This document shows positions 1 through 64,000 of a stretch of 64,000 nucleotides of DNA, piece after piece. The translations under genes were made by a program, and so were the position numbers. Every line of letters begins with the position of its first letter. Positions within the stretch are counted from its first letter, which is position 1. The notes under the pieces are model-generated. The model worked only from the letters and a program-made list of their open reading frames with translations, was not told where the DNA came from and made no database searches. The stretch lies in contig NZ_JAEUGD010000067.1 in the NCBI RefSeq assembly GCF_016775155.1, positions 62,001 through 126,000 of the forward strand, in the 5' to 3' direction. This stretch comes from Fulvivirga marina. GTDB lineage: Bacteria; Bacteroidota; Bacteroidia; Cytophagales; Cyclobacteriaceae.

Positions 1-3000
1 TAGAAGTTTGTAAGTTCCTGATCCGTGATGTTAATCCCACCCGGTTTCATGTTCCCTTTGAGCTGCTCTATATTCACCACTGGGCCAGCCGTTTCCGTAT
101 GGCTCAGACGGGCTTCTCCCTGGCTATATATTATTTCTTCATCACCTGACTGGCTACTAATCTCATAATCAATCTGACTATTGCCTTTTTCATACAGGTA
201 AATGTTAAACTCTGTTTGTGCGGCAGCTACCATCGGTGCTGCCCAAACTATGTTGCGTAACTCTATAACTTCTGGCTGTGATAACAACGAGTGCTCTACA
301 GCAGCGCGTGCCATTTCAAGCGCTGCCAGGCCTGGTAATACTTTCACGCCATTTTCGAGCTCCAAATAGGATTCATTTCCACTAAAGCTCGAACCAAAAC
401 GTTGCTGGCTAAGGACTGAAGTGTTTCTATGCAGCAAAGGATGTATCGCTGATGCTGCCGGCGATGTTAGCTGTACGGCTTCATCCGCATCAATCCAGTA
501 ACGCTCTTTTGCAAAAGGATATACTGGTAAGTTGATACGGTTGGGTTTGACGTTGTCATATAATTTGTTCCAATCCAGCTCATATCCTTTCACCCATAGG
601 TTGATGAGATTTGAAAGCTTTCTCTGCTGTACCCATTTATCTATGGTGTCTTGCAGGTCCATGTCTTCAGCAAACAGAGAAATGGTGTCTTCATTGCGCT
701 TAGCTTTGCCTGCGAACACGTTGTTAACGCTCTTCCCTTCAACAAAGGCCTTTAGTTTTTCTGCCAGCTGATCTATACTGCTTGCCACAAGTCCCAAGCG
801 TTGATCCATATCTACCCGGCCTATTTGCAGGGTATAGGCTATATCAGCCAAGCTGAGCGACTGCCCTTCCATGCGGACATAATCTAACAGGTCACTCGCT
901 TTTTGTTTTAGCTGCTCCTCGGTTCGAGCTGACATCGGAATGATGCAGTCTACGTTTTGAAAGCCTGCCGCTGAAGCTCCCGCTCCTACTGGTGACGGGT
1001 ATTCTTCCACAACGATGTGGGCATTGGTTCCGCTGAAACCAAAGGAGCTGATTGCTGCCTTTCGCAGTTCTGAATCCTCTACTTCCCAGTCTTTGAGCTG
1101 GGTATTAACGTAGAACGGGCTATTGTCCAGGCTGATGTGTTCGTTTAACTTCTCAAAGTTAATTGTTGGTGGCAGCTGCTTGTGCTTCATTGACATGATC
1201 AACTTGATCATACCTGCAACTCCTGCCGCCATCAGGCAATGGCCAATATTGCTTTTCACTGAGCCCAGGGCACAGTATTCTTTTTCCTGAGTATATTTTT
1301 TAAAGGACTCTACGAGAGCTTCAACCTCAATCGGATCGCCTAGTTTCGTACCTGTTCCATGTGCTTCCACCAACTGGATAGAGGCCGGATCGATCTTATA
1401 TTTATCGTAAACTTCCTGCTGCAATCTGGATTGTGCTTCTGTATTCGGGGCCGTAATGCCATTGGTTTTTCCATCCTGATTTACACCCCATCCCTGAATA
1501 ACACCAAGAATATTGTCGTTGTCTCTTTCTGCATCCTCAAGTCTTTTCAGCATAACTACACCAACACCTTCACCAGGCACAAATCCGTTGGCGCGCTGAT
1601 CAAAGGAATAACATTTACCATCTGGTGAAAGCATACCCATTTGCGATGTTTTCAAGTGCATATCCGGTCCGGCTCCGATATAGACCCCTCCGGCAAGTAC
1701 CGTATCACTTTTTCCGAGTACTAACGAGTCACAAGCATTGGCAATAGCTACCAGTGATGACGAACATGCTGTATCAATAGTTAAGCAAGGTCCTTGCAAA
1801 TTCAGGAAGTAAGATATGCGTGCTGCCAAAATGGAGTTATCTCCTCCGGTGAAACCATAAGCACTTATCTGCAAGTCTCTTGATAACAGGTGATAATCTC
1901 CCTGTCCGCAACCTACATAAACACCACATTTGCTGTTACCCAACGATTTGGCACTGTAGCCTGCATTTTCTATCGCATGCCAGCAAGCCTGTAAAAACAA
2001 CCTTTGCTGTGGATCCATGCTTTCCGCTTCTGAAGGTGAGATGTTAAAAAACAATGGATCAAAAAGATCGTATTCTTCTAACACTCCCATCCACCTGCTA
2101 TAGGTTTTTCCTGACGTTACTTCACCTTCCTGATAGTATTGATCGATATCCCAACGCTTTTTGGGTATTTCTCTAATGCAATTTTTGCCTTCAGCTATAT
2201 TTTGCCAGAACTCTTCTACGTTTTTGGCTTCCGGGAATTGTCCCGCCATACCTATTATTGCGATAGCCTGAGACTGCTGCTCTTTGACAGGAGCTGTAGT
2301 GGAGGTAACTGACAGGCTGCGTCGTGAGGTAAGTTTTCTCAATGTAGGTGTCAAAGCAACTTTACTTTGTAATCCAGCTACTGGTTGTTTTTCCAGTACA
2401 GGCTCAACTTCAACAGGTAATGTTCCGCTCTTCTCAGCTTCGTCTTTTACATAGCTGCTAAACTGTTTTAGGTTTGGATAGCTGTAAACTTTGGTAGCGT
2501 TGATCGAGATCTTATATTTTTCATTGATCTTGCGTATCCATGTCACACCAATGATGGAATCCAGACCTAAGTCTACAAACTGGCTGTCTTCATCGATATC
2601 ACTTTCTTCCATGTGCAACTCCTGAGCTAACATGGACTTAAGACTGGCTAAGATAGCTGGTTGTGCATCTTTTGGTGCGGATACAGGTGTTGCCACCGGT
2701 GTACTTTGTACTGAGACAGGAGCCTTTGAGATAGTACCCGCTTTTTCTGCCTCATCTTTGACATAGCCACTGAACTGTTTCAGATTCGGATAGCTGTAAA
2801 CTTTGGTAGCGTTGATCGAGATCTTATACTTTTCATTGATCTTGCGTATCCACGTTACACCAATGATAGAATCCAGACCTAAGTCTACAAACTGACTGTC
2901 TTCATCTATATCACTTTCTTCCATGTGTAACTCTTGAGCCAACATCATTTTGAGTGTGGCTAAGATCTCATGCTGTACATCCGCATTGGCTGTTGTATTT

Positions 3001-6000
3001 TGTACAGGAGCAGAAGTAGTTTGTGTAGGTTGATCTTCTCCTTCCTGATGGAAGTTGCTTTGGATCTGCTGCAATGTATCAGTACGTCCAACAAATGTCT
3101 TCTCATGCATGTCCAGTTCCTGCAAATAGTTTTCTTCCAGGCGAGCCTGAAGGTGTGCTGTCAACTGGTGCTTAAGGGCAACCAGACTGGAACGGGAGTG
3201 CCTAACGATTTGTCTGGCCAGATCAAACGCTGTTTTTATTACTTCCTTTCTTGGTATCACAGGAAGTAACAATCCTTTATTTTTCAAGTCTCTACCGGAG
3301 TATTCCACTGCTGTGAGCAAGGTTTCACGTGCCAGGTCATATCCTGTTCTATCTGGAAATATCATGGTAGAACCTGCCCCAGGTGTAAAACCATAGGTCA
3401 TATACGGACTCACGTAGTGGCTTTCGTCACTGAACAGGGTAAAGTCAGCAAACATACCCATTGACCATCCTGCTCCGATTCCATGTCCCTGCATGGCTGC
3501 GATAACCGGAACTTTGCACTCCATGGCCAGGTGGTAGATCTTGGTATCTGTAAACTTGATTTTTCCTTCCTGGATATCCAATAGCATTTCCTTGGTACCT
3601 CCGGAGATGAAATAGTTATCGTAGCCAGTGAGAATAACTGCTTTATAGGTTGGCGTTTGAGCAATGTGCTCAAATACCTCTACTACACCTTCCATAAATG
3701 CAGGAGAGAACATGTTCTTCGCCTCACGGTCTTCCATCCTCACTTCCACAATGCCTTCGGGATGAACCGTAGCTTTGACTACTGGTGATTTCAGGTTGAT
3801 GGCCGTTGGTGCTTTAGGTAAGGTACCTGAAGTTTTCTCTTCTGTCTCTACCCATTCCGGCAATTGCATCTGCTCCGCACTTACTATCGCTGCCCTATCC
3901 TTTTTCCAGGAGGTTACTGCCACCCATGGCAGTTTCGTCCATTGCTGCGCCTGTTGCTGTGCTGCTGACAGTACATCACTTGATACTGAAGTAGCTCCGG
4001 TTTGCTGTAGGTCGGCTCCGGTATAGACTTTTTCGGTCAGCAATATCTCTTTGCAAACATGGTGACTCAATCGGTCGCCTAAAATCATGGTGGCTACCCT
4101 TGCCAGTTTTGTATCTTGTAGAAGGCTGGCTGCCGAGTAGGTGCCTGTTTCCCGGTAGATGCAGGCATCACATGACTGGCTGATTAACCAACCGGCATCA
4201 GTCGCTCCTTCCGTTGCTGCAATGACTGGAACCGGTGATGCATTCAGCGTCTCCAAAAGAGAGAGAACTTCGTCTGACTTACCTGATACAAATTCAGGAT
4301 TATCACTGGTCAATATGACCGCCTTATAGTGTTTACCTTTTTCAATCTGACTGAAGATTTCAGTCAGGCCTGAGGATATATCTTTTAACTTATCTTTCTT
4401 CTTGCTTTTTGCGATTTTCAAAGTCAACACCTGCTCCGCTTCTGCCTCTACTTTCAGTAGTTTGGAACTGCTGGTGATTTGATGACTAGCTGCGACTTTG
4501 CTTTCTGTTTTTAAGCTTTTTACTGCCTTTAACATTTCGGTCTCTGCCAATATATGGCGGCCTAAATGCTGCTTGAGCAAGCTCAGTGATAATGCTGATT
4601 TACTGGCAAGGTCTTCTGCTAATTGTTTAGCATAGACCTCCACTTCATCTGATGGTACAATAGGGAAACTCCAGCCATTGGCCTTCAACTCCCTGCCACT
4701 TCTCGCTGCTGATTGGTATAACAGATCTTTTGCAAAAGCTTCTCCAAAGCGTTCTATTAATACCTTCTCTTCGCTTACTGTAGGTAGTAAACCTTCAACA
4801 GTGTAGGCATATGTGCTTGCTTCGCTACATACCATGAAGTCGCACAACGCTCCTACCATAAAACCTGCCCCCGTGGCATCACCCTGCATGACTGCTATCA
4901 CAGGGTGGGGAAATGATGCCAGGGTTTGATACAGGTTTTCTTCTATGGCTATGTTAAATTCTTCTCTGCCTCCCTGAAGGAATACCGAATTACTTCCGCT
5001 CAGCGTCAGTGCTTTTACTGATTCGGATTGTTTTAAATATTCGAGAGTATGCACTAGTTGTGCTGCTACTTCCTTGGAAAGGTTGTTGCTTTTAGCATCT
5101 ATCTTTATCGCGTAGATTCCATTACCGTTATCAAACAGACTTATATAAGAAGCTTCGCTGGTTGATGAAGCTGCCTTGGCCATACCCGTTGAGGTACTGG
5201 ATAGGCTAATGGATACTTTTTGTGTTGATTCGCGATCTGTACTTTCTAATTTTGCTTTTTCTGGCGCTACTAAGGATACATTGGTAGGTTTCTTTAGGGA
5301 AACGGTTGCAAACTTCTGTACTTCAAACATATCAGATGCTGCATTTTTACCTATAGGCGGTGCTATATGTATTTGTTTTGGCGCTACAGCCATTGACTTT
5401 GGCTCTTCTTGAGGTTCATATTCCTCCTGTACTTCAACAGGCTGAATTTCAAAAGATAAGGCCTCTGTCTGATAGCTTACTCCCCGCAGTTGTACACATA
5501 CATTACCTCGTGAATCGCATAGGTCAATATCAACTTTGTCTTTACTATTTACCGAATAACGCACCCAAGCATACATCTCCCTGGTACCCTCTTTTATGAT
5601 ATTCAATGAATCGATACCATAAGCCAACAATGGTTGATCAGTTTCTTCTGTACTGACTAGTAATGCCATACCTGCCTGGAATGCACCATCTGCTACACTC
5701 GGATGCAAAGCAAATGCTTCATGGCTTGACTCCAGGGCTTTCGGTAAACGCAGGTGTGCTAACAGTTGCTGACTATCCTGGTAAATAGAAGTTATGGCTT
5801 GATATGATGGTCCATAGGACAGCCCCATGCTACTAAAGGCGGAGTACAGAACGGTTTGTTCTAAAGGACCATCCACCAGCTGTTTTCTCAGCTGTTCGAC
5901 ATCTATAACAGTCGGGGACAATTGTGCTTTAATGGCTGCCTGCCCCTGGCAATGGACTTTTACTTCTCCATTGTCCTGGCTATATATTTCAAAATCAATT

Positions 6001-9000
6001 TCTTCATTACTTTGAGCAAAAAGAGCTACGCTTACTTTATTACCTGGTTTGATGTCTGTCGGGCCTGACCAAACTATGTTATGAAGTTCAAGCCCGTGTG
6101 TTCCAACCTGTGTGGGTAAAGCCTGCTCTATGGCAACTCTGGCCATTTCCAGGTAGGCTGCTGCAGGAAGCACGTTACCTGTGCTACCCTTTGAAAGAAA
6201 GAGTTCTTCTCCGGTAAATGTAGAGCTATAGCTCTGCTGACCAAGATCGGACGTATTGCGGTGAAGCAAAGGGTGAAGCACTTCTGCCGCTGTAGTTACA
6301 GGCAGTTGCTGTACTTTCTCAGTCTGTTCAATCCAGTAGCGGTTTTTGGCAAACGGATAGGTTGGCAGGGTAATACGTTTAGGTAAATTATCACCGAAAA
6401 TATCTTTGGTATAAAGTTTATTCCACTCAATATCTGCTCCTGCAATCCACTTTTCTGCGATTTTTTCCAAGTCCCTTTCAGAAAGCTTCAATGCTTCCAG
6501 TGGCTGCTCACCCTCTGATGGTTGACCTACCTGGCCTGTCCAAATTCCTTCAATTTCATGCTCACCTGACAGCCATTGCTGAAGTTTTTTACGCAGGTCT
6601 TCCCAGCCAGTTACTTTGATGGCCAGTCGATGCTTCATTGGCATACGACCCACCTGCCAGTTATATATGGCATCTGTAAAATGCGTGGTACCGGCTACTT
6701 TTTCTGACCATCTAACAACTTTTTCTGCATACTCTCTGAGTCTGTCATTATTGGCTGCCGACAATACGAACAAGTTGTGATCTACAGCAATACTTTCTTT
6801 AGCTTCAGTTTCATACTCCTGCACTACTACGTGTGCATTGGCTCCTCCCGATCCGAAACTACTCACTCCTGCCAGACGTGGCGTCTCTACTTCCCAGTCC
6901 TGAAGTCTGTTTTGAATTCGGAAAGAGGTTCCCTCAAGCTGTATTTTAGGGTTAAGGTCTTTATAGTTAATGGATGGAGGTAACTGACGGTGCTGCATCG
7001 CCAGGATCACTTTCAACAAACCAGTAATCCCTGCTGCTGATTCGAGGTGGCCCAAGTTACTTTTAACCGAACCGATACCACAATCCCTGGCCTCTTCTGC
7101 TGACACCAGTTTGGTATAAGCTGTTTTAATTCCTTGAATTTCAATCGGGTCTCCCAATGAGGTACCTGTACCATGAGCTTCAATATAGCTGAGTTCTTGT
7201 GGCGATATGCCTGCGTTTTTCCAGGCTGCAGTATACAGCTCGCTTTGCTTTTGCGGGTTAGGTACGGTCAGTCCACCTCCTAGTCCGCCATGGTTGATTG
7301 CACTACCTTTGATAATAGCTCGTATCTGATCTTTGTCTTCTATGGCTTTGTGTAAAGGCTTAAGCATTAGCATCACGGCGCCCTCTGAACGAACATAGCC
7401 ATTGGCACTCGCATCAAATACTTTACAACGTGAATCAGGAGAAAGCATGCCCGCACTTTGATAAGCTATAGACAAGTCAGGGTAACAAATAAAATTAACC
7501 CCTCCTACCAGCGCTGAAGAGCACTCGCCCGATCGTAAAGATTTAATGGCTGTATGCAATGCTACCAAAGAGGCAGAACATGCTGTGTCGATGATTAGAC
7601 TGGGACCATTAAAATCATAGAAATAAGAAATACGGTTGGCCAATACGGCCAGTGAACTACCTATGGCATGGTGCGCCTGGGTTTCCAGGTTGGCAGATTG
7701 CATGAGGCGATAATAATCACAATTGCTGGCACCGATGAATACACCAGTATCGGAACCTTTTAATGTGGCTGGTACAATGGAAGCATCTTCCAAACATGAC
7801 CAGGCAAGTTCTAAGAGAATACGCTGTTGTGGATCTGTAGCGGTTGCTTCTTTAGGCGACATGCGGAAGAATGACGCATCAAAAGTATCTCCCTGATGAA
7901 GAAACCCTCCATGATCTATTCCTGATCTTTCTGCCCCGGCAGGCCATTCTCCCCTTTCTTTAGGGAACGGACTGATCATGCTTTTGGCTGAAGAAAGAGC
8001 CTCCCATAGATCGTCTGCTGATTCTATTCCTCCGGGAAGTTTACAAGAGATACCTACTATAGCTATGTCGGTATCCAATGCTTCTTTACCACTAGTTATG
8101 TTTTGTTGTTTTTCCTGTCCGCTTACTTCTATATGAAGTGGGCCAGTAACGGCTTCTGTATGAGATGCCAGGTAATTAATTACTTTATTAAGGCTATTAT
8201 GCTCAAAGAAGAATCCGGCCTGAAGCTCCATGTTGAATTTTTCTTCGATCTGCTTTTGAAGCAGCAACAGGTCGGCAGAGTTCAATCCTATCTCCATGAT
8301 CGGGCGGTCGAAGTCTGCCGTAGTTATTTGAATATCCAGCAGTGCATTTACTTTATTTAGCAAATACTTACTGATCTGCTGTTTGTCAACCGCTGATCCA
8401 TTATTCTGCTTAGTTGTACCCTCTGGTATAGTGGCGTTAACCTCCAGAGTTGAAAGGTAGTCAACAACTTTATTCAGGTTGTTGTATTCAAAGAAAAATC
8501 CAGTTTGTAGGGCCTGGCTAAATTTCTCTTCGATCTGCTTTTGCAAAGCCATAAGATCTACTGAACTCAATCCTGTCTCCATAACAGGACGATCAAAATC
8601 TGTTGTGCCATCTGTATCTAGCAAGCCTGCCACGGCATCTTGTAGAAACTGTCTGATTTCGGCAGTGTTCAGGGTAGCTTTAGCTTGAGACTTAACCGGC
8701 TGCTCGTTAGCTATGGTCCTGTTCCTATTATTTTGTGCAAGTCTGCTAAGTATATCATACTCTATCAATACACCATACCCGAGGTTGGCAGTATCCAGCG
8801 GGCGATAGTTGGCAACAGGCTTTACTATCCGTGCCCCATGTGCATCATGAAATGCAAGGATAGGATCTTGCTTGCTACCTTTTAGCTGAATATATCTTTC
8901 CATCGGTACCGCCTCATTGGTGTTGTAGTTTTTACAAAGGCTTACCGCAACCACCCTTGTAATGCCCGGAATAAGGCTACACCGCTGAAGCATAAATTCC

Positions 9001-10853
9001 AAAAGTTGATCTCCATAACTCAGGTTTTGAGTATCTGGATGGATATTTACCGCGATCAACTGTATTATTGAACCTTCAGGGTTATGTAATTCATGAACGT
9101 TCCCTGAATCATGTTTTTCAATCTCTGCATCATTGATAATGCGCTGGCTGTAAATCACCCCCTGCACCTTGCCTTCTTTTTCGAGCACAAATTGCCCTTG
9201 TGGGTATTGCTTTATCCGCGCAAGGATTTGCTCTTTCGGTGTTCTTAATGATTCCTTCCAACACAGGTCTTCAAGTTGCAACAGGCTTTCAATATCGTCT
9301 TCAATAGCGAAGCGAATGATATAGTCCCGTTTGGTCAGTTGGTGTAAGCTTACCCGGCTGAAGCTTGATAGTTCGGGGTAATGCTTTACCTGGTATTTGT
9401 TGAATAAACCTGTGTTTGCCGCCAGGATTAAAAAGGCTTCTGCTCCAATTAAATAGTGATGCGCCAGACCGTGAATGGTATCGAAATAAAAATTTTCAGA
9501 GCGATCAAGGTATTCAAAAGCCTTATGGGCCGGCAGTGTGTGAGCTTCAAGTAGCAGCAATCGAGACTGTTCTATACTTTCTGCCCAGGCCCGTAAATGT
9601 CTTTGCCAATGGCTTAAAACAGTTAAGGCATCCAGTATTTGTCCGTTCTGGTCAACATAATGCTCCAACTGGCCGGCCACAAGCGGAGAGAGTGAATCAT
9701 TAATGGGTTGTTTCGCATCAATAGCCAGGGTATGATCCGAAAAGGAATGTATATGAAGGACATCCTTTTCCGTTTTTACCCCTAGATCTTTCAATTTCTT
9801 CCTGATATCATCCGGATTATTGATATCTCCTGCCATTGTCTGATGAGGTATTCCTGCTGATTTTAAGGCTTCAGAAGCTTTTTTCAATGCCTGTGCATCT
9901 GTGCCAACACCAACCAGCTGTAAAGGGTACTGTTCCAGATGTTGTCCTCGCCGTGTATGCTCACTCACAGTGGCATAAATATCCTTGAGTAAGGTACCAT
10001 CACTGCAAGCGGCATCTACAATTACCTGTGGCTGCTCTTCGACAGGAACCTGGTTAAAGATATCGATGATCTCTTGTTGAATATCCTTATAGTAGCGGTC
10101 ATGTAGTGCTTTTTCTGCTTTGGCTTCGAATGCTTTATCCACATGAGTAGCTTCCTTATTCTTTCCCTTTCCAAAAACACGTTTAGGGTCTCCAAAGAGC
10201 AGCTGATCTATGCCTTGTAGCATCGGTCTGTAAGCTATTACATCAGCCCAAACATCGGCCTGCAATATATGCCTACCTTCTTCTGTCAGCAGACCATCAT
10301 TAGTTAACCATTTGTAACGAACAAATAGCTGCTCAACGGGCTCTGCCAAGTCTTTGTTCAACTGACCAAGTACCTCTTTAAAGTTGTCTTTATCTGTTTC
10401 TAAAACTAAGGTATTAAGAGACTTGAGGCTTGTGATAAGTGGGGCTATAATTGCGCCCTTAACCAGGTCACTTCCCAGGTTGTTACTATCCGGGCTGGTC
10501 AAAAGTACCTTTTCAATTTGCTTGCCAAGTCGTTTGGCATAGGTCACCTTTTGTGTAAGACTCTCCGGCTCTATAGCATATAGCGAGGTCAGGTTAAGGT
10601 CAAGGAGACCCTTATCCACTCGGCCCGTAAGACGATAGGCATCCTTATCATTTTTTTCAAGCCAGCCTAGCGACTCCAGTGCCTGAAGTGCCACGGAAAA
10701 GTAACTTTCATTAGCCTTAAGTTCTTTTATCAGCCCTTTGCGTGTGTGAAATTTATTTCCATCAAGTAATGTAAACAGTCCATGTTTATGGCAAGCCTCA
10801 ATAACAGGCATAGCCACGTATCCATGGCAGCAAAACTTCAATAATTTTAGCAT
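1..10853 (-). CDS. trans-AT PKS loading/beta-branching subunit (partial, C-terminus outside window)
   Basis: Open frame of at least 3617 residues from ATG at 10853, running off the left edge. Order seen: MT-like adaptor (1-500, degenerate SAM loop near 280), GNAT (505-645), ACP (Ser764), ACP (Ser859), KS (Cys1092; HGTGT and GHLE histidines intact), DH-like (1520-1800), three crotonase/ECH-like domains (about 1900-2097, 2125-2310, 2357-2560), two near-identical ACPs (Ser2662, Ser2766), KS (Cys3030), DH-like. Adaptor-GNAT-ACP starts are known from curacin, apratoxin and pederin-type synthases, where GNAT loads the starter acyl. There is no KR before the ECH block, and both following ACPs have Trp six residues after the Ser, the beta-branching mark. 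The first module therefore probably adds a beta-branch with HMG-synthase-cassette enzymes not in this window. Both DH-like domains lack the catalytic His (Ser1554, Glu3498). No AT domain is present. Confidence 0.93.
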   Translation of the reverse strand, partial: MLKLLKFCCHGYVAMPVIEACHKHGLFTLLDGNKFHTRKGLIKELKANESYFSVALQALESLGWLEKNDKDAYRLTGRVDKGLLDLNLTSLYAIEPESLTQKVTYAKRLGKQIEKVLLTSPDSNNLGSDLVKGAIIAPLITSLKSLNTLVLETDKDNFKEVLGQLNKDLAEPVEQLFVRYKWLTNDGLLTEEGRHILQADVWADVIAYRPMLQGIDQLLFGDPKRVFGKGKNKEATHVDKAFEAKAEKALHDRYYKDIQQEIIDIFNQVPVEEQPQVIVDAACSDGTLLKDIYATVSEHTRRGQHLEQYPLQLVGVGTDAQALKKASEALKSAGIPHQTMAGDINNPDDIRKKLKDLGVKTEKDVLHIHSFSDHTLAIDAKQPINDSLSPLVAGQLEHYVDQNGQILDALTVLSHWQRHLRAWAESIEQSRLLLLEAHTLPAHKAFEYLDRSENFYFDTIHGLAHHYLIGAEAFLILAANTGLFNKYQVKHYPELSSFSRVSLHQLTKRDYIIRFAIEDDIESLLQLEDLCWKESLRTPKEQILARIKQYPQGQFVLEKEGKVQGVIYSQRIINDAEIEKHDSGNVHELHNPEGSIIQLIAVNIHPDTQNLSYGDQLLEFMLQRCSLIPGITRVVAVSLCKNYNTNEAVPMERYIQLKGSKQDPILAFHDAHGARIVKPVANYRPLDTANLGYGVLIEYDILSRLAQNNRNRTIANEQPVKSQAKATLNTAEIRQFLQDAVAGLLDTDGTTDFDRPVMETGLSSVDLMALQKQIEEKFSQALQTGFFFEYNNLNKVVDYLSTLEVNATIPEGTTKQNNGSAVDKQQISKYLLNKVNALLDIQITTADFDRPIMEIGLNSADLLLLQKQIEEKFNMELQAGFFFEHNSLNKVINYLASHTEAVTGPLHIEVSGQEKQQNITSGKEALDTDIAIVGISCKLPGGIESADDLWEALSSAKSMISPFPKERGEWPAGAERSGIDHGGFLHQGDTFDASFFRMSPKEATATDPQQRILLELAWSCLEDASIVPATLKGSDTGVFIGASNCDYYRLMQSANLETQAHHAIGSSLAVLANRISYFYDFNGPSLIIDTACSASLVALHTAIKSLRSGECSSALVGGVNFICYPDLSIAYQSAGMLSPDSRCKVFDASANGYVRSEGAVMLMLKPLHKAIEDKDQIRAIIKGSAINHGGLGGGLTVPNPQKQSELYTAAWKNAGISPQELSYIEAHGTGTSLGDPIEIQGIKTAYTKLVSAEEARDCGIGSVKSNLGHLESAAGITGLLKVILAMQHRQLPPSINYKDLNPKIQLEGTSFRIQNRLQDWEVETPRLAGVSSFGSGGANAHVVVQEYETEAKESIAVDHNLFVLSAANNDRLREYAEKVVRWSEKVAGTTHFTDAIYNWQVGRMPMKHRLAIKVTGWEDLRKKLQQWLSGEHEIEGIWTGQVGQPSEGEQPLEALKLSERDLEKIAEKWIAGADIEWNKLYTKDIFGDNLPKRITLPTYPFAKNRYWIEQTEKVQQLPVTTAAEVLHPLLHRNTSDLGQQSYSSTFTGEELFLSKGSTGNVLPAAAYLEMARVAIEQALPTQVGTHGLELHNIVWSGPTDIKPGNKVSVALFAQSNEEIDFEIYSQDNGEVKVHCQGQAAIKAQLSPTVIDVEQLRKQLVDGPLEQTVLYSAFSSMGLSYGPSYQAITSIYQDSQQLLAHLRLPKALESSHEAFALHPSVADGAFQAGMALLVSTEETDQPLLAYGIDSLNIIKEGTREMYAWVRYSVNSKDKVDIDLCDSRGNVCVQLRGVSYQTEALSFEIQPVEVQEEYEPQEEPKSMAVAPKQIHIAPPIGKNAASDMFEVQKFATVSLKKPTNVSLVAPEKAKLESTDRESTQKVSISLSSTSTGMAKAASSTSEASYISLFDNGNGIYAIKIDAKSNNLSKEVAAQLVHTLEYLKQSESVKALTLSGSNSVFLQGGREEFNIAIEENLYQTLASFPHPVIAVMQGDATGAGFMVGALCDFMVCSEASTYAYTVEGLLPTVSEEKVLIERFGEAFAKDLLYQSAARSGRELKANGWSFPIVPSDEVEVYAKQLAEDLASKSALSLSLLKQHLGRHILAETEMLKAVKSLKTESKVAASHQITSSSKLLKVEAEAEQVLTLKIAKSKKKDKLKDISSGLTEIFSQIEKGKHYKAVILTSDNPEFVSGKSDEVLSLLETLNASPVPVIAATEGATDAGWLISQSCDACIYRETGTYSAASLLQDTKLARVATMILGDRLSHHVCKEILLTEKVYTGADLQQTGATSVSSDVLSAAQQQAQQWTKLPWVAVTSWKKDRAAIVSAEQMQLPEWVETEEKTSGTLPKAPTAINLKSPVVKATVHPEGIVEVRMEDREAKNMFSPAFMEGVVEVFEHIAQTPTYKAVILTGYDNYFISGGTKEMLLDIQEGKIKFTDTKIYHLAMECKVPVIAAMQGHGIGAGWSMGMFADFTLFSDESHYVSPYMTYGFTPGAGSTMIFPDRTGYDLARETLLTAVEYSGRDLKNKGLLLPVIPRKEVIKTAFDLARQIVRHSRSSLVALKHQLTAHLQARLEENYLQELDMHEKTFVGRTDTLQQIQSNFHQEGEDQPTQTTSAPVQNTTANADVQHEILATLKMMLAQELHMEESDIDEDSQFVDLGLDSIIGVTWIRKINEKYKISINATKVYSYPNLKQFSGYVKDEAEKAGTISKAPVSVQSTPVATPVSAPKDAQPAILASLKSMLAQELHMEESDIDEDSQFVDLGLDSIIGVTWIRKINEKYKISINATKVYSYPNLKQFSSYVKDEAEKSGTLPVEVEPVLEKQPVAGLQSKVALTPTLRKLTSRRSLSVTSTTAPVKEQQSQAIAIIGMAGQFPEAKNVEEFWQNIAEGKNCIREIPKKRWDIDQYYQEGEVTSGKTYSRWMGVLEEYDLFDPLFFNISPSEAESMDPQQRLFLQACWHAIENAGYSAKSLGNSKCGVYVGCGQGDYHLLSRDLQISAYGFTGGDNSILAARISYFLNLQGPCLTIDTACSSSLVAIANACDSLVLGKSDTVLAGGVYIGAGPDMHLKTSQMGMLSPDGKCYSFDQRANGFVPGEGVGVVMLKRLEDAERDNDNILGVIQGWGVNQDGKTNGITAPNTEAQSRLQQEVYDKYKIDPASIQLVEAHGTGTKLGDPIEVEALVESFKKYTQEKEYCALGSVKSNIGHCLMAAGVAGMIKLIMSMKHKQLPPTINFEKLNEHISLDNSPFYVNTQLKDWEVEDSELRKAAISSFGFSGTNAHIVVEEYPSPVGAGASAAGFQNVDCIIPMSARTEEQLKQKASDLLDYVRMEGQSLSLADIAYTLQIGRVDMDQRLGLVASSIDQLAEKLKAFVEGKSVNNVFAGKAKRNEDTISLFAEDMDLQDTIDKWVQQRKLSNLINLWVKGYELDWNKLYDNVKPNRINLPVYPFAKERYWIDADEAVQLTSPAASAIHPLLHRNTSVLSQQRFGSSFSGNESYLELENGVKVLPGLAALEMARAAVEHSLLSQPEVIELRNIVWAAPMVAAAQTEFNIYLYEKGNSQIDYEISSQSGDEEIIYSQGEARLSHTETAGPVVNIEQLKGNMKPGGINITDQELTNF
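2441..2975 (-). repeat. tandem ACP-coding repeat, period 312 bp
   Basis: Two copies (2441-2663 and 2753-2975) of nearly the same DNA encode consecutive ACPs. The cores around the phosphopantetheine serines (Ser2662 and Ser2766) are identical at the protein level, and most differences are silent. The spacing is exactly 104 codons. This indicates recent duplication or gene conversion. Tandem ACPs are common where HMG-synthase beta-branching occurs. Confidence 0.9.
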
Positions 10854-10901
10854 CTAATTATCCGGAAAGAATTAAAAAGAATATTCAATTTTTTGTTAAA
10901 A

Positions 10902-10943
10902 CTCAATTCACCAGAAAGGATGTACCTCACCTGGTAAATTGAG
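10902..10943 (-). terminator. intercistronic hairpin before the loading PKS gene, terminator-like
   Basis: A 13-bp inverted repeat (10902-10914 with 10931-10943, one G-U pair) encloses a 16-nt loop. On the minus-strand transcript it is followed by TTTTAAC. It lies in the 111-bp gap between the START-like gene and the giant PKS gene. A plain terminator would cut off the last PKS gene, so partial termination relieved by the operon's NusG paralogue is an attractive but untested reading. Confidence 0.55.
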
Positions 10944-10964
10944 AATCAGTATTTTATATAAGTA

Positions 10965-11795
10965 TTATGCCATTGCTTCTGCTGGCTCCCCTACTTCCTG
11001 GACGTAGTCCATCTTCGCATTTCTATATTTCTCCTTGTCTAGTATTTTTGGCATTTTGGCAAATGCAAAAGGTAACATGGCAGGGATCAGCCAGTTGGCC
11101 AAAGCATATGGGAAATTACCTCCGGGATCTACTGCATCGTAGATAAACTCGTATTCAACCTCACCATTTTCTAAAGGTGTATATTTCCATCTGTTGTGCA
11201 TCTCTGTTACTCTGTGGTAGCGCTTATTGAAAGGAAGTTTATCAGGTGCTGCTACGAAATTAAATTTCATTTCTTTAGTAACAGGGTCTTGAGAGAACTC
11301 TGACTTTACAACAAACTCTCTATGTTTGAACGGAGGAAAGAGTTTTTGCTTAAAAGTGTAATATACCAACTTAGGATCTACACCGTCTTTGTCCGGATCC
11401 CATCCGTCTATGTAATATGAATCAAACATCCCAACATCGTCAGCCGCATCGGGGTTTCTCATGAGTGTAAGGATACTGGCTAATCTGGCCTTAAGTCGGC
11501 CTATGATTTTAATCTTCAGCCATGTTTCTCCAGGGTTTTTCAATGTATAGACCCTCATTCCTTTTTTATCTGACTTCAATTTCCACTCCCCTGAACCTGA
11601 GTTTTTCCAAAGGGAATGACTTGATGCAATGATGAAGATAACGAGCAATACTTCAACTACAATCAGCGCAATCATTCCGGTTTGTCCTTCCATGAACCTG
11701 TCCCATACAAAAGGCGCTGCAACTACCGCAATAACACTTAGCAGTGTCAGCATTAACAAAAAACCGTTGGTTTTATTTTTTCCTGAATGTTCCAT
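10965..11795 (-). CDS. START/SRPBCC-like protein with two N-terminal membrane segments
   Basis: 276 residues. Two hydrophobic segments (about 11-31 and 39-59) anchor a soluble domain (about 70-265) that resembles START lipid-binding proteins: a W-rich beta/alpha pattern, DSYYIDGWDPD, a run of beta strands with KHREFVVKSEF, and a hydrophobic C-terminal helix. Such domains bind a lipid or polyketide in a hydrophobic cavity. It sits in the accessory block between the GMC-like gene (84-bp gap) and the loading PKS gene, so it may bind or present the polyketide or a membrane lipid. There are no catalytic residues to judge. The family call rests on pattern only. Confidence 0.65.
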   Translation of the reverse strand: MEHSGKNKTNGFLLMLTLLSVIAVVAAPFVWDRFMEGQTGMIALIVVEVLLVIFIIASSHSLWKNSGSGEWKLKSDKKGMRVYTLKNPGETWLKIKIIGRLKARLASILTLMRNPDAADDVGMFDSYYIDGWDPDKDGVDPKLVYYTFKQKLFPPFKHREFVVKSEFSQDPVTKEMKFNFVAAPDKLPFNKRYHRVTEMHNRWKYTPLENGEVEYEFIYDAVDPGGNFPYALANWLIPAMLPFAFAKMPKILDKEKYRNAKMDYVQEVGEPAEAMA

Positions 11796-11879
11796 TTTTT
11801 TTAATAAATTTTTGTTGTGGCAAAATCAAACAGTTGATTTCAAATTGGTTTTATCTGGTTTGGTTAAAATTAATGTTCA

Positions 11880-13148
11880 TTAAAGCGAGGCTGCCAGGTG
11901 TCTTGCCAAATATTTGGCCAGGCACACAAGCGTAAGAGTTGGTGTTACTCTGTCAGACTCTGGTAATATGGAGCCATCGCAAACGTACAGGCCTTCATAT
12001 TCGGTCTGTAGTTTTTCATCTATATGCTCCTTGATCTTGATAGTACCCAATGCTCCTCCCGATATGAGGCCCGTCTTAAAGATCTTTCTGGCTCCGGCAT
12101 TTTTCAAAACCTCATTAGCAGCATCTATTCCTTTCAGTAGTTTCCTATGGTCTTCCTCAGTCAGCTTCTTGCTATACTTTCCTTCTTTTGTCAGTTCTCC
12201 ACCAACCGGCTCTTTAACCTTAACGGTTATTCCCACGTGTTTAGGGTATGAGGCTATTCTCAAAGGTTTGGCTGAAACAAGCATACCCACATTAAACAAG
12301 AATCTGTGGAAATTGGCATCCATCAATTCTATTTCATCGTCCAGTTTTGCTCCCATACATCCGCAAAAGTTCTCTGCTGAAGCCAGCCCCGGGATAGAGC
12401 CTATCAAGCCAATGCTTGGATTGATATAGAAACCATGACTTACTACGTTCTTAATACCACTGTCTTTAAGAATAATAGGTGTAGCTAAAGAACCAGCGGC
12501 GAGTATTATTTTTTCGCCATAAGCCTTGAGTACTTCCTTCTTTTTCCCGACGGTATACTCAACACCAATGGCCTTCTTATTATCATGTAGTACCTTTGAA
12601 ACGATGGCTTGATTGATAAGTGTAGCTCCATCTCTCAATGCACTTTCTATAAAGGTTCTGGCCTTCCACTTAACCTCATAAAAATTTTTACTGTTGAACT
12701 TTGACTGATCTACTAACATCAATTTCTTCTTCCAGTCATACCCCAGATCTTTGGCACTCTCTCCCAGTTTCTTAGCCTGATCACCTATCAAATCATCTGA
12801 TATTTCACCTATCGGAATCTCTTTACGAGCTTGCTCTAGATCTTCGGTGAGGTCTATGCCCAGATTTTTAAATGTTTTAATGGGTGGCAGATCCGCTACG
12901 GCTAGATACATGGCAGTGGTTCCTCCTGTTGTAAAAGCACGCATATCCTTTAATTTGTCGGTAACACGCACTTCATTAGAAATCTTTGCATACCCCATTA
13001 GGGATTCTTTCAATGGTTCGTTACCTCCACGCTCCAGAATTAGCACATTCTTATGCTTCTTGCTCAATTCCTTTGCAATGGTAGCGCCGCAGGTTCCTGA
13101 ACCCACGATGATAGCATCAAAGTAATTTTCTTTGTTGGAATATTTCAT
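11880..13148 (-). CDS. GMC-family FAD oxidoreductase, apparently lacking the usual catalytic His
   Basis: 422 residues, short for a GMC enzyme. The N-terminal FAD-binding motif is clear (VGSGTCGATIAKEL, from about residue 15) and is followed by an acidic ERGG turn. An internal AAGSLATPIIL segment and a C-terminal LYVCDGSILPESD segment are also typical of GMC proteins. The conserved HxxGT motif reads SGGALGT (363-369), with Gly at the His position, and the usual N/H-P pair near the end reads T-P (about 402). It therefore keeps the FAD fold but has lost residues normally used for alcohol oxidation. It might reduce, isomerise or bind rather than act as a standard alcohol oxidase. Its position in the PKS accessory block suggests tailoring of the product. 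Confidence 0.8.
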   Translation of the reverse strand: MKYSNKENYFDAIIVGSGTCGATIAKELSKKHKNVLILERGGNEPLKESLMGYAKISNEVRVTDKLKDMRAFTTGGTTAMYLAVADLPPIKTFKNLGIDLTEDLEQARKEIPIGEISDDLIGDQAKKLGESAKDLGYDWKKKLMLVDQSKFNSKNFYEVKWKARTFIESALRDGATLINQAIVSKVLHDNKKAIGVEYTVGKKKEVLKAYGEKIILAAGSLATPIILKDSGIKNVVSHGFYINPSIGLIGSIPGLASAENFCGCMGAKLDDEIELMDANFHRFLFNVGMLVSAKPLRIASYPKHVGITVKVKEPVGGELTKEGKYSKKLTEEDHRKLLKGIDAANEVLKNAGARKIFKTGLISGGALGTIKIKEHIDEKLQTEYEGLYVCDGSILPESDRVTPTLTLVCLAKYLARHLAASL

Positions 13149-13196
13149 TTATATGTGGTTAGTATTGAGATCTGCTGAATGTGAGTTTGAGCTTAA

Positions 13197-13225
13197 CCGT
13201 GGCACCACTGGTTGTGGTGCCACGG
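13197..13225. other. perfect 12-bp GC-rich stem-loop between GMC and LolA-like genes
   Basis: CCGTGGCACCAC pairs perfectly with GTGGTGCCACGG around a 5-nt loop. It lies in the 114-bp gap upstream of the GMC gene. On the minus-strand transcript no T-run follows (next bases TTAAGC), so it is not a classical intrinsic terminator. It could be a pause/attenuation site, an RNA-stability element or a processing site. Confidence 0.6.
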
Positions 13226-13262
13226 CTACCGGACACTATTTAACTCATCCCTCACAACGATC

Positions 13263-14150
13263 CTATTTCAGGTTATCGCGAAACTTGGACAGGTTCTGCT
13301 CCCTGAAAGCAAAATCTTCCAAAGTCCTGGTAGTTAAAAATTCGTCAGCAACTTCTTGATCAAATGCTACAGATACCATGCTCATCATACTGATCCTTCT
13401 TGTTGCAACATTATTCATGGTTAATTTTCTTGCTACCCATACTCCATCAACTTTCTCAACATTTGACACAGTCAGCTGCTTGTGGAGTTCTCCCTGTACA
13501 TATAGGTTTTTCTTTAAGCTGATAAACCTCTCTTTATCTATCCAGGAAGTAGTTTTACTGTATTTCGATTTTTTCGATCTTTCTTCAGTAGGTGTATACT
13601 CTATAACCCATACTTCTCTACCTTTATAGGTCTCTTCACCCTTGATCTCAAAGTTATATTCATTAATCTTCAGGTCTTCCATATCTTCCAGAGAGAACTC
13701 CGAACCGAAGAAGCTTCCGCTATCATCATTGCTATCGCTGCTTGTTGCCAGACGCTTAACTTTACTTAGAGCTGGCAAGTATATCCAGCTATCATTATCC
13801 TTACCTTGCTCTCCATATTCATAAGTCAGCATACCCACACCTTGCTCTTTTTTGGGCTCTAAGATGATAGATACTGAGCGACTGTCCTCGTTCTCATCAC
13901 CATAGTTTTTGGCAATGCTTTCCAATACTTTATTTCTCGGCTCATCAGTGCAAACTATCCTTCTATTGGATATGGTGTATTTGCAGGTAGAAAGCTTTAT
14001 TTTTTGGACTGATGAGGTAAAAGATCCCTTGGCAACCTTTTGCACCTTCTTCATAATATCTTTAGCCGACTGCGTTGACAGCGACCTGATTGAAAATGAC
14101 GATATCAAAACAGCCAGAACAACCAATACTACAATCTGATTCTTTTTCAT
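13263..14150 (-). CDS. LolA-like periplasmic outer-membrane lipoprotein-sorting protein
   Basis: 295 residues when started at ATG 14150, which has AAAGAG seven bases upstream and gives a clean signal peptide (MKKNQ, hydrophobic core, then a polar region near residue 25). The frame stays open upstream to 14300, but that start would bury the signal peptide. The mature protein is mostly beta-strand, with YEYGEQGKDNDSWIYLPAL and a KGREVWVIEY strand, as in the LolA-like proteins that accompany MMPL/RND pumps. Such proteins bind a lipid chain in an open beta barrel. It probably takes a lipid or the polyketide from the RND pump encoded two genes upstream and carries it across the periplasm. Confidence 0.78.
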   Translation of the reverse strand: MKKNQIVVLVVLAVLISSFSIRSLSTQSAKDIMKKVQKVAKGSFTSSVQKIKLSTCKYTISNRRIVCTDEPRNKVLESIAKNYGDENEDSRSVSIILEPKKEQGVGMLTYEYGEQGKDNDSWIYLPALSKVKRLATSSDSNDDSGSFFGSEFSLEDMEDLKINEYNFEIKGEETYKGREVWVIEYTPTEERSKKSKYSKTTSWIDKERFISLKKNLYVQGELHKQLTVSNVEKVDGVWVARKLTMNNVATRRISMMSMVSVAFDQEVADEFLTTRTLEDFAFREQNLSKFRDNLK

Positions 14151-14194
14151 TATTTGCTCTTTTAGATTGAAAGAATGTTTAATACTATTCTTGT

Positions 14195-14217
14195 GGTCAG
14201 ACAATTTTTGCCTGACC
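14195..14217. other. intercistronic stem-loop upstream of the LolA-like gene
   Basis: GGTCAG and CTGACC form six pairs, then one mismatch and three further pairs close a 3-nt loop. It lies in the 92-bp gap between DUF4386 and the LolA-like gene. No T-run follows on the transcript strand. The role is unknown, but it is one of four such structures in this accessory block. Confidence 0.4.
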
Positions 14218-14242
14218 TTAATAAGGTACTCTTTAACAATTA

Positions 14243-14971
14243 TCAAACTGGCTCCATCATAACTGGTCTCTGATATTTCACTCCTTTGAACAATAACCAA
14301 AGGCCAAAAGACATCTCCCCAATAAATGAAAATAACAGGAAGATTGATGTAACCATAGAAAGCGTTGTATTATCCGGTAGCAGGAAGTTTTTCAAACTCT
14401 CCAGCAAATGGCCGAAACAGCCAACCATCATCAACACTCCAGGAATTTGCGGAAAAAACCGCGATTTAAATACCAAATAACCCAATACCAATAGATGAAG
14501 ACCAAAGAATATGCTCCATATGTATTCTCCATATTTATGCACTTGAATGAACAACATCACAAGCGCTTCCAACTGCTCCGTATCAAACGCTGCCAGATAA
14601 GATGCTCCACTTAACAGGATCAGGATCACGAAGTAATTCAACACATTGATCCCCATGATAAATGTCATGGCCAAGCGATACACTGCAGCTATCATGGAAA
14701 GCCTGTTACTTACATGCTTGAGCAATTGATATAGAAGTATAGACAACACAATCTCACTCAAAAACACAATGATATCACAAAGCAAGCCAAAGCGGAACAT
14801 CATGCTGTTATCCATAATATTACTAACTGTGGTGGATGCGCTGTCTTCTACAAAAAGTGTTGAGGGTACATAAAGGATGCTAAACATGGAGCACACAACA
14901 ATCACCAGATACAAAATGCCTGCTGCTCTGGTAGTTATACGGTTAGATAACTGCTCGAAATTGTTTTTCAT
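14243..14971 (-). CDS. DUF4386-type multi-pass membrane protein
   Basis: 242 residues with about six or seven hydrophobic segments, an N-terminal RITTRAAGILYLVIVVCSMF start and a central YRLAMTFIMGINVLNYF segment, matching the general look of DUF4386 proteins. No catalytic motif is visible and the family has no firm function. It lies between the RND pump (160-bp gap) and the LolA-like gene (92-bp gap) and could be a partner of the exporter or a self-protection protein. Both ideas rest on position only. Confidence 0.7.
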   Translation of the reverse strand: MKNNFEQLSNRITTRAAGILYLVIVVCSMFSILYVPSTLFVEDSASTTVSNIMDNSMMFRFGLLCDIIVFLSEIVLSILLYQLLKHVSNRLSMIAAVYRLAMTFIMGINVLNYFVILILLSGASYLAAFDTEQLEALVMLFIQVHKYGEYIWSIFFGLHLLVLGYLVFKSRFFPQIPGVLMMVGCFGHLLESLKNFLLPDNTTLSMVTSIFLLFSFIGEMSFGLWLLFKGVKYQRPVMMEPV

Positions 14972-14991
14972 TATCCTACTATTAAATCAAT

Positions 14992-15009
14992 ATTTGTACA
15001 GTTACAAAT
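14992..15009. promoter_or_regulatory. 7-bp inverted repeat upstream of DUF4386 gene
   Basis: ATTTGTA and TACAAAT separated by four bases, about 20 bp upstream of the DUF4386 ATG. The perfect symmetry fits either a small hairpin or a repressor/activator half-site pair. The 160-bp gap is the longest within the accessory block, so an internal promoter here is possible. Confidence 0.35.
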
Positions 15010-15131
15010 TCAGTTCAGAAGTTCACCTCGTGTTTCAACTCTAATTCTGAATACCTTCTGTATCTATTGGCTCCTAATGTTTAGCTTCCTTTTTAATGAC
15101 CAGAAAAAACTATGCCAGAAAGTGGCGAAGT

Positions 15132-17762
15132 TTAATCTTGGACCACCATTTTCTTTTCGATTTTCATCTCTCCTTTTTTCTGAAATTTAGGTTTGAACAC
15201 CATGATCAGGGCAGGTAATAAAAACAGGTCACACATTAAAGCGGAAAATATAGCGATGGAGCCGAATTTTCCAACGTTGGCTGTTCCTTCCATTTCTGAG
15301 AAGGACAATACTCCAAAGCCTAACCCAAGTACTAAACTAGTAAAGGTGGCAGCCTGTCCTACTTCTTTAATGGTATGATGTAATGCCGCTTTAATATCAC
15401 CGCCTTCAAGCTTGAGTTTATCTTTATAACGACTGATAAAATGTACGGTGTCATCTACTGAAATACCCACGACCACAGGAAGCAGCAACAGAATATCAAT
15501 ATCTACAGAGTTACCTGTTAGCCCCAAAAGTCCCAGCGTTAACAATGAAGGAATAAGGTTGGGGATAATGGCTATTAACCCTCCCTGTGGTGATCCGAAA
15601 ACGAAAATCAACACCACGGTAATCGTGATCAGTACTACTACAATATTCTGCAATCCATTACCTGCAATGATCTGAACAAACTTCATATTCATAGGAAGTG
15701 CCCCGGTGATAGAGACTCTTGTATCCGGGTATTGTTGTTTAAGTTCTGATATGGTTGCATCAATATCTTTATGCATGCGTTCGTAAACTTTCATGTATTT
15801 ATGAGAGCCTACATTGTACAGCTGCACAGAGATGTGTGATTTGCTGTAGTTATCAGAAACCTGTTTTCTACGATCTTCAGGATTGGCCATGTTAAACATG
15901 AAGAGGGTTTGGGCCAGCACATTCGGGTCATCAGGGATAACATACATTTCCTTTCTTCCTTCGTTCAATGTTTGATTGGCTTTTTTCACCACTTCCACTA
16001 ATGATGAAGTACTAACCACTACTTCCCCATAGTTTTTCTCAAGAGTACGCTGTAATTCATCTATTTTCTTCAATACCATTGGGTTCTCGAATGCATTGGC
16101 CTTATCGAGATCCAGATAGATCTCCATGTTAAGGCTTCCCATCATTTTTTCGTCAATAATTCTCGCTGACTCTCTGTAAGGGTTGCCTTCTACAAACTGG
16201 TTAGCAATGTTGGTATCTACTTTCAGCATAGTTGCTCCATAGATTGTAATTCCCAATACCATCAAAAAGAAAAAGATGATACCTACAGGATTTTTTTCAA
16301 CGATGAGCAATACATTGTTTAATCTCTTTTGAAGGAATACTGAGAAATTAGGCACGTACTTACCAGATGAAAAATTGAGCTTCTTTTTCTTTGAGCGATC
16401 ATCTTTGCCTGGCGCCCATGCATCAAGCATTAATGGCAATAGGAAAATAGTCAGGATACATGCAAAAGCAACACCCGCAGCAGACATGATACCAAAAACC
16501 TGAATACGAGGAATAGGTATGATAAGACATGCCAGCATACCAATGATACTGGTTAGTGCTGTAAGCATGATGGCTTTATTGGTTGACTGAAATACCTTCA
16601 ACACTGATGTGCGACGATCGTAGCCCTGGTTGCGGAAAAACAAGAATCCTGAAAATATATGTGATGCATCACATACTCCAATAGTCAGGATCAGCATGAC
16701 GGTCAGCATTAAGAATACGGTAACCTCTACTTCCATCCAACCTGCCAGACCTATGGTCCAAACGGCACTCATAATCACTATTAAAAGTGACCAGACCACG
16801 GCACTGAATGACCGAACAAAGAACCAAAGTAATATCGAAATGATCAGTAATAGCCCCAAATATATGGGACCTGCTTCGCTGCTCGCAATGGTCTGCTGCT
16901 CGTAAGCCAAAGGTGCATTTCCTACGGCATAATAGTCAAAGTGTTCTTTATATTCGGGTTTGTATAAAATGGCGTTGATCTCCTCCATTAAAGGAACAAG
17001 CTCACTCAAATCTGCATGTTTAAAACGTACCCTCTCTTCTGATTTCTTTACTTCAGCATCACTAAAGTCTTCAACAACTAGTTCGTCCAGTGCTTCCAAC
17101 TCATCTAGTGTTTCCAGCTCATCCATTGCCAGCTCTTCAGGTTCTTCAAATGACTCTCCTTCCGAGTCACCAGATGACTCCTCATCCTCCAGAAGTTCGG
17201 TACCAAAGTCTGTTTCGATGAGCATTCCACCATATTTCATGTCTTTTGAGAAGAAAAGCAGTGGGAATGATCTCTGAGTCTGGGCTAGCTTGCGCAGCTC
17301 CTCTATCTCTGCCTGAGTCTCGGGAATGTTATCTCCTATCAGTTGCCTTGAAACCAACACATCCCCATCAGCCATTAATAACTGAGCATTAAGGATAGTA
17401 TTGACCTTTACGATATGCTTCAACTGAGTGGAATCACTTGCATATTTTTCAGCAATGATGTCTTTATAAATTCCCTTTATTGTTTCCAGCGATTTAGGTG
17501 AAAATACGTCTCCATCCTGCGGCTTGTAAACAATGTAAACACCTTCATTACTCCCAAACTGAGCTTTAAACTCATCCATGGCAACTAAAACCGGGTCTTC
17601 TTCCTTGAACCACCCCTCAATTGTCATGTCAAACTTGGTTTTGGGTATTCCCAAGAATGTAAATACTGTAATAGCTACAAAAACTAACCAGACAATCAGT
17701 CTTCTTTTCCGAACCATGTCGGTAACATTTTCCAAGAAATGCGGTTTGGGGTTCTTACTCAT
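15132..17762 (-). CDS. RND/MMPL-superfamily exporter
   Basis: 876 residues. One membrane helix (about 20-39), a large periplasmic domain, a bundle of helices (about 298-450), a second periplasmic domain and a second bundle give the duplicated RND/MMPL layout. GVCDASH lies in the first bundle, and GISVDDTVHFISRYKDKL is the matching piece in the second. Pumps of this class export lipids and polyketides using the proton gradient. Oddly, residues about 190-240 of the first periplasmic domain form a very acidic insert rich in LDELE repeats. The gene is the first of the accessory block, 112 bp after the thioesterase gene, and is paired with a LolA-like protein, so export of the polyketide or a lipid is the likely role. 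Confidence 0.88.
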   Translation of the reverse strand: MSKNPKPHFLENVTDMVRKRRLIVWLVFVAITVFTFLGIPKTKFDMTIEGWFKEEDPVLVAMDEFKAQFGSNEGVYIVYKPQDGDVFSPKSLETIKGIYKDIIAEKYASDSTQLKHIVKVNTILNAQLLMADGDVLVSRQLIGDNIPETQAEIEELRKLAQTQRSFPLLFFSKDMKYGGMLIETDFGTELLEDEESSGDSEGESFEEPEELAMDELETLDELEALDELVVEDFSDAEVKKSEERVRFKHADLSELVPLMEEINAILYKPEYKEHFDYYAVGNAPLAYEQQTIASSEAGPIYLGLLLIISILLWFFVRSFSAVVWSLLIVIMSAVWTIGLAGWMEVEVTVFLMLTVMLILTIGVCDASHIFSGFLFFRNQGYDRRTSVLKVFQSTNKAIMLTALTSIIGMLACLIIPIPRIQVFGIMSAAGVAFACILTIFLLPLMLDAWAPGKDDRSKKKKLNFSSGKYVPNFSVFLQKRLNNVLLIVEKNPVGIIFFFLMVLGITIYGATMLKVDTNIANQFVEGNPYRESARIIDEKMMGSLNMEIYLDLDKANAFENPMVLKKIDELQRTLEKNYGEVVVSTSSLVEVVKKANQTLNEGRKEMYVIPDDPNVLAQTLFMFNMANPEDRRKQVSDNYSKSHISVQLYNVGSHKYMKVYERMHKDIDATISELKQQYPDTRVSITGALPMNMKFVQIIAGNGLQNIVVVLITITVVLIFVFGSPQGGLIAIIPNLIPSLLTLGLLGLTGNSVDIDILLLLPVVVGISVDDTVHFISRYKDKLKLEGGDIKAALHHTIKEVGQAATFTSLVLGLGFGVLSFSEMEGTANVGKFGSIAIFSALMCDLFLLPALIMVFKPKFQKKGEMKIEKKMVVQD

Positions 17763-17874
17763 AATTACACTTATTACGGATTCTTTTTTTTACTATGATC
17801 CAATGGATTTTAAATGCATACAGGCAACAAGTTAAAATACCTGTCACCTGCTATTAAATATAGTTATTATCTGC

Positions 17875-20800
17875 TTACGCTTTTGAAGCACGTTTTTTCT
17901 TTGTAGAGGCTTTCTTCGGTCTGCTTTTATCGAAGAAAGTGTTGACTTTTTCAGCAATTTTCTTGCTGTTGTCTTTATCTATCACTGAAAAATGGTTTGC
18001 CTCAATCGGGAAGATATTGACTGGCTTGCTCAATAGCTCGTTCCAGCCGTAATCTTCCGATGCACTTTTATAGGCATCAATATATCCCTCGCTGGCCTTG
18101 AAGAGCAGAACATCTACTTCTCCGGATAATTTTGCAGGTTTGTAGTCTCTACAGAATTTATCATTGGCGATGGTTGTATAAATACTTGCCGCCAATTGTT
18201 CTTTAGGGAAATTAAACCCGAGGTCTTTGATATTGTCGTAGATATAGTCAACAATCTGATCTTCGGGAACCTGCTTCAATTGCTCTGCATCAAGATGAAC
18301 ATTATGACCTGAGGAGTTTATAAATATGGATTTAATACCTTCTACCAGATCATCGATCATATGGCCACTGGGCAATAAAGGCGACATACAGTCAACAAGG
18401 ATCAATGACTCTACTTTTTCTTTCTGTTCAAGTAATATCCTAGCCATTTCATAGGCTATTGTACCTCCATTGGAGAAGCCCAACAAACGGTAAGGTCCTT
18501 TAGGCTGAACCTCCTTAATGGCTTCGATATTAGCTTTTGCTATGGCTTCAACGCTATCCAGTGAAGCTACTTTACCTATAATACCTACAGTCTCCAATCC
18601 ATAGAATGGCTGACTTGTACCCAAAGCTGAGATGAGGTGTTGAAGTGTTATCACATTGCCATCTGCACCCGGTACGGCAAAAACAGCCCTTTTCTTACCT
18701 TTCGCCTGCATAGGGACCAGTATTCTTTTGCTTAGTGCCTCTTCACCTTCTTCGGTGTTCCCCTTCTTTGCTCTACCATTAGACTGGCCTGCCTGTGCCT
18801 TATCTTTGGTTACACTTACCTTTTTAATCTTATCGGAATAGTTCTCACCCAAATATTCTGAGAGTGTTTTCACCTCTGAATAATTGAATAAAATGGCAGG
18901 TGAAATATTAATCTCCAACAGGTCGTTGATTTGTGCTATCATAGTGATCAGCCCGATGGAGTTCATACCCAGATCCAGGAAGTTGATATCATCAGCAATT
19001 TCAGTCATTGGTTTTTGCAGCTGCAGGGCTATTTCATGTTTCAGAAACAGCTCTACTTTTTCAGCAGGCTTCATAGAAGTGTTTTCCTTTGTATCTTCAT
19101 CAGTAGTATAGAAAAACCACTCCGCCTCTATTACGGGTGTGCCATTGGCTTTGGCTGTCTCTTTTTTGGTTTCTGCTACTGGCTGCTTAGCCATCACAGG
19201 TTTTGCTGCGCCACCATCAATTTCGATCCAGTACTTGTCTTTGGCAAAAGGGTAAGAAGGCAATGACACGGGTTGTGCTTTTCTGTTTTCCCAGATTACC
19301 TTCCAGTCGACGGGAAGTCCACTGATCCATAGCTGGGCTAGTTGCTGCCATTGTGCTGCCTGAAGGCTTTGGCCAACCATCGTATTGATCATATCTTTTG
19401 TCAAGATATTTACGATACGGTTTTCTTTGGTTAGATTGATATTTCCAGAGAAGACACCTTTCTTTTCAAGTGATGTTTCTTTTCCGGAATCTTTAACCAT
19501 TTTCAGCTTTTCGAGCAACTCTGACTGTGATGAAGCTACAATAGCGAGCCTCTCATCCATGGCATCGCGTCCAACCTGTAAGGTATAGATCATGTTGGCA
19601 AATGGCACTTCAGCACCACTAGCTGACAGGTACTCAATATATGCATCTATATAATCATCCAAGCGTTGGCCATCCTTTGCAGAAAGCACAAATAACTGTG
19701 GAGATGCTACAGTTTCATCATTTGAAGCATCATTCTGATTACGGTACTCTTCCAAAACGATATGCAGATTAACACCGCTATCGGCAAAAGAGTTAAGCCC
19801 TGCCCTGATCGGGGCACCATTTTCTCTGCGTAGTTCATCAAAAGCCAACTCTTTGTTAGCAATATATAACGGGTGAGACGGGCTATCAATATCCATAAAG
19901 GTATTGATTTTCTCTCCTGAGATAGTCATTGGAAACTTTCTATGGTGCAGCGAAAGTGCCAGTTTAATAAAGCTAGCCAGTCCACTAACGGCTTCCAGGT
20001 TTCCTATATTTCCTTTCACACTTCCCAATGCACAATTTTTCTCTTTTGCTTTAATACCTTTGAATACATTTTTAACGCCTTCGTACTCAAATGAATCACC
20101 CCATTTTGTAGCATAACCATCTACTTCAATGTAGTTAATGGACTGAGGATTTATCAAAGCTTTTTTATAACAGTTGGTAATGGCACTGGTAATAGCCTCA
20201 TGTTTAACCTCCGATAAGAAACGGGCGTTTCCTCTGTTGCTTTGATGACTAGCTTTGATAACGCCATAAATTCTATCATTGTCTCTTTCGGCATCTTCCA
20301 ATCTTTTCAATACTACAGCTGCGACACCTTCTCCTCTGGTGTAACCATCGGCGTTGTCATCGAAAACCCCGCATGTACCGGTGGGTGACAACATACCATA
20401 CTGAGATAATGAGATGTAATCATCGGCAAACAGGTTTAAGGAAACACCTCCTACTACGGCTACGTTACTTTCCTGATTGGCCAGTGAGTAATATGCCCGA
20501 TTGATGGCTACAGCCGAGCCTGCGCAGTTAACATTGACAGACTCGCTAGGGCCATAAAAATCAAACAAAAATGAAAGTCTATTAGCCAGATAATATGTTG
20601 GGCTTGATGAAGTAAAGACAGGCCCATATTTGCCAACAGGTATTTTATCAATATTCTTTCTCAGGTAATTCTCATACTCTGAGTATTCATAGGCTACGTA
20701 TACACCGGTATCTGACCCGGCAAGGTTTTGAGGTGCAATGCCTGCATCCTGAAATGCTTTGTAAACCTCCTGCAGCAACAGCCTTTCCTGAGGGTCTATC

Positions 20801-21696
20801 AATAAAGCCTCTTCAGGATCAACTTTAAAAAAGTCAGGGTCAAATCGATCTATATCGTTGATCATGGCCGCCCATTTAGAAACCGTCTTGCCAGGTGCAG
20901 CTGCTTCTTCGTAGTACTCTTCCCAGTTCCACCTTGACTTTGAAATTTCTCTGATGCTGTTCTTCTTATTAATCAGGTTATCCCAAAATGTCTCAGTATC
21001 CGGTGCATCAGGAAAATTACAACTGATACCCACAATGGCTACATCACCCGTTTGACGCTGAGGCCCGGCCGTACTCTTTGTTACTGATGCGTGTTTTTCT
21101 GCTCCATTGGTTCCATTTCCGTTATGCGGGTGAATGGTGTCATAATAGAAGATCAGGTCATCAGTATGGTGTGTCAATAAAGTATCAACAATTTCATCTA
21201 CTGACCCGAAAGAGCGGTATGAGAGATCTATGTTATACTTCTGACGGATGTAACTTAACAGCTCCTGGTAAGACTCTCTCACCAGCCTTCTTCCACCTCT
21301 GGAAGTGCGGCTTGAAGTAATTTGTCGCCCTGATGTAGAACTACTATCCACATGCTTTACAACCTGTGGTTCTGGTTCTGGCTCTGGCTCAACAGGTGCT
21401 GCAGGTTCGTTCGCCTCATTGACGCTGGCTGCACTATCAGCATCCTCTCCATATATTTCTTCTTCAAGCAAATCTGCCAGCTCTTGAATATTGCTCACAT
21501 TTACGAATTTCGAAGGAGCTAAAGTAATGTTGTATTTCTTGGATATCTTGTTGATCAGCTCCATCGAAATAATGGAGTCAATACCGAAATCTTCGAAATT
21601 AGCGTTAACATCAAGTTTCCCTGCAGGAAGCCTCAGTGTAGTTTCGAAAATGTTTGTTATCTCTTGTAAGACACTTTGTGTTGTTGCTACCGTCAT
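17875..21696 (-). CDS. terminal PKS subunit: ACP - KS0 - ACP - thioesterase
   Basis: 1273 residues. ACP (Ser41), an acidic Pro/Glu linker, a small helical region (140-185), KS (215-660), KS-to-ACP linker, ACP with an NSIG site (Ser913) and a type I thioesterase (about 990-1258: Ser1075 in GFSNGG, Asp1102, His1235). The C-terminus is a Lys-rich tail. The KS keeps Cys391 but both catalytic histidines are changed: the HGTGT position is Asp526 in VDGYAT, and the GHLE position is Asn566 in IGNLE. It should not extend a chain and may only pass it on. The start codon overlaps the aminotransferase stop by four bases. The subunit supplies the ACP missing from the end of the upstream KS-DH subunit and probably releases the finished chain. 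Confidence 0.93.
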   Translation of the reverse strand: MTVATTQSVLQEITNIFETTLRLPAGKLDVNANFEDFGIDSIISMELINKISKKYNITLAPSKFVNVSNIQELADLLEEEIYGEDADSAASVNEANEPAAPVEPEPEPEPQVVKHVDSSSTSGRQITSSRTSRGGRRLVRESYQELLSYIRQKYNIDLSYRSFGSVDEIVDTLLTHHTDDLIFYYDTIHPHNGNGTNGAEKHASVTKSTAGPQRQTGDVAIVGISCNFPDAPDTETFWDNLINKKNSIREISKSRWNWEEYYEEAAAPGKTVSKWAAMINDIDRFDPDFFKVDPEEALLIDPQERLLLQEVYKAFQDAGIAPQNLAGSDTGVYVAYEYSEYENYLRKNIDKIPVGKYGPVFTSSSPTYYLANRLSFLFDFYGPSESVNVNCAGSAVAINRAYYSLANQESNVAVVGGVSLNLFADDYISLSQYGMLSPTGTCGVFDDNADGYTRGEGVAAVVLKRLEDAERDNDRIYGVIKASHQSNRGNARFLSEVKHEAITSAITNCYKKALINPQSINYIEVDGYATKWGDSFEYEGVKNVFKGIKAKEKNCALGSVKGNIGNLEAVSGLASFIKLALSLHHRKFPMTISGEKINTFMDIDSPSHPLYIANKELAFDELRRENGAPIRAGLNSFADSGVNLHIVLEEYRNQNDASNDETVASPQLFVLSAKDGQRLDDYIDAYIEYLSASGAEVPFANMIYTLQVGRDAMDERLAIVASSQSELLEKLKMVKDSGKETSLEKKGVFSGNINLTKENRIVNILTKDMINTMVGQSLQAAQWQQLAQLWISGLPVDWKVIWENRKAQPVSLPSYPFAKDKYWIEIDGGAAKPVMAKQPVAETKKETAKANGTPVIEAEWFFYTTDEDTKENTSMKPAEKVELFLKHEIALQLQKPMTEIADDINFLDLGMNSIGLITMIAQINDLLEINISPAILFNYSEVKTLSEYLGENYSDKIKKVSVTKDKAQAGQSNGRAKKGNTEEGEEALSKRILVPMQAKGKKRAVFAVPGADGNVITLQHLISALGTSQPFYGLETVGIIGKVASLDSVEAIAKANIEAIKEVQPKGPYRLLGFSNGGTIAYEMARILLEQKEKVESLILVDCMSPLLPSGHMIDDLVEGIKSIFINSSGHNVHLDAEQLKQVPEDQIVDYIYDNIKDLGFNFPKEQLAASIYTTIANDKFCRDYKPAKLSGEVDVLLFKASEGYIDAYKSASEDYGWNELLSKPVNIFPIEANHFSVIDKDNSKKIAEKVNTFFDKSRPKKASTKKKRASKA

Positions 21697-23453
21697 ATCG
21701 TGATTCCTTTCTCCTGGAAGTTTTTCAAATCAGAGACAATCAAATTTCTTAGTTTTTCCATTTGATCATCTTTCTTAGGTTCTTGTACAGGTTTATTTTT
21801 GATTTCTGCACGAGCTGGTATTTCAGCTTGTACTTCTTCTTCAGCCTCTTCTTCGTCCGACTCGTAGAAGAAGCTTTCTTTCAGTAAAGTCTCCACACTT
21901 TTCTTCACTGCCTTCACTATGGTCTTGATGTCTTTATCACTATGTGCCGTAGTCAAAAAGCAGTTACCTGAAGGGCTGGTCTCTACACCATTCATCCTCA
22001 TTAAAACCATTAGTAGTTCTTTCACTACACCATTAGGATCATCAAGGAACTTGAACCTGAATAATGAACTGAAATACTCAATAACTATAGGTACTCTTTT
22101 TACTTTGAAGAACGAGTTGAGTTCCTCGCACATGAGCCTGGTTTTTTCATTCAGAGCTTGTAAAAAGCATGCATCCGGCTCACATGTTTCATTCCCTTCC
22201 GCGGAGCATCTGTTTTTGATCTCTGTAAGTATGGCAAGTGTAGCAGCCAGCTTGATTGGGTTTCTGGTATGTGTACCAGCCATCAATGCTTTTTTAACAC
22301 TCGGCATGGAGTTATCGTCATAGCCAAATACACCTCCATCTACAAAATTCATATATTTTCCTGGTCCTGCGATCATACCTGATGGCATTCCTCCTGCTGG
22401 TATTTTACCATAGGTGGCGAGGTCTCCCTTGATTTTCCATAGGCCTTGCACACCATTACAGCAAGCCCTGAAGCCGGTGATCATTTCATCCATGATCAGA
22501 AGGATATTATTTTCCAGGGTCAGTTTGCGTACCTCTTTCAAAAATTCTATAGGTTGGTTAGCCGGGTTTCTTGATTGGACCGGCTCTACCAAAACACCAG
22601 CAATTTCGTCTGCCCTCTCTTCAATAACATTGAGATGGTCCATGTTTCCATAATCAAGTACAATGAGTTCATCAGCAAACTCCTGCAGCATACCAAGTCC
22701 CATAGCGATGCTGTTGCCAAACTGGTCTTTGGCTGCAAGTACAGCATCTGATAAGCCATGAAAGGCTCCCTCAAAAATTACTATTTTCTTCTTTTGAGTA
22801 GCTGCACGGGCAATTCTTACAGCCCACATAACAGCTTCAGTGCCTGACTGGGTAAGCAGCACACGCTCGTGACCAGTGAGCTCACTAAAGAGCTTGGTCA
22901 CCTGAGGTAACTCCTCTGTATAACCTACCAACGGATACCCTCTTTCCAGACGGCTCACTATGGCTTCTTTAATGAATGCAGGCTGGTGTCCAAAAAGATT
23001 AACCCCATTGTCGCTGGCTATGTCAACGTATTTATTTCCATCAATATCATAAAGGTATGCACCATCACCTTTATCATAAGTAAGGTGAAATTGTAGTGGC
23101 TTTAAAGCTTTTTTCAATCCACCAGTCTTTCTCTGGTCTACAAGATGAGACTGATGTTTTGAAGCACTCTCTTTGGATTTCGGGGCAATTTTGGCAAGTT
23201 CCTGAGCTAGTTTATTAATGAATTCCTTGTGGCTTTCCTCCAGCTGCAACTCGGTCATTGCCTTGAATGTATTACCCTTTTTATCTGAGGAACCGTTTCC
23301 AACTTTTTCTGCGCCATTTGACAAGTGCATTTTCAGTTTGGAAACCATGTAATTCTTCTCATTTTCAGGTAATTCTTCAAAGAGTTTTAAAGCTTCCTTC
23401 TTCTCAATCTTCTTTGAAACAATTTTTTCTAGTATGTCATCAATTGCTGTCAT
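21693..23453 (-). CDS. PKS-associated class III (GSAM-like) aminotransferase
   Basis: 586 residues. A charged helical N-terminal extension (1-60) precedes the aminotransferase fold (about 115-520): GTEAV at 204-208, AFHG, the cofactor Asp322 in MDEMITGF and the PLP lysine Lys350 in TYGKIPAGG. An acidic linker and a short helical C-terminal end follow. It starts 4 bp after the upstream PKS stop and overlaps the next PKS gene by ATGA, so it is translated with them. In mycosubtilin-type systems related domains convert a beta-keto thioester to a beta-amine. Here the split module around it has a KS and an inactive DH but no KR, which would leave exactly such a keto group. The terminal extensions may be docking elements. 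Confidence 0.9.
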   Translation of the reverse strand: MTAIDDILEKIVSKKIEKKEALKLFEELPENEKNYMVSKLKMHLSNGAEKVGNGSSDKKGNTFKAMTELQLEESHKEFINKLAQELAKIAPKSKESASKHQSHLVDQRKTGGLKKALKPLQFHLTYDKGDGAYLYDIDGNKYVDIASDNGVNLFGHQPAFIKEAIVSRLERGYPLVGYTEELPQVTKLFSELTGHERVLLTQSGTEAVMWAVRIARAATQKKKIVIFEGAFHGLSDAVLAAKDQFGNSIAMGLGMLQEFADELIVLDYGNMDHLNVIEERADEIAGVLVEPVQSRNPANQPIEFLKEVRKLTLENNILLIMDEMITGFRACCNGVQGLWKIKGDLATYGKIPAGGMPSGMIAGPGKYMNFVDGGVFGYDDNSMPSVKKALMAGTHTRNPIKLAATLAILTEIKNRCSAEGNETCEPDACFLQALNEKTRLMCEELNSFFKVKRVPIVIEYFSSLFRFKFLDDPNGVVKELLMVLMRMNGVETSPSGNCFLTTAHSDKDIKTIVKAVKKSVETLLKESFFYESDEEEAEEEVQAEIPARAEIKNKPVQEPKKDDQMEKLRNLIVSDLKNFQEKGITI

Positions 23454-23457
23454 GGCT

Positions 23458-26400
23458 TTAGTATAGATCTTTTAATAATTTATCGAAACTGATCTCGGAG
23501 TCTTCTGATTCAGCATATTCTTTTCCGTTGGGATCCTGATCATGCATTACGTTAAGCAGCATTTCAAAATCTTTTGATGTGTCTATTACAGCACGGTTTA
23601 GGGCATTATCAAATGCCAGGGACTTTATTTTTATACATACCTTGCCCGTTTCATCGGTCAGGTCAATATCAACTTTCAGTATCCTGTCTCCTGGTTTACT
23701 TCCTTTGGAGTATCTCACCCATGCGTACATTTCTTTCTGGCAAGGGTCAATTAACCTCAGTGCCCCGACCTCAAATGGCAAAACAGGCTGGTCAGACTGC
23801 GGGCTAATACCAGTCAATAAACTGGTGGCTAATTGCAGAGCACTCTCCATCATACTTGGGTGAAGCCCAAAATCTTCATGGTTGCTTTCAACAGCCTCAG
23901 GTAGAATCAAGCGAGCGAGTATCTGACCATCTCCCTGATAAAGCTCACTGATACTTTTAAGCGTAGGGCCATAGTTCATGCCCATTTGCTCTAAGCTTTG
24001 GTAGAGCATTTCATGATCTTTTGGTTCCGCATCAAAGTGAGTTTTAAGATGCTCAATGTCAAGTTGAACTGGAGCCGGCCCATTGCTATAAGCAACTCGT
24101 CCACGACAGTGGATAATCTCTTCTTCTCCTTCCATGCTGTAAATCTCATAGTCAATTTCCTCATTATCATTTTCGAAAAGAGCAATATTGACTTTCTTAC
24201 TCTCAGGAATTTCGAGCAGTTGCCCCCATGAAGTACTGTACAGTTCCAGACCTGTATTGTCTGTATCTGGCAATGCCTTTTCTACCGCAACACGTGCCAT
24301 TTCCAGATAGGCAGTAAGTGGCATTACATTTTGATCCTGAAGTTTATAATCAGAAACGAAAAACTCTTTATCACTGAAGTTTGACGTGTAACTCTGCTGA
24401 CTCAAAACTGATGAGTTATAGTGCAACATCGGGTGAAGCTTCTCAAATTCTCCCAACGTAGGCTTTTCGCTATTCTCTATGTTAAACCAGTATCTCTCAC
24501 GAGCAAAAGGATAAGTAGGCAAGCTCATACGTCTTGGCTTTCCATCCTTATACAGTTGATACCAGTCGACTTCAATACCCTTTACCCATGCTTCAGCCAG
24601 TTTTGAATAATCTTTATCTGTGAAGCATTGACTTACAAGTGCCTCTGCCGAGTCATGGTTTGCATCTGCTTCAACAAACTCAGAGCCGCTTCTTTGAGTA
24701 ATACGCCCGAAGTAAACATCTTCTATCTTTTCCTCCTCATTGAGGTAGCTACTCAGTTTTTCTTTCAACTCATCACGAGAGTTCACCACCAGGCCTAAAC
24801 GCTCTACCATCTCATCTCTACCCACCTGAAGGGTAAATGCCAGGTCTGTCAGGTTATCATCGTACTTTTCAACATGTTCTAATAGCAATTCAGCATATGC
24901 TTTAAGCCGATCTTCATTTTTCGCTGAAAGAACAACTACATAAGGTCCTTCATATGTTGCGCGAGGTTGCTCTTCCTTAGGGATATATTCTTCCAGAACT
25001 ACGTGCGCATTAGCACCACCGAAACCAAAGGAGCTGACCCCGGCCCTTCTCGGAATAGCGTTACCCTGATCATCAATAAACGGCTCCCAATCTTTGGTTT
25101 TGTCTACAATGTAAAGCGGGCTATCCTTCAGGTTAATATATGGGTTAAGCTCTTTAAAGTGTAAGGATGCAGGTATCTTTTTATGCTTTAGGGATAGCAA
25201 TACCTTAAGCATACCGGCAACCCCTGCTGCTGTCTCCAGGTGACCAATATTGGTTTTCACCGTAGTGAGTCCACAATGTGGTTTATCTCCGGGAACTTTA
25301 TTGCTCCTTTTGTAGAGTTCGGAGAATGTTTTATTCAAGGCCTGAATCTCTATAGGGTCTCCAAGACTAGTACCTGTACCGTGACATTCGATAAATCCTA
25401 TCGTTGAAGGATCAACCTGTCCTTTTGTATAGGCCTCCACCAACAAGTCTGTTTGAGCTACAGGGTTAGGTGCTGTAAGCATAGTTACGCGACCTCCATG
25501 GTTTTCTGTAGTCGCCTTAATCACGGCGTAGATATGGTCATTATCAGCTTCTGCTTTGTCTAGTGGCTTCAGGAAGATAGCTCCTGACCCCTCTCCTCTT
25601 ACATACCCGTTGGCACTCTTATCAAACGACTTACATTTACCGTCGCCACTTAGCATACCTGCCATACCAAAGGATATGTAAGCCGCAGGTGTAAGCATCA
25701 ACTGTACTCCACCCACAATGGCCATATCGCTACTACCGGTATGGATCGATTCTATTGCTCGATGTACAGCTATCAGGGAACTGGAACATGCAGTATCCAG
25801 CGGTGCACTTGGTCCTCTGAGGTTGAGCAAGAACGAAACCCTGTTAACCAATACAGAATGTGAGTTTCCTGAAGCAGTGTATCCATCAAGAGGAATATGT
25901 TTATCGACCAATGAATCGGCATAATCGCGAGTGGCTACTCCAACAAATAATCCTGTTTTAGTACCTGAGAGATCAGAAACTTTGTGGCCTGAATCTTCTA
26001 TGGCTTTCCATACGGTTTCCAGGAATATCCTTTGCTGTGGATCCATCATTTCAGCCTCTCTCGGAGAAATTCCGAAGAATAGCGGGTCAAACTTATCCAC
26101 GTCTTTCATGAAACCTCCCCACTTGGAGTTGGTCTTGTTTTTCTCTTTAAAAGGGTCTCCGTCATAATCCTCCCAATTCCAACGATCTCGTGGAATTACG
26201 GTGATCAGGTTCCTTTCGTTCTCGAGGTTATCCCAGAACTCTTCAAGATCCTTGGATTCAGGCATAACGCCACTCATACCTACGATGGCGATCGGCTGAT
26301 CTATAAACCTGCTCTCAGTAGACAATCCCTTACCTGCAGGTTGGGCTACACCTTGATCATCAAAAGCACGGGCATCAAACCCTTTGTTAATGCTAAATGA

Positions 26401-29400
26401 AACTCTGTCATCATCTGAAGACTGATTGTTCGCAGGTGTGGTTTGAGGTGCCGCTGCCCCGGCATTTGAAGAGGCAGAAGCTCCTGCAACATTGTGAACA
26501 CTCAACACTTCAGCTTTGTGCTCTCTGGAAATAAATCCGGCAATTTCTTTAATTGAAGGGTATTCGAAAAAGAGTACTGGTGTTACATCCAGCTTATATT
26601 TTTCGTTAATCCTGTTGGCATAAGTGGTAAGGCCTATTGAATCAAATCCAAGGTCCAGTAATATTTTATCAAGTTCAATATCTTCAGCATCCACTTTCAA
26701 AAGCTCCATAACAAGTTCTGACAGGGCATCCTGAACCAAGTTGAACACTTCTTTGTCTGACTGTTGATCCCCGGAAGCTTCTCCAGCAGTATCTGCAGTA
26801 TCATCGGCCTGTACCGGCTCCGGCTCTTCCACTTCTTTGATACCCCAGGTTCTCTCTATCTTCTCCTGTACACCTTCCAGCACCACAAACTGGTTCTTGC
26901 CAGCATGAAGCCCTTTTTCAAAGGCTTCCAAACCAGTCTCAATACTTAGTGGTTTGATTCCCAGGTTCTTCTTAAAGAATATTTCTGTTTGTTCATCTAG
27001 CTGCATTCCTCCGTCGGCCCATAAAGACCAGTTCAAACTGAAGGTCACCCCTGAACGTTCTCCCTGCTCAAAGAGAAACTCTCGTTTTGCAGCAAAGGAA
27101 TCCATAAAGTGGTTAGCAAATGAGTAGTCGCACTGACCGGCATTACCACCCACTGCAGCCAAAGATGAAAACGTAACGAAGAAGTCAATGTCTTCGCCTT
27201 TAGTAGCTTCATCCAAGTGACGTGTACCAAACACTTTTGGAGCAAAAACAGCCTCCATTTCTTCACGTGTCTTGTTCCTCACGTATGAGTCTCTAAGCAC
27301 ACCTGCACTATGTATGATACCATTAACGGCTCCGAATTTAGCCTTGGTTTCTTTAATAAGACGTTCAACATCTTTATAACTGGAAACATCAGCAGACATA
27401 TAAACTACTTCTGCACCAGCCTTGGTAAGCTCATCCAGTTCAGCCTTACGCTCATCAGACAACTTGGATCGACCGGTAAGCACCAAGCGGGCTTTACATT
27501 CATCAGCCAGATAGCGGGCAAAAATAAGACCTAAGCCGCCGGCTCCACCGGTAATGATATATACTCCTTTTTCCTTTAATCCCAGACCATGAGCAGGCGC
27601 TGAACTTTCAGCTTCATGCAAAGCAAATTCTTTTACTTTTCTCACATAGCGTTTGCCCTCTTCGTAGCGAACGGTCATAGCTTTCTTGGCAGAAGGATCG
27701 AACTCAGCTAAAATCACATCCAGTATCTTGTCATAGGATACTTTGGATTGTTGGATCTCCAGGATCTTACACTGCATTTTAGACTGCTCAAGTTGCAAGG
27801 TTTTAGCAAACCCGTTGATAGCCTCATGATGTGGCTGTGTGGTATCCGGGTGACCAAGGTACACATATTGCAACTGGACCTTATCCATTTTTTGCGCTAT
27901 CAGGGTTTGGCAAAGTGTAAGGAATGCATAAACACCCTTATCCAACGCGCTACCCAAAAAGTCTATGCTGTATTCGGTTTCCTTAACGGATGTATCAACC
28001 GGCCATGCAAAGCATATTTTTCCAATAGATTCTTTATTGAGCGATTCAAAAAGCTGCCTGAAATCATCTGGATTTTGCGGGTTGACTGTATAGACCTGGT
28101 CTCCAGAGTCTGCATATGCATCTCCGGGCTGTACCAGTATAATTTCTCCTGTGTCTTTAAAGCGTTTTTTATACGCCTTGCGAAGCTTGTCATCAGCTCC
28201 AAAAAGTAATACTGCTCCGAGTTTATCGGCCTGTACTTCCTCCAGCTCGAGTGGGGTTTCCTCCCACTCGTGTCCATAGTAGAGTTTTGCATATTCTTCG
28301 TCGTCACCTTTTTGATCAGGCTTCTCATGAACACTAACCAACGGCACCCCTATAGATTCTTTGATCCTGGTAAGAATCATTCCATCTTCATCCACAATGA
28401 ACACATTGACTTTGGATACTTTAGAGTTGGGCTCGTTAACTTTTCTTACATAGCTGTAACATTTAGGCTTGAGCGGTTGTAATACTTCTACTTCATTTAT
28501 AGAGTATGGCACGAACATCTCTCCGGTTTGTGCTCCCAGCTGTGCTGCCATACCTGCCTGGAATGAACCATCAACTAATGATGGGTGCAGCAGGTAATCA
28601 TTAAAGTCACTGTTTCGGGATTCGGGTATTTGCAGTTCGCCAAGTATTTCGTCATTATCTTTGAAAATATCCTGAAGTACCTGAAAGCTAGGCCCCAGAT
28701 CAAGTCCCAGTGACTTAAATAGTGGATAGGCCTCTTTTCCGTCAGTAACTTTTTCGAACCTAGCCTTGATTTCATCAAATCCCTCAATGTATTCCGGCTC
28801 GGCCTCTATCTCCTTGTTTGTAGCATATATAAGTTTCCCCTGTGAGTAGACCTGCTTCCCGTTAGCTTCTTCACTGAATACTTCAAACTGAATGGATTCG
28901 CCACTTGGTTTAAGCTCAATAAATACATCTTTAGGGACTGAGTTGACCACGGTAAGCGGGCTCAGCCAGAGGATGTTTTTAATTTTTTGTACTTTCCTGC
29001 CTGCTGCAAGCTCTCCTGCCTTTCTGGCAAAATCAAGATATGCAACACCTGGCAAAGTTGGAATCTCTGATACGAGGTGATCGTAGATAAAGAAATCTTC
29101 GTCGTGGAAAGTTTTCTTAAAGATCTGTCTTTCAAAAGTTGATACGTTGGAATCGATCAACGGATGAAGTGCTGCTGTTGACTGTAGGGCAAGGTTTGGT
29201 GACTCTGAGGTGTCTGAGATCCAATGACGCTTATCTGCAAACGGATAGGTTGGTAATGAAACCTTTATTCCTGATTCCAGAGCTTGTATCCCTTGCCAGT
29301 CTGCCAGCAGGCCGTCATTCCAGAGTTGCGCCAGTTTGCGCATGTCGCCACTCTGTGAAAGCATTTTAATAAACTCTTCTTTCTCTTTTCTGCTCAATAA

Positions 29401-32400
29401 ACGTGTGATCCCTTCGCTATTTTTCGCCTCACCAGTTATCATGCTATCATCCTTCCTGCCATCAATGAACAGGGTGAGTTTTTGGATCAGCTCTTCCTTA
29501 GTTTTAGCTATAATAACCAGACGATGGTCGAAGGATTTTCTACCTACACGAAGTGTATGAGCAATATCTCCAAGGTTAAGTGGTGCTTCACTAGCGATGT
29601 CCTTCTCCAGGAATTCACGCAGGCGAAGTGCCACCTGCTTAAGCTGACCTTCATTTCTTGCGGAAAGCGGTATAATCTGATCTTTCGGTCTGGCAGGAGA
29701 ATCTTTGGGTTGTGAAACAGGGGCTTTATACTCTTCTATAATAACATGTGCATTGGCCCCACCTGCACCAAAGGAACTGATACCTGCTCGAAGTGGGTAT
29801 TCAATACCATCAATTACCTTAGGCTTCCATTCTTCCACACCTTGCTCTACATAAAACGGTGAGTTATCAAAATCGATAAAAGGATTTAACTCTACTGAAT
29901 GTAGCGATGGAACCAGTTTTCGGTGCTTCATCTGTAAGAGCACCTTATGGAGTCCCACAATACCTGCTGCTGCCTCAAGGTGTCCTATATTGGTTTTTAC
30001 CGAACCAATAGAACAGCCCTGTTTGTCGACATTATAATCTTGAAAAGCAGTGGTAAGACCTGATATTTCGATCGGGTCACCTAGTTCAGTTCCCGTTCCG
30101 TGAGCTTCTATATAACCAATGGTCCGGGCATCAACTTTTCCATTTTCAAGGGCCGTACTAACTACCTGTGCCTGAGATTTAGGGCTAGGCACCATAAAGC
30201 CACTGGTCTTTCCGCCATGATTGATGGCAATACCTTTGATGACTCCATAAATATGGTCTCCGTCTTTTTCTGCCTGATCCAATGGCTTAATAAGAACAGC
30301 TCCCACACCTTCTCCGGCCACATAGCCATTAGCGCCTTTTCCAAATGTACGACATACACCATCGGCCGAGAGAGCCCCACCACTTTTGTTGATATCTATT
30401 TTACTTTGGTGTACATCAAGGTTAACACCACCTACGATAGCGCTGGAACATTCTCCTTTATAGATTGCCTCACAAGCGAGGTATAATGCACTTAGGCTTG
30501 ATGAACAGGCCGTATCTATAGGTAAACTGGGGCCTGAAAGGTTAAAAGCATATGATACCCTATTAGCAATACCCCATAAATGTGAGCTGGGGCTTGCAAA
30601 GTTACCCTTAAGTTTCTCTTCCGTACCTAATACCTGATAGAGGGTCCATACTGCTCCTACGTAAACACCAATGTTTCTGGGAGCATTGTCTTCTGTTAAT
30701 GTTTCAGGGTAGTACCCCGCATCTTCAAGCGCTTCCCAAGCCACTTCAAGGAAGAGTCTTTCCTGAGGATCAAGGTATTCAGCTTCGCGTGGCGAAATGT
30801 TGAAGAACAGTGAATCAAATTTATCTATGCCATCAATAAAGCCACCACGATACTTCTCTGAGAATTTATTGCGCAGACGCTGTTCGAAACGAGCATCCGG
30901 AATATCTTCGATACAGTCTTTTCCCTGAATCAGATTTTCCCAGAATTCGTCCATGTTTTTGGCCTTAGGGTAGCGGCCGGCAATTCCTACAATGGCAATG
31001 TCCCCTGTTGTGCGAGGCCTGTTGCCTTGTGAGTCTTGATTCGATCCTGTTTCCATAACCTTGGTATGCTGACCCGTAGCTTCAACTTGTTTTTCAGTAT
31101 TTGCCTGAGCTGGAGAAACTGAAGCTGTTTCAGATGTTTTTGTGATTACCTCACCTGAGGTATTGTGATATAGTTTGAGTTTAAAATTGACATGGATGTT
31201 TCCAAAGTTATCAGCCTGATCTCCTATTGGTAGCACTTCAGGAATGTTAACCATATTACTAAATGCCTGTATCAATCTGTCTTTTATTTCATCTGCTTCT
31301 TTCTGCTTTAAACCAACAGGAATAGCCAGACGTACAAGATTATTGATTGTGGTACCTTTCTGCATGCCTACGTTATGGGCACCTCCACGAATACCTGTAT
31401 TAAGGTATAACCATGAAATAAATGATGATACAGGATGCTCAAATGATTTGAATTGAGGGATTTGTTTAATGTCAATCAATATGCAGTGGCCTACTGCCGG
31501 CTGTACTACCGGAATGCCATTTTGCTTTAAGGCACCCCAAATTGACCTCACCATCTGAACCCTGTTTTGAACGCGGGTTTCAATCTTATTTTTATTGCGG
31601 AAAGAAAGTGCCACAACTTTTTTATCAATGACATCAAGCCCAATGCCTTCATCCTGTATGAGCGCCTGAACCCTGTTAAAGAGATCAGTATCATTAGTGG
31701 CAATCAGACCTCCTTTGTTCACACAGAAATCCTTTGCTAAACTAGTAATCATGGCATCGGCATACGAGGCCATTTCACGAACTACATCCCATACATTTTT
31801 ACCTGCATATTCTTTTTCATGCTCTATAATGAACAGTGCATTCTCCACGATTCTGGTACTATCAAATACAAGCGGAATAGCATGCTCTGACAATAATGCC
31901 TTGACTTGCTTTATATGATCAATGGACACTGGTGCTCCGCCCGCTGCATTGTCATCAGTCTCAATGAGTACGAAAGCTATTGACTTCGGGTCTTCCTCCA
32001 CCTGTTTTTTAAGCGCATCCCAGTTGAGATTCCCTTTATAAAGTGCTTCTGAATTAAGATTAAAAACTTCCGAGTGTGGTAGCTCTTTAGGTGTAAAGCC
32101 ATTTTCAATCTGATGAAAGATAGTAGTTGGGAAAAGTATATTTTGTAGTACTACACCTTTTTTCTCCCAAGCCTTACAGAAGGCATGTTCTGCCGTACGG
32201 CCTGCCGTGGTCAATGCAAAATGAGAAAAAGGGAATACACTCTTCAGAGTCTCTTCAATACTTATGGGCTGCTGAAGTTGTGTGTAAAGATAGCTTAGCT
32301 GATTTTGGATAGCAGGAAGCTCCAGTTGCGCCCATGAATCGGTCTTAAGATCGAATTCAACCTGTTTGTCAGGAATATTCAAAGGGTTAAACCCATAATC

Positions 32401-33978
32401 AGCAAGTTTAGCGGAACGCTCCACTCCTGCGATCATCATTCCTGGCTTTGCTTCAGATTGTGTTGCTTTTGTAGTGGCTGACGGTTCGGCAACTTTTGGT
32501 GTAGGTTCTGTTTTTACCTCCTGTATAGCCGCAGGTCTCTGTGATGGGCCATAGGTATGATTTTCTTCATCTGATGTTTGCATCTTCATAGGATCCGCAA
32601 TCATCATGATGATATCAGTCACATTATCTGCGCTACTTCCCAAGGCTCTACAAAGGAAAACAGTGTTATGCTCTGGTCTAAATTTATTCTTAAATTGCAG
32701 GTTCCCTTCATCGTTAAAGATGTTTTGCTCGCGAAGGTAGTCAAGTGTTTTTTCGAGCGCCGGGTCAGGGTTAGAGGAGGCCTCGAGCTTACAACCATAG
32801 GTGCCTCCAAGGCTTAACATACTACATCCCTCAGCAGCTAGTATTTCTACTATATTAACAATAGCATATTCCAAACCTCCTAAAGGCATTTCCTGAGGGT
32901 AGAACTCAAGGTCCATCAGGTAACCATTTTCATTGGATGACAACTTGGAAATAAGAATGACGTTTTGTAATACATCATCAAGATAAGTAAGGAAAAGGCG
33001 ATGTTCTGAGTTTAAATTTCCATTCAGGATCTCATCCTTAACCATGTGGATCAGAGGATTGACCATGGTCCTTGGGGCACACCACTGATCAATAATATCC
33101 GCTATACTCTGATCTGTTTGTTTATTGGTACCATTTTTATATTCTTCAGTTCTGCATTTACCTTCACCTTCGAACTTAGACACCTGATAACGCAAACGAC
33201 GCATCTTACTACCTTTAAGGGTGAATTTTTCGAAATTTACCCTGGATATAACCCCAAAAGGAGTTGAGGAAAATGGAGTACCTCCTATAGCGTCAATTTC
33301 TTTAGAGGTAAAGAGGTTAAGCTCAAAATTATGCTCACTGCAATACTGATACATTTCCTCCGCAAGTGTAGAGAAGTAGTCTTCCGGCCCGGTATAAGTA
33401 TAGACCAGTATAATGTTTTTGCTCCGGCTATAGTTGAAATAGCCTCGTTGGTCACTACCTATGAAAAGGTTGGGAGCAATGTTTCTTGTGCCCCTGGATG
33501 ATGAGCCCTCGTTTTTGTATTCATCAAAAAGGTCCTTCACCAGTTTGCCTAGTTCCGGATATTTATAGGCTTCTTTCTCAAGTACAGTAATAGGATTTTT
33601 ATTTGATTCTTTTATCCGATCATCAGTAAGCCTCTCAGGTGTCACTTCATCCTTTGCTGCAGGTTTTTGCTCTACCTCAACAGGGGTAGATACAGGTGTA
33701 CCATTGGCAAATTTTTTAGTAAGCGTTTCCGCATGTTTATCAACAAAGTAATTGCTTAAATCATCTATATTGAAATTTTCAAAAAGCAAGGTTTTGGGTA
33801 AAGTACCAAACTCCTCCTCCAGTTTTTTGATGACTTGCAGTACACGAAACGAATCAATTCCCAGCTCCTGAAATGGAGTGGATGTATCGTGATCTCCAAT
33901 TGATATTTGAGCAACCTCTGATATAAGGTTTTTAAGATAACTATCTGTTGACTCTAATAATATTTCCTTGTCTGTCAT
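23458..33978 (-). CDS. trans-AT PKS subunit with DUF2156-like and tryptophanase-like PLP domains
   Basis: 3506 residues. Order: ACP (Ser43); DUF2156/lysyl-phosphatidylglycerol-synthase-like domain (about 175-450); PLP beta-eliminating-lyase-like domain (about 540-935, Lys749); KS (Cys1158, His1293, His1333); DH (His1634, Asp1803); KR (TGGAGG near 2143, Tyr2285, LRD with Asp2230 suggesting B-type); ACP (Ser2447); KS (Cys2731, His2866, His2913); DH-like (3180-3460) with Tyr3211 for His and Glu3378 for Asp. There is no AT and no final ACP, and the acidic tail ends in a short helix that may dock the next subunit. The first full module should give an alkene. The second leaves a keto group for the aminotransferase. 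The two N-terminal enzyme domains point to an unusual reaction on the ACP-bound chain, possibly sulfur or amine chemistry. Confidence 0.95.
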   Translation of the reverse strand: MTDKEILLESTDSYLKNLISEVAQISIGDHDTSTPFQELGIDSFRVLQVIKKLEEEFGTLPKTLLFENFNIDDLSNYFVDKHAETLTKKFANGTPVSTPVEVEQKPAAKDEVTPERLTDDRIKESNKNPITVLEKEAYKYPELGKLVKDLFDEYKNEGSSSRGTRNIAPNLFIGSDQRGYFNYSRSKNIILVYTYTGPEDYFSTLAEEMYQYCSEHNFELNLFTSKEIDAIGGTPFSSTPFGVISRVNFEKFTLKGSKMRRLRYQVSKFEGEGKCRTEEYKNGTNKQTDQSIADIIDQWCAPRTMVNPLIHMVKDEILNGNLNSEHRLFLTYLDDVLQNVILISKLSSNENGYLMDLEFYPQEMPLGGLEYAIVNIVEILAAEGCSMLSLGGTYGCKLEASSNPDPALEKTLDYLREQNIFNDEGNLQFKNKFRPEHNTVFLCRALGSSADNVTDIIMMIADPMKMQTSDEENHTYGPSQRPAAIQEVKTEPTPKVAEPSATTKATQSEAKPGMMIAGVERSAKLADYGFNPLNIPDKQVEFDLKTDSWAQLELPAIQNQLSYLYTQLQQPISIEETLKSVFPFSHFALTTAGRTAEHAFCKAWEKKGVVLQNILFPTTIFHQIENGFTPKELPHSEVFNLNSEALYKGNLNWDALKKQVEEDPKSIAFVLIETDDNAAGGAPVSIDHIKQVKALLSEHAIPLVFDSTRIVENALFIIEHEKEYAGKNVWDVVREMASYADAMITSLAKDFCVNKGGLIATNDTDLFNRVQALIQDEGIGLDVIDKKVVALSFRNKNKIETRVQNRVQMVRSIWGALKQNGIPVVQPAVGHCILIDIKQIPQFKSFEHPVSSFISWLYLNTGIRGGAHNVGMQKGTTINNLVRLAIPVGLKQKEADEIKDRLIQAFSNMVNIPEVLPIGDQADNFGNIHVNFKLKLYHNTSGEVITKTSETASVSPAQANTEKQVEATGQHTKVMETGSNQDSQGNRPRTTGDIAIVGIAGRYPKAKNMDEFWENLIQGKDCIEDIPDARFEQRLRNKFSEKYRGGFIDGIDKFDSLFFNISPREAEYLDPQERLFLEVAWEALEDAGYYPETLTEDNAPRNIGVYVGAVWTLYQVLGTEEKLKGNFASPSSHLWGIANRVSYAFNLSGPSLPIDTACSSSLSALYLACEAIYKGECSSAIVGGVNLDVHQSKIDINKSGGALSADGVCRTFGKGANGYVAGEGVGAVLIKPLDQAEKDGDHIYGVIKGIAINHGGKTSGFMVPSPKSQAQVVSTALENGKVDARTIGYIEAHGTGTELGDPIEISGLTTAFQDYNVDKQGCSIGSVKTNIGHLEAAAGIVGLHKVLLQMKHRKLVPSLHSVELNPFIDFDNSPFYVEQGVEEWKPKVIDGIEYPLRAGISSFGAGGANAHVIIEEYKAPVSQPKDSPARPKDQIIPLSARNEGQLKQVALRLREFLEKDIASEAPLNLGDIAHTLRVGRKSFDHRLVIIAKTKEELIQKLTLFIDGRKDDSMITGEAKNSEGITRLLSRKEKEEFIKMLSQSGDMRKLAQLWNDGLLADWQGIQALESGIKVSLPTYPFADKRHWISDTSESPNLALQSTAALHPLIDSNVSTFERQIFKKTFHDEDFFIYDHLVSEIPTLPGVAYLDFARKAGELAAGRKVQKIKNILWLSPLTVVNSVPKDVFIELKPSGESIQFEVFSEEANGKQVYSQGKLIYATNKEIEAEPEYIEGFDEIKARFEKVTDGKEAYPLFKSLGLDLGPSFQVLQDIFKDNDEILGELQIPESRNSDFNDYLLHPSLVDGSFQAGMAAQLGAQTGEMFVPYSINEVEVLQPLKPKCYSYVRKVNEPNSKVSKVNVFIVDEDGMILTRIKESIGVPLVSVHEKPDQKGDDEEYAKLYYGHEWEETPLELEEVQADKLGAVLLFGADDKLRKAYKKRFKDTGEIILVQPGDAYADSGDQVYTVNPQNPDDFRQLFESLNKESIGKICFAWPVDTSVKETEYSIDFLGSALDKGVYAFLTLCQTLIAQKMDKVQLQYVYLGHPDTTQPHHEAINGFAKTLQLEQSKMQCKILEIQQSKVSYDKILDVILAEFDPSAKKAMTVRYEEGKRYVRKVKEFALHEAESSAPAHGLGLKEKGVYIITGGAGGLGLIFARYLADECKARLVLTGRSKLSDERKAELDELTKAGAEVVYMSADVSSYKDVERLIKETKAKFGAVNGIIHSAGVLRDSYVRNKTREEMEAVFAPKVFGTRHLDEATKGEDIDFFVTFSSLAAVGGNAGQCDYSFANHFMDSFAAKREFLFEQGERSGVTFSLNWSLWADGGMQLDEQTEIFFKKNLGIKPLSIETGLEAFEKGLHAGKNQFVVLEGVQEKIERTWGIKEVEEPEPVQADDTADTAGEASGDQQSDKEVFNLVQDALSELVMELLKVDAEDIELDKILLDLGFDSIGLTTYANRINEKYKLDVTPVLFFEYPSIKEIAGFISREHKAEVLSVHNVAGASASSNAGAAAPQTTPANNQSSDDDRVSFSINKGFDARAFDDQGVAQPAGKGLSTESRFIDQPIAIVGMSGVMPESKDLEEFWDNLENERNLITVIPRDRWNWEDYDGDPFKEKNKTNSKWGGFMKDVDKFDPLFFGISPREAEMMDPQQRIFLETVWKAIEDSGHKVSDLSGTKTGLFVGVATRDYADSLVDKHIPLDGYTASGNSHSVLVNRVSFLLNLRGPSAPLDTACSSSLIAVHRAIESIHTGSSDMAIVGGVQLMLTPAAYISFGMAGMLSGDGKCKSFDKSANGYVRGEGSGAIFLKPLDKAEADNDHIYAVIKATTENHGGRVTMLTAPNPVAQTDLLVEAYTKGQVDPSTIGFIECHGTGTSLGDPIEIQALNKTFSELYKRSNKVPGDKPHCGLTTVKTNIGHLETAAGVAGMLKVLLSLKHKKIPASLHFKELNPYINLKDSPLYIVDKTKDWEPFIDDQGNAIPRRAGVSSFGFGGANAHVVLEEYIPKEEQPRATYEGPYVVVLSAKNEDRLKAYAELLLEHVEKYDDNLTDLAFTLQVGRDEMVERLGLVVNSRDELKEKLSSYLNEEEKIEDVYFGRITQRSGSEFVEADANHDSAEALVSQCFTDKDYSKLAEAWVKGIEVDWYQLYKDGKPRRMSLPTYPFARERYWFNIENSEKPTLGEFEKLHPMLHYNSSVLSQQSYTSNFSDKEFFVSDYKLQDQNVMPLTAYLEMARVAVEKALPDTDNTGLELYSTSWGQLLEIPESKKVNIALFENDNEEIDYEIYSMEGEEEIIHCRGRVAYSNGPAPVQLDIEHLKTHFDAEPKDHEMLYQSLEQMGMNYGPTLKSISELYQGDGQILARLILPEAVESNHEDFGLHPSMMESALQLATSLLTGISPQSDQPVLPFEVGALRLIDPCQKEMYAWVRYSKGSKPGDRILKVDIDLTDETGKVCIKIKSLAFDNALNRAVIDTSKDFEMLLNVMHDQDPNGKEYAESEDSEISFDKLLKDLY
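31174..33456 (-). other. DUF2156-like plus PLP-lyase-like didomain inside PKS subunit
   Basis: Part of the 3506-residue PKS gene. The first half has the LPG-synthase C-terminal/GNAT-duplication look: NFEKFTLKGSKMRRLRYQVSK, YLMDLEFYPQEMPLGGLEYAI and LGGTYG. The second half resembles tryptophanase and tyrosine phenol-lyase: TTAGRTAEH near 590, FDSTRIVENA near 705, Lys749 in SLAKDFCVNKGG, and a C-terminal LVRLAIP strand. The pairing of an unknown domain with a PLP cysteine-lyase (SH) domain is known in leinamycin-type synthases. Whether these are homologous cannot be decided here. Confidence 0.75.
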
Positions 33979-34094
33979 TTTCCTAGCTGAGCTCTATTAT
34001 CATTAAAATGAGATTAATTTGCACTACACCGAACGAGCGATCTTATCCGGAAGTAGATATTAAGATTTATATTGCAGGCGCTAAAGGCCTTCAT

Positions 34095-34673
34095 TCAATA
34101 AGCATTTACATGTTTATGCTTTTTCTTGATCCTGTTTTTGCAGATATCAATAAATACGGTTTGATTAATAGCCTGCAAGTGCATACCAAATTTGGTTTTT
34201 GACTGCTGCTCCACCAAGATCCCCTCATAACCTGCAAGAGGTCCGCTTACAATTTCTACAACTTCTCCCCTATTAAAATTAGGCTCCACGATTAGCTCCT
34301 GATTAAGATTAACCATCCGCTTAATTCCTTCAATACACTTATTACTTACTATAGAAGGTTTACCCCCACAATGTATATAGGTTGTAATCTTACGTGTCTG
34401 GCATATTTTGTAAAGGTTGCTTTCAAGCGTATTTACAAAAATATAGCTAGGGAAAAGCACTTGATCGATAATTTTTTTCTGACGGTTATTCCAGACCCTG
34501 AGTGTTTTGGTTATGGGTAAAAACACATCATAACCCTTAATAAGTAATTCTTTCTGAACTACTTTTTCAGCTCTGGGAGCCGTGTAAAAAATGTACCAAT
34601 TCACTTTCCTGTCAAGTCCAGTTGGATCACCATTGTCATCCATCCGAAATGGTTGCTTAGGGGTTTGGGGCAT
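34095..34673 (-). CDS. NusG-like transcription antiterminator (UpxY/RfaH/LoaP type)
   Basis: 192 residues. An N-terminal NGN domain (about 24-120: VNWYIFYTAPRAEKVVQKEL, VLFPSYIFV) and a C-terminal KOW domain (about 130-185: GEVVEIVSGPLAGYEGILVEQ) are separated by a short linker. This is the size and layout of operon-specific NusG paralogues rather than housekeeping NusG. It is the first gene of the PKS operon, 116 bp before the 3506-residue subunit. Relatives (LoaP in Bacillus polyketide operons, UpxY in Bacteroides capsule operons) keep RNA polymerase elongating through long operons. The likely job is to let transcription reach the loading PKS gene more than 30 kb downstream, past the internal hairpins. 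An alternative start at Met11 is possible. Confidence 0.93.
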   Translation of the reverse strand: MPQTPKQPFRMDDNGDPTGLDRKVNWYIFYTAPRAEKVVQKELLIKGYDVFLPITKTLRVWNNRQKKIIDQVLFPSYIFVNTLESNLYKICQTRKITTYIHCGGKPSIVSNKCIEGIKRMVNLNQELIVEPNFNRGEVVEIVSGPLAGYEGILVEQQSKTKFGMHLQAINQTVFIDICKNRIKKKHKHVNAY

Positions 34674-35176
34674 AACATTTAGTTGACTAGTTGATACAGC
34701 TTCGCTTGGTCAATTAGCAAGCATGCATTTGACTAAAATCAGAAATTATTGATAATGAATTTGATGGAATTGGGTCAGTTTCCACAAATCATTTTTAAGC
34801 AATGAGCATCCAAGATGTAGCTAATTTCCTTTTTTTCCAAATTCCTAGAGGAAATATTATCTAAGTTTTTTGAGTCTATTTTGCTTGCTTGAGACGCATA
34901 TAGCTTGGCCTAAAATAGCTGTTTTGGAGGTTATTCGTCTGAGATTCCGAAAGATAAGCACCTATGAAGAAGACTAGAAATAACGCATATTTAGACGGTT
35001 TTTCACTTTAAAAAAATTTTTATTTTTGTTTAGATTAATTCAAAATAATCTTTCAAAATATGAAAAATACTATTTCCTGAGGCCCCAAACGCCATCACAG
35101 ATCCCAAAGCAACTTCCAAAGTGAAGCAGAAGGATCACTCATAAACCTCAAAAAAATATGGTTAAACATGCAACTA

Positions 35177-35214
35177 CACCCCAGCCTTTAAGTAGTCAGT
35201 ATAAAGTGGGGGTG
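35177..35214. other. hairpin in the leader of the NusG-paralogue/PKS operon
   Basis: CACCCC (35177-35182) pairs with GGGGTG (35209-35214), and CTTTA (35186-35190) with TAAAG (35202-35206), across a small internal loop. It lies about 500 nt upstream of the antiterminator ATG. LoaP-type proteins recognise leader hairpins, so this is a candidate RNA target, but the link is only positional. Confidence 0.4.
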
Positions 35215-35324
35215 ACTTAAGTTCAAACGTTCACTTTGACACTTTGAAAAGAGTATTTCAAACCGTTGCGGTAACGATATCATCAATCGAGATAATATTC
35301 AACAAATTTGAACCTCAAAAGTCA

Positions 35325-35425
35325 TCGAAGGTTCATTATGAACTTTTGATTAAATCACCATTAAGGCATTGTTAACATTTATTGTTGAACCATCGATTTT
35401 CCCGAACTACTAACTGAACCTTCGA
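35325..35425. promoter_or_regulatory. three copies of GAACC(T/A)TCGA, candidate operator cluster
   Basis: The 10-mer occurs at 35325-35334 (reverse orientation), 35387-35396 (with A for T) and 35416-35425. The first copy runs into the palindrome GTTCATTATGAAC (35331-35343) and the third into CCTTCGAAGG (35419-35428). Repetition of a half-palindromic site within 100 bp suggests binding of a regulator that controls the PKS operon. No regulator of this type is encoded in the window. Confidence 0.45.
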
Positions 35426-35449
35426 AGGAGCAATATTGAAAGTTCAGTT
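35412..35449. other. perfect 8-bp inverted repeat with nested palindrome
   Basis: AACTGAAC (35412-35419) and GTTCAGTT (35442-35449) are exact complements around a 22-nt centre that holds TTCGAA and AATATT. As RNA it would form a hairpin about 120 nt downstream of the tRNA-like genes. As DNA it overlaps the third copy of the repeated 10-mer. Confidence 0.4.
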
Positions 35450-35569
35450 ATAAAACATAGATTCTCCTGACCGTTCTTTGTATGAACCTGCAAGAGGCTC
35501 TGCTGGAAAGACATACTTGTTTTTAGTACTGCGAAAACTCTAAACCGGAGACTCGCGAATCTTATTTGA

Positions 35570-35641
35570 TCTGATAGCAGGGCTCGAACCTGCGTCCACC
35601 CGGTCCCAGAGCCGGGCGCTCTACCACTGAGCTATATCAGA
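35570..35641 (-). tRNA. tRNA-like gene 1, 8-nt anticodon loop (tRNA-Pro-like, C+UGG)
   Basis: 72 nt, read on the minus strand. A 7-bp acceptor stem (TCTGATA/TATCAGA), T8-A9, 4-bp D stem with loop AGTGGTA, 5-bp anticodon stem CCCGG/CCGGG, variable loop TGGAC, 5-bp T stem and canonical T loop TTCGAGC are all perfect. The anticodon loop is CTCTGGGA, eight bases instead of seven. With U33 and G37 in place it reads as a four-base anticodon CUGG, that is Pro anticodon UGG with an added C. The predicted discriminator base is U and no CCA is encoded. It may be a frameshift-type decoder or a tRNA mimic with another task. Confidence 0.75.
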
Positions 35642-35647
35642 TGCCAA

Positions 35648-35719
35648 AACGGGTGTAGGGCTCGAACCTACGTCTGCCCGGGTGAAGAGCCGGGTATTCT
35701 ACCGCTGAATTAACCCATT
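35648..35719 (-). tRNA. tRNA-like gene 2, 8-nt anticodon loop (tRNA-Glu-like, C+UUC)
   Basis: 72 nt on the minus strand with the same architecture as its neighbour. The acceptor stem is AATGGGT/ACCCGTT (one G-U pair), the D stem ATTC/GAAT with loop AGCGGTA, the anticodon stem CCCGG/CCGGG, the variable loop CAGAC and the T loop TTCGAGC. The anticodon loop is CTCTTCAC, eight bases. Read with U33 and A37 it gives a four-base anticodon CUUC, that is Glu anticodon UUC with an added C. Its first base is the last base of the stop codon of the upstream 461-residue gene, and 6 nt separate it from tRNA-like gene 1, so one transcript probably carries all three. Confidence 0.75.
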
Positions 35720-37104
35720 CAATTATTAACCGGATCAAATGGTTTTGCATTTTTACCGGAAAAGTATCTATGCCTTTTCAATACGCTAGCCAGAAAGGGA
35801 CTTGCCACCTCAACTCCATGAACCAGTTCCGGTGTAGGCCTGAACTCCTCTACACCATGCTGCCTTGGAGCAATCCATCCCGATTTCACGGCATCAATTC
35901 CTGCCTCATGACAGTATTTAACAACAAGGTCTTTATTACAACCCCTGATTCCCTTAAATACTTCCCATGGCAGTGGCAGTTTATTCCAAACTTCTGTATT
36001 TGGATCCAGCTTTCCTCCTGAAGCTCGATGCCAGGCCGCCACATCTGCGGCCATGAGTCTCATTACTTTTCCAAAACAGACCTCATCCAGGACAAACTCC
36101 ATCCCCATCGAATAGATGACATTCATCCACTGATCTCTGGCTTTATTCCATGCCCCTGCGGTATTGTTCCAGGTAGTAGAGTCATTTCCTCTCCGCACGA
36201 TCATAGTTTGAAGATTAATAGAACTCCTTGTCCATACTTCGTCCAGCAATGTGGCTATCTCCTGCAGAATATTAGTCCATTTACCCAACAGCCTCCCCTT
36301 CTGCTCGTCTGTCAAATGAGACAATACCTCCTGACCTGTATATATATGAGCCATAGCCAACCATTCTGTATTGCTTTCTCTAGTTCCAACTTTTTCTCTA
36401 CCAAAGAGGCTCTTTCCAACGACGTACTCTCCTTTACACCTTTTATATAACATGTCGCTGACTTCGTCATATGCTCTGGCCTGGCTCTGGTTCGTAAACA
36501 CACTTCTGAGATTGCATCGTGCATTAAAGTAAGCAATAAAGCAGGCTGTATTTTTATCCTTTATAAAGCTCTCGTACTCCAGGTGATGTACAATACCATG
36601 CTTGGCGATCTTCTGGAACTCGACCTTCTTTACCTCTCGTTCATATTTCAGCAGCTTGTTTTCAAGCCTTTTAAGAAGTCTCCATCTTTTATTATAGGCT
36701 CTTTTCGACAGGTCCAAGCCTGCAGCTTTTCTTTGAGCTCTATCTAAGCGACCGGAAAGAAAGTTATTGTCGCCTACCTCTTTCTGAATTAGTGGTGATA
36801 CCTTACCAATAAAACCTTTTATGTCGGGAATATAATCGTAGTTAACACCTGCTATATTTTCCAGTTTGAAAATCTCTACGGCTTTCTTTATCTGTCTCTC
36901 AGCTCCTACTGCCCTTGCAAATTCCTGAGCCATGGAGCTATAGCCAAAGACCTGTCTTTTCAAAGACCCCCTAGCAGCTTTGTCGAGTATGCTTCTCTCC
37001 AATGTGCTTAGGTCGTCCTTTAAAATTTCAATTACAGCTTCTGCAATATCTTCTGGTCGCTTTCTTAATTGCAAACTTTGGTATAGTTCTTTCAGCTTAT
37101 CCAT
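35719..37104 (-). CDS. unrecognised 461-residue protein linked to the two tRNA-like genes
   Basis: I do not recognise the family. The protein is mainly alpha-helical and basic in the middle, has no signal peptide or membrane segment, and starts with MDKLKELYQSLQLRKRPEDI. Stretches that look conserved are RLDRAQRKAAGLDLSKRAYN (about 120-140), the following Arg/Lys-rich helices (to about 175), TMIVRRGNDSTTWNNTAGAW (about 305-325) and HRASGGKLDP (about 370). The basic helices would suit RNA binding. The TGA stop shares its A with the first base of a tRNA-like gene, so the coding sequence and the RNAs look like one unit and processing of one would cut the other. A role in binding, processing or charging these RNAs is inference from position. 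Confidence 0.85.
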   Translation of the reverse strand: MDKLKELYQSLQLRKRPEDIAEAVIEILKDDLSTLERSILDKAARGSLKRQVFGYSSMAQEFARAVGAERQIKKAVEIFKLENIAGVNYDYIPDIKGFIGKVSPLIQKEVGDNNFLSGRLDRAQRKAAGLDLSKRAYNKRWRLLKRLENKLLKYEREVKKVEFQKIAKHGIVHHLEYESFIKDKNTACFIAYFNARCNLRSVFTNQSQARAYDEVSDMLYKRCKGEYVVGKSLFGREKVGTRESNTEWLAMAHIYTGQEVLSHLTDEQKGRLLGKWTNILQEIATLLDEVWTRSSINLQTMIVRRGNDSTTWNNTAGAWNKARDQWMNVIYSMGMEFVLDEVCFGKVMRLMAADVAAWHRASGGKLDPNTEVWNKLPLPWEVFKGIRGCNKDLVVKYCHEAGIDAVKSGWIAPRQHGVEEFRPTPELVHGVEVASPFLASVLKRHRYFSGKNAKPFDPVNN

Positions 37105-37146
37105 GAGTTAGACTTTTTAAAACCTGATACAAGTTTAGAGCCTAAG

Positions 37147-37165
37147 TACGCAGTCTTCTTGCGTA
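37147..37165. other. 6-bp inverted repeat upstream of the 461-residue gene
   Basis: TACGCA and TGCGTA are separated by seven bases, about 43-61 bp upstream of the ATG at 37104. It could be an operator or a leader hairpin for the protein/tRNA-like unit. The rest of the 144-bp gap is AT-rich and shows nothing else I can name. Confidence 0.3.
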
Positions 37166-37248
37166 GATATATTTTGTTTTAATTTTTTATTAAAAGACGC
37201 AGAACCCTCCACAATACTCTCCTGAGAAGTGAAGCCCTCAATAAATGT

Positions 37249-37842
37249 TCAACTCCTGATTCGACATACTTTTTTATTAATTAAATGACTTCTTATCATT
37301 GACCAAAGTAACCCAATAAACGCTCCAATAATAACGGAACTTATCAGATCGATCATAGCAGGATCATTAAAGCTTTGATATATTGCACCCCCTAGTAAGA
37401 TCAATAAAACAGCAGCCCATATTCTATTATGTATAATCTCTTTTCCATCTAAAGGTATATAAGGCGTTACCGGATTTTTAAAGTAATAAGTAACAGTTCT
37501 TTCACCTACAATTCTTCTTCCAGTTTTATACCTTCTATCTGGTCGTGTTCTAACTTCTCTCTTACTATTCTGAAGAGTATTTATTTTTACAGTTCTAAAC
37601 AGAAGGTTAAAAAGATTATTAAAAAAATAGATATTCAGAACTGGCATCAACAAGCCGAGCCAATTAAAGGATACCCCAATTAACTTTTGAAAAAAAGAAT
37701 TGTTAGGGGCAACCCACCAGGGAAACTGGCTGTATTGAACTGTATCTTTTTCATGCAAATTGGTATTGATACTTCTATGTTCCGCTTCTTTAGCTACTTT
37801 TATCGCTGTATTTTTAAGAATTGTTTTTAGCTTTTTTGCCAT
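37249..37842 (-). CDS. small membrane protein of unknown function
   Basis: 197 residues, not recognised. A basic amphipathic N-terminal stretch is followed by one hydrophobic region (about 53-83), a very basic loop (about 94-112, with RTRPDRRYKTGRR) and two more hydrophobic segments (about 143-156 and 165-182). There is no enzyme motif. It lies upstream of, and on the same strand as, the 461-residue gene, with a 144-bp gap that contains an inverted repeat, so co-transcription is possible but not evident. Confidence 0.7.
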   Translation of the reverse strand: MAKKLKTILKNTAIKVAKEAEHRSINTNLHEKDTVQYSQFPWWVAPNNSFFQKLIGVSFNWLGLLMPVLNIYFFNNLFNLLFRTVKINTLQNSKREVRTRPDRRYKTGRRIVGERTVTYYFKNPVTPYIPLDGKEIIHNRIWAAVLLILLGGAIYQSFNDPAMIDLISSVIIGAFIGLLWSMIRSHLINKKVCRIRS

Positions 37843-37969
37843 CTAATTTTGGATATTATAACAGGAATAATGAGGTTAAAATTAGTGACCATTTATTTTT
37901 GACATCCATACCACGAACCTGATTAATTACAAATCACACTTAAAAATAGTTGTAGGGGTTATGGAAGTC

Positions 37970-38009
37970 AATACCCAATCTTGGGTATTTTCACTTATCC
38001 CTGGATAAG
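37970..38009. promoter_or_regulatory. two adjacent palindromes, candidate operators
   Basis: AATACCCAA-tc-TTGGGTATT (37970-37989) is followed after four bases by CTTATCC-ct-GGATAAG (37994-38009). Both are perfect inverted repeats with 2-bp centres. The very short centres favour protein-bound DNA over RNA hairpins, although the first is followed by TTT and could act as a weak terminator. Confidence 0.45.
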
Positions 38010-38063
38010 GTGATCAGTCTGTGAGCGCAGATACTCTTCCTAGAAAGTTGGGGCTAGTATATA

Positions 38064-38094
38064 TTAAAGTTTAATAGTTGGTTAAAGTTTAATA
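38064..38094. repeat. 13-bp direct repeat in the intergenic region
   Basis: TTAAAGTTTAATA occurs at 38064-38076 and 38082-38094, 18 bp apart. Each copy contains the near-palindrome TTAAA-G-TTTAA. The spacing is not an integral number of helical turns. It might be a regulator site. Confidence 0.35.
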
Positions 38095-38670
38095 CTTAAG
38101 AAAAAATCTAACATCATTGCCTGGCTCTTATCAAATGCTTCTCTTACTTCAAAACACTCATGAGCTTTTGTGAACAGTTCAAAAATGGAGCAGATTACCT
38201 ACGGTTTGATGAATATTTCCTTTAACAAATCTTTTCAATATCCACAAAACAATTTATTAACTGACAATCAGGTACTTACAAATGAATAAGTTTTTATTCT
38301 ATTCAAATTATAGCTAAATGCCGACTAAAACAGATAGAAAACGTTAACCAAAATGCTTTTCATATGTTAAAAATAACGAAGGCTGGGTATTGATTAACCA
38401 TTATGTATAACCTACCTTGATAAAACTCAATTGATTGTTATAAACCACCATTAAACAATATCAGCAGTGAATTGATAAGAAATATGTCCAACAATCAATT
38501 GTAAAAAATTATATCACCAAACATTTGCTTTAGAATTATTATTACATTAATATCATACAATAAATTATAATTAAATGTAATTATAAACACCTTATAATTA
38601 ATTATTTAATAATAAATTATTGATAATAAACAATTAAAATACTTCAACTATCTCATAATCTTTTAAAACC

Positions 38671-39861
38671 ATGTCGCTATCAGTAGAACAACAACAAAAT
38701 TTTAACACCTTCAATAAGAGGCTTGGCTTTGAATCTGAGGTGCCGTCTTCCTTCCCTTCAGAAGTTAAGAATGGAAGATTAATCCTTTCCAAAGACCCAG
38801 CAAAATCTTCGGTACCCCCGAAGTTGATAACAGTGAACAATATCGATGAACTCAAAGCTCTGATCAAAGCTCCATCCGCAGGAAGCAACGGCCAGGTAGA
38901 CTATTTACCGCCACTTAACTTAACGGCAGTAAAATCAAAAAGTGACTTGTCCAAAAGCCAACGACAGCAACTTAAAAGGATGACACTTTCCTATGTAATT
39001 GGTGATTCAGACAAAGTAGGAAGCGATGACAAGGAATTTATCAATAAAACAGCATTTCCATTAACCCTGGCGGCATTTACGGCCGACAATTATACGGTTG
39101 AAAGTGGAAAGGTACTGACCCTGACTGATGGAACAGTTAATAATTTTGGAACCTTAACTGTCGAAGCAGGCGGACAGATCGAAAGCGATGGAACAGCCTA
39201 CCTCAACTGCCAAACCCTGATACAGCAAGGTCAGGTAACCCCTGGTACTTATACTATAAGGTGTGAATTACCAGCAATCGATCCTGCGCAGGCTGAAAAT
39301 GGTGATCCTGGAAATACGCCCACTACCCCAGGCGAAAAAGGCAAAAATGGAGTAAAGTGTTCAAGTCATTGCAAATCCAATCCAACAAATGGATCGCAGG
39401 GTGCTGGTGGCGGAAATGGGGGTAATGGACATGATGGTTTACACGGAGCCCATGGCCCTATACTTTATTGTACGATTAACAATGCCGAAGGAAACATCGT
39501 CATATATGCCGGAGCTCAGGAAGGCCAAAAGGGAGGAGATGGCGGAAATGGTGGAAATGGTGGCCCCGGAGGACCTCCAGGTGACAACCCCGGTCCATGC
39601 ACTAATGCCCAATCCGGATCTCAAGGAAATGGCGGAGATGGCGGAGACGGCGGTAAAGGAGGAAACGGTGGCGATGGATCTCAGGTCTACTTCACCTACG
39701 GCGGCACAGGTACAGTGAGCCCAATGTTTGGTCATACAAATGGAGCCAAAGGCGGCAGTCGTGGCCAAAGGGGTACAGGGTTTGAAGATGGTAAAGATGG
39801 TGAACCAGGAGACAATGGTGATCCGGGCGCACCTCCTGTAATTAAAGCCGTAAGGAATTAA
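38671..39861 (+). CDS. collagen-like Gly-rich protein, first gene of the DUF6603 operon
   Basis: 396 residues. A non-repetitive N-terminal part (1-200), with a strand-rich segment around 145-175 that ends in VNNFGTLTVEAGGQIESDG and looks like a beta-helix turn, leads into a Gly-X-Y-type and GGN/GGD-rich region (about 205-390; for example GGDGGNGGNGGPGGPPGDN). The latter is broken by one beta-like insert (about 270-285). Four cysteines (about 230, 234, 267, 309) could cross-link it. There is no signal peptide. Such repeats normally form fibres or rods. The next gene starts 27 bp later, so it belongs to the operon and may be a structural or stalk component. No function is known to me. Confidence 0.85.
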   Translation: MSLSVEQQQNFNTFNKRLGFESEVPSSFPSEVKNGRLILSKDPAKSSVPPKLITVNNIDELKALIKAPSAGSNGQVDYLPPLNLTAVKSKSDLSKSQRQQLKRMTLSYVIGDSDKVGSDDKEFINKTAFPLTLAAFTADNYTVESGKVLTLTDGTVNNFGTLTVEAGGQIESDGTAYLNCQTLIQQGQVTPGTYTIRCELPAIDPAQAENGDPGNTPTTPGEKGKNGVKCSSHCKSNPTNGSQGAGGGNGGNGHDGLHGAHGPILYCTINNAEGNIVIYAGAQEGQKGGDGGNGGNGGPGGPPGDNPGPCTNAQSGSQGNGGDGGDGGKGGNGGDGSQVYFTYGGTGTVSPMFGHTNGAKGGSRGQRGTGFEDGKDGEPGDNGDPGAPPVIKAVRN

Positions 39862-39888
39862 ACAAAAATACAATCAACTCTCATCCCT

Positions 39889-41478
39889 ATGAAAACCGAA
39901 CTAACCAATCAATTAGAGCAATCCAGTAGTATCAATGAGAAAACACTCCAGGCAGTATTGGTGCAGTTGGCAGCTTCCTCAGCCAGTACAGATTTAGATG
40001 ATCCTACTTTACCCTCTACATGGAAGTTACTTACTACAAAGTCTGTTTTCGCGCTTCCCACAGGCAACATCCAATTTGTACTAGCCTATGGAAACGTAGG
40101 GGATGAGGTAATTGCCTGTCTGTCTATAGGAGTACCCTGGTCCGATTTCATAGGAAACTACACCTCTGGTTTTTTACCGGACAACAAACAATCGCTACCG
40201 GAAGATGTAGCAGGAAAAGCTCCTACTGACGCCACTATCCTAAGCATTTATGTTGCTGCTTACCCTTTATTGAGGTCTCCCCTATGGGAAGCCCTTTCCT
40301 TTTTAAATAACCCGGGCGTACAAGGTAAACCGCTTTACATTACAGGTATCGGCTTGGGAGGACCTTTGGCACAGATTGCAGCACTGGATCTCAGGCCCGG
40401 GAATAAAGGTCCCGACCAACAAGACCCTCCACAGTTAACTCAGCCACCGTCATATGTCTTCAGCACTGGAAACTTCGCAAGCACTGCTTTCCAGCAATAC
40501 TACAACGGTAAAGTTCAGAATGCTTATAACCTGAGAGCCGGTTCTCAAGCATTGCATGTCGATCAATTTCCTGATCAACCCTCTACAGGTGCAGGGTTTG
40601 CACCACTTGGCAATGAAACCTTCTTGCCTGCATCGATCCCTAAACCATATTACACACCTTGGGAGGTGCGAGACTCCAGTTTTTACCTGAAAGCAATAAG
40701 CGGGAAATCCCCCACTTACCCTCCATCCCCTACTATCATACCAAACCCACCTCAAGGCTTTAGTCAATCCCTGGCTTTTAACCTGGGCAAATTTCTAGCT
40801 TTAACCTATATACAGGCGCAAGAACCAGGCAACCCGACGCCACAGGAAATGAAGAAAATCATTGATTATGGAGATAGCAAGGTAATAGCGGCTATCTTCA
40901 GTACATCTAATAGTTTGACAGTAGCATTTAGGGGCAGCATCACTTATGAAGAATTTCTAATGATGGATACCAACAGCGCCACATCCCGAACACCTTATAA
41001 TGAAATCATTACTTCCGGAGCTAATGAAGTTTATTATGCCAATAGTCAGGCAATCGGCGAACAAATAAAACAGGTGGTACAGGAACTTATAGGAGACAAA
41101 AAGCTATATGTGATTGGTCATGGCTTTGGTGGTGCACTTGCCAACATAATGGCGGCTGACTTCACCTTCAATACTAAACCAGCCATCCCCTTTGATGCCA
41201 TTTATACGTTTGGTGCCAGCTATTTTGCCGGTATCAACATGGCTAATCGGTTCAACGAAAGCCTTGGCAACATCAGCTATCAGATCCTTCGCCCAGATGA
41301 CCAAATTGCCACTGCATTAAAGACGCTACCTTTCTGGAATCCCGTAAATAATATTGTCGCTTTACTTGGCTCATTAGACGTTCCCGATGACACCAGTCAT
41401 GCCCTTAGTGCATATCTAAGTTTACTTGACCCCAGCAGGGTCATCTCATCATCTCAACACGCCACTTCTACCAACTAA
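39889..41478 (+). CDS. duplicated class-3-lipase-like protein, both nucleophile Ser replaced by Gly
   Basis: 529 residues with two lipase-like halves. The first half has the strand-turn-helix LYITGIGLGGPLAQIAALDL (nucleophile position Gly155). The second has VAFRGS followed by KLYVIGHGFGGALANIMAAD (nucleophile position Gly412). In class-3 lipases these motifs read GxSxG. Losing Ser in both halves argues that the protein is a binding or structural derivative, or uses another residue. There is no signal peptide. It lies 27 bp after the collagen-like gene and 11 bp before the giant gene. Confidence 0.82.
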   Translation: MKTELTNQLEQSSSINEKTLQAVLVQLAASSASTDLDDPTLPSTWKLLTTKSVFALPTGNIQFVLAYGNVGDEVIACLSIGVPWSDFIGNYTSGFLPDNKQSLPEDVAGKAPTDATILSIYVAAYPLLRSPLWEALSFLNNPGVQGKPLYITGIGLGGPLAQIAALDLRPGNKGPDQQDPPQLTQPPSYVFSTGNFASTAFQQYYNGKVQNAYNLRAGSQALHVDQFPDQPSTGAGFAPLGNETFLPASIPKPYYTPWEVRDSSFYLKAISGKSPTYPPSPTIIPNPPQGFSQSLAFNLGKFLALTYIQAQEPGNPTPQEMKKIIDYGDSKVIAAIFSTSNSLTVAFRGSITYEEFLMMDTNSATSRTPYNEIITSGANEVYYANSQAIGEQIKQVVQELIGDKKLYVIGHGFGGALANIMAADFTFNTKPAIPFDAIYTFGASYFAGINMANRFNESLGNISYQILRPDDQIATALKTLPFWNPVNNIVALLGSLDVPDDTSHALSAYLSLLDPSRVISSSQHATSTN

Positions 41479-41489
41479 ACCAACGCCAC

Positions 41490-44400
41490 GTGGAAACTCT
41501 AACCATCCCTACCCTTGAAGAAGATGTAACTGTACTCCAATCTACCGACTCAAACTTTTCCGGGCTAGACCCAATACTTGGTAGTTTAGGAGTATTAGTG
41601 GGACTTCTTAAAAAAAATGAAGATGATTCTTACTCGTTGATCCCAGAATGGTTCACCAACCCATATGTTAATACAAAAGCAGGGATCGTTAAGAATCCGG
41701 CTGAGTTTAACACCCTGTTTGAAGAACTACTTGGGAAAATCGGAGGAAATGCCTTTGGTATACCCGTCCAGAACCCTGCTCTTTTAGGTAATTGGTTCCC
41801 TATCAAATACCAAAAAGACGGCAAAGATGTCAATACAGGTGTATACGCTGTAACTTATCAGACAGGAAGCAGTACGGTGATGGGTGTCGGTGTTTATCAC
41901 GCCTGGGAATTTGGTACCCCACCAAGCTTACAATCAGCCGTCTGGGGTTTGGTACCTTTCGTAGCTATTGATGCCGAAGACACTAATAACCCTATTAAAA
42001 TGACCTTTGTAACAGAAGGTTTTCCGATCGTTTTCGGTGCAGCAGTAAATGGCCCTGACCCATCCTCTCCTATAGTTGATATCAATGGTATTCAGTTTAA
42101 TGGTGTTAAAGTCAATGCCAATATTGACCTCGCAAAAGAAATAGCAAGAAAACCTCCATTCGAGTTAGGCATAGAAATCATTGGCTTACAGTTAGCTGGT
42201 GAAGACAAGCCTTCCAATCGGTCGCTATCCGACCTGAAGGCTATAACGGTAGAAAAGATCATGAATACCGCCTCCAGCCTTTTTGTGGGTGGACTAAGCA
42301 AAGTATTCCCTGAACTTAGCGATAACATTCAGTACTTCCCTCCTCTTTTTGGCTTAAGCTCACAGGTACCCAAGGCAGCTGGTACGCCGAATGCCAAACT
42401 GCCCATATTGGAGTGGTATGAGTTATTCAATGCAGCCAAAGACAATAACGCGGAAACGATTTTCCTTAACTGGTTCAATGCTATTGCCGCTGACAACAAC
42501 ACCCTGAAGACCTGGCTTTCATGCCTTTCAGGCTTCCTTAAAAAAGAAGTGAGTATCTCGGGAAGTGGCTCACGTACTTCCCCATTCCTGATTTCTCTTT
42601 TGGATGTTAGCAACATTGGCACCTTAAGCCTCTCCATGGGAACCGAGGTGGTTGGGAAAAGCACCCGGGTGCTATATCCGGGTATGGCATTTTCAGGATC
42701 ACCTATTGAATTTGGCACCTCCGGGATCGTTTTCACTATGCAGGCCGAAAGCGAACTGGCAAGGTTTCAGATCACCGGAGACTCCATTGGCCTCTCTCCT
42801 ACCATCAACTTTGCCTCAAAATTCAGTCTTCAAAACAAGACAGCGTCTCAACCTCTGGCTGAATTTAATCTTGATAGTAAGGAGTATTCCATTGGCTCCC
42901 TCGAAGGAGGTATGTCACTGGGAACAGATGCGAGCATGATGCCCTGGTTTGGTCTTAATGCAGTGACCATAGGAAGTACGCACTACGACACATTGAACCT
43001 GCTCTCACCAGGGCAATTGGCCAATGCAGGTGCTGCTGCCCTAAGCGAAGGCTTGCAAAGCCTCCTGGACTTCGGCACCGACAACAAAAACCTTTCGGAG
43101 AGTATTGGGGCGATTATCGGGCTACAGGCTCCTTCATCAGCAGGAACAAACTGGCCTGGCGATCTGGTACCGCCGTTCTCTCCCACGGGAATGGTTACCT
43201 CGATCACCAACCCGATTGGTTCCTGGGCCAGTTACTATACCAACATACTCTCCTACCAACAACAGATCTCAGGAAAAGAGGCTTTCTATTACGTAGTAGA
43301 ATCATTTGCTCAACTGTTGCAAGCCTCCACGGAATCGTTACCCATTAGCATCTCAGGATCAGGAACTCAGCAAGACCCCTGGAAAGCAGGAATATCTATA
43401 AAAGATCAGACTTTACCGGCCTATCTCGTCTGTTATCAGGAGAATACTACAGATTACATCAATCTGAATCTGGGGCTTGAACTTGCTCCTGAACTTACGA
43501 TAAAAGGCACGGACATCGTAGCCTCTCTTTCCCTGGATGCTGCCACCATTCAGCTGCCCAAAGATGGAAACCTGAGTAACACCACAGCCAATTGGCTCTC
43601 CGGAGTAGCGGCACGCCTCACCCTGCCAAACGGTTTTGAAACACCGGCCATAGGCGGTATGCAGGTAAAGGTTGACACCTCTCAACTATCTGCTACCTGG
43701 GACCAGACCGATGGCTGGTCGTGGTCTATGCTGGTCAAGGGGCCTACTCTGGTGGTAGATGGTACACCCACAGCCTTGGGTACTGACCTGAATTTTGACG
43801 ATCAATCTACACTTCAGGATCTGGTAAAACAAAGTGCTTCAACTTTCGGTCCCTTCCTGGTATCAGCATTAGGTACCATGCTTGTCCGTACTCAGTCTAA
43901 AGCGGGTCTCTTTGTGGCGGGTGCCATGGGACTGGTCAAAGACCTGTCCACCGCTCCGGCATTCCCGAAAAGCGGCCTTTCCTGGTCAGGGTTTGAGCTT
44001 TACCCATTCACAAGTTTCGATGATCCCTGGGCGGATTTTAACAAACAGATAAACCAACTATTTAATACTGATGTAAAGGGTAAAAGCGTACTTGGTTTGC
44101 TGGCCTATACCATGTCAGGGACTGAAGACGCGCCGGCCATTACGGGTAGCGGCACATTCTCTGATCCCTGGATCACCCCCATTCCGTTTGGTTTTAACTT
44201 ACCGGTATGGTACAACACAGATAAACAAAACCTCGGACTGGGTTTTGGCCGCCAGGACGTATTCAATTACCCCAGCACTGGCACCGCACAAATAGCATTT
44301 AACCTGGAGCAGAGGCTAAACCTGGTCGAGTATTCTACTCAGGATCAAAAAATAGAATTTATCGATGATGTTCCTTCATTGAGTTTCATCGGCACACTTT

Positions 44401-47400
44401 TCAAGCCTAATGCCAAACTCGTTGATCTTGGAAGTATCGGTAGCATAGATAAAATTATGCTGGGACTAACCCTGTCATTATACAACGGTCAGGTCAAGGT
44501 TCAGCCAGTAATAACTTTGGTCAATGCTCAACTTAGTACGGACTTTCAGTCTGACCTGGTAACACTGGAGCAATTCCTGAGTGATAGCTTTGCATCTAAC
44601 CTTCAGTCTGCATTTTTAGCGTTACTCAATGGTGCGCTACAGGTAGCCACAGACGTGGAAGCGGTAACCAGCAATAGTGGATTCCAAACTACATATAGCC
44701 TGCTACAATTAATTGGGCTCACCATGGCCCGGGCCAATGACCAGGCACCGTATGGCATCAATACCAATGGCTGGAATGCGATGCTGGCTAACCCGGACAC
44801 TTACTTGGAAAACCAGTTCGAATCCCTGCTTTTGGACCCCTACCACAGAAGTGAACTATTTAACTTCTTGCAGCAAGTTACCGGCATTACTATTCCAGGC
44901 CTGCCCGAACCTGCTCTGCAATTCCTCTCCGCAATCAATATCTGCGGACCTGCAAGTCAGGGGTATCCGTTATTGCCCGGGGCCGTGCTTGAAGTATTCA
45001 CCAATCCGGTACAAGGACTTACGTCCAGATTTGAGGCTTTCTTTACTGACAAAGAGGCCGTAAAAACTCTGGCGGCTCAAATAGCTTCCAATTTACCTCC
45101 AGAGGATTATGGCCCACTCACTTTCAGCACCACAGCCAATGGAGTAATTTCCTTAGGTATCTTACCAAAAAATGTGATCAATCTGGGAGGATTTGTAAAC
45201 CTGTATGGCAATGTTCAGCTGAACATCAGTGATGAAACCCTTACATTCACTGGAGATATTTATATACCGAAAGTAGGCTTGACACTGGCATCATCACTCG
45301 GACTGCGAATGACGGATGGCACTTTACAAACTCCCGACTTTGCCGTACAGCTTATTTGGGGAGATGGACTAAAACCTGCTGCCAGCCCGCTAGACATTTA
45401 TCCTTTCGAAGCCTCTGCCTTCGTAGATCAGGTGTCGGAACTGGCCCCCGCATATACCTTAAACATCCTGCTCAATGCCATATTCGAAGAAGAGCTTCTT
45501 GGAAAATATGAATTCGTACAGAAGATCTTCGAAGGCCTGGGCATAGGTAAAGATGAAGATGGTATCTGGCGTATGCCATCCCTAATGGGTATTTTGTCAG
45601 ACCCATTGGGCTGGATACTTTCAGAAGAAGTACTGGGTACTACCGACGGAAAGTTCAGTGTAGCTAAGCTGATCGCCCTGCTGGGTAATCTTCCTGAGGT
45701 TAAGTACAACAATATACAAGTCTCACCTATCCCTGGCAAGGGAATGGAATTAACCGGCCTGCCTTATGGGTTCAAAGTAGGCATGAACGGAGAAAACAAC
45801 CTGGCTACCTTCGACTTTGGCGTAGACACCATCTCTATTGTCAGCAATGAGGCAGCCATTAAAAACCTGAAATTTGGGGTAAGCCTCAATCAGGACTATC
45901 AACCCGCTTTTTCAGGTGGAATGGATGTTGAGGCTACCATATCATCACTTCAGGATGGATTTTTCGTTCATGTGGCTTATGACAAACAGTTCCAGCTCAG
46001 CATTTCGCAAGGTACACCTGCTCAACCAACAGGTCTGGGAGTACAACTGCTGCCCTTCCAGGGGTGGGGTACGCTGGCCGGGCAAGCCCTGGCTACCGGA
46101 TCTGCGGTAGTGATCAACGATGTGGTTCCGAAATTAATGAACTACCTGCTGACCAAGTACCCGGCAGACACAACCGATGTTGGCAAGTTCCTGGCAGCCA
46201 TGGATGGATTTGCCACCAAAACAGATGTAAAAGACCTCGTCACCAACATTATCAATGCCTTTTCTCAGGCACTCAGCGAGGGAAAAAGTGGAGACGAGCT
46301 CCTTCAGCAATTAGAAAGTGTCGCTTTTACCTGGGTGAAACAACGTTTCTCGACAGCAAATGCCAACGACACGGCCACGGCTATTGTAGACCTCTTGAAA
46401 CTGGCGTTACCCGAAGATTCTCTGTCTGTCATCGGAGGACAGATCCAGTACATTCCAAGCGACAATTTGCCATTCAAACTGCTTGCTGGATTAGATTCTA
46501 CCAATTCGATTGGTTTATGGGCCGGCGTAGAGCTGCCGGACATGAAGCTGCTTAAAATGGAGATTGCCCCGACAGGTGTAGCCTACAATTTGGATAACAG
46601 CAATTTCGATATCTCCTTCGGGCTCGACATGGTAGTGCCTATTGAAAACCTCAATGGTCCCGGCCTGAGCATCAGCTTTAACAATGGCCAGTTCAATCTC
46701 AGCTTCGACCCATTGGCAGACCCTAACCAACTGGGCACTCCGTCTTATCTGAATGTGGAATTACTTCCAAGCTTTTTTGGAGGCGGTGATGTGGGTGACA
46801 AAGTTTCCACATGGACACTCAATGTTATCAAGGATGTATTGCCTCGCTATGTTTCCCTGCTGGTGCTTAATCAGGACCAGGTAAAAGCATGGTTACAGGC
46901 TCCACTGATCAAATCCTCTACCATTAGCCCGGCAGTACTGCTTGAAGCTACTCAGGTAGTCGAATATAACAAGAATCAGGATGTTTATGTCCTCAACTCA
47001 TTTGATGAGCTGGCGAAGCTAACACCCAAAGAGTTTTTAGGAAACTTCCTGTTTACCCTACTCGAAAATCAATGGACTTTACTCACCTTTAGTAAAGAAG
47101 GCAAAATTATTATAGGTCCCAAAACCAATGTAGAAGGCTTCTATGGTTTACTGGTACAGGCTCCCAACCTATCGATTTCGGCTATTCCAAACCTGGTTTT
47201 TCAACTGGGAGCAAAAAACACCGATTGGATCACCAATAGTTCGGACGGAACCGCAAAATTTGGAGGCCCGGGAATCGGGTTCTATGTTCCGATTGCAAAA
47301 ACAGAAAGTGATACATACACTGTAGACTTTACCCATTTCAACCTGGTACTAAACAATGTCGGGTTTGATATAATAGGCAAAAACGGACAACCCATTGTGG

Positions 47401-50400
47401 ATTTGAGCCGGTTTAAACTTGGAGCGGTAGATCCCCGTGCTTTATTTGACCTTCAGTTTAAAGGCAATGACCCTATACAAATTAGTTTTGGAGCAGGTCT
47501 TACACTGGATGACATGGGACTATCCTTATCCCCCAAAACTATCTCTGAAGGAGGCGGTAACAACCCGATAGCCAAAAATGTCCTAGGATCAGGAGAATCG
47601 AATGATGACAATAAAACAACGGACCCTCGATTCTCTGTAGATGTTGGCTACGTTGACAAACTCTGGGTAAATCTCCGCAGCAATACCGGAAACGGCCATG
47701 AGGTGATCATTCCTGTACAAAGAAGCTTTGGCCCCTTGTACATTGAAAACATTGGCCTTGGATGGGAAGGTGACAAAACACCGCCATTACTTGACTTCAT
47801 AAGTTCAGGAAGTTTCGAACTGGCTGGCTTCAAGGCGGCACTGCAGGGCTTGCGCGTAGGCATGCCGGTTACCGCACCTACCGATTGGAGTAAATACACC
47901 ATCGATCTGGATGGTTTTGCTATAGATTACACCGGTGGTATCACTATCAACGCCGGCTTCCTGAAAAGTGAAACCAATGATATTGTAGAGTATACTGGTG
48001 TTGCCATCCTCTCGGCCAAAAAATTCTCACTTGGAGCCTTAGGGTCTTACGCCCAGATAACGCTAAAAGATAAAAGTACTGCAACCTCCATGTTTATTTT
48101 CGGAGTGCTTAATGCGCCACTGGGAGGTATTCCTGCATTTTTCATCGAAGGCATTGCCGCCGGGTTTGCCTACAACCGGAGCCTGGATATTCCAGGCATC
48201 GAAAATGTAGCCAGCTTCCCACTGGTCAAAGGGGTAGCAGACGGTTCCTTTACCGAAGGAGAAGATCCAATGGGTGCTCTGATCAAGCTGAATGATGTCA
48301 TTCGTCCAAAAGTAGGGCAATACTGGTTTGCCGCAGGCCTTAAATTCTCCTCGTTCCAGCTATTGGAGACCACAGCCCTGCTTTTCCTCAGCTTTGGTAA
48401 AGATTTCGAATTCAACCTATTGGGAGTCTCCACGGCAACGCTTCCTCCCAAGGTCGGTCCTGATCTGGCCCTGGCCTACATGGAGCTAGCCATTAAAGTC
48501 ACTGTCAGTCCGGCAGCAGGGTACGTTTCAGCAGAAGCTCAATTGACGCCAAATTCATTTGTTCTGGCCAAGGACGTTAAATTAACCGGAGGATTTGCCT
48601 TCTATTTATGGTTTAAAGACATCCCTCTTAAGGATGGCGGAATGATACCCGCCGGAGATTTTGTAGTCACCTTGGGAGGTTATCACCCTGCATTCCAGAA
48701 GCCCGGTTACTACCCAGACGTTCCCCGCCTGGGCATCAGCTGGAAATTAAATTTCTCAGTAGGAAAAGTGTCTATAACCGGCGGTGCATATTTTGCTATC
48801 TGCCCTACCGCAATCATGTCAGGAGGCTATTTGAAAATAGCTTTCGATGCAGGCCCGCTCATTGCAGGTCTGGATGCTTATGCAAACTTCCTGATCGAAT
48901 GGGAACCGTTCTATTTCAATGTAGGCATCGGAGTAACCGTATACGCAGGCTTCCAGGCCACCATTGCCGGGGTTTCTATCAGGCTCGTAGCTAAACTCGG
49001 ATGTACACTCGAGCTGCAGGGTCCTCCGGTATTCGGCAGAGTGGAAGTAGACTGGTTCGTGATCAGTTTCTCCATTCCTATTGGCAATCAGGAAAACCAC
49101 CCCAGCACAGCAAGTCTGGATTGGTCAGGGTTTGAAGCTTCCTTCCTACCCGCAAGTACCTCCTCAGGAGGCACCGCCAAAGCAAGCACCAACATAATCA
49201 TGCTCGCAGATGGAAACGGACAGCAGAAGAATCAGCAGGTGGTAAAATGGACGGCACAAAAAGGATTGGAACAAGACAGTAACGATGGGGATGAGGGTAC
49301 AAATAAGGATGAATGGGTATTAAATCCAGTGCCCTGGATGCTCACTGTAGAATCAGCCATCCCGAGTAGCATGGTTACAGTATCCAGCTCGGACACTTCC
49401 TTACAGGGTAGTGACCAGATTGGCGTAAGGCCAATGGGGAAAGAAGATAAGCTGAAATCCCCTATGACCATTAAACTTACTGATACTTCCGGAACAGAAA
49501 TAAACCTCAAAGAACGTAACATAAGCCTTTCGGCTAACAATAACGGTGCTCCATCCGCCTTATGGTCACGATCAGAACTGGACAGGGAAGTTGCCCCCGA
49601 CCCTGATACCATGCTCATTTCTAATGTGCTGTTCGGGTTAGTACTCGATGCCAGTCAGTATGTGTACTCAGGAGTTGTTCCCGAATTTCCGATAGAGAAC
49701 CTGGCTTATGTTATAGGTGATACCAAACGACTTTCGTTTGATTATACGCCCAAATATCCGGCTTCGGAACTTTATCCGGCTACCGACCAGCAAAAAGCCT
49801 TTACCATGATCAAACAGTCAATCATGGATGAGACGGTTATTGCTATCAGAAATGATATTTATAGCGCGCTTCAGGCTTCAGCCATCAATGCTCCGCTAAG
49901 TCCTAACCTTACGGTAATGGCATCATCGGTCAACCTTATCCTACAAGACTTCCCTGTACTTGCCAGAATAGGGATCTATCAGAATAATGGTATAGTAGAG
50001 CCAGGCCAGACTATGAAGCTACAAAGTTCTCCACAGTCTTTGGCCGCGAAACCGACTCTTATTCACGAACCACAACTGGTGGCACAATTACAGTCTTACA
50101 AGACCACCAGTAAGGATGCCCCGGAAACAACTCACTTGCCCAAATTGGCCCGAAAAGCAAAAGGACAATGGAAAACAGTCAACAAAATTACAAACAAGAG
50201 TTACCTGGCTTCACTTGTCGACTTTGTTAGTACTAAAAGCAAGACATTATATGACGGCACTACATTGGTATGGAAAACTGATCCTAAACTAGCGCTTGAC
50301 CTGGAGCTTCAGGGAAACCTGCCTAGTCTAATCGCCAGTTTTGATGAATATGGCAGTCTGCTAAGCTTTAACCATTTCAGCGGGTCCGAAACTTTTGATC

Positions 50401-51044
50401 TTCCTCCCGAAACAGGTCAGGTCGTAATCCAGGGTTTTGAAACCAATCCTGAAGAAGCGCTGGGCTGGCAAATAAACACCAACCTTTCCAAGGTTAACGG
50501 TGGATGGTTCCTTGCAGACGGATGCCTCGTTCGTGCTCAGAATAGCAGACAAATAAAAGCCCGTACTGGTAAAATTGGTCATGTAAAAGCCTCTGACCTG
50601 ATTGACAACAACCATATAAAAGGTGCTTCGAATGTAATCCAAAAAGGATGGATACAATCGGTTTTCCCAAGGCAAAGCCAAGTATTTGGCGTGATGCTAA
50701 AAGGAAAAGTAAACATCGAATCAATCAAAGTTTCCATTGCAGCCGATGAAGTACCCACTAAAGCCGGGAAAATTAAAGTCTCTTCGGCCCAGACTTACAA
50801 AGAAAATACGCTTTTACTATTTAATGCCCCTACCAAAGCTGAAGCTTACTACGGGGTTATAGTTTCTTTGATCGATAAGGAGGTAGAAATCCTTGGCATG
50901 TATGCCTTGGGTAATAACAAAACAGAAAAAAATAAATTGTCAAATCAACTCTCACTTGTACAGGGGGGAATTGATTTTAGCGATTCATCTCACCAAAAGA
51001 CCAGTGTTAAGTTAATTCAAAAACAACAAACTGATGAGCAATAG
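41490..51044 (+). CDS. giant DUF6603-type protein
   Basis: 3184 residues from a GTG start. The N-terminal part contains modules of about 264 residues marked by ISGSGSRTSPF (near 354), ISGSGTQQDPW (near 619) and ITGSGTFSDPW (near 881). The region about 2200-2530 has the DUF6603 look: FIEGIAAGFAYNRSLDIPG, FPLVKG, YWFAAGLKFSSFQ and many GLxL beta strands ending at FSIPIG. Amphipathic beta strands dominate, suggesting a very large beta-rich, perhaps lipid-handling or tube-like, structure. There is no signal peptide, membrane helix or type IX sorting domain. The last 11 bases overlap the next gene. The biochemical function of DUF6603 is unknown to me. Confidence 0.88.
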   Translation: METLTIPTLEEDVTVLQSTDSNFSGLDPILGSLGVLVGLLKKNEDDSYSLIPEWFTNPYVNTKAGIVKNPAEFNTLFEELLGKIGGNAFGIPVQNPALLGNWFPIKYQKDGKDVNTGVYAVTYQTGSSTVMGVGVYHAWEFGTPPSLQSAVWGLVPFVAIDAEDTNNPIKMTFVTEGFPIVFGAAVNGPDPSSPIVDINGIQFNGVKVNANIDLAKEIARKPPFELGIEIIGLQLAGEDKPSNRSLSDLKAITVEKIMNTASSLFVGGLSKVFPELSDNIQYFPPLFGLSSQVPKAAGTPNAKLPILEWYELFNAAKDNNAETIFLNWFNAIAADNNTLKTWLSCLSGFLKKEVSISGSGSRTSPFLISLLDVSNIGTLSLSMGTEVVGKSTRVLYPGMAFSGSPIEFGTSGIVFTMQAESELARFQITGDSIGLSPTINFASKFSLQNKTASQPLAEFNLDSKEYSIGSLEGGMSLGTDASMMPWFGLNAVTIGSTHYDTLNLLSPGQLANAGAAALSEGLQSLLDFGTDNKNLSESIGAIIGLQAPSSAGTNWPGDLVPPFSPTGMVTSITNPIGSWASYYTNILSYQQQISGKEAFYYVVESFAQLLQASTESLPISISGSGTQQDPWKAGISIKDQTLPAYLVCYQENTTDYINLNLGLELAPELTIKGTDIVASLSLDAATIQLPKDGNLSNTTANWLSGVAARLTLPNGFETPAIGGMQVKVDTSQLSATWDQTDGWSWSMLVKGPTLVVDGTPTALGTDLNFDDQSTLQDLVKQSASTFGPFLVSALGTMLVRTQSKAGLFVAGAMGLVKDLSTAPAFPKSGLSWSGFELYPFTSFDDPWADFNKQINQLFNTDVKGKSVLGLLAYTMSGTEDAPAITGSGTFSDPWITPIPFGFNLPVWYNTDKQNLGLGFGRQDVFNYPSTGTAQIAFNLEQRLNLVEYSTQDQKIEFIDDVPSLSFIGTLFKPNAKLVDLGSIGSIDKIMLGLTLSLYNGQVKVQPVITLVNAQLSTDFQSDLVTLEQFLSDSFASNLQSAFLALLNGALQVATDVEAVTSNSGFQTTYSLLQLIGLTMARANDQAPYGINTNGWNAMLANPDTYLENQFESLLLDPYHRSELFNFLQQVTGITIPGLPEPALQFLSAINICGPASQGYPLLPGAVLEVFTNPVQGLTSRFEAFFTDKEAVKTLAAQIASNLPPEDYGPLTFSTTANGVISLGILPKNVINLGGFVNLYGNVQLNISDETLTFTGDIYIPKVGLTLASSLGLRMTDGTLQTPDFAVQLIWGDGLKPAASPLDIYPFEASAFVDQVSELAPAYTLNILLNAIFEEELLGKYEFVQKIFEGLGIGKDEDGIWRMPSLMGILSDPLGWILSEEVLGTTDGKFSVAKLIALLGNLPEVKYNNIQVSPIPGKGMELTGLPYGFKVGMNGENNLATFDFGVDTISIVSNEAAIKNLKFGVSLNQDYQPAFSGGMDVEATISSLQDGFFVHVAYDKQFQLSISQGTPAQPTGLGVQLLPFQGWGTLAGQALATGSAVVINDVVPKLMNYLLTKYPADTTDVGKFLAAMDGFATKTDVKDLVTNIINAFSQALSEGKSGDELLQQLESVAFTWVKQRFSTANANDTATAIVDLLKLALPEDSLSVIGGQIQYIPSDNLPFKLLAGLDSTNSIGLWAGVELPDMKLLKMEIAPTGVAYNLDNSNFDISFGLDMVVPIENLNGPGLSISFNNGQFNLSFDPLADPNQLGTPSYLNVELLPSFFGGGDVGDKVSTWTLNVIKDVLPRYVSLLVLNQDQVKAWLQAPLIKSSTISPAVLLEATQVVEYNKNQDVYVLNSFDELAKLTPKEFLGNFLFTLLENQWTLLTFSKEGKIIIGPKTNVEGFYGLLVQAPNLSISAIPNLVFQLGAKNTDWITNSSDGTAKFGGPGIGFYVPIAKTESDTYTVDFTHFNLVLNNVGFDIIGKNGQPIVDLSRFKLGAVDPRALFDLQFKGNDPIQISFGAGLTLDDMGLSLSPKTISEGGGNNPIAKNVLGSGESNDDNKTTDPRFSVDVGYVDKLWVNLRSNTGNGHEVIIPVQRSFGPLYIENIGLGWEGDKTPPLLDFISSGSFELAGFKAALQGLRVGMPVTAPTDWSKYTIDLDGFAIDYTGGITINAGFLKSETNDIVEYTGVAILSAKKFSLGALGSYAQITLKDKSTATSMFIFGVLNAPLGGIPAFFIEGIAAGFAYNRSLDIPGIENVASFPLVKGVADGSFTEGEDPMGALIKLNDVIRPKVGQYWFAAGLKFSSFQLLETTALLFLSFGKDFEFNLLGVSTATLPPKVGPDLALAYMELAIKVTVSPAAGYVSAEAQLTPNSFVLAKDVKLTGGFAFYLWFKDIPLKDGGMIPAGDFVVTLGGYHPAFQKPGYYPDVPRLGISWKLNFSVGKVSITGGAYFAICPTAIMSGGYLKIAFDAGPLIAGLDAYANFLIEWEPFYFNVGIGVTVYAGFQATIAGVSIRLVAKLGCTLELQGPPVFGRVEVDWFVISFSIPIGNQENHPSTASLDWSGFEASFLPASTSSGGTAKASTNIIMLADGNGQQKNQQVVKWTAQKGLEQDSNDGDEGTNKDEWVLNPVPWMLTVESAIPSSMVTVSSSDTSLQGSDQIGVRPMGKEDKLKSPMTIKLTDTSGTEINLKERNISLSANNNGAPSALWSRSELDREVAPDPDTMLISNVLFGLVLDASQYVYSGVVPEFPIENLAYVIGDTKRLSFDYTPKYPASELYPATDQQKAFTMIKQSIMDETVIAIRNDIYSALQASAINAPLSPNLTVMASSVNLILQDFPVLARIGIYQNNGIVEPGQTMKLQSSPQSLAAKPTLIHEPQLVAQLQSYKTTSKDAPETTHLPKLARKAKGQWKTVNKITNKSYLASLVDFVSTKSKTLYDGTTLVWKTDPKLALDLELQGNLPSLIASFDEYGSLLSFNHFSGSETFDLPPETGQVVIQGFETNPEEALGWQINTNLSKVNGGWFLADGCLVRAQNSRQIKARTGKIGHVKASDLIDNNHIKGASNVIQKGWIQSVFPRQSQVFGVMLKGKVNIESIKVSIAADEVPTKAGKIKVSSAQTYKENTLLLFNAPTKAEAYYGVIVSLIDKEVEILGMYALGNNKTEKNKLSNQLSLVQGGIDFSDSSHQKTSVKLIQKQQTDEQ

Positions 51045-52539
51045 TATCATTACAAATCCGGGAACAGTAGGTGCTGGAGATATTCAATTCTTTGACTCCA
51101 TACAACCACCTTTAAAAACGGATGATTATACGCTTAAGGCAAAACAAACCATTGAAAATGTAGTAGACTCAGGTGACGACCCAAAGTATGAGGCTATAAA
51201 AAAACTGACCATAGATGGCCCCAGGTTTGTTTTGAAGCCAAGTAGCATTCACTCGTTGTTCCCTCCTGCCAATCAGGAAGGCAACTATGCAAACTTTCTT
51301 CCCAACATTGTCTTTAGCGATTTTAGTTTACCCTGGTCACGTGCCATTGACCCTGACCAAACGACTGAAAATGAAGATACGCCCTGGATGGGACTGCTCA
51401 CTTTATATGAAGCGGAGTATAAGGAAACAAGCAGCACCCGTAAAATCAGTACACCCCAGACAGTATCCACCAGTGAGTTGGTCAACCCTGGTGAGGGTAT
51501 ACTCCCTCCCAACCTGGGTGCAGGTTTTACAGGTAACGAAGACGATAAAGTCACGGTCGTAGATATAGACTTAAAATACTTTCAGGCCATTGCCCCAAAA
51601 CTGGAAGAGTTGAGGTACCTGTCTCATGCTCGTGCAGTAAACACAGATGGAAAAGTGATCCTGAACATGGACGCGGATGGCTGCTTCTCTTTATGTATTG
51701 GAAACCGGGTACCTGGGGCAGGACAAAAAAACATGGCTTTGCTGGTATCCTTCGAAGGTCATCAGGATCACCTCAATGGTGCTACCATCACAGGAAACTA
51801 TACAAAGATTCGATTGGTACATCTGGGAAGCTGGGAATTTACCGCAACTGTTTTTGATAAGGAATTCCTCAATATGATGGAAGCCCTATGCCTACCAGGC
51901 AATGGAGGGTCATCGTTGATTCAAATGTCAATAAACCAGGCCACTGAACAGAATGCAACAGCCAAAGAAGCTTTGAAAATTGGCTATGTGGCTCTTCAAA
52001 ACCAAATGCGAGTTGGAGAAAATGCCACCTCATGGTATCGGGGGCCATTGGTACCTTCACCAACAAAGCGTGAATCATCACAACCTCAAAGCAACGGCAA
52101 CTACGGTCCCTATATTTACTCAGATCATGCCATGCATTATGATCCCGAAACAGGTATTTTCAACCATGCCTACAGTGCCGCCTGGCAAATAGGGCGACTG
52201 CTAGCACTCTCAGATGCCTCCTTCGCCCAAGGGATCTTCAACTGGCGGGCTGACTACCTGAAATCCATTGTCAACCAGGCCAAACAGAAAAAAACTCTGG
52301 CCGCGGCGGCTTCTATTCAGGTCGCAGATATTGGCCCCAGCCCATTGAACCTGCATTCTGCCACACGGTCTTTCTTTACAGACGCATTTAAAAAAGTAGA
52401 CTGGGACAAACTAAAAACCCGAAAACAAAAAATGCTGATTGATCGATTCCCCGGAATATTTACCGATGAGGAAAAGAAAACCATCGAAGAAAATGATGAA
52501 GATCCATTACTGACATTACACCAAAAAATTAAGCAATAG
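51034..52539 (+). CDS. operon protein of unknown function (IHSLFPP / LPWSR motifs)
   Basis: 501 residues, not recognised. It is soluble, with no signal peptide. Stretches that look conserved are IHSLFPPANQEGNYANFLPN followed by IVFSDFSLPWSRAID (about 70-105), PWMGLLTLYEAEY (about 112) and the central SHARAVNTDGKVI. The C-terminal half contains GPLVPSP and SDHAMHYDPETGIFNHAYSA, then AWQIGRLLALSDASFAQGIF and a helical, Lys-rich end. The start lies inside the last codons of the giant gene and the next gene follows after 4 bp, so it is translationally coupled. It may be a conserved partner of the giant protein. Confidence 0.8.
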   Translation: MSNSIITNPGTVGAGDIQFFDSIQPPLKTDDYTLKAKQTIENVVDSGDDPKYEAIKKLTIDGPRFVLKPSSIHSLFPPANQEGNYANFLPNIVFSDFSLPWSRAIDPDQTTENEDTPWMGLLTLYEAEYKETSSTRKISTPQTVSTSELVNPGEGILPPNLGAGFTGNEDDKVTVVDIDLKYFQAIAPKLEELRYLSHARAVNTDGKVILNMDADGCFSLCIGNRVPGAGQKNMALLVSFEGHQDHLNGATITGNYTKIRLVHLGSWEFTATVFDKEFLNMMEALCLPGNGGSSLIQMSINQATEQNATAKEALKIGYVALQNQMRVGENATSWYRGPLVPSPTKRESSQPQSNGNYGPYIYSDHAMHYDPETGIFNHAYSAAWQIGRLLALSDASFAQGIFNWRADYLKSIVNQAKQKKTLAAAASIQVADIGPSPLNLHSATRSFFTDAFKKVDWDKLKTRKQKMLIDRFPGIFTDEEKKTIEENDEDPLLTLHQKIKQ

Positions 52540-52543
52540 AACC

Positions 52544-53500
52544 ATGGCATCATTAACAAACCGTGAAGACCTGCATTCGGATATAGTAACACAATTAGCC
52601 CAAGCGCAGTCCGGGGAATATCCTCCTCCTGAACTCCCCGACAACTTAAAGAACTGGCTGGCTCAACTCACCCTCCTTTATGGCGTACCCGTGGAGTATA
52701 TGGTCCCTGACATCAGGCTGTTACCCACCGAGTCCATCCGTTTCTTTTACCTGGATAGAAACTGGCTGGATCGATTGGTAGATGGGGCTATGAGCGTAGG
52801 AGTACTGTCTTCCGCCGAAGCCGTTTTCAACCTTTCCTTCTTTAAACAGATATACGATCAGGTTGATGAGGCACAATTAAAATTAAGATCAAGCTTGCGG
52901 GATGTACCCCCTGCCAACTCCGGTGAAACAGGTGGCCCCATCACAGGTTTTATTTTCCGCTCGCAGGTTGTAGCGGACTTTCCCGGGATTGAGATCAACC
53001 CCACGCAAGAAGGTAAAACCCTACCTATTCTCCGTATGGATACCCTTTCATCCAACACACTGCTCTGCCTGTTTGACGGTGTGCCGGATAAAGTAGAGTT
53101 TATTCAACCGGGAGAAGGCCTCCACTTTGGACTATTCCCTAACGATCCTCCAAAAAAAGGAAGTGATTTTCACTTATACCTGAGAGGTCTTGGCGAGGGT
53201 GGCTACCCTGCAGGGGTGCAAATTGAAGACGAACACGGTGTTAAACTAAAGGGCTATGGGTCCTTCCGGTCAGGAGATGATCAGCCTGCCGGCGTCGTAA
53301 ATATCAAAGACTCCAAAGATCCCAAAGGTCTGGTAGATAATATCACTAGCACACTACCATCAAGTGCCCTCAAAGACGGGAAGTTAACCTCAGGTGGTTT
53401 TGCGATCCAGATGACCAAGACCGCCCAAAAACAACCTTATGAATCAGGGAGCAATTTTCCTCCTTGTACCCCTTCTTCTAACAACAAAAAAACAGAATAA
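52544..53500 (+). CDS. operon protein of unknown function (RFFYLDRNWLDRLVDGA motif)
   Basis: 318 residues, not recognised. The N-terminal part has a distinctive block, VEYMVPDIRLLPTESIRFFY then LDRNWLDRLVDGAMSVG (about 50-87). A middle block GGPITGFIFRSQVVADFPG and a beta-rich C-terminal half (LLCLFDGVPDKVEFIQPGEG and onward) follow. There is no signal peptide. The proline-rich loop and the tryptophan in DRNWLD look like an assembly interface rather than an active site, but this is impression only. It sits 4 bp after the 501-residue gene and 2 bp before the 1323-residue gene. Confidence 0.8.
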   Translation: MASLTNREDLHSDIVTQLAQAQSGEYPPPELPDNLKNWLAQLTLLYGVPVEYMVPDIRLLPTESIRFFYLDRNWLDRLVDGAMSVGVLSSAEAVFNLSFFKQIYDQVDEAQLKLRSSLRDVPPANSGETGGPITGFIFRSQVVADFPGIEINPTQEGKTLPILRMDTLSSNTLLCLFDGVPDKVEFIQPGEGLHFGLFPNDPPKKGSDFHLYLRGLGEGGYPAGVQIEDEHGVKLKGYGSFRSGDDQPAGVVNIKDSKDPKGLVDNITSTLPSSALKDGKLTSGGFAIQMTKTAQKQPYESGSNFPPCTPSSNNKKTE

Positions 53501-53502
53501 AA

Positions 53503-56500
53503 ATGAGCAAAAAATCTCCAGTCTGGCCTGGCCCCTCCCTGTTAATCCCCATCCCTACCGATGTATTGCTTATAGGTCAGGGGGATGTAAATGCACAGTC
53601 GACATGGGCCAACCTAAAAAATGACTATTACGGATTATGGATGTTTGGCAGCACGGCTCAGCCTGCTCCATTCTCCAAAGGCTCGTGCCCTCCGGTAGGA
53701 GCTCACCTGATGTGGACCCTGCCCAACAGCCTTCGTCAGGGAAAACAACAAACCACTGAAGGGGCTCCGGTAGACTTCCCTCTGGTTCCCAACAGGTGGT
53801 TGATCACCCGATTTGGATATAGCAGTGCCGGAGAAGCTCCGGGAAGCACTCCTACGATTGTTCAAAGCGACATCCTGATTGATGCAGGCGGAAACATTCA
53901 AAATGTAAACCAGTATCCCTATTATGAAGATACTAACCTGGGTGTTCGCCAAATAGGTACTAACGTACCTCTGGATCAATTTACGGGAGAAAATTCCGGA
54001 TCCGCTGAAGTAAAGGCTGTGGGGCCCGGGGACATTACCTGGGCGGTGAGTTATGACAATGTTCAGAATGTATTTGCATTACATGACGAACTTCCCGATG
54101 AAACTCAAACATATACTTACTCCATTATTGGGTGGTATGCAGACCCTCAATCGGATCCTTTGTATAACTTCCCTACCGATTCAGACAAAAACTGGTTATC
54201 CTTTCTTGAAAACCAATTTAAATGGACTTCTGAAGATGTGGAACAGGCTGTAGCCGACTGGCAAGCCTGGCAAAAGCAATATGGACTTACCGGTACATGG
54301 GACCCATCTGCACTTAACCTGCCCGATCAGGCTAAAGCCATGATAGAAGCCTGGCATAACTGGCAGCAGCAAAACGGTATCACAACCGAAACTCCTGATT
54401 TACCGACTCAGGCTCTCTATCACTCTATGGTAGCCACTGTGCAGTGGAAAGGGCAAAACAAATCCTATGGAACAGGGGCTCCTATTGGCTCTGATGGTAA
54501 GCCAAAGTTACCCACACTATCTGTTGCCAACACCCCAGAAGAGGCCATTTCTACCTACATGGCTACTAAAGCATCACAGGTTCCGGGGTCAGGGATCACC
54601 AAAGCGGACATCCCGAACCTGGCCATTGCCCTGGAAGCATTTCAACGTGATCTGCTATTTGACCTACAGACGGACCCGGAATGGGCGCAAAGCATGATCC
54701 ATGATGCTAAGTTTGACAAAAAGTACCATGGTCAGGAGTGGATCGTGGTCAGGTCAGACGGATCGTCAGCGACTCCACCTCTGTCAGATAACCCTCGTCA
54801 GGGGCAACAGTCTATTCCTTTAAATACGGCACAGACTCAGGCCCTCACTCAGCTAAACACTGAACAGGCTTCTCTCAATGAGCTTGGATGGACCATTACT
54901 ACCCAACAGCTTGAACTCTATGCTCTGGCCATGAAGAAAGAGTACCTGGAGTACAATCGGTCTTCCATTGATCCAAACGATCTGGCTACGCTGACTGAAA
55001 AAGTAAACAACAGCATCAAAGCCGTAAGCAGCTCTCTTACTCAAAACCAAGACCAGCAAACCACTTTACAAAATACGATCAAGACTTCCAGTGAAACCCT
55101 TCAGACAGACCTGGGTAGCGAATACATTTTAAAGGCCGTTGATCTCGAACCCGTGGCTTCTCCTTCAGACCCCGTGGTACTGATCAGTGGTGGTGAATTA
55201 GATATGAAACTTCTTCCTCCTGAAGTGAATGGAGAATCTCAGTTATTGCCTACCCGCTTCACCGGTCAGGCTATTACTGCCATTATGGTGACCTATAGTC
55301 CCATACAGCAGGACCCCATCTCTATCACTTGGGAAGACCTGCTGGGTAAAATCACTTTAGCAAGCTGGAATGCTTTTCCGAAAGAAGTGCAGAGTCTATG
55401 GCTGGAATCTCTATTACTGGATACCAGCAATGCACAACTGATTGCATCTATCTATTTTGAGAAAGCTGGAAAGTCACCCCAGAATAATCAGTTGGAGGAA
55501 CTCACGGAAAAAATTCAAACCCAGCAAACATCCTGCTGGACCGATTTTGAAACCCAGCCGCCTACTGAAGCACTAACGGCAGCCTGTGGCTTTGAAGGGT
55601 TATTGCCAGACCCGGTTGGAGTGGCCTTCAGGCCTGATAAAAACCCATGGACCCCTATCTTCATGGACTGGAAAATCAAGTGGTTCCCCTCCTCTTCTGA
55701 AGTGACTGACGCTTTGGAGGATTGGCAGTTGGAGGAACTGGATTATTCATGGCAGGGATCGACGTTGAAATCACCTTCTCCTGAAATCGTCTTTCAGGGC
55801 AGATCGGTTTTAAACCAAAAAACAACGCAAAATATCCAGACCAAATTCACCACGTTTAAAAATGATCCCAACTTTAAAAACCTGCCTAAAAACACTATCC
55901 AGAACCTCCAATGGGTAGCTAATAACATTTCCTATATGGACCTGGTAACACAGTCCATGGCAGGATTCACCCTCCAGCTCAATACCGTGTTGAATACCAT
56001 GAAAAACCAACCTCTGGATACCAACATTCAGAACCTACTTACCGGAAATTCATACTACGATCCCGTATCAGGGGCAACGAACACGCAGAATGCAGGTCCG
56101 TTTTTCCCTATTCGGTCAGGACATTTCCAGGTATTGGATCTATGGTTGGTAGACTCCTACGGCCAGATATTGCCAGGTAAAAGTAATTTACTGGGACCTG
56201 ACGATCCCATCGAAAATATTGTATGGTCACCAGATATGACCACCAGCAGCCCGAATTATAACGGAAGTGACGCTAGCAGATTTGGTCAGCTACCACCAAG
56301 AATCTCGCAAGACACCGTGATGACCCCACGCTTTTTGCAGAGCGATAATGATCAGATATTTACCAACTCCTCTGACAGCACCAGCCCTATCTGCGGGTGG
56401 GTAATGGTCAATTACCTTGATGATGCCTTAATGGTCTTTGATGCCAGTGGTCACAATCAGGGGGAGGTGATCAAAGTACGGAGAGAAGTAACTGGAGATG

Positions 56501-57474
56501 ACAATAATTTGACCATCCGCTGGGATGCTGCTCCCGGTTCGAATACCGCATTAGGTGCAGGTCCGACTCTACCTAACACACACCTTGAAAATTTCATCAA
56601 CGCACTTTTAGCAACCGGAACCACCAACACCGGCGCACTGGCTTATACCGAATTGATGAATGCCATCGACTCTACCTTGTGGCTAAATAACCAGATACGG
56701 GAAGGAAATAACCTTTCCATACTGCTAGGTAAACCACTTGCTGTGGTAAGAGCTGAAGTTGAATTGACCCTGTCAGGTGACCCTTCCTACAACCAGGGAT
56801 GGTATCAGACCGGTGAATATTATGATGACCAGGGCACTTACAAACCACAGGACCCTCCATTTGTCGCTGTAAAATTTAACGTTCGCATTGGTGACAGCCT
56901 CATGAAAAAGAATGGTGTCATGGGCTATTTCGTCAACGATGACTACACCAAGTTTTATAAGGTATATGGATCAACGGGCCAGACCCTGGAGTTACAACGG
57001 CTACTTAAAACGGGAGGCGCTTCACTAACCCTGGATCAGGTAAAGTCGGCTTTAGCCAAAGGGCCTGCCCCTTCCTCCGGCTATGTGATCACTGATCACC
57101 TGGTATCGCTGGCAGCCAATCAGGGGCCTGTAAAACTTACCGTGATCATGGACCCAACAGGAGACATGCCCATCATACCCGGAAGCCTGCCAGGAAGTAG
57201 CATTTCACTTCCCAATGGTCCGGTGACAGCGGCGATTGAAAACCTTTCGGCCACCTTCCGAACAGGTCCGTTACTTCTGGATCTGGGTCAGATAAGAATG
57301 CCTACTCCAGCCGAAGTCCGGGGTGATTGGGCCTGGGTAGCCAGAAAAGATGTTACCGAATGGCAACCAGATGTGAGCGTAACACAGCAAACCGCTCAGG
57401 CCGCCCTGACACCTCAACCTTTAAGTTTAATAGAAGGATGGCTGAGCCTTTCCAACTTCAATAAAAACAATTAG
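53503..57474 (+). CDS. large operon protein of unknown function (GAHLMWTLP / VPNRWLITR motifs)
   Basis: 1323 residues, not recognised. The N-terminus has CPPVGAHLMWTLPNSL (about 64-79) and FPLVPNRWLITRFGY (about 93-107). Two Trp-rich repeats lie near 250-300 (ADWQAWQKQYGLTGTW and EAWHNWQQQNGI). A long helical segment follows (about 440-545, probable coiled coil), then a mixed beta region with many Trp and Pro. There is no signal peptide or sorting signal. The size and lack of enzyme motifs suggest a scaffold. It starts 2 bp after the preceding gene and ends 23 bp before the next. Confidence 0.82.
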   Translation: MSKKSPVWPGPSLLIPIPTDVLLIGQGDVNAQSTWANLKNDYYGLWMFGSTAQPAPFSKGSCPPVGAHLMWTLPNSLRQGKQQTTEGAPVDFPLVPNRWLITRFGYSSAGEAPGSTPTIVQSDILIDAGGNIQNVNQYPYYEDTNLGVRQIGTNVPLDQFTGENSGSAEVKAVGPGDITWAVSYDNVQNVFALHDELPDETQTYTYSIIGWYADPQSDPLYNFPTDSDKNWLSFLENQFKWTSEDVEQAVADWQAWQKQYGLTGTWDPSALNLPDQAKAMIEAWHNWQQQNGITTETPDLPTQALYHSMVATVQWKGQNKSYGTGAPIGSDGKPKLPTLSVANTPEEAISTYMATKASQVPGSGITKADIPNLAIALEAFQRDLLFDLQTDPEWAQSMIHDAKFDKKYHGQEWIVVRSDGSSATPPLSDNPRQGQQSIPLNTAQTQALTQLNTEQASLNELGWTITTQQLELYALAMKKEYLEYNRSSIDPNDLATLTEKVNNSIKAVSSSLTQNQDQQTTLQNTIKTSSETLQTDLGSEYILKAVDLEPVASPSDPVVLISGGELDMKLLPPEVNGESQLLPTRFTGQAITAIMVTYSPIQQDPISITWEDLLGKITLASWNAFPKEVQSLWLESLLLDTSNAQLIASIYFEKAGKSPQNNQLEELTEKIQTQQTSCWTDFETQPPTEALTAACGFEGLLPDPVGVAFRPDKNPWTPIFMDWKIKWFPSSSEVTDALEDWQLEELDYSWQGSTLKSPSPEIVFQGRSVLNQKTTQNIQTKFTTFKNDPNFKNLPKNTIQNLQWVANNISYMDLVTQSMAGFTLQLNTVLNTMKNQPLDTNIQNLLTGNSYYDPVSGATNTQNAGPFFPIRSGHFQVLDLWLVDSYGQILPGKSNLLGPDDPIENIVWSPDMTTSSPNYNGSDASRFGQLPPRISQDTVMTPRFLQSDNDQIFTNSSDSTSPICGWVMVNYLDDALMVFDASGHNQGEVIKVRREVTGDDNNLTIRWDAAPGSNTALGAGPTLPNTHLENFINALLATGTTNTGALAYTELMNAIDSTLWLNNQIREGNNLSILLGKPLAVVRAEVELTLSGDPSYNQGWYQTGEYYDDQGTYKPQDPPFVAVKFNVRIGDSLMKKNGVMGYFVNDDYTKFYKVYGSTGQTLELQRLLKTGGASLTLDQVKSALAKGPAPSSGYVITDHLVSLAANQGPVKLTVIMDPTGDMPIIPGSLPGSSISLPNGPVTAAIENLSATFRTGPLLLDLGQIRMPTPAEVRGDWAWVARKDVTEWQPDVSVTQQTAQAALTPQPLSLIEGWLSLSNFNKNN

Positions 57475-57497
57475 GACCACCATTAGCAAACAGAACC

Positions 57498-58907
57498 ATG
57501 AGCACACTACTAGACTACTCCTTTCTACCCAACGCTGTATTCGTTAACTCGAAAGACAGCCTAAAGCTAGTTGCACAAAACCCAATTTCAAGCAAGTCTA
57601 TACCCTTTAAGGCAGGTCGTGGAGGAGACACGATCAATATTTCTTTTCCAAGTGACCTGGTCACCAATTTAGACTTCGGTACAGGTGAAGTTACTACTCC
57701 ATTCACCTGCAATAAAGTGGGTGATAATTTTGTCATTACGGCTACGGAAGATACTACCCTGGACCCTGGGGAAACTGTTGAAGTTATGTTCAACGACGTT
57801 CCTATCACTGCCTCTACCGGTACGGCTTCTGTCGTTATCAATGAATACATTGATTTAAATTCAGGCAAAACATCAGTGCCCGTTAGCAAAAAGGCGCAAG
57901 AGCTAGGCGTAATTGTTTGGCTGGATCCTCTTATCGTTGGGTTAGATCATACATCCAACCTTCAATTTAAGAGCGCTGCCAGTACCAAAGTAGTTATATC
58001 GGGCTACCCTGACGGAAAAGGTGAAAAATCATTTGAAACACCTCCCTATTCAGGTAGTGACGCTGTTGGCATAGGTTCAGATACAAATGCTCAAAGAACT
58101 TATGTAGCTACTGCCTGGGCAAACGGTAATCAATCTCCTCCAGAATCAATTACACTAACACAGGTCCCTCCATTGATCACTATTTTCAGCCCAACTGAAA
58201 ACCAATCGGTTAACCCTGGAGAAGAGATCACGCTCACCTGGAAAACTATGTACGAAAGCAGCAATGAAATGAAGTGGTTACAATCCAGAAAAATCAATGC
58301 GCGCTCACCTTTTACATCCACGCCGGGGACCGAGCTTACAGATATATATAATATGGGAAACCGCAACGCTCAATTAATGCCTGATACAGTAACCTATTCT
58401 TTCCATGTCAATGGATTTAAAACTCCTGCAAAACACGACTTTGTATTCAAGGTAAACCCTGTCCAGCTATTATACATCAAATACAAAAACGATGACCTTA
58501 CAGAAATTGCCTTTAAAATGGATCCTATTCACTGGAAGGCTGCCGATCCTAATTATGGAAACAACTCCCTGACTTTAACCATCCACCAGCCAGGGTACAA
58601 GCAGGATATATTTTACCTAGACACCGAAGACACCACACACCCTATGATCCAATATTTTGAAGTAGTGGATGGGAACCTGTCATGGATCACTGCCAACCTA
58701 AAGTCACTTACTTTGGACCCGGGAGGCACTTCCATTGATGAAGGCAAAATAAAAAAGGGTACCAGCCCGATCCCTAAAGATGCCCAATCAGTGACCTTAA
58801 CCGGGGTGGGCAATAATGGTCAATCTATAAGGAGCGTTCTGGAAATCCCACCGAGTGCAGTGGACAAAAAAACCGAATCGAAGAAAGAAACTGTAAAAGA
58901 AGCCTAA
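57498..58907 (+). CDS. beta-sandwich protein, last gene of the DUF6603 operon
   Basis: 469 residues, not recognised as a family. A repeating beta pattern with Ig-like features is seen, for instance ITIFSPTENQSVNPGEEITL then TWKT (about 230-253), the usual shape of a surface or bacterial Ig-like domain. A Lys/Glu-rich tail ends it (KKTESKKETVKEA). There is no signal peptide. It closes the seven-gene unit, since a 215-bp gap follows. It could be an accessory or capping component, but that is a guess from size and position. Confidence 0.8.
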   Translation: MSTLLDYSFLPNAVFVNSKDSLKLVAQNPISSKSIPFKAGRGGDTINISFPSDLVTNLDFGTGEVTTPFTCNKVGDNFVITATEDTTLDPGETVEVMFNDVPITASTGTASVVINEYIDLNSGKTSVPVSKKAQELGVIVWLDPLIVGLDHTSNLQFKSAASTKVVISGYPDGKGEKSFETPPYSGSDAVGIGSDTNAQRTYVATAWANGNQSPPESITLTQVPPLITIFSPTENQSVNPGEEITLTWKTMYESSNEMKWLQSRKINARSPFTSTPGTELTDIYNMGNRNAQLMPDTVTYSFHVNGFKTPAKHDFVFKVNPVQLLYIKYKNDDLTEIAFKMDPIHWKAADPNYGNNSLTLTIHQPGYKQDIFYLDTEDTTHPMIQYFEVVDGNLSWITANLKSLTLDPGGTSIDEGKIKKGTSPIPKDAQSVTLTGVGNNGQSIRSVLEIPPSAVDKKTESKKETVKEA

Positions 58908-59122
58908 AACGTTGGGAGCAAACAAAAACAATAGGCAAATAGAAAAGGGCTGAATACTTAGTCGTGAGTATTGAGTGAAAGGGCGTACCCGGATCTCAAT
59001 GCTAAAATCATATGCACATGAGATGAACATAAATTTCAAGCACCCTGAAATTATACCACGCTGAGGGTGAATAAAGTTTATCGCAAGTTCCATGTGACTT
59101 ATGAAAACCAAACATTATACAC
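58908..59122. other. intergenic gap between DUF6603 operon and cis-AT PKS
   Basis: 215 bp without a gene. Weak inverted repeats are present: AATACT/AGTATT (58953-58972) and CACCCT/AGGGTG (59041-59069). Neither is followed by a T-run. The gap could hold the end of the upstream operon and the promoter of the PKS, or the two could be read as one unit. The sequence does not decide it. Confidence 0.4.
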
Positions 59123-62100
59123 ATGAAAGAAAAAAATAAGAAAAGAAGACTTGTTCAGGATATGGTATTGCATTTTCCTGAGAAGCAAGCAGAAGAACAA
59201 GTCCTTTTATTTTTAAACGAGCAAGCTACAGAAACTCAAAACTTCACTTTCCAGGATCTAAAAGAAAAATGCATCCATATTGCACAGCATCTGGTCAATC
59301 AAACCACCAAAGGTGAAGTAATTTTATTACCTATAGAAGACCAAGCATATTTCGTTATCGGTTTTTTTGGGTGCATACTGGCAGGGTGCGTTCCTGCCCC
59401 TCTCCCTCCCATCCGTCATAAACGAGACCAAACTGGTATGGATCGGATACAAAGTATCCTACAATCAGGAAACGCTTCTACAATACTGGTTTCTGACAGC
59501 CAAAAATCTATTTTCGAGACTTTGCACCATGAAATCACTTCACCAGTAAAGGTACTTTCGTTGGAGCCTATGTATAAACAGTCTCCAAACAAGTTGACAT
59601 TACCTGATGCTTCTCCAGACGACCTGGCCTACATCCAATATACGTCAGGCTCAACAAGTAGCCCTAAGGGGGTAATGCTCACGCACCGGCAAGTGCTGCA
59701 AAACCTAGCTAAGATGTACCGGGTCTTTCAGCGCCAGGAAAGGGTAAGGGTAGTTGGGTGGCTGCCGTTCCACCACGACATGGGGCTGGTAGGGCACCTG
59801 TTCACTGTACTTTATGAATCCGGTTTTGGGGTTTTTCTCCCGCCTGCATCCTTCCTATCATCTCCTGAGCGTTGGTTCCAGGCCATACACGATTACCAGG
59901 GCACCGCAGCGGCTGCACCTACTTTTGCCTTAGAAATGTCCGTCCGAAAAGTTGCAATTTCAAAAGCCTGGGACCTGAGTTGTTTTAAGCATTTGTATGT
60001 AGGTTCTGAAACAGTACCCTATGACATTCTACAGAACTTCACTGAAAAATTTGCCATCACAGGTTTTGGAGCCAATTCTATCCGTCCTGTTTATGGTCTG
60101 GCAGAAGCTACTCTGCTGGTTGCCGGAGGTGGTAAAGGCTTACATGATCTCAGCAATCACTTTATTAACAGGCCGGTTGGTTCTTTTCAAAGAAACTTAA
60201 CACCCTATAAAATAGATCAGGAAAGCGGGACCATATACATACAAGATACGGAAAGCGGCAACGTGCTTCCTGACAGACACGAAGGGGAGATTATCATCCA
60301 GGCCCCTTATAATTCCATCGGATATCTGGAAAGTGAGCCACATGACACTTCCTGTAATCACGAAAGGATAATCGCCACCGGAGACCTGGGTTTTATTCAG
60401 AACGGGTTTCTTTATATCACCGGAAGAAAAAAAGAAATTGTAATCGTTAGAGGTGCTAACTACAGTGCAGAAGACCTCGAATATGCTGTCCGACACAATC
60501 AGGACTTGTTACAAAGCAACGATCTTACTGCATGTGTAGCTCAAATCGGACCAGGCCGGGAACGGTTGCTGGTGTTTCAGGAAACACACCGGCATACGCC
60601 ACCCAACCTCTATCACAAGATTACCGAAGGCATTCAAGCCAATCTAACGGAGAGCTATGGCATAACAGCGGATGCCATTCACCTGATCGCCAGGGGAACG
60701 CTTCCCAAAACTTCTAATCACAAGATATCCAGGCAAAAATGTTTAAAACTCCATCTGGCTGGGGAATTACAAGTCCTGCATTCCACAGAAAACACCACTC
60801 CTTTGCCTCAAACATCGCCAAATGAGGATCCGGTAGTAGTTGTGGGAATGGCTTGCCGGTTCCCGGGAGGAGCAGACAGTCCTGAGCAGTTTTGGGAGCA
60901 GCTGGTACAGGGCGTAGATGGCATCTCTGAAATACCTAAAAGCAGATGGGATAACGACATTTTCTATGACCGAAAAGCAGCAACGCCCGGACGGATGAAT
61001 ACCAAGTGGTCCGGACTGACAGATCATATTGACCAGTTTGACCCGGGTCTTTTTGGTATTTCGCCCTACGAAGCCCCTGAAATTGACCCTCAGCAACGGA
61101 TGCTGCTGGAAATTTCATGGAGGTTGCTGGAAAATACGGGATGGAAAAAGGAAGACCTGCAAAATTCTAACACGGGGGTATTTGTCGGGATAGCCAACAA
61201 TGACTACCTGTACATGAAAATAAAGCTTACCCCTGATATGAATGGCTTCAATGCCTATTCTGGCCTAGGCAACTCAAACAGTGTAGCTGCCAACAGGCTA
61301 TCCTACTTTTATGATCTGAAAGGCCCCAGCCTGGCGGTAGATACTGCTTGCTCTTCATCACTCACCGCTTTTCATTTGGGTGTTCAAGCCATTCTCAGAG
61401 GCGATTGTTCCCAAGCTATTGTTGGCGGGGTAAATGCTATTCTTTCTCCCGGCACCACCATCACACTCTCACAGTTTGGCATGATGTCGCCAGAAGGCAG
61501 ATGCAAAACATTTGATTCCGAAGCAGACGGATATGTTCGTTCAGAGGGCTGCGGACTGGTCATGCTTAAAAGGCAATCTGAAGCCCTGAAGGACGGAGAT
61601 CACATACTAGCGGTTGTCAAAGGTTCTTCCATAGGTCAGGACGGGCATAGCCTGGGCATCACCTACCCTAATGGTGCCGCACAGCACAAGCTCATAACAC
61701 GTACATTAAGTGAAGCAGGCCTCGAAGGTAAACAGATCAATTACCTGGAGGCCCATGGTACCGGAACACCTACAGGTGACCCTGTAGAACTGGAACAGTT
61801 AGGGCTTTTGTATGGAGACCCTGCCAAGGACAAATGTTACGTAGGATCAGTAAAAGCCAATATTGGCCATCTGGAAACGGCTGCAGGCATAGCCAGTGTC
61901 ATCAAGGTATTGCTCATGTTACAACATCAGCAAATTCCACCTCAAATTCATGTCAAAAAACTGAACCCACGTATTCACCTGGAAAACACACGACTGGAGA
62001 TTCCCGTCCAGTCCCGGAAATGGAACCCGAATGAAAAAAGATGCAGTGCCATAAGTTCTTTTGGTTTCGGAGGATCTCTGGCTCATGTCATTTTAGAGGA

Positions 62101-64000
62101 AGCGGAGGCACCCCAACACAACCTGGATACCTCTAAGACGCGCGATGTATCATTAGAAAAATCAGTCCACCTGCCATTCCCTATTTCAGCCCACACCTCT
62201 CAAGGGTTGATACAACAAGCTCAGCATTGGGTGGAATGGCTGGAGACAAACCCTGGTATATCCTTATCTGACCTGATATACACCCAGGCTATATGCAGGT
62301 CGCACCTGAAATACAGACAATGCTTCTTATCACAGGATAAAGCGGAGATCAAGAACCAGCTTGAAAGATTTATTCGAATCGCTGATCCGGCAAGCATGCA
62401 ACCAGCCAAGGATCATAAAATATGTTTTCTATTTACCGGTCAGGGTGAGCAATTCTTGCATATGGGCAAAGAATTTTACACGCAGATGCCTATTTTCAGA
62501 GCTGCTTTCGACCGATGTGCCCAAGTCACCGAGGACTTGGGGCTGCCCATGTCGTTACAACAGATCGCATTCGAAAAGCTGGAATATGAAGCCTGGCAGG
62601 ATAAGTACCAGCAGGCTATTCTTTTTGCCATTCAATACGCGCTGGGAACACTTTGGCAAGAGTGCGGGGTTATTCCACATATCCTGCTGGGTTATAGTTT
62701 GGGGGAATATGCAGCCGCATGCCTCGCAGGGTGCTTTGAACCGGAAACTGGTATGAAGATTCTCCTGAAACGATCCGAATTGGTTTACAACCTTCCTGAT
62801 AAAGGAAAGATGGTCACCCTTTTTGCTAGTCCTGAAGAGGTTGAAAAGATTTTGAATACGGAAAAAGCACAAATAGCTGTAATCAACAGCCCTGGAAAAA
62901 CTGTTATCTCTGGTGAATCTGCAGAAGTGGATCGGTTAATGGAGCATTTCACTAACCAGGGTGTTGAAGTCCACCCTCTGCAGGTGAACATGGCATTCCA
63001 CAGCCATCTCCTGGATGCTATTCTAGAACCCTTCCTGAAATATATCGAACAATTCACTTTTGTCCGCCCGGTGAAGCGGTGGATTTCTGCTACAACAGGC
63101 AAAGCCATGAGCGAGGCACCTCATGCTGATCATTGGGTAAAACATTTACGTCATACCGTCCAATTTTCTTCGGCAGCAGCCCTTTTAGACCAGGAAGACA
63201 TCCGTCACTTCCTGGAAGTTGGCTCTGGCTCAGGTACCCTGGTAGCAGTTAGAGAATGCCTGAATCGATCAGATCTGGTATTGCTAAGATCATTAAGCTC
63301 CCCTAAAGGTAGTCGTTCAGAGTCCTATCACTTTTTTGATTCCGTGGGAAAACTTTATCAGGAGGGCTGGTCTGTTCATTGGCAAACTTTGCTTCATGGC
63401 AAAAAGCACCCTGAAATGATTCCTGGGATAGTGTTTAACCATCAGTCTTATTGGGTAAAAGGGCTGGAAGCCGAAAATATCTCTGCATTTGCTGGTCCCA
63501 TATACAACCCTAATTACAAACCGGCGGCTGTAAATGAGCCAGCGCCAGACACCGCCCCGACCATTCATTATGATCTCAATTGGGTCAAAAAAGGAAAACT
63601 GGCCCAGCCTGATGAAATTGAAGATATAAGAACCAACATTTCCTGGATTATTCTGGGTGAAGATACTCCTGCATTACAGGCATTATTGGATGGGATCAGA
63701 AAAAGAGGGCACCAGGTATTTTGGATAGGCATGGAAACAAAGCATGCCCATAAGCCTGATGCGGTGCTTTCCTATGGCATGGATATGGCAGCTACTTTTA
63801 ATGTACTCAATAGAATAGTAACCAGTGAAAGCCGGGCCAATGTAGATGCCTGGAAGGTGGTTTTCTACCCCAAAAGCTTCTCCCGCACAGGCATGTTGCT
63901 GGATACGGATGACCTTAAACTGGCTACGCAAAAGAGTCTAGGTGTTTTTATTCCATTTCTTAAAGCCCTCAGGCGGGTTGTCATTACCCCTCCAGTATGG
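59123..64000 (+). CDS. cis-AT PKS loading subunit FAAL-KS-AT-KR (partial, C-terminus outside window)
   Basis: At least 1626 residues from ATG 59123 (Met14 is an alternative start). The FAAL domain (about 1-545) has YIQYTSGSTSSPKG, the FAAL-typical WLPFHHDMGLVG, YGLAEATL, GRKKEIVIV and a C-terminal Lys in TSNHKISR. FAALs activate fatty acids as acyl-AMP and load them on an ACP. The KS (570-995) is intact (Cys743, EAHGTGT, NIGHLE). The AT (about 1095-1400) has Ser1192 in GYSLGE (Tyr where His is usual) and AFHS, suggesting malonyl-CoA. A KR N-terminal subdomain begins near 1485. Unlike usual FAAL-ACP-KS proteins, only about 25-30 residues separate FAAL from KS, with no ACP. This is a different PKS type from the minus-strand locus. 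Confidence 0.93.
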   Translation, partial: MKEKNKKRRLVQDMVLHFPEKQAEEQVLLFLNEQATETQNFTFQDLKEKCIHIAQHLVNQTTKGEVILLPIEDQAYFVIGFFGCILAGCVPAPLPPIRHKRDQTGMDRIQSILQSGNASTILVSDSQKSIFETLHHEITSPVKVLSLEPMYKQSPNKLTLPDASPDDLAYIQYTSGSTSSPKGVMLTHRQVLQNLAKMYRVFQRQERVRVVGWLPFHHDMGLVGHLFTVLYESGFGVFLPPASFLSSPERWFQAIHDYQGTAAAAPTFALEMSVRKVAISKAWDLSCFKHLYVGSETVPYDILQNFTEKFAITGFGANSIRPVYGLAEATLLVAGGGKGLHDLSNHFINRPVGSFQRNLTPYKIDQESGTIYIQDTESGNVLPDRHEGEIIIQAPYNSIGYLESEPHDTSCNHERIIATGDLGFIQNGFLYITGRKKEIVIVRGANYSAEDLEYAVRHNQDLLQSNDLTACVAQIGPGRERLLVFQETHRHTPPNLYHKITEGIQANLTESYGITADAIHLIARGTLPKTSNHKISRQKCLKLHLAGELQVLHSTENTTPLPQTSPNEDPVVVVGMACRFPGGADSPEQFWEQLVQGVDGISEIPKSRWDNDIFYDRKAATPGRMNTKWSGLTDHIDQFDPGLFGISPYEAPEIDPQQRMLLEISWRLLENTGWKKEDLQNSNTGVFVGIANNDYLYMKIKLTPDMNGFNAYSGLGNSNSVAANRLSYFYDLKGPSLAVDTACSSSLTAFHLGVQAILRGDCSQAIVGGVNAILSPGTTITLSQFGMMSPEGRCKTFDSEADGYVRSEGCGLVMLKRQSEALKDGDHILAVVKGSSIGQDGHSLGITYPNGAAQHKLITRTLSEAGLEGKQINYLEAHGTGTPTGDPVELEQLGLLYGDPAKDKCYVGSVKANIGHLETAAGIASVIKVLLMLQHQQIPPQIHVKKLNPRIHLENTRLEIPVQSRKWNPNEKRCSAISSFGFGGSLAHVILEEAEAPQHNLDTSKTRDVSLEKSVHLPFPISAHTSQGLIQQAQHWVEWLETNPGISLSDLIYTQAICRSHLKYRQCFLSQDKAEIKNQLERFIRIADPASMQPAKDHKICFLFTGQGEQFLHMGKEFYTQMPIFRAAFDRCAQVTEDLGLPMSLQQIAFEKLEYEAWQDKYQQAILFAIQYALGTLWQECGVIPHILLGYSLGEYAAACLAGCFEPETGMKILLKRSELVYNLPDKGKMVTLFASPEEVEKILNTEKAQIAVINSPGKTVISGESAEVDRLMEHFTNQGVEVHPLQVNMAFHSHLLDAILEPFLKYIEQFTFVRPVKRWISATTGKAMSEAPHADHWVKHLRHTVQFSSAAALLDQEDIRHFLEVGSGSGTLVAVRECLNRSDLVLLRSLSSPKGSRSESYHFFDSVGKLYQEGWSVHWQTLLHGKKHPEMIPGIVFNHQSYWVKGLEAENISAFAGPIYNPNYKPAAVNEPAPDTAPTIHYDLNWVKKGKLAQPDEIEDIRTNISWIILGEDTPALQALLDGIRKRGHQVFWIGMETKHAHKPDAVLSYGMDMAATFNVLNRIVTSESRANVDAWKVVFYPKSFSRTGMLLDTDDLKLATQKSLGVFIPFLKALRRVVITPPVW

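Follow-up and report, generated by a model that had tools for sequence, protein, structure and literature searches.

The 461-residue protein P0001, whose gene lies in the window (the whole stretch of 64,000 nucleotides from Fulvivirga marina analyzed here), and the two tRNA-like RNAs that follow this gene almost certainly constitute one functional unit. It is a horizontally spread cassette in which a single protein gene is accompanied by one to three tRNA-like RNAs, which lie next to it in the same orientation and probably serve something other than ordinary decoding. By analogy with Ro/Y RNA particles, we tentatively propose a ribonucleoprotein that would shield or decoy tRNAs against tRNA-cutting enzymes, a reading to which we assign a probability of roughly one in three.

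The gene, its RNAs and the encoded protein

Exactly two tRNA genes are found in the window by ARAGORN, both on the minus strand and both reported as 'tRNA-???' with the four-base anticodons ctgg and cttc. They score 62.2 and 50.3 bits with the tRNA model of Rfam (cut-off 29) and are resolved into 72-nt cloverleaves by structural parsing. All three approaches thus agree with the preliminary description, which had reported two such cloverleaves with 8-nt anticodon loops behind a gene for 461 residues, and the coordinates (Table 1) bear out that the two RNAs are spaced by 6 nt and that the last base of the stop codon is at the same time the first base of tRNA-like RNA 1.

Table 1. Positions of the cassette and its parts in the window
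Feature	Position	Strand	Basis
P0001 coding sequence including stop codon, 461 aa, predicted all-helical protein	35719..37104	-	Open reading frame list, homologues, AlphaFold2 model
tRNA-like RNA 1, 8-nt anticodon loop CTCTTCAC	35648..35719	-	ARAGORN, Rfam, structural parse
Anticodon loop of tRNA-like RNA 1, CUC start and variable remainder	35682..35689	-	Counted from structural parse
tRNA-like RNA 2, 8-nt anticodon loop CTCTGGGA	35570..35641	-	ARAGORN, Rfam, structural parse
Anticodon loop of tRNA-like RNA 2	35604..35611	-	Counted from structural parse

For a survey of the tRNAs in the same genome the regions of all 44 Rfam tRNA matches were fetched, with 150 of 416 candidates scored. ARAGORN recognizes 44 tRNA genes in these regions: 42 ordinary triplet tRNAs plus the pair from the window, designated '???'; one weak Rfam match (32.7 bits) is without an ARAGORN call. 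The loop comprises 7 nt in all 30 ordinary tRNAs readable by the structural parser. In a genome of the same genus, which encodes a homologue with 78% identity, odd loops and pair layout recur. At locus L017, the counterpart of tRNA-like RNA 1 carries the loop CTCTTCAT and the loop of tRNA-like RNA 2 is identical to that in the window. Since the 42 other tRNAs are ordinary and the layout recurs in the same genus, the odd loops are not a product of chance, and the earlier argument against chance decay is upheld. Three tRNA-Cys genes are located on a 3.7-kb contig of the same genome (C53; L002, positions 182-675), and another tRNA-Cys is encoded elsewhere.

In an alignment of 25 distinct members with 8-nt loops, 99.8% of the cells are paired and changes on both sides occur in 15 of 21 pairs. 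The covariation score amounts to 0.613 compared with 0.209 in shuffles, none of which (0/500) scored as high, and reaches at most 0.125 when the alignment is slid. Covariation of this strength implies that the cloverleaf is held by selection. Cloverleaf and tertiary bases of the D- and T-loops are present in the 37 standard-form members as well as in the 25 aligned ones. This form is unusual in L022 and absent in L112/L113, which have 5-nt D-loops without GG, no standard T-loop, and a retained CUC anticodon arm. Acceptor stems and discriminator bases vary widely throughout the family.

The extra base in the anticodon loop, which the preliminary description had put forward as the common deviation, is real in the window and fails as a trait of the family. 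Among 40 non-redundant members, counted after removal of two ordinary Met tRNAs and without the viral loci of a later search, 24 have loops of 8 nt, and the remaining 16 have 9 (seven), 7 (six) or 6 nt (three); the loop of L047 comprises 9 nt and that of L022 14 nt. What is kept is the start of the loop, C-U-C and rarely C-G-C. The 37 standard-form members have C at loop positions 1 and 3 (37/37 each), T at position 2 (35/37) and GG/CC at the end of the anticodon stem (37/37), a constancy that is partly due to the selection filter, which demanded the stem end GG and C at loop positions 1 and 3. Position 4 is T or G in the standard form, with C also occurring at the later loci L105, L106 and L111, and the remainder of the loop comes in 27 different strings in the 37 members. 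Both RNAs of L036 carry G33. Two lineages are apparent in Bacteroidota, one with GATRRGG-like acceptor stems and CTCT(n)AC loops of mostly 6-9 nt, the other with TCTRRTA-like acceptor stems and 8-nt loops. L019, L031 and L034, the DNA of which is 71-77% alike, have exactly the same 6-nt loop, CTCTAC, which is therefore not free to drift.

P0001 matches no family in Pfam or NCBIfam and has a match in PHROG at chance level only; a scan of four family members against PADLOC-DB 2023 likewise returned a single chance-level match (E 0.14). The AlphaFold2 model built on 18 sequences (pLDDT 85.3, pTM 0.84) is mostly helical. Foldseek retrieved no match to this model from the PDB at E<=0.001 and two from BFVD at the same threshold, both of them giant-virus proteins: A0A3G4ZSE3 from Edafosvirus (E 3.5e-14, TM by query length 0.63) and A0A5K0U9D9 from Yasminevirus (E 8.4e-11, TM by query length 0.66). 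Many polar residues are nearly invariant (R196, R200, D213, D308, W312, N313, R323, K346, R349 and D354 in the numbering of the window protein), and their conservation suggests a putative binding or active site.

Linkage, distribution and surroundings of the cassette

Of 38 locus entries, 36 have tRNA-like RNAs next to the protein gene; in 32 of these the RNAs were found by the structural parser and in four (L022, L047, L112 and L113) by eye, hairpin search or ARAGORN. The entries are partly dependent, with about 99% similarity among three S. globisporus plasmids, 91% between L086 and L087, and a common flank in L112 and L113. In the two other entries, L038 and L045, the gene is cut by the contig end and the visible flank is devoid of a tRNA-like RNA. 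A complete homologue without tRNA-like RNAs, which according to the preliminary description would speak against a joint system, was thus not encountered among the 38 entries. As to the question raised there of whether homologues are always accompanied by RNAs with 8-nt loops, this held in these entries for the RNAs and not for the length of their loops, which may also be 6, 7, 9 or 14 nt. Relatives with ordinary 7-nt loops, which if located elsewhere would have been a further counter-argument, do exist, but they too reside beside the protein gene.

Six viral contigs from a later search (L102, L106 and L110-L113) provided a fresh test, and all six carry tRNA-like RNAs. The linkage is also evident in the opposite direction. 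A pattern derived from the RNA only gave six matches in viral contigs, two of them in contigs already known from the protein search, with the protein adjacent in all six cases. In 390 genomes of the order the same pattern matched eight places in six genomes, all beside the protein, and nothing in the 380 genomes without it (Fisher p 4e-11 for co-occurrence), while four of the ten protein-bearing genomes of the order were missed. The proposal that the protein and the odd tRNA-like RNAs form one system is therefore well founded, with both partners in nearly all entries and the RNA pattern leading back to the protein.

The homologues share 28-78% identity with P0001. They occur in three of 58 relatives, ten of 390 genomes of the order and two of 345 genomes of the phylum, the own genome being counted in each time. 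Seven plasmids in PLSDB encode a homologue (five from Streptomyces, one each from Hymenobacter and Miltoncostaea), as do 17 viral contigs in IMG/VR, Niastella and one Bacteroidetes MAG; three protein queries against INPHARED found none. The patchy presence, combined with about 43% identity between the proteins of Streptomyces and Bacteroidota, indicates horizontal transfer. Three copies are decayed, namely L023 (5001-6021), in which the N-terminal part of the gene is missing and the second RNA is damaged, L024 (5001-5950), which lacks the C-terminal part of the gene and the first half of RNA 1, and L090/L037.

In Streptomyces, gene and tRNA-like RNA form a discrete block. Between L020 and L021, identity of about 95% sets in 188 bp before the gene and continues until about 35 bp behind the RNA, and similarity between L020 and L095 hardly extends beyond gene and RNA. 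A gene named YrhB is located downstream in four of the five Streptomyces plasmids, that in L021 being assigned to Imm35 by Pfam, and a DUF6000 gene in one of the five. In the Miltoncostaea plasmid (L022) the second gene upstream of the cassette encodes RlaP, and two RNA ligases, two peptidyl-tRNA hydrolases, Thg1 and two aminoacyl-tRNA synthetases are encoded within about 20 kb. L022 and L048 both belong to this 815-kb plasmid of Miltoncostaea oceani, which is rich in translation and RNA-repair genes, including those for GluRS and ThrRS, and which may be a phage-plasmid. Among the viral contigs, L042 has Thg1 as second gene upstream as well as an HNH nuclease and ordinary tRNAs, and L043 contains a terminase gene. 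Phage tRNA arrays with ordinary tRNAs near the protein gene are found, for example, in L025, L029, L105 and L110.

The neighbors in Bacteroidota have no common theme. Six of ten proteins scanned are without a Pfam match and the other four are a WYL/WCX regulator, a beta-lactamase-family protein, an HTH protein and a YhcG nuclease. The WYL/WCX-domain regulator (L086, 4989-6041, minus strand) and the YhcG-type PDDEXK nuclease (L019, 6037-7131, minus strand) are each seen near the cassette in a single locus. Two genomes belonging to one genus have a DUF805 cis-regulatory RNA motif close to the cassette (L036, 3687-3754; L038, 1481-1548, minus strand).

In the window, the cassette adjoins a PKS cluster and not a defence island. 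The cluster (11880-33978, minus strand) encodes PKS proteins of 3506 and 1273 residues, an aminotransferase, an MMPL transporter and a GMC oxidoreductase; it is preceded upstream by a NusG-like gene (34095-34673) and is partly syntenic in the genome of the same genus. The 3506-residue protein starts with a phosphatidylglycerol lysyltransferase-like domain and a beta-eliminating-lyase domain. Among the loci checked for it, such a PKS neighbor is confined to the window and the same-genus genome. A further stretch of the window (41490-51044, plus strand) contains a gene for a 3184-residue DUF6603-domain protein, which has a lipase-3 gene before it and four genes lacking a Pfam match behind it.

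Possible functions

As depicted by the preferred reading, the protein would bind the tRNA-like RNAs, with the GG-CUC anticodon arm as a common handle, and form a ribonucleoprotein with them. The RNAs would stand in for tRNAs outside normal decoding. Their most likely role would be that of decoys or of a docking platform by which enzymes cutting anticodon loops are occupied or blocked. Such enzymes could be host defence nucleases in the case of phages and toxins or bacteriocins in the case of bacteria and plasmids, and matching, or avoiding, the local nuclease would fall to the hypervariable segment of the loop. The particle would thus act in a similar way as Ro60/Y RNA does in the vicinity of RNA-repair genes; its RNA is a different one and its protein is apparently unrelated.

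This proposal is favored because neighbor genes of the kind found here have been linked to tRNA repair after cleavage of the anticodon loop (PMC7824862), phage tRNAs have been reported to evade anticodon nucleases through loop mutations (PMC10264068), and the tRNA-like part of YrlA has been suggested to be a competitive inhibitor of an anticodon nuclease (PMC7790460). According to PMC7824862, TROVE proteins and their tRNA-like partner serve as an RNA-repair platform, jumbo phages included. The shielding or decoying particle is further supported by the linkage in both directions, the selection on the cloverleaf, the features atypical of decoders, the RNA-repair neighbors, the phage tRNA arrays and the Imm35 gene downstream in a Streptomyces plasmid. 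It is weakened by the neighborhood of the window copy, the chance-level result with PADLOC and the lack of a common theme among neighbors. The constant C34 also counts against a decoy, since matching many nucleases would not obviously need it. Of the directions named in the preliminary description, a tRNA mimic served by the protein or a defence or regulatory RNA-protein system is preferred.

The family as a whole does not conform to what characterizes the loop of an ordinary elongator tRNA (7 nt, U33, purine 37). Leaving L022 with its 14 nt apart, 38 distinct loops of 6-9 nt were parsed. All 30 normal tRNAs examined have a purine at the next-to-last base (position 37 when the loop comprises 7 nt), compared with 29 of these 38 loops. 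Seven of the 38 are 7-nt triplet loops that could decode. On the phage side, CCA is encoded in two of 22 tRNA-like RNAs and in 13 of 30 other tRNAs at 14 loci (p 0.012), a difference that rests largely on L105 with eight of the 13 CCA-bearing other tRNAs and in which the 30 comparison tRNAs include one odd tRNA with a 6-nt loop (L044). A four-base decoding pair, considered in the preliminary description, does not explain the family, because the loops comprise 6, 7, 8, 9 or 14 nt and diverge after CUC; as a general function it is likewise not supported in view of the non-purine bases at the equivalent of position 37 in some loops and of L112/L113, which have lost the usual D- and T-loop features.

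A wider form of the decoding idea survives best among the alternatives, although we consider it unlikely. The RNAs would be natural recoding tRNAs whose anticodons, starting with C34, read quadruplets (8-nt loops), doublets (6-nt loops) or G-ending triplets. With the help of the protein in their charging, modification or use on the ribosome, messages that are frameshifted or contain stops would be expressed. This possibility stays alive since U33 is about as frequent (35/37) as in normal tRNAs of the own genome (28/30), since the 7-nt members look capable of decoding, and since several loops, once C34 is set aside as the extra base, continue like normal anticodons of the same genome (UUC+A37, UGG+G37, UUG+G37). 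The same U33 frequency and the seven decodable loops weaken the shielding or decoying reading. The canonical cloverleaf with its tertiary bases in the standard-form members would also suit recoding tRNAs. On the other hand, recoding hardly accounts for loops of 9 and 14 nt, for G33 in L036, for the non-purine at the equivalent of position 37 in nine of 38 loops or for the aberrant D- and T-loops of L112/L113; nor, in an unsystematic view, was a gene apparent that would be the frameshifted partner.

Rather improbable is a scheme in which host synthetases charge the tRNA-like RNAs and the protein is an enzyme that uses the amino acid non-ribosomally, with the odd loops keeping the RNAs off the ribosome. 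The nearly invariant polar residues, which look like a binding or active site, and the many loops unsuited for decoding would agree with it, and so would the lysyltransferase-like domain in the adjoining PKS cluster, but that neighbor is restricted, among the loci checked, to the two genomes mentioned, the widely varying acceptor stems and discriminator bases reveal no common identity, and the PDB search at E<=0.001 with Foldseek gave no match. Equally doubtful is a type III-like toxin-antitoxin or abortive infection system, in which a toxin would be held by the tRNA-like RNA and freed when an invader cuts or titrates the latter. RNA and protein within one unit, the scattered occurrence on plasmids, phages and chromosomes, and a hypervariable loop as possible bait are in line with such a system; against it, the protein is unusually conserved across phyla, damaged genes occur beside an intact tRNA-like RNA (L023, L024), and neither Pfam nor, beyond chance level, PADLOC offered a match.

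TilS modifies C34 of tRNA-Ile2. That the protein studied here carries out a similar modification on the tRNAs belonging to it, at the constant C34 or in the CUC arm, and thereby provides a private decoding or recognition property appears more improbable still: it is in keeping with the constant loop start and stem end, as far as these do not stem from the selection filter, but leaves the variable loop length unexplained and likewise lacks a PDB match at the threshold given. That the RNAs are no more than ordinary tRNA genes in decay or an artefact of the finder, as the decayed copies L023 and L024 might suggest, is refuted by the strong covariation and the reciprocal linkage in two phyla and phages.

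In a broader sense, and with a likelihood that we place somewhat below even, the cassettes may represent an undescribed mobile class of ribonucleoproteins in which CUC-anchored tRNA shapes with a hypervariable loop segment serve as exchangeable address or bait elements for a dedicated helical protein. The class would extend over phages, plasmids, two bacterial phyla and, to judge from the fold, giant viruses, and its programmable part would be the loop segment, by which local tRNA-targeting enzymes are recognized or escaped.

Relation to known systems

The RNA-protein system is apparently undescribed. It is absent from the family libraries searched and, as far as our searches reach, from the literature, in agreement with the earlier statement that no system with this layout was known. 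Few RNAs have been studied more closely than tRNAs, and here an inherited, horizontally mobile family with loops of 6 to 14 nt is tied to one protein family. It offers a test case either for dedicated tRNA mimics against tRNA-cutting enzymes in cells and phages or for natural non-triplet decoding, and such pairs of tRNA and protein would be of interest to decoding engineers.

An additional base in the anticodon loop is shared with SufB2-type frameshift suppressors and with yeast mitochondrial tRNA-Thr, which has an 8-nt loop (PMC7609411, PMC7803779). Those are single mutants or organelle tRNAs, whereas the RNAs described here constitute an inherited family tied to a protein. Loop-mutated phage tRNAs (van den Berg 2023) and the arrays of mycobacterial plasmids and phages likewise have altered anticodon arms and reside in phages or on linear plasmids (PMC10264068, PMC12803027); the accessible text of these publications describes triplet anticodons and mentions no dedicated partner protein, in contrast to the variable loop length and the conserved adjacent protein of the present family. 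The Edafosvirus and Yasminevirus proteins resemble P0001 in fold, share 17% identity and are uncharacterized.

A close parallel is provided by Ro60/TROVE and YrlA. There, too, a protein gene is found next to a tRNA-mimicking RNA, some of the phage and plasmid members of our family reside among RNA-repair and tRNA genes as is the case for the RNA-repair operons of Ro60/TROVE-YrlA, and the idea of a tRNA-like RNA as competitor for a nuclease is common to both (PMC7790460). When 21 members were scanned with Pfam up to E=1, a range in which the HMMER filters drop most matches above about 0.1, no match to the TROVE model appeared among the 20 families listed. In contrast to YrlA, the RNAs of the family are complete cloverleaves of about 72 nt with an anticodon arm and are classified as tRNA by Rfam. 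We favor the view that the system, apparently not a member of Ro/TROVE, would resemble Ro/Y RNA in the way it works.
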